Positions 1 to 7,270 of a stretch of DNA of 7,270 nt are shown one piece after another. Location: the NCBI GenBank assembly GCA_027021085.1, contig JALUVB010000224.1, positions 1 through 7,270 on the forward strand, written 5' to 3'. Both the position numbers and the translations under genes were made by a program. The stretch's first letter is position 1. Each line of letters opens with the position of its first letter. Under the pieces are notes generated by a model, which was not told the DNA's origin, did no database searches, and saw only the letters and a list, made by a program, of their open reading frames with translations. This DNA is from a bacterium (GTDB lineage Bacteria; CAIJMQ01; JAADFP01).

Positions 1-617
1 AAAGCCAGCTTGGATAATTTTAATGCTTCTTCTGCCGTTCCCCCTGCCCCTATGCCGATAAAAAGGGGCGGACAGGCATTTATCCCTTTCTCTCTTACTG
101 CCTGCAGGACAGCTTCCTGCAATCCTTTCCATCCTGCATGGGGAGAAAGATGATAAAGTAAGGAAGCATTCTCCGAACCAAATCCCTTTGCCATAACAGT
201 AATTTCCAGTTGCTCGCCTTCTTCCAGGGAAACGTGCACAATTCCCGGCGTGTTATCCCCCCGGTTTGCCCTTTTCCCCAGCGGGTCATCCACGGTGGAG
301 GCCCTAAGATACCCTTCTTCTACCGCCTCTCTTATCCCCTGGTTTACTGCTGCCTCTATTCTGCCTTTCAGTTGCACCCTGTCCCCTATATTGAGAAAGA
401 CTACGGCCATGCCGGTATCCTGGCAGAGTGGTATCTTTTCTTCCCTGGCTATACGAGCATTCTCCAGCAGGATATCCAGGATTTTCCTGGCTCTGCCCTT
501 TTCCCTCTCCCTTGCCTGGCGCAGGGAAGCTTCTACCCGGGAAGGAAGGATGGTGTTTGCTTTTAGATAGAGTTCTTTAACCGTGGAGATTATCTCTTTC
601 TGAGGAATGAATCTCAT
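1..617 (-). CDS. Fumarate hydratase class I, alpha subunit (TtdA/FumA N-terminal type), partial
   Basis: Class I fumarases reversibly hydrate fumarate to L-malate in the cytoplasm using an oxygen-labile [4Fe-4S] cluster; in many anaerobes the enzyme is split into alpha and beta subunits. The visible 205 residues from the ATG at 617 show the family blocks: LCQDTGMAVVF (first cluster cysteine C65), DNTPGIVH (about 121-128), AKGFGSEN (about 143-150) and ACPPLFIGIGAGGT (C182, second cluster cysteine). The C65-C182 spacing matches that of the first two cluster cysteines in E. coli FumA. The frame is still open at the window edge, so the C-terminus and the expected third cysteine lie outside. The start ATG overlaps the leuA stop as ATGA, so translation is probably coupled; the nearest purine-rich SD-like stretch is more than 20 nt upstream. 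L(+)-tartrate dehydratase alpha subunit is a close relative that sequence alone cannot exclude. A beta-subunit gene is expected next to the left. Confidence 0.9.
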   Translation of the reverse strand, partial: MRFIPQKEIISTVKELYLKANTILPSRVEASLRQAREREKGRARKILDILLENARIAREEKIPLCQDTGMAVVFLNIGDRVQLKGRIEAAVNQGIREAVEEGYLRASTVDDPLGKRANRGDNTPGIVHVSLEEGEQLEITVMAKGFGSENASLLYHLSPHAGWKGLQEAVLQAVREKGINACPPLFIGIGAGGTAEEALKLSKLA

Positions 618-2158
618 AAACGGGGAGCGTTAACTTTCTTCCTGGCTTTGGTCTTACGGTAGATGAGGCGGTTTATCGCATTCATGTAAGCCCGCACACT
701 GGCCTCCAGCACGTCCGTGGAGACCCCCCTGCCCATAACCTCCACCTCCCCCTCTTTTACCTTTACTGTAACTTCGCCCATAGCTTCCTTACCCGAGGTT
801 ACCGCGCTCAGGGCGTAATCTACCAGGCGGGGCTGCAACCCGGTTATGCGGTCAATTGCCTTGTAGGCTGCATCCACAGGCCCGTTTCCCACGGAAGCCT
901 CCTGGTATGTTTCCTTACCCTTGCGCAGTTTCACCGTGGCAGTAGGTATGGTGCGATTCCCGCTCACTATGTGAGTGTAGAGAAGATGATAAGTTTCCGG
1001 TATGTGAATAACCTCATCTTCCACCAGGGCTATCAAGTCTTCGTCGAAGACTTCTTTCTTCTTGTCTGCTATTTCCTTGAACATCTGGAAGCATTTTTCA
1101 AAATCTTCTTCCGGCAGTTCGTAGCCAAGCTGTTTCAACCTTGCTTTCAAGGCATGCCTGCCCGAACGCGCGGTAAGTATCATGGTATGACCTTCCAGCC
1201 CGATATCCTCCGGCTTTATAATTTCGTAGGTCCTCCTGTCCTTGAGAATACCATCCAGGTGGATACCGGAAGAATGGGCAAAAGCATTTGCTCCCACAAT
1301 AGCCTTGTTGCGCTGCACCGGCATTCCCATGAGCTTGGAGACCAGCCTGCTCACCGGGTAAATCATGCTGGTATCTATACTGGTCTGATAAGAGAAGATA
1401 TCTTTCCTGGTGTGAAGCACCATTACCACTTCTTCCAGGGCAGCATTCCCGGCTCTTTCTCCTATTCCGTTGATAGTCACTTCTACCTGTCCCGCCCCGT
1501 TCTTCACCGCGCTCAAGGTATTAGCAGTAGCCAGCCCCAGGTCGTTATGACAGTGAATACTTATCACCGCTTCCTCTATATTGGGAACATTTTTTTTGAG
1601 ATAGCCGATTAACTGGCCAAATTCATCCGGGTAGGCATAGCCCACTGTATCCGGAATGTTTACCACTTCCGCCCCTGCCGCGATAACTTTCTCCACCACC
1701 TCTTTCAGGAATTCAGGCTCAGTGCGGGAGGCATCTTCGGGAGAAAATTCTACCGAAGGGGAAAGAGAACGAGCATACTTGACGCTTTCCACGGCCATCT
1801 TCAGGATTTCTTCCTTGGCCTTTTTCAGTTTATGCCTGCGGTGAATCTCTGAGGTAGCAAGAAACACGTGAATACGCGGCTTCTCGGCAAATTTAACCGC
1901 TTCCCAGCAGGCATCAATATCCTTTTTAAGACAGCGAGCCAAACCGCAAATCACCGGGCCCTTTACCTGACGGGCAATGGTCTTTACCGAGTCAAAATCC
2001 CCCGGAGAGCTTATAGGGAAACCTGCTTCAATCACATCCACGCCAAGCCTGGCCAGCTTGCGGGCAATTTTTAGCTTATCCTCCACGGAAAGCGTTATCC
2101 CTGCACACTGCTCACCATCTCTTAAGGTGGTGTCAAAAACAGCTATCTTTTTTTCCAT
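614..2158 (-). CDS. leuA: 2-isopropylmalate synthase LeuA
   Basis: Condenses 2-oxoisovalerate with acetyl-CoA to give 2-isopropylmalate, the committed step of leucine synthesis. The 514-residue length is normal for bacterial LeuA. The N-terminal HMGL-like TIM barrel shows [10 protein letters not shown] (R13, metal-binding D14), [15 protein letters not shown] (138-151), [11 protein letters not shown] with metal ligands H202 and H204, and [14 protein letters not shown] with N238. [24 protein letters not shown] (290-313) favours LeuA over citramalate or homocitrate synthase. The C-terminal LeuA dimer/regulatory domain (about 385-510) contains [12 protein letters not shown] and [18 protein letters not shown], so leucine feedback is plausible. 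I chose ATG at 2158 because the family normally starts a few residues before [10 protein letters not shown]; an in-frame GTG at 2176 would add six residues but would sit only about 4 nt from the predicted transcript start. Neither start has a good Shine-Dalgarno. The stop overlaps the fumarase start. The leader is too short for a leucine attenuator or T-box. Confidence 0.95.
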
Positions 2159-2186
2159 GGTAAGGAATTTTATCACAGGAAAGGTG

Positions 2187-2214
2187 ATTATGAAAGCCGG
2201 TAAAATCTGGTAAA
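2187..2214 (-). promoter_or_regulatory. Candidate leuA-fumarase operon promoter
   Basis: Read on the minus strand, TTTACC (2214-2209, 4 of 6 to TTGACA) is followed after 16 nt by CATAAT (2192-2187, 5 of 6 to TATAAT). Transcription would begin near 2180, giving a leader of about 22 nt to the leuA ATG at 2158. It lies in the 64-bp divergent gap shared with polA, so the two genes' promoters must overlap. This is a pattern match only. Confidence 0.45.
2201..2206 (+). promoter_or_regulatory. polA: Possible polA -10 element
   Basis: TAAAAT matches TATAAT at 5 of 6 positions and is the best -10 candidate upstream of polA, but no -35 match lies 15-19 nt before it. If used, the transcript would start near 2213, leaving a leader of only about 10 nt, in keeping with the lack of a Shine-Dalgarno. 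It falls inside the proposed leuA promoter. Weak. Confidence 0.2.
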
Positions 2215-2222
2215 CTTAAAAG

Positions 2223-4865
2223 ATGAAGGGCTTAATTCTGCATGGGAATGCCATTGCCTACAAGGCATACTATTCCCTGCCCTCCATACCGGGGAGAAGG
2301 GGGGAGAGGGAAAGCATTCTCTCTCTTTTCACCCGTATCATCCTGAAGCTCCTGGCTGAATTTTCTCCCACGCATACAGTGGCAGTATTTGACGAACCAG
2401 CTCCCTGCACCAGGAAGAAAGGCAAGTTTACCTACTCCATCTCTCATCCGCTTATGCCGCCTTCTTTAAGGGAGAATCTCTCCGCCATGAAGGAAGTGCT
2501 TTCCAGCTTAGGAATACGGGTGCTGGAAATGCCCGGCTATGGAGCAGACGATGTGATTGCGGCAGTAACGCAACGCTTTCTAAAAGAGGGGATTGAGGTT
2601 TATATCGTCTCCCACGAGAAAAGCTTATGGCAGCTTCTTTCCGGTAAAGTAAAAATTATCAATCCTTTCAAGAATTATGAACTCATGGATGAAGTAGATT
2701 TTAAGCAGAAAATCGGCATTATCCCCGGATGGGTGCCTGATTACCTGGCGCTGATGGGTGATGAATCCCTAAATATTCCCGGAGTGGAGGGAATAGGGGA
2801 AAAGAGGGCAGTAAGCCTCCTGGGAGAATTCGGGACATTGGAAAAGGCATTATCTTCCCTCTCTCTTCTTCCCCCTGGCATAAAGGAGAAGCTGCAAGAG
2901 AAACAATCCTCCCTGCTTTTGAGTAAAAGGGTGGCAAAGCTTCAGAAAAATATAAGGATAGCGGGAGGCATCCAGAAATGGCAATGGAAGGGCTGGGAGG
3001 AAGAGAAATTAAAAAATACTTTTCAAAAGCTGGGGTTGTACGAAGTGCTTTTTCCCCTGCTCAAGCCGGAAGGGGAAAGGAAAAATTACCGTGCAGTTCT
3101 TTCCGAGGAGGCCTTTAGCTCCCTATTGCAAGAAGTGGAGAAATGCGAACTCATTTCCCTGGATACCGAGACCTCCTCTCCCGTCCCCATGCAGGCGGAT
3201 ATCGTAGGAGTAACCCTTTGCTTAAAGCCCCACCATGCCTTCTACATCCCCCTGCGCCACCAATACTTAGGTGTTCCCCCTCAACTGAAAGAGGATAACG
3301 TGCTCAACGCCTTGCAACCTTACCTGGAAAACAAAAAGATTGCCGGGCAGAACCTGAAGTACGATTACATAGTGCTCCGGCGAAAGGGGATAAAGCTCAA
3401 AAACATTGTATTTGATACCATGTTAGCCGCACACCTTCTCTCTCCCACCGGAGAACTTTACAACCTGAGAAGCCTTTCTATCCGGTACCTGGGAGAAAGG
3501 AAGAAAGCCTATAAAGAAGTAGTGGGAAAGGGAGAGATTATAAGCGGGGTTTCCATAGAGGAAGTAACCCAATACACCTGTGAAGACGTGGATTTTGCTT
3601 TAAGGCTGAAAAATGTCCTGGAAAGGGAACTGGAGAAAAAAGGGCTTAAAAAATTATTTGAAGAGGTGGAGATGCCCCTGCTTACCGTGCTGGCAGAGAT
3701 GGAAATCAGAGGGGTAAAAGTGGAGGTTGAAGCACTCAGAAAACTACAGGGGAAAGTGGAGGCAGAAATAGAAGAAGTTTCCCGGGAAATTTTCCGGGTT
3801 ACCGGAGAAGTATTTAACCTGAGCTCTCCTAAGCAGGTAAGCCATATCCTTTTTGACAAACTGGGTTTACCCAGGGGAAAGCGCACCAAGACCGGCTACT
3901 CCACTTCCCAATCCATCCTGGAAAACCTGGCCGGCACACACGAGGTAATCGATTATTTACTAAAAGTGCGCGGTTTGCAGAAAGTTCTGCAGGGGTTTAT
4001 ACTGCCTCTCCTGGAATCTGTAAACCCCTCTACCGGAAGGATTCATACTTCCTTTCGCCAGGCCGCCACTTCCACCGGCCGGCTTTCTTCTTCTAACCCG
4101 AACCTGCAGAACATTCCCATAAGGGGGAAATGGGGCAAGGAACTGAGAAAATGCTTCGTGGCAGAAGAGGGCTACCAGATACTCTCGGCGGACTACTCCC
4201 AGATAGAATTAAGGGTTATAGCACATCTTTCCGGCGATGAAAAACTAAAGGAATCCTTCCTTAAAGGCGAGGATATTCATACTTCCACTGCCTGCCAGAT
4301 TTTTTCCGTCTCGGAAAGCGAAGTAACCTCTGAGATGAGGAGAAAAGCAAAAGCAGTGAACTTTGGGATTATTTATGGAATAAGTGCCTACGGATTATCC
4401 CGGCAAATACAGAGCAGCGTGGAGGAAGCGGGGCGAATCATAAAAAATTACTTTCAACTCCACCCCGCGGTTAAGGAATACATAGACAGCACGCTGAAAT
4501 CATGCCGGGAAAAAGGCTATGTTTCCACCCTCCTGGGAAGGAGAAGATATATACCCAGAATAAGTTTTGAGAACAGAGTCTTAAGAGAGCAGGCAGAACG
4601 CGAAGCCATAAATACTCCTGTGCAGGGTAGTGCGGCTGAAATCATCAAGATAGCCATGATAAATCTTCACCAGGAGCTAATCAAGAGAAAAAGCGGTGCC
4701 TTTCTAATCCTGCAGGTGCATGATGAAGTCCTCCTGGAGGTGCCGGAGGAAGAGAAGGAAGAAATTTTTTTACTGGTGAAAGAAATCATGGAAAACGCCT
4801 ACCCGCTTTCGGTCCCCCTCACCGTAGAGGCAAATTTTGGCCGGAGCTGGTGGGAAGCGGGGTGA
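2223..4865 (+). CDS. polA: DNA polymerase I with degenerate 5'-nuclease domain
   Basis: Family A polymerase for Okazaki-fragment maturation and repair synthesis; 880 aa, close to the usual three-domain length. Residues 1-285 are a FEN-like 5'-nuclease domain that keeps the fold motifs (MGDESLNIPGVEGIGEK, 178-194) but has lost catalytic acids: H7, G107, E132, S134 and L183 stand where E. coli has D13, E113, D138, D140 and D188, while D57, D109, D110 and D180 remain. The 3'-5' exonuclease (about 290-475) looks active: LDTET (D314, E316), NLKYD (N377, D381), YTCED (Y451, D455). The polymerase domain has TSTGRLSSSNPNLQN, motif A DYSQIELR (D657), motif B RRKAKAVNFGIIYG (R706, K710, F714) and motif C QVHDE (H833, D834, E835). 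The ATG at 2223 is the first possible start, because an in-frame TAA sits just upstream, and it fits the family N-terminus. No Shine-Dalgarno is visible. It is divergent from leuA. Confidence 0.97.
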   Translation: MKGLILHGNAIAYKAYYSLPSIPGRRGERESILSLFTRIILKLLAEFSPTHTVAVFDEPAPCTRKKGKFTYSISHPLMPPSLRENLSAMKEVLSSLGIRVLEMPGYGADDVIAAVTQRFLKEGIEVYIVSHEKSLWQLLSGKVKIINPFKNYELMDEVDFKQKIGIIPGWVPDYLALMGDESLNIPGVEGIGEKRAVSLLGEFGTLEKALSSLSLLPPGIKEKLQEKQSSLLLSKRVAKLQKNIRIAGGIQKWQWKGWEEEKLKNTFQKLGLYEVLFPLLKPEGERKNYRAVLSEEAFSSLLQEVEKCELISLDTETSSPVPMQADIVGVTLCLKPHHAFYIPLRHQYLGVPPQLKEDNVLNALQPYLENKKIAGQNLKYDYIVLRRKGIKLKNIVFDTMLAAHLLSPTGELYNLRSLSIRYLGERKKAYKEVVGKGEIISGVSIEEVTQYTCEDVDFALRLKNVLERELEKKGLKKLFEEVEMPLLTVLAEMEIRGVKVEVEALRKLQGKVEAEIEEVSREIFRVTGEVFNLSSPKQVSHILFDKLGLPRGKRTKTGYSTSQSILENLAGTHEVIDYLLKVRGLQKVLQGFILPLLESVNPSTGRIHTSFRQAATSTGRLSSSNPNLQNIPIRGKWGKELRKCFVAEEGYQILSADYSQIELRVIAHLSGDEKLKESFLKGEDIHTSTACQIFSVSESEVTSEMRRKAKAVNFGIIYGISAYGLSRQIQSSVEEAGRIIKNYFQLHPAVKEYIDSTLKSCREKGYVSTLLGRRRYIPRISFENRVLREQAEREAINTPVQGSAAEIIKIAMINLHQELIKRKSGAFLILQVHDEVLLEVPEEEKEEIFLLVKEIMENAYPLSVPLTVEANFGRSWWEAG

Positions 4866-4880
4866 GTGTAGACTGGGAGA

Positions 4881-4916
4881 CAGTGAATAGTGAATAGTAA
4901 ACAGTGAATAGTGAAT
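4881..4916. repeat. Short direct repeats, AGTGAAT heptad type
   Basis: Two identical 15-bp copies of CAGTGAATAGTGAAT (4881-4895 and 4902-4916) lie 21 bp apart, joined by AGTAAA. Each copy itself contains two AGTGAAT heptads. The tract begins about 15 bp after the polA stop. A degenerate TAG-rich tract of similar flavour lies at the right edge of the window, suggesting a dispersed intergenic short repeat. Confidence 0.6.
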
Positions 4917-4938
4917 GTTAATCTTAGTTTCGTAGATT

Positions 4939-4963
4939 TATTTACACCTCGGGGGTGTAAATA
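4939..4963. other. Perfect 10-bp inverted repeat after polA
   Basis: TATTTACACC (4939-4948) and GGTGTAAATA (4954-4963) are perfect reverse complements separated by the 5-nt loop TCGGG. In RNA this is a stable hairpin, but no T-run follows on either strand, so it is not a standard intrinsic terminator. It lies 22 bp before a TATAAT box, where a -35 element or operator would sit, so it could be a polA 3'-end stem or a regulator-binding site for the downstream gene. The role is not determined. Confidence 0.5.
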
Positions 4964-4984
4964 GGATAACTTTAGGGAGGAGTA

Positions 4985-4990
4985 TATAAT
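4985..4990 (+). promoter_or_regulatory. Candidate -10 box for maf-rlmD
   Basis: An exact TATAAT lies 104 bp upstream of the fusion gene's ATG. No -35 match appears at 15-19 nt spacing and there is no TGn extension, so any promoter here would need an activator or a different sigma context. The implied transcript start near 4997 gives a leader of about 98 nt containing the GC-rich foldable segment. A purine-rich AGGGAGGAG (4974-4982) directly before it looks like a Shine-Dalgarno but has no start codon at a suitable distance. Confidence 0.35.
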
Positions 4991-4991
4991 A

Positions 4992-5027
4992 GCAAGCAGG
5001 CGGGGCTTGCCCGCGTGCGGAGACGCA
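4992..5027 (+). other. Foldable GC-rich leader segment with alternative hairpins
   Basis: GCAAGC (4992-4997) can pair with GCTTGC (5005-5010). Alternatively GCGGG (5000-5004) can pair with CCCGC (5010-5014); the two stems exclude each other. Next to them TGCG-GAGA-CGCA (5016-5027) forms a 4-bp stem closed by a GNRA-type GAGA tetraloop. The segment sits in the predicted 5' leader of the Maf-methyltransferase gene. I recognise no known riboswitch class; a dispersed palindromic repeat is another possibility. Confidence 0.35.
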
Positions 5028-5081
5028 GAGGAAGGGATTTATTTTTAAAATTTAGGCTCGATGCCGCGCAAGAAAAAATAA

Positions 5082-5087
5082 AAGGGA
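5082..5087 (+). promoter_or_regulatory. Ribosome binding site that sets the maf-rlmD start
   Basis: AAGGGA lies 7 nt before the ATG at 5095. It supports that ATG over the in-frame TTG at 5089, which would add two residues and sits only 1 nt from this site. Confidence 0.65.
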
Positions 5088-5094
5088 ATTGCTC

Positions 5095-7041
5095 ATGAAA
5101 ATTATCTTAGCCTCGGGTTCACCCAGGAGAAAGATTATCCTGGAAGACATGGGAATAAATTTTGAGATTATAGTGCCCCGGGTAGAGGAGGCAATAAAAG
5201 AGGACATGTCCCCGGAAAAACTTGCCATTTTTCTGGCTTCCCAAAAAGCCCGGGAAGTGGCAGGGAGAGTAAGAGAGGGCATAATTATCGGGGCAGATAC
5301 CATTGTGGCCCTGGGAGAAAAGATATTCGGTAAACCGGAGAGTAAGGAAGAGGCGGTAAAAATGCTGCAGACACTTTCCGGCACACGGCACAGGGTTATC
5401 ACGGGCTTATCTTTTCTCATAGTAATAGCAGGAAAGATAGTAAAAGAGATAAAAGACAAAGAGGTTACCTGGGTAAAGATGAGGGATATCCCCCGGAAAG
5501 ATATAGAAAAATACGTGCGGGAAAATTCTCCCCTGGATAAATCCGGCTCATACGCCGTGCAGGAAGTGGAAGATAAATTTGTGGAGAAAATAGAGGGAGA
5601 TTTTTATAATGTGGTAGGGTTTCCTAAGCAAAAGGTGGAGAAAATCCTTAAAAAACTCCTGAAAGAATATCCCGGGGAAAGAGAAATAAGCATAGAAAGG
5701 TTTCACCTCAAAAAAGCATCCGGAATAGGAGAAATAGAAGGGAAAGAAGTATGGGTGAGAGGGGGAATCCCCTCTGACCTGGTAAGAGTGGTATTAAGAA
5801 ATAAAAAGCGTTTCCGGGAGGGGATAATAAAAGAAGTTATAGCACCTTCTCCCTATCGCAGGAAGCCCCCCTGCCCTCATTACGGGAGATGTGGCGGCTG
5901 CTCACTGCAGGAAATAGTTTATCCCTACCAGCTGCAATTAAAGAAAGAATACTTTCTCCAGCTCTGGGAAAAGGCACTTGCCCTACCGCTGCCCCCCTCT
6001 TTTACCATACACGGCTCCCCGGAAGAATTCTCCTTCCGCAACAAAATGGAGTTTGTCTTTGGCAGGGACGAGAAAGGAGAAAAAGCCCTGGGGCTGCATC
6101 CCAGGGGTAAATTCTGGATGGTGGAAAATCTTTCCACCTGCCTTATCTTCTCGGAAAAACACGCTCCTTCCATTCTGAAAACTTTTCAGGAATTCTCCCG
6201 GCAGGAAACAATCTATCACCCCCGCACGCATGAGGGAAATCTCAGGCACCTGGTGGTGAGAATGAGCAAATTCAGCCAGGAATTTATCCTGGGTTTAGTG
6301 GTGCAGGAAGATATTAAAGAGAAGGAAACATTAATTAATATGGTCAAAAATCTCCCTGGCTGCCAGGGACTCTTACTGGTTAAAAACACTTCCTGGGGGG
6401 ATGCCGTAGATTTCCGGGAAAGTGAACTCCTCTGGGGGAAGGATTTCGTGGAGGAAGTAATGGACAGATTGCGGTTTCATATTACCCTCCCTGTCTTTTT
6501 CCAGACCAATCCCGCCGCTGCCTTGCTTCTCTGGAGGAGACTCAGGGAAATACTGCCGCTGGACCCCGGAGATATAGTGCTTGATTTGTATGCCGGCATG
6601 GGAGTAATAGGTTTGTGGCTGGCAGACAGAGTAAAAAAGGTAATCGCTGTGGAGGAAAATATTGCCTCTGTAGAAAGGGGGCGGGTAAATTGTGCTCTCA
6701 ACCAGCTGGAAGACAGGGTGCAGTTTATCCCTTCCCGCGTAGAGGACTTCTTCCGGGAAGCGCGTGGATACATAAAACAGGGGAAAATCCAGGTGCTTAT
6801 AATTGACCCTCCCCGTTCCGGCATTTCTCCCAGGGTGAGAAAGAAAATCCTGGAACTGGAAATTCCTGCCTTGGTATACATTTCCTGCAACCCCGTTACC
6901 TTCCTGGAAGATGCTGGACATATCCTGAAGGCAGGATACAGACTAAAAAACCTGGAACTCTTTGACTTTTTCCCCCAAACACCCCACCTGGAAACCCTCT
7001 CCATCTGGGAAAAAGATACCTGTCGGGGGCCCCGGATTTGA
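5095..7041 (+). CDS. maf-rlmD: Fusion: Maf nucleotide pyrophosphatase + RlmD/RumA-type 23S rRNA (uracil-5)-methyltransferase
   Basis: A single 648-residue frame holds two complete enzymes. Residues 1-190 are Maf, a family of nucleoside-triphosphate pyrophosphatases acting on non-canonical or surplus nucleotides: LASGSPRR (5-12), GADTIV (D68), GKPESKEEAVKMLQTLSG, DKSGSYAVQ (Q156), GDFYNVVGFP. After a linker of under 10 residues comes a TRAM RNA-binding domain (about 197-255). An iron-sulfur motif CPHYGRCGGC follows (C260, C266, C269, with C349 as fourth ligand), as in RlmD. The SAM methyltransferase domain has FFQTNP (Q470), DLYAGMG (497-503), AVEEN (E520), IIDPPRSGI (D571), nucleophile SCNP (C598) and FPQTPHLE with base E633. 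The iron-sulfur cysteines favour RlmD/RlmCD over tRNA-type TrmA; the exact target uridine cannot be told. No ATG codon exists between residues 129 and 318, so a separate methyltransferase start is unlikely. Residues 643-648 and the stop are encoded opposite tRNA-Pro. No terminator is seen. Confidence 0.93.
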   Translation: MKIILASGSPRRKIILEDMGINFEIIVPRVEEAIKEDMSPEKLAIFLASQKAREVAGRVREGIIIGADTIVALGEKIFGKPESKEEAVKMLQTLSGTRHRVITGLSFLIVIAGKIVKEIKDKEVTWVKMRDIPRKDIEKYVRENSPLDKSGSYAVQEVEDKFVEKIEGDFYNVVGFPKQKVEKILKKLLKEYPGEREISIERFHLKKASGIGEIEGKEVWVRGGIPSDLVRVVLRNKKRFREGIIKEVIAPSPYRRKPPCPHYGRCGGCSLQEIVYPYQLQLKKEYFLQLWEKALALPLPPSFTIHGSPEEFSFRNKMEFVFGRDEKGEKALGLHPRGKFWMVENLSTCLIFSEKHAPSILKTFQEFSRQETIYHPRTHEGNLRHLVVRMSKFSQEFILGLVVQEDIKEKETLINMVKNLPGCQGLLLVKNTSWGDAVDFRESELLWGKDFVEEVMDRLRFHITLPVFFQTNPAAALLLWRRLREILPLDPGDIVLDLYAGMGVIGLWLADRVKKVIAVEENIASVERGRVNCALNQLEDRVQFIPSRVEDFFREARGYIKQGKIQVLIIDPPRSGISPRVRKKILELEIPALVYISCNPVTFLEDAGHILKAGYRLKNLELFDFFPQTPHLETLSIWEKDTCRGPRI

Positions 7042-7097
7042 ACCGGGAGCCTTCTGGTCCCAAACCAGACGCCCTAACCAGATTGGGCCAGCCCCCG
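7023..7097 (-). tRNA. tRNA-Pro (anticodon UGG)
   Basis: The minus strand folds as a 75-nt cloverleaf. The acceptor CGGGGGC/GCCCCCG has 7 perfect pairs and the D arm is GCCC-AATCTGGTTA-GGGC. The anticodon stem TCTGG/CCAGA carries loop TTTGGGA, giving anticodon TGG with G37 as usual for proline. The variable region is AGGCT, the T arm is CCCGG-TTCAAAT-CCGGG, and the discriminator is A at 7023. The next bases read CAG, so CCA is not encoded and must be added afterwards. The 3' 19 nt overlap the end of the convergent maf-rlmD gene. A short T-run (minus strand TCTTTTT, near 7012-7018) follows the tRNA 3' end and may help termination. Confidence 0.96.
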
Positions 7098-7145
7098 AAA
7101 AGCGTGGCGGAATATCACAAAAAATGCACCACCCGCCTCTCCCGT

Positions 7146-7154
7146 ATTATAACA
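7146..7154 (-). promoter_or_regulatory. Extended -10 promoter for tRNA-Pro
   Basis: On the minus strand the sequence reads TGTTATAAT, a perfect TATAAT (7151-7146) preceded by the TGn extension. The -35 region at 17-nt spacing (TAGAGG, 7174-7169) matches TTGACA at only 3 of 6 positions, which an extended -10 can compensate. Transcription would begin near 7139, giving a 5' leader of about 42 nt to be removed by RNase P. Confidence 0.6.
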
Positions 7155-7210
7155 AAGATATCTCTCCCCCTCTACTTACCGGAAAACTCTTCTTTTACTC
7201 TTAGACTTTA

Positions 7211-7270
7211 TAGTGTGAATGGTAGTGGGTAGCGGGGAAATGGTAGCGAGTAGATAGTAGTTAGTAGCGA
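7211..7270. repeat. Degenerate TAG-rich repeat tract at right edge
   Basis: The last 60 bases are built from variants such as GGTAGTGG, GGTAGCGG, GGTAGCGAG and AGTAG. They resemble, but do not copy, the AGTGAAT repeats after polA. The tract continues to the window edge, so its true extent is unknown. I see no gene in 7098-7270 beyond the tRNA promoter and this tract. Confidence 0.45.

Follow-up and report, generated by a model that had tools for sequence, protein, structure and literature searches.

The locus raised the question of whether a nucleotide pyrophosphatase of the Maf family and an RNA uracil-5-methyltransferase are made as one protein and, if so, what the two enzymes have to do with each other. 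The window (the whole stretch of DNA that was analysed, 7,270 nucleotides) is an entire contig from the fragmented 1.93-Mb draft genome G000 (assembly GCA_027021085.1, contig JALUVB010000224.1). The fusion gene comes after polA and is open from ATG to stop, with zero internal stops (see Table). Pfam Maf (PF02545) matched residues 2-187 (E 1.5e-53; score 181.7 bits, cut-off 27), and the NCBIfam rumA/RlmD model TIGR00479 matched residues 208-633 (score 262.5 bits, cut-off 183.55). The RlmD-type (COG2265) half begins at about residue 195, within about ten residues of the end of Maf. A second RlmD model, PRK13168, stayed under its cut-off on this protein (197.8 versus 458), and so did the models for RlmC (TIGR02085, 79.3 versus 429.5 bits) and TrmA (TIGR02143, 71.8 versus 334.65 bits). 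The Pfam matches included tRNA_U5-meth_tr and no O-methyltransferase family.

Table. Features of the Maf-RlmD fusion gene and its 3' end; positions are those of the window.
Feature	Position	Strand	Basis or remark
Maf-RlmD fusion ORF	5095..7041	+	ATG start, 648 aa plus stop; both families matched
Maf nucleotide pyrophosphatase half, YhdE subfamily (R11-T69-Q156)	5095..5655	+	residues 1-187; PF02545, residue checks, model match to YhdE 4p0e
Junction, residues 188-194	5656..5676	+	AlphaFold model, Ka/Ks of 188-207
TRAM-like beta region at the N-terminus of the RlmD half, about 195-250	5677..5844	+	rumA profile coverage, model strands, G478 homologue
[4Fe-4S] cysteines C260, C266, C269, C349	5872..6141	+	invariant in 25 fusions
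Methyltransferase core: Q470/N472, SAM motif 497-503, DPPR 571-574, catalytic S597-C598-N599, H631/E633	6502..6993	+	alignments to RlmCD and archaeal relatives
tRNA-Pro (TGG)	7022..7097	-	antisense overlap with the final 20 nt of the fusion ORF (7022-7041)

The overlap with the tRNA gene is kept in the sister genome G001 (L049 5490-5565), and the C-terminal residues CRGPRI of the fusion protein are encoded opposite the 3' end of the tRNA. The window also holds 7-bp tandem repeats, five copies of AGTGAAT between polA and the fusion gene (4882-4916) and AGTAGAT-like units at the contig end (7249-7267). A fumarase-type gene (3-617, minus strand) and a LeuA/citramalate-synthase-like gene (614-2176, minus strand) overlap by 4 nt.

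Residue checks placed the Maf signature S-R-E-K-D-K at S9, R12, E32, K51, D68 and K80, and the subfamily triad is R-T-Q (R11, T69, Q156), as in YhdE, and not W-Q-E (motif and triad after Tchigvintsev et al., 2013; PMC3899018). In the other half Q470, D571, the nucleophile C598 and the general base E633 align with the catalytic Gln, Asp, Cys and Glu of RlmCD. Across 25 aligned fusions, one of which is cut by a contig end, the Maf signature, the YhdE triad, the four cysteines, Q470, N472, D571-R574, S597-C598-N599, H631 and E633 never vary where sequence is available. A by-eye reading of the fusion from genome G478 found the same Maf, methyltransferase and Fe-S residues.

Because the window is the whole contig of a fragmented draft, an assembly error or a frameshift might have joined two neighbouring genes. 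Yet the identical frame is present in a separately assembled sister genome of the same genus (G001), which encodes a 648-aa fusion with 89% amino-acid identity and without stops, and in 24 more genomes. In the comparison of G000 with G001, Maf had a Ka/Ks of 0.104, residues 188-207 had 0.067 and the methyltransferase had 0.089, at a Ks of about 0.6. Both halves and the junction are under purifying selection. The sister genome and the 24 other carriers rule out an assembly artefact, to which we attach a vanishingly small probability. There is no in-frame ATG around the junction; in-frame GTGs occur at 5611, 5635 and 5755, none of them with an evident Shine-Dalgarno-like stretch in the 20 bases upstream. 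The preliminary description had reported a Maf domain and an RlmD-type methyltransferase in one frame, the Maf, [4Fe-4S] and catalytic motifs, and the lack of an ATG around the junction. All of this held up in the profile matches, the residue checks and the frame inspection, and the Maf domain can now be given the YhdE subtype. The stop or frameshift at the junction that it had considered is absent, the sister frame being open and the junction conserved, and D68 and C598, its proposed targets for mutation, map to the correct catalytic residues.

An AlphaFold model (11 sequences, mean pLDDT 85.7, pTM 0.73) contained two complete folds, Maf and RlmD. By Foldseek, TM scores normalised by target length reached 0.91 for YhdE (4p0e), 0.90 for RlmCD and 0.87 for RumA, and none of the best 50 matches listed was a PDB chain covering both halves. 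The C-terminal helix of Maf (178-191) passes straight into the first RlmD strand (194-199), and the local pLDDT is 86-91 at residues 181-210 (about 86 at 181-200). This high local confidence and the continuity from helix to strand predict that no floppy linker separates the halves. The Maf loop 147-159, which holds Q156, was poorly predicted; the alignment had three Maf rows besides the query. TRAM remained below Pfam significance in the fusion protein, and was significant in the G478 homologue. Together with the coverage of the RumA profile and the strands that the model places at 194-250, this match points to a TRAM region in the protein.

The continuity of the Maf helix with the first RlmD strand, at good local confidence, would suit a regulatory or sensing role for Maf, in which binding of UTP, dTTP or m5UTP tunes the methyltransferase or its association with the ribosome, or in which Maf provides dimerisation. 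Dimerisation of YhdE is described as mediating its catalysis (PMC4529217). We consider such a role improbable, since all catalytic residues of Maf are invariant, and not just those for binding, and the single-chain model gives no sign of communication between the sites.

How widely the architecture occurs, which the preliminary description had proposed to chart, was addressed by profile and sequence searches. These found the fusion in 26 sampled genomes of three phyla, and hence beyond Caldisericota. In a sample of 386 genomes from about 258 families, full-length matches to the fusion profile were confined to the Caldisericota genomes G000 and G001 and to G130 and G267. The fusion is present in 23 of the 35 genomes from the phylum of the latter two; the third phylum has one carrier, G478. 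Maf and RlmD each stand alone in most of the bacteria sampled. Four relatives from the other family of the same class, which we take to be the Caldisericum family, have a solo Maf and no RlmD-type match; one of them (G006) gave a weak match to the methyltransferase core only (1.6e-6). Two genomes (G147 and G284) show the converse, with RlmD standing alone and no Maf match. In seven genomes from the phylum of G130 (G412-G418; families f260 and f261) neither half was matched at E 1e-3, so that both seem to be absent together. Viral contigs yielded no relative with the fusion as query and three relatives with Maf as query (34-38% identity), and no plasmids carrying both halves were found. One case of unfused maf and rlmD neighbours (G197, about 2 kb apart) was not counted as evidence.

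The phylogenies of the two halves suggest two fusion origins. The Caldisericota fusions grouped, in the methyltransferase trees, with solo RlmDs of another phylum (support 96/85; 81/53 with denser sampling), and the remaining fusions formed one group (100/100). For Maf, the trees placed the Caldisericota fusions near the solo Mafs of that phylum with weak support (72/47), and the other fusions formed a separate group. Neither tree can be explained by a single change, and hardly any bootstrap tree had just one. A single fusion clade is also compatible with AU tests, which left it unrejected (p 0.258 and 0.209 in one set, 0.292 and 0.413 in a second). The fusion may therefore have arisen either once or twice. 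The separate Maf group includes a solo Maf from G033, a genome of the phylum of G478 without a methyltransferase match. This Maf (C71:12594-13148; L017 1501-2082) nests among the fused Mafs, where the G478 protein is its sister (99/97), and G033 is best read as having lost the methyltransferase half and kept Maf.

What the two activities might do for each other can be approached through published work on relatives. For YhdE the kcat/KM is 5.7e5 with m5UTP, compared with 2.2e5 for UTP and 2.9e5 for dTTP, and for B. subtilis Maf it is 5.1e5 with m5UTP compared with 6.8e4 and 2.3e5, respectively; in the R-T-Q subfamily, m5UTP has the best kcat/KM among these three substrates (PMC3899018). Removal by Maf of m5UTP made from the m5UMP of RNA breakdown has been proposed for Maf generally (PMC3899018), and feeding experiments in human cells showed that m5UTP arises from m5C nucleoside and that RNA incorporates m5U (PMC13010358). 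By analogy, the substrate preference and chemistry of each half would be as follows. The C-terminal half would methylate C5 of a specific RNA uridine from S-adenosylmethionine, with Cys598 attacking C6 and Glu633 taking the C5 proton. The N-terminal half would hydrolyse pyrimidine nucleoside triphosphates, releasing monophosphates, and its best substrate would likely be m5UTP. When m5U-containing RNA is degraded, m5UMP could be re-phosphorylated to m5UTP, which the Maf half would clear, and m5U would thus be kept only at the sites that the methyltransferase modifies. Selection would then keep co-expression of both halves at a fixed ratio. In this reading m5UTP would be the cellular substrate of the Maf half.

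That the fusion is a bifunctional enzyme that couples the synthesis of m5U in RNA with the removal of m5UTP fits the published m5UTP preference of YhdE-type Mafs, and we regard this reading as evenly poised between right and wrong. Several points speak against it. Proximity of the sites gives no obvious kinetic gain, because m5UTP forms in the soluble pool. Neither half needs the other, as gene content shows in the solo Maf of the Caldisericum-family relatives and the solo RlmD of the two genomes named above; the two enzymes as a rule act without being linked, and G033 kept Maf without a methyltransferase match. In E. coli, moreover, dTTP and UTP are the only confirmed cellular substrates of YhdE, and m5U nucleotides were below detection (PMC3899018).

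The same observations bear on a passenger fusion, in which two active, functionally unrelated single-copy housekeeping enzymes were joined by chance and the product was kept since neither could be lost. Both halves occurring alone in most sampled bacteria, the loss of the methyltransferase half that the trees suggest for G033, and a short, ordered junction with no evident shared site in the AlphaFold model are what a passenger would predict. Chance does not readily account for a partner enzyme that fits the substrate chemistry of Maf (m5U and m5UTP), nor for the same order and the same short join in three phyla despite divergence (P0001 and P0002 are 38% identical). The other long Maf frames examined also lack such a partner: among the stronger Maf matches listed, those of G181, G089, G057, G101, G235 and G037 had no recognised partner domain, though weaker matches may have other partners. 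In G181 and G089 a long open frame contains Maf with a start of its own, and the extensions of the remaining four are without a Pfam domain. On this balance a passenger fusion is a serious possibility that we nevertheless tend to doubt.

The coupling of m5U synthesis and m5UTP removal gains support from the spread of the fusion over three phyla with intact active sites, and from the gene content of the carriers. G000 has one Maf gene and one COG2265 gene, and every other carrier gave one matching place in searches with a fused protein. TrmFO was over its cut-off in none of 33 genomes, which included all 26 carriers; weak partial matches in 25 of the 33 fell mostly in MnmG-sized frames (about 490-710 aa). 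In G000 the TrmFO model had no match, not even a weak MnmG-like one, possibly owing to a gap in the draft assembly. With no second COG2265 gene and no TrmFO over the cut-off, the fused methyltransferase looks like the sole m5U-in-RNA enzyme of the carriers, within the limits of draft genomes.

As to the RNA target, the solved chains closest in sequence are not E. coli RumA, but Pyrococcus 2jjq (titled tRNA U54) and 8z62 (named 23S U747). Although TIGR00479 is over its cut-off, these titles and the lack of TrmFO matches over the cut-off in the carriers widen the choice: the fusion may act on 23S U1939, 23S U747 or tRNA U54. Of the earlier interpretation, the architecture and the RlmD type of the methyltransferase stand, with Maf of the YhdE subtype; 23S U1939 is one candidate target of the three.

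What Maf does in the cell, and what becomes of modified nucleotides once RNA is turned over, are still open questions (PMC3899018; PMC13010358). The fusion genetically links a writer of m5U to the Maf subtype that prefers m5UTP. With this natural link, and with carriers that apparently lack another m5U-in-RNA enzyme, the house-cleaning idea becomes directly testable by domain mutants, and with it the question of whether cells deliberately clear modified RNA building blocks. In its fullest form, the idea would be of a polypeptide that writes m5U and polices m5UTP, with sites that possibly communicate, kept in three phyla as the only source of m5U in RNA and perhaps arisen twice. We offer this composite picture tentatively, as one that is somewhat doubtful in its entirety.

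The Maf-RlmD protein is a new domain architecture of two known enzymes and not a new kind of system. The architecture is real and widely kept and, as far as open-access papers go, where we found no published description, apparently undescribed so far. Among its closest counterparts is human ASMTL, which likewise has an N-terminal YhdE-type Maf (PDB 2p5x, matched by the Maf half of the fusion) followed by a partner of methyltransferase fold. That partner is a predicted methyltransferase (PMC3899018) and O-methyltransferase-like, whereas here Maf is joined to an RNA uracil-5-methyltransferase that has Fe-S cysteines and a TRAM-like region. In Staphylothermus marinus maf is also associated with a methyltransferase gene (PMC3899018), but as two adjacent genes and not as one protein. 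YhdE and B. subtilis Maf share the full Maf domain and the R-T-Q motif with the fusion, and RlmD/RumA of E. coli, RlmCD of S. pneumoniae and the Pyrococcus m5U methyltransferases share the fold of its other half (TM 0.85-0.90 by target length) and the catalytic Cys, Glu, Gln and Asp, with Pyrococcus 2jjq having the same Fe-S cysteines. Unlike the fusion, all of these enzymes stand alone.
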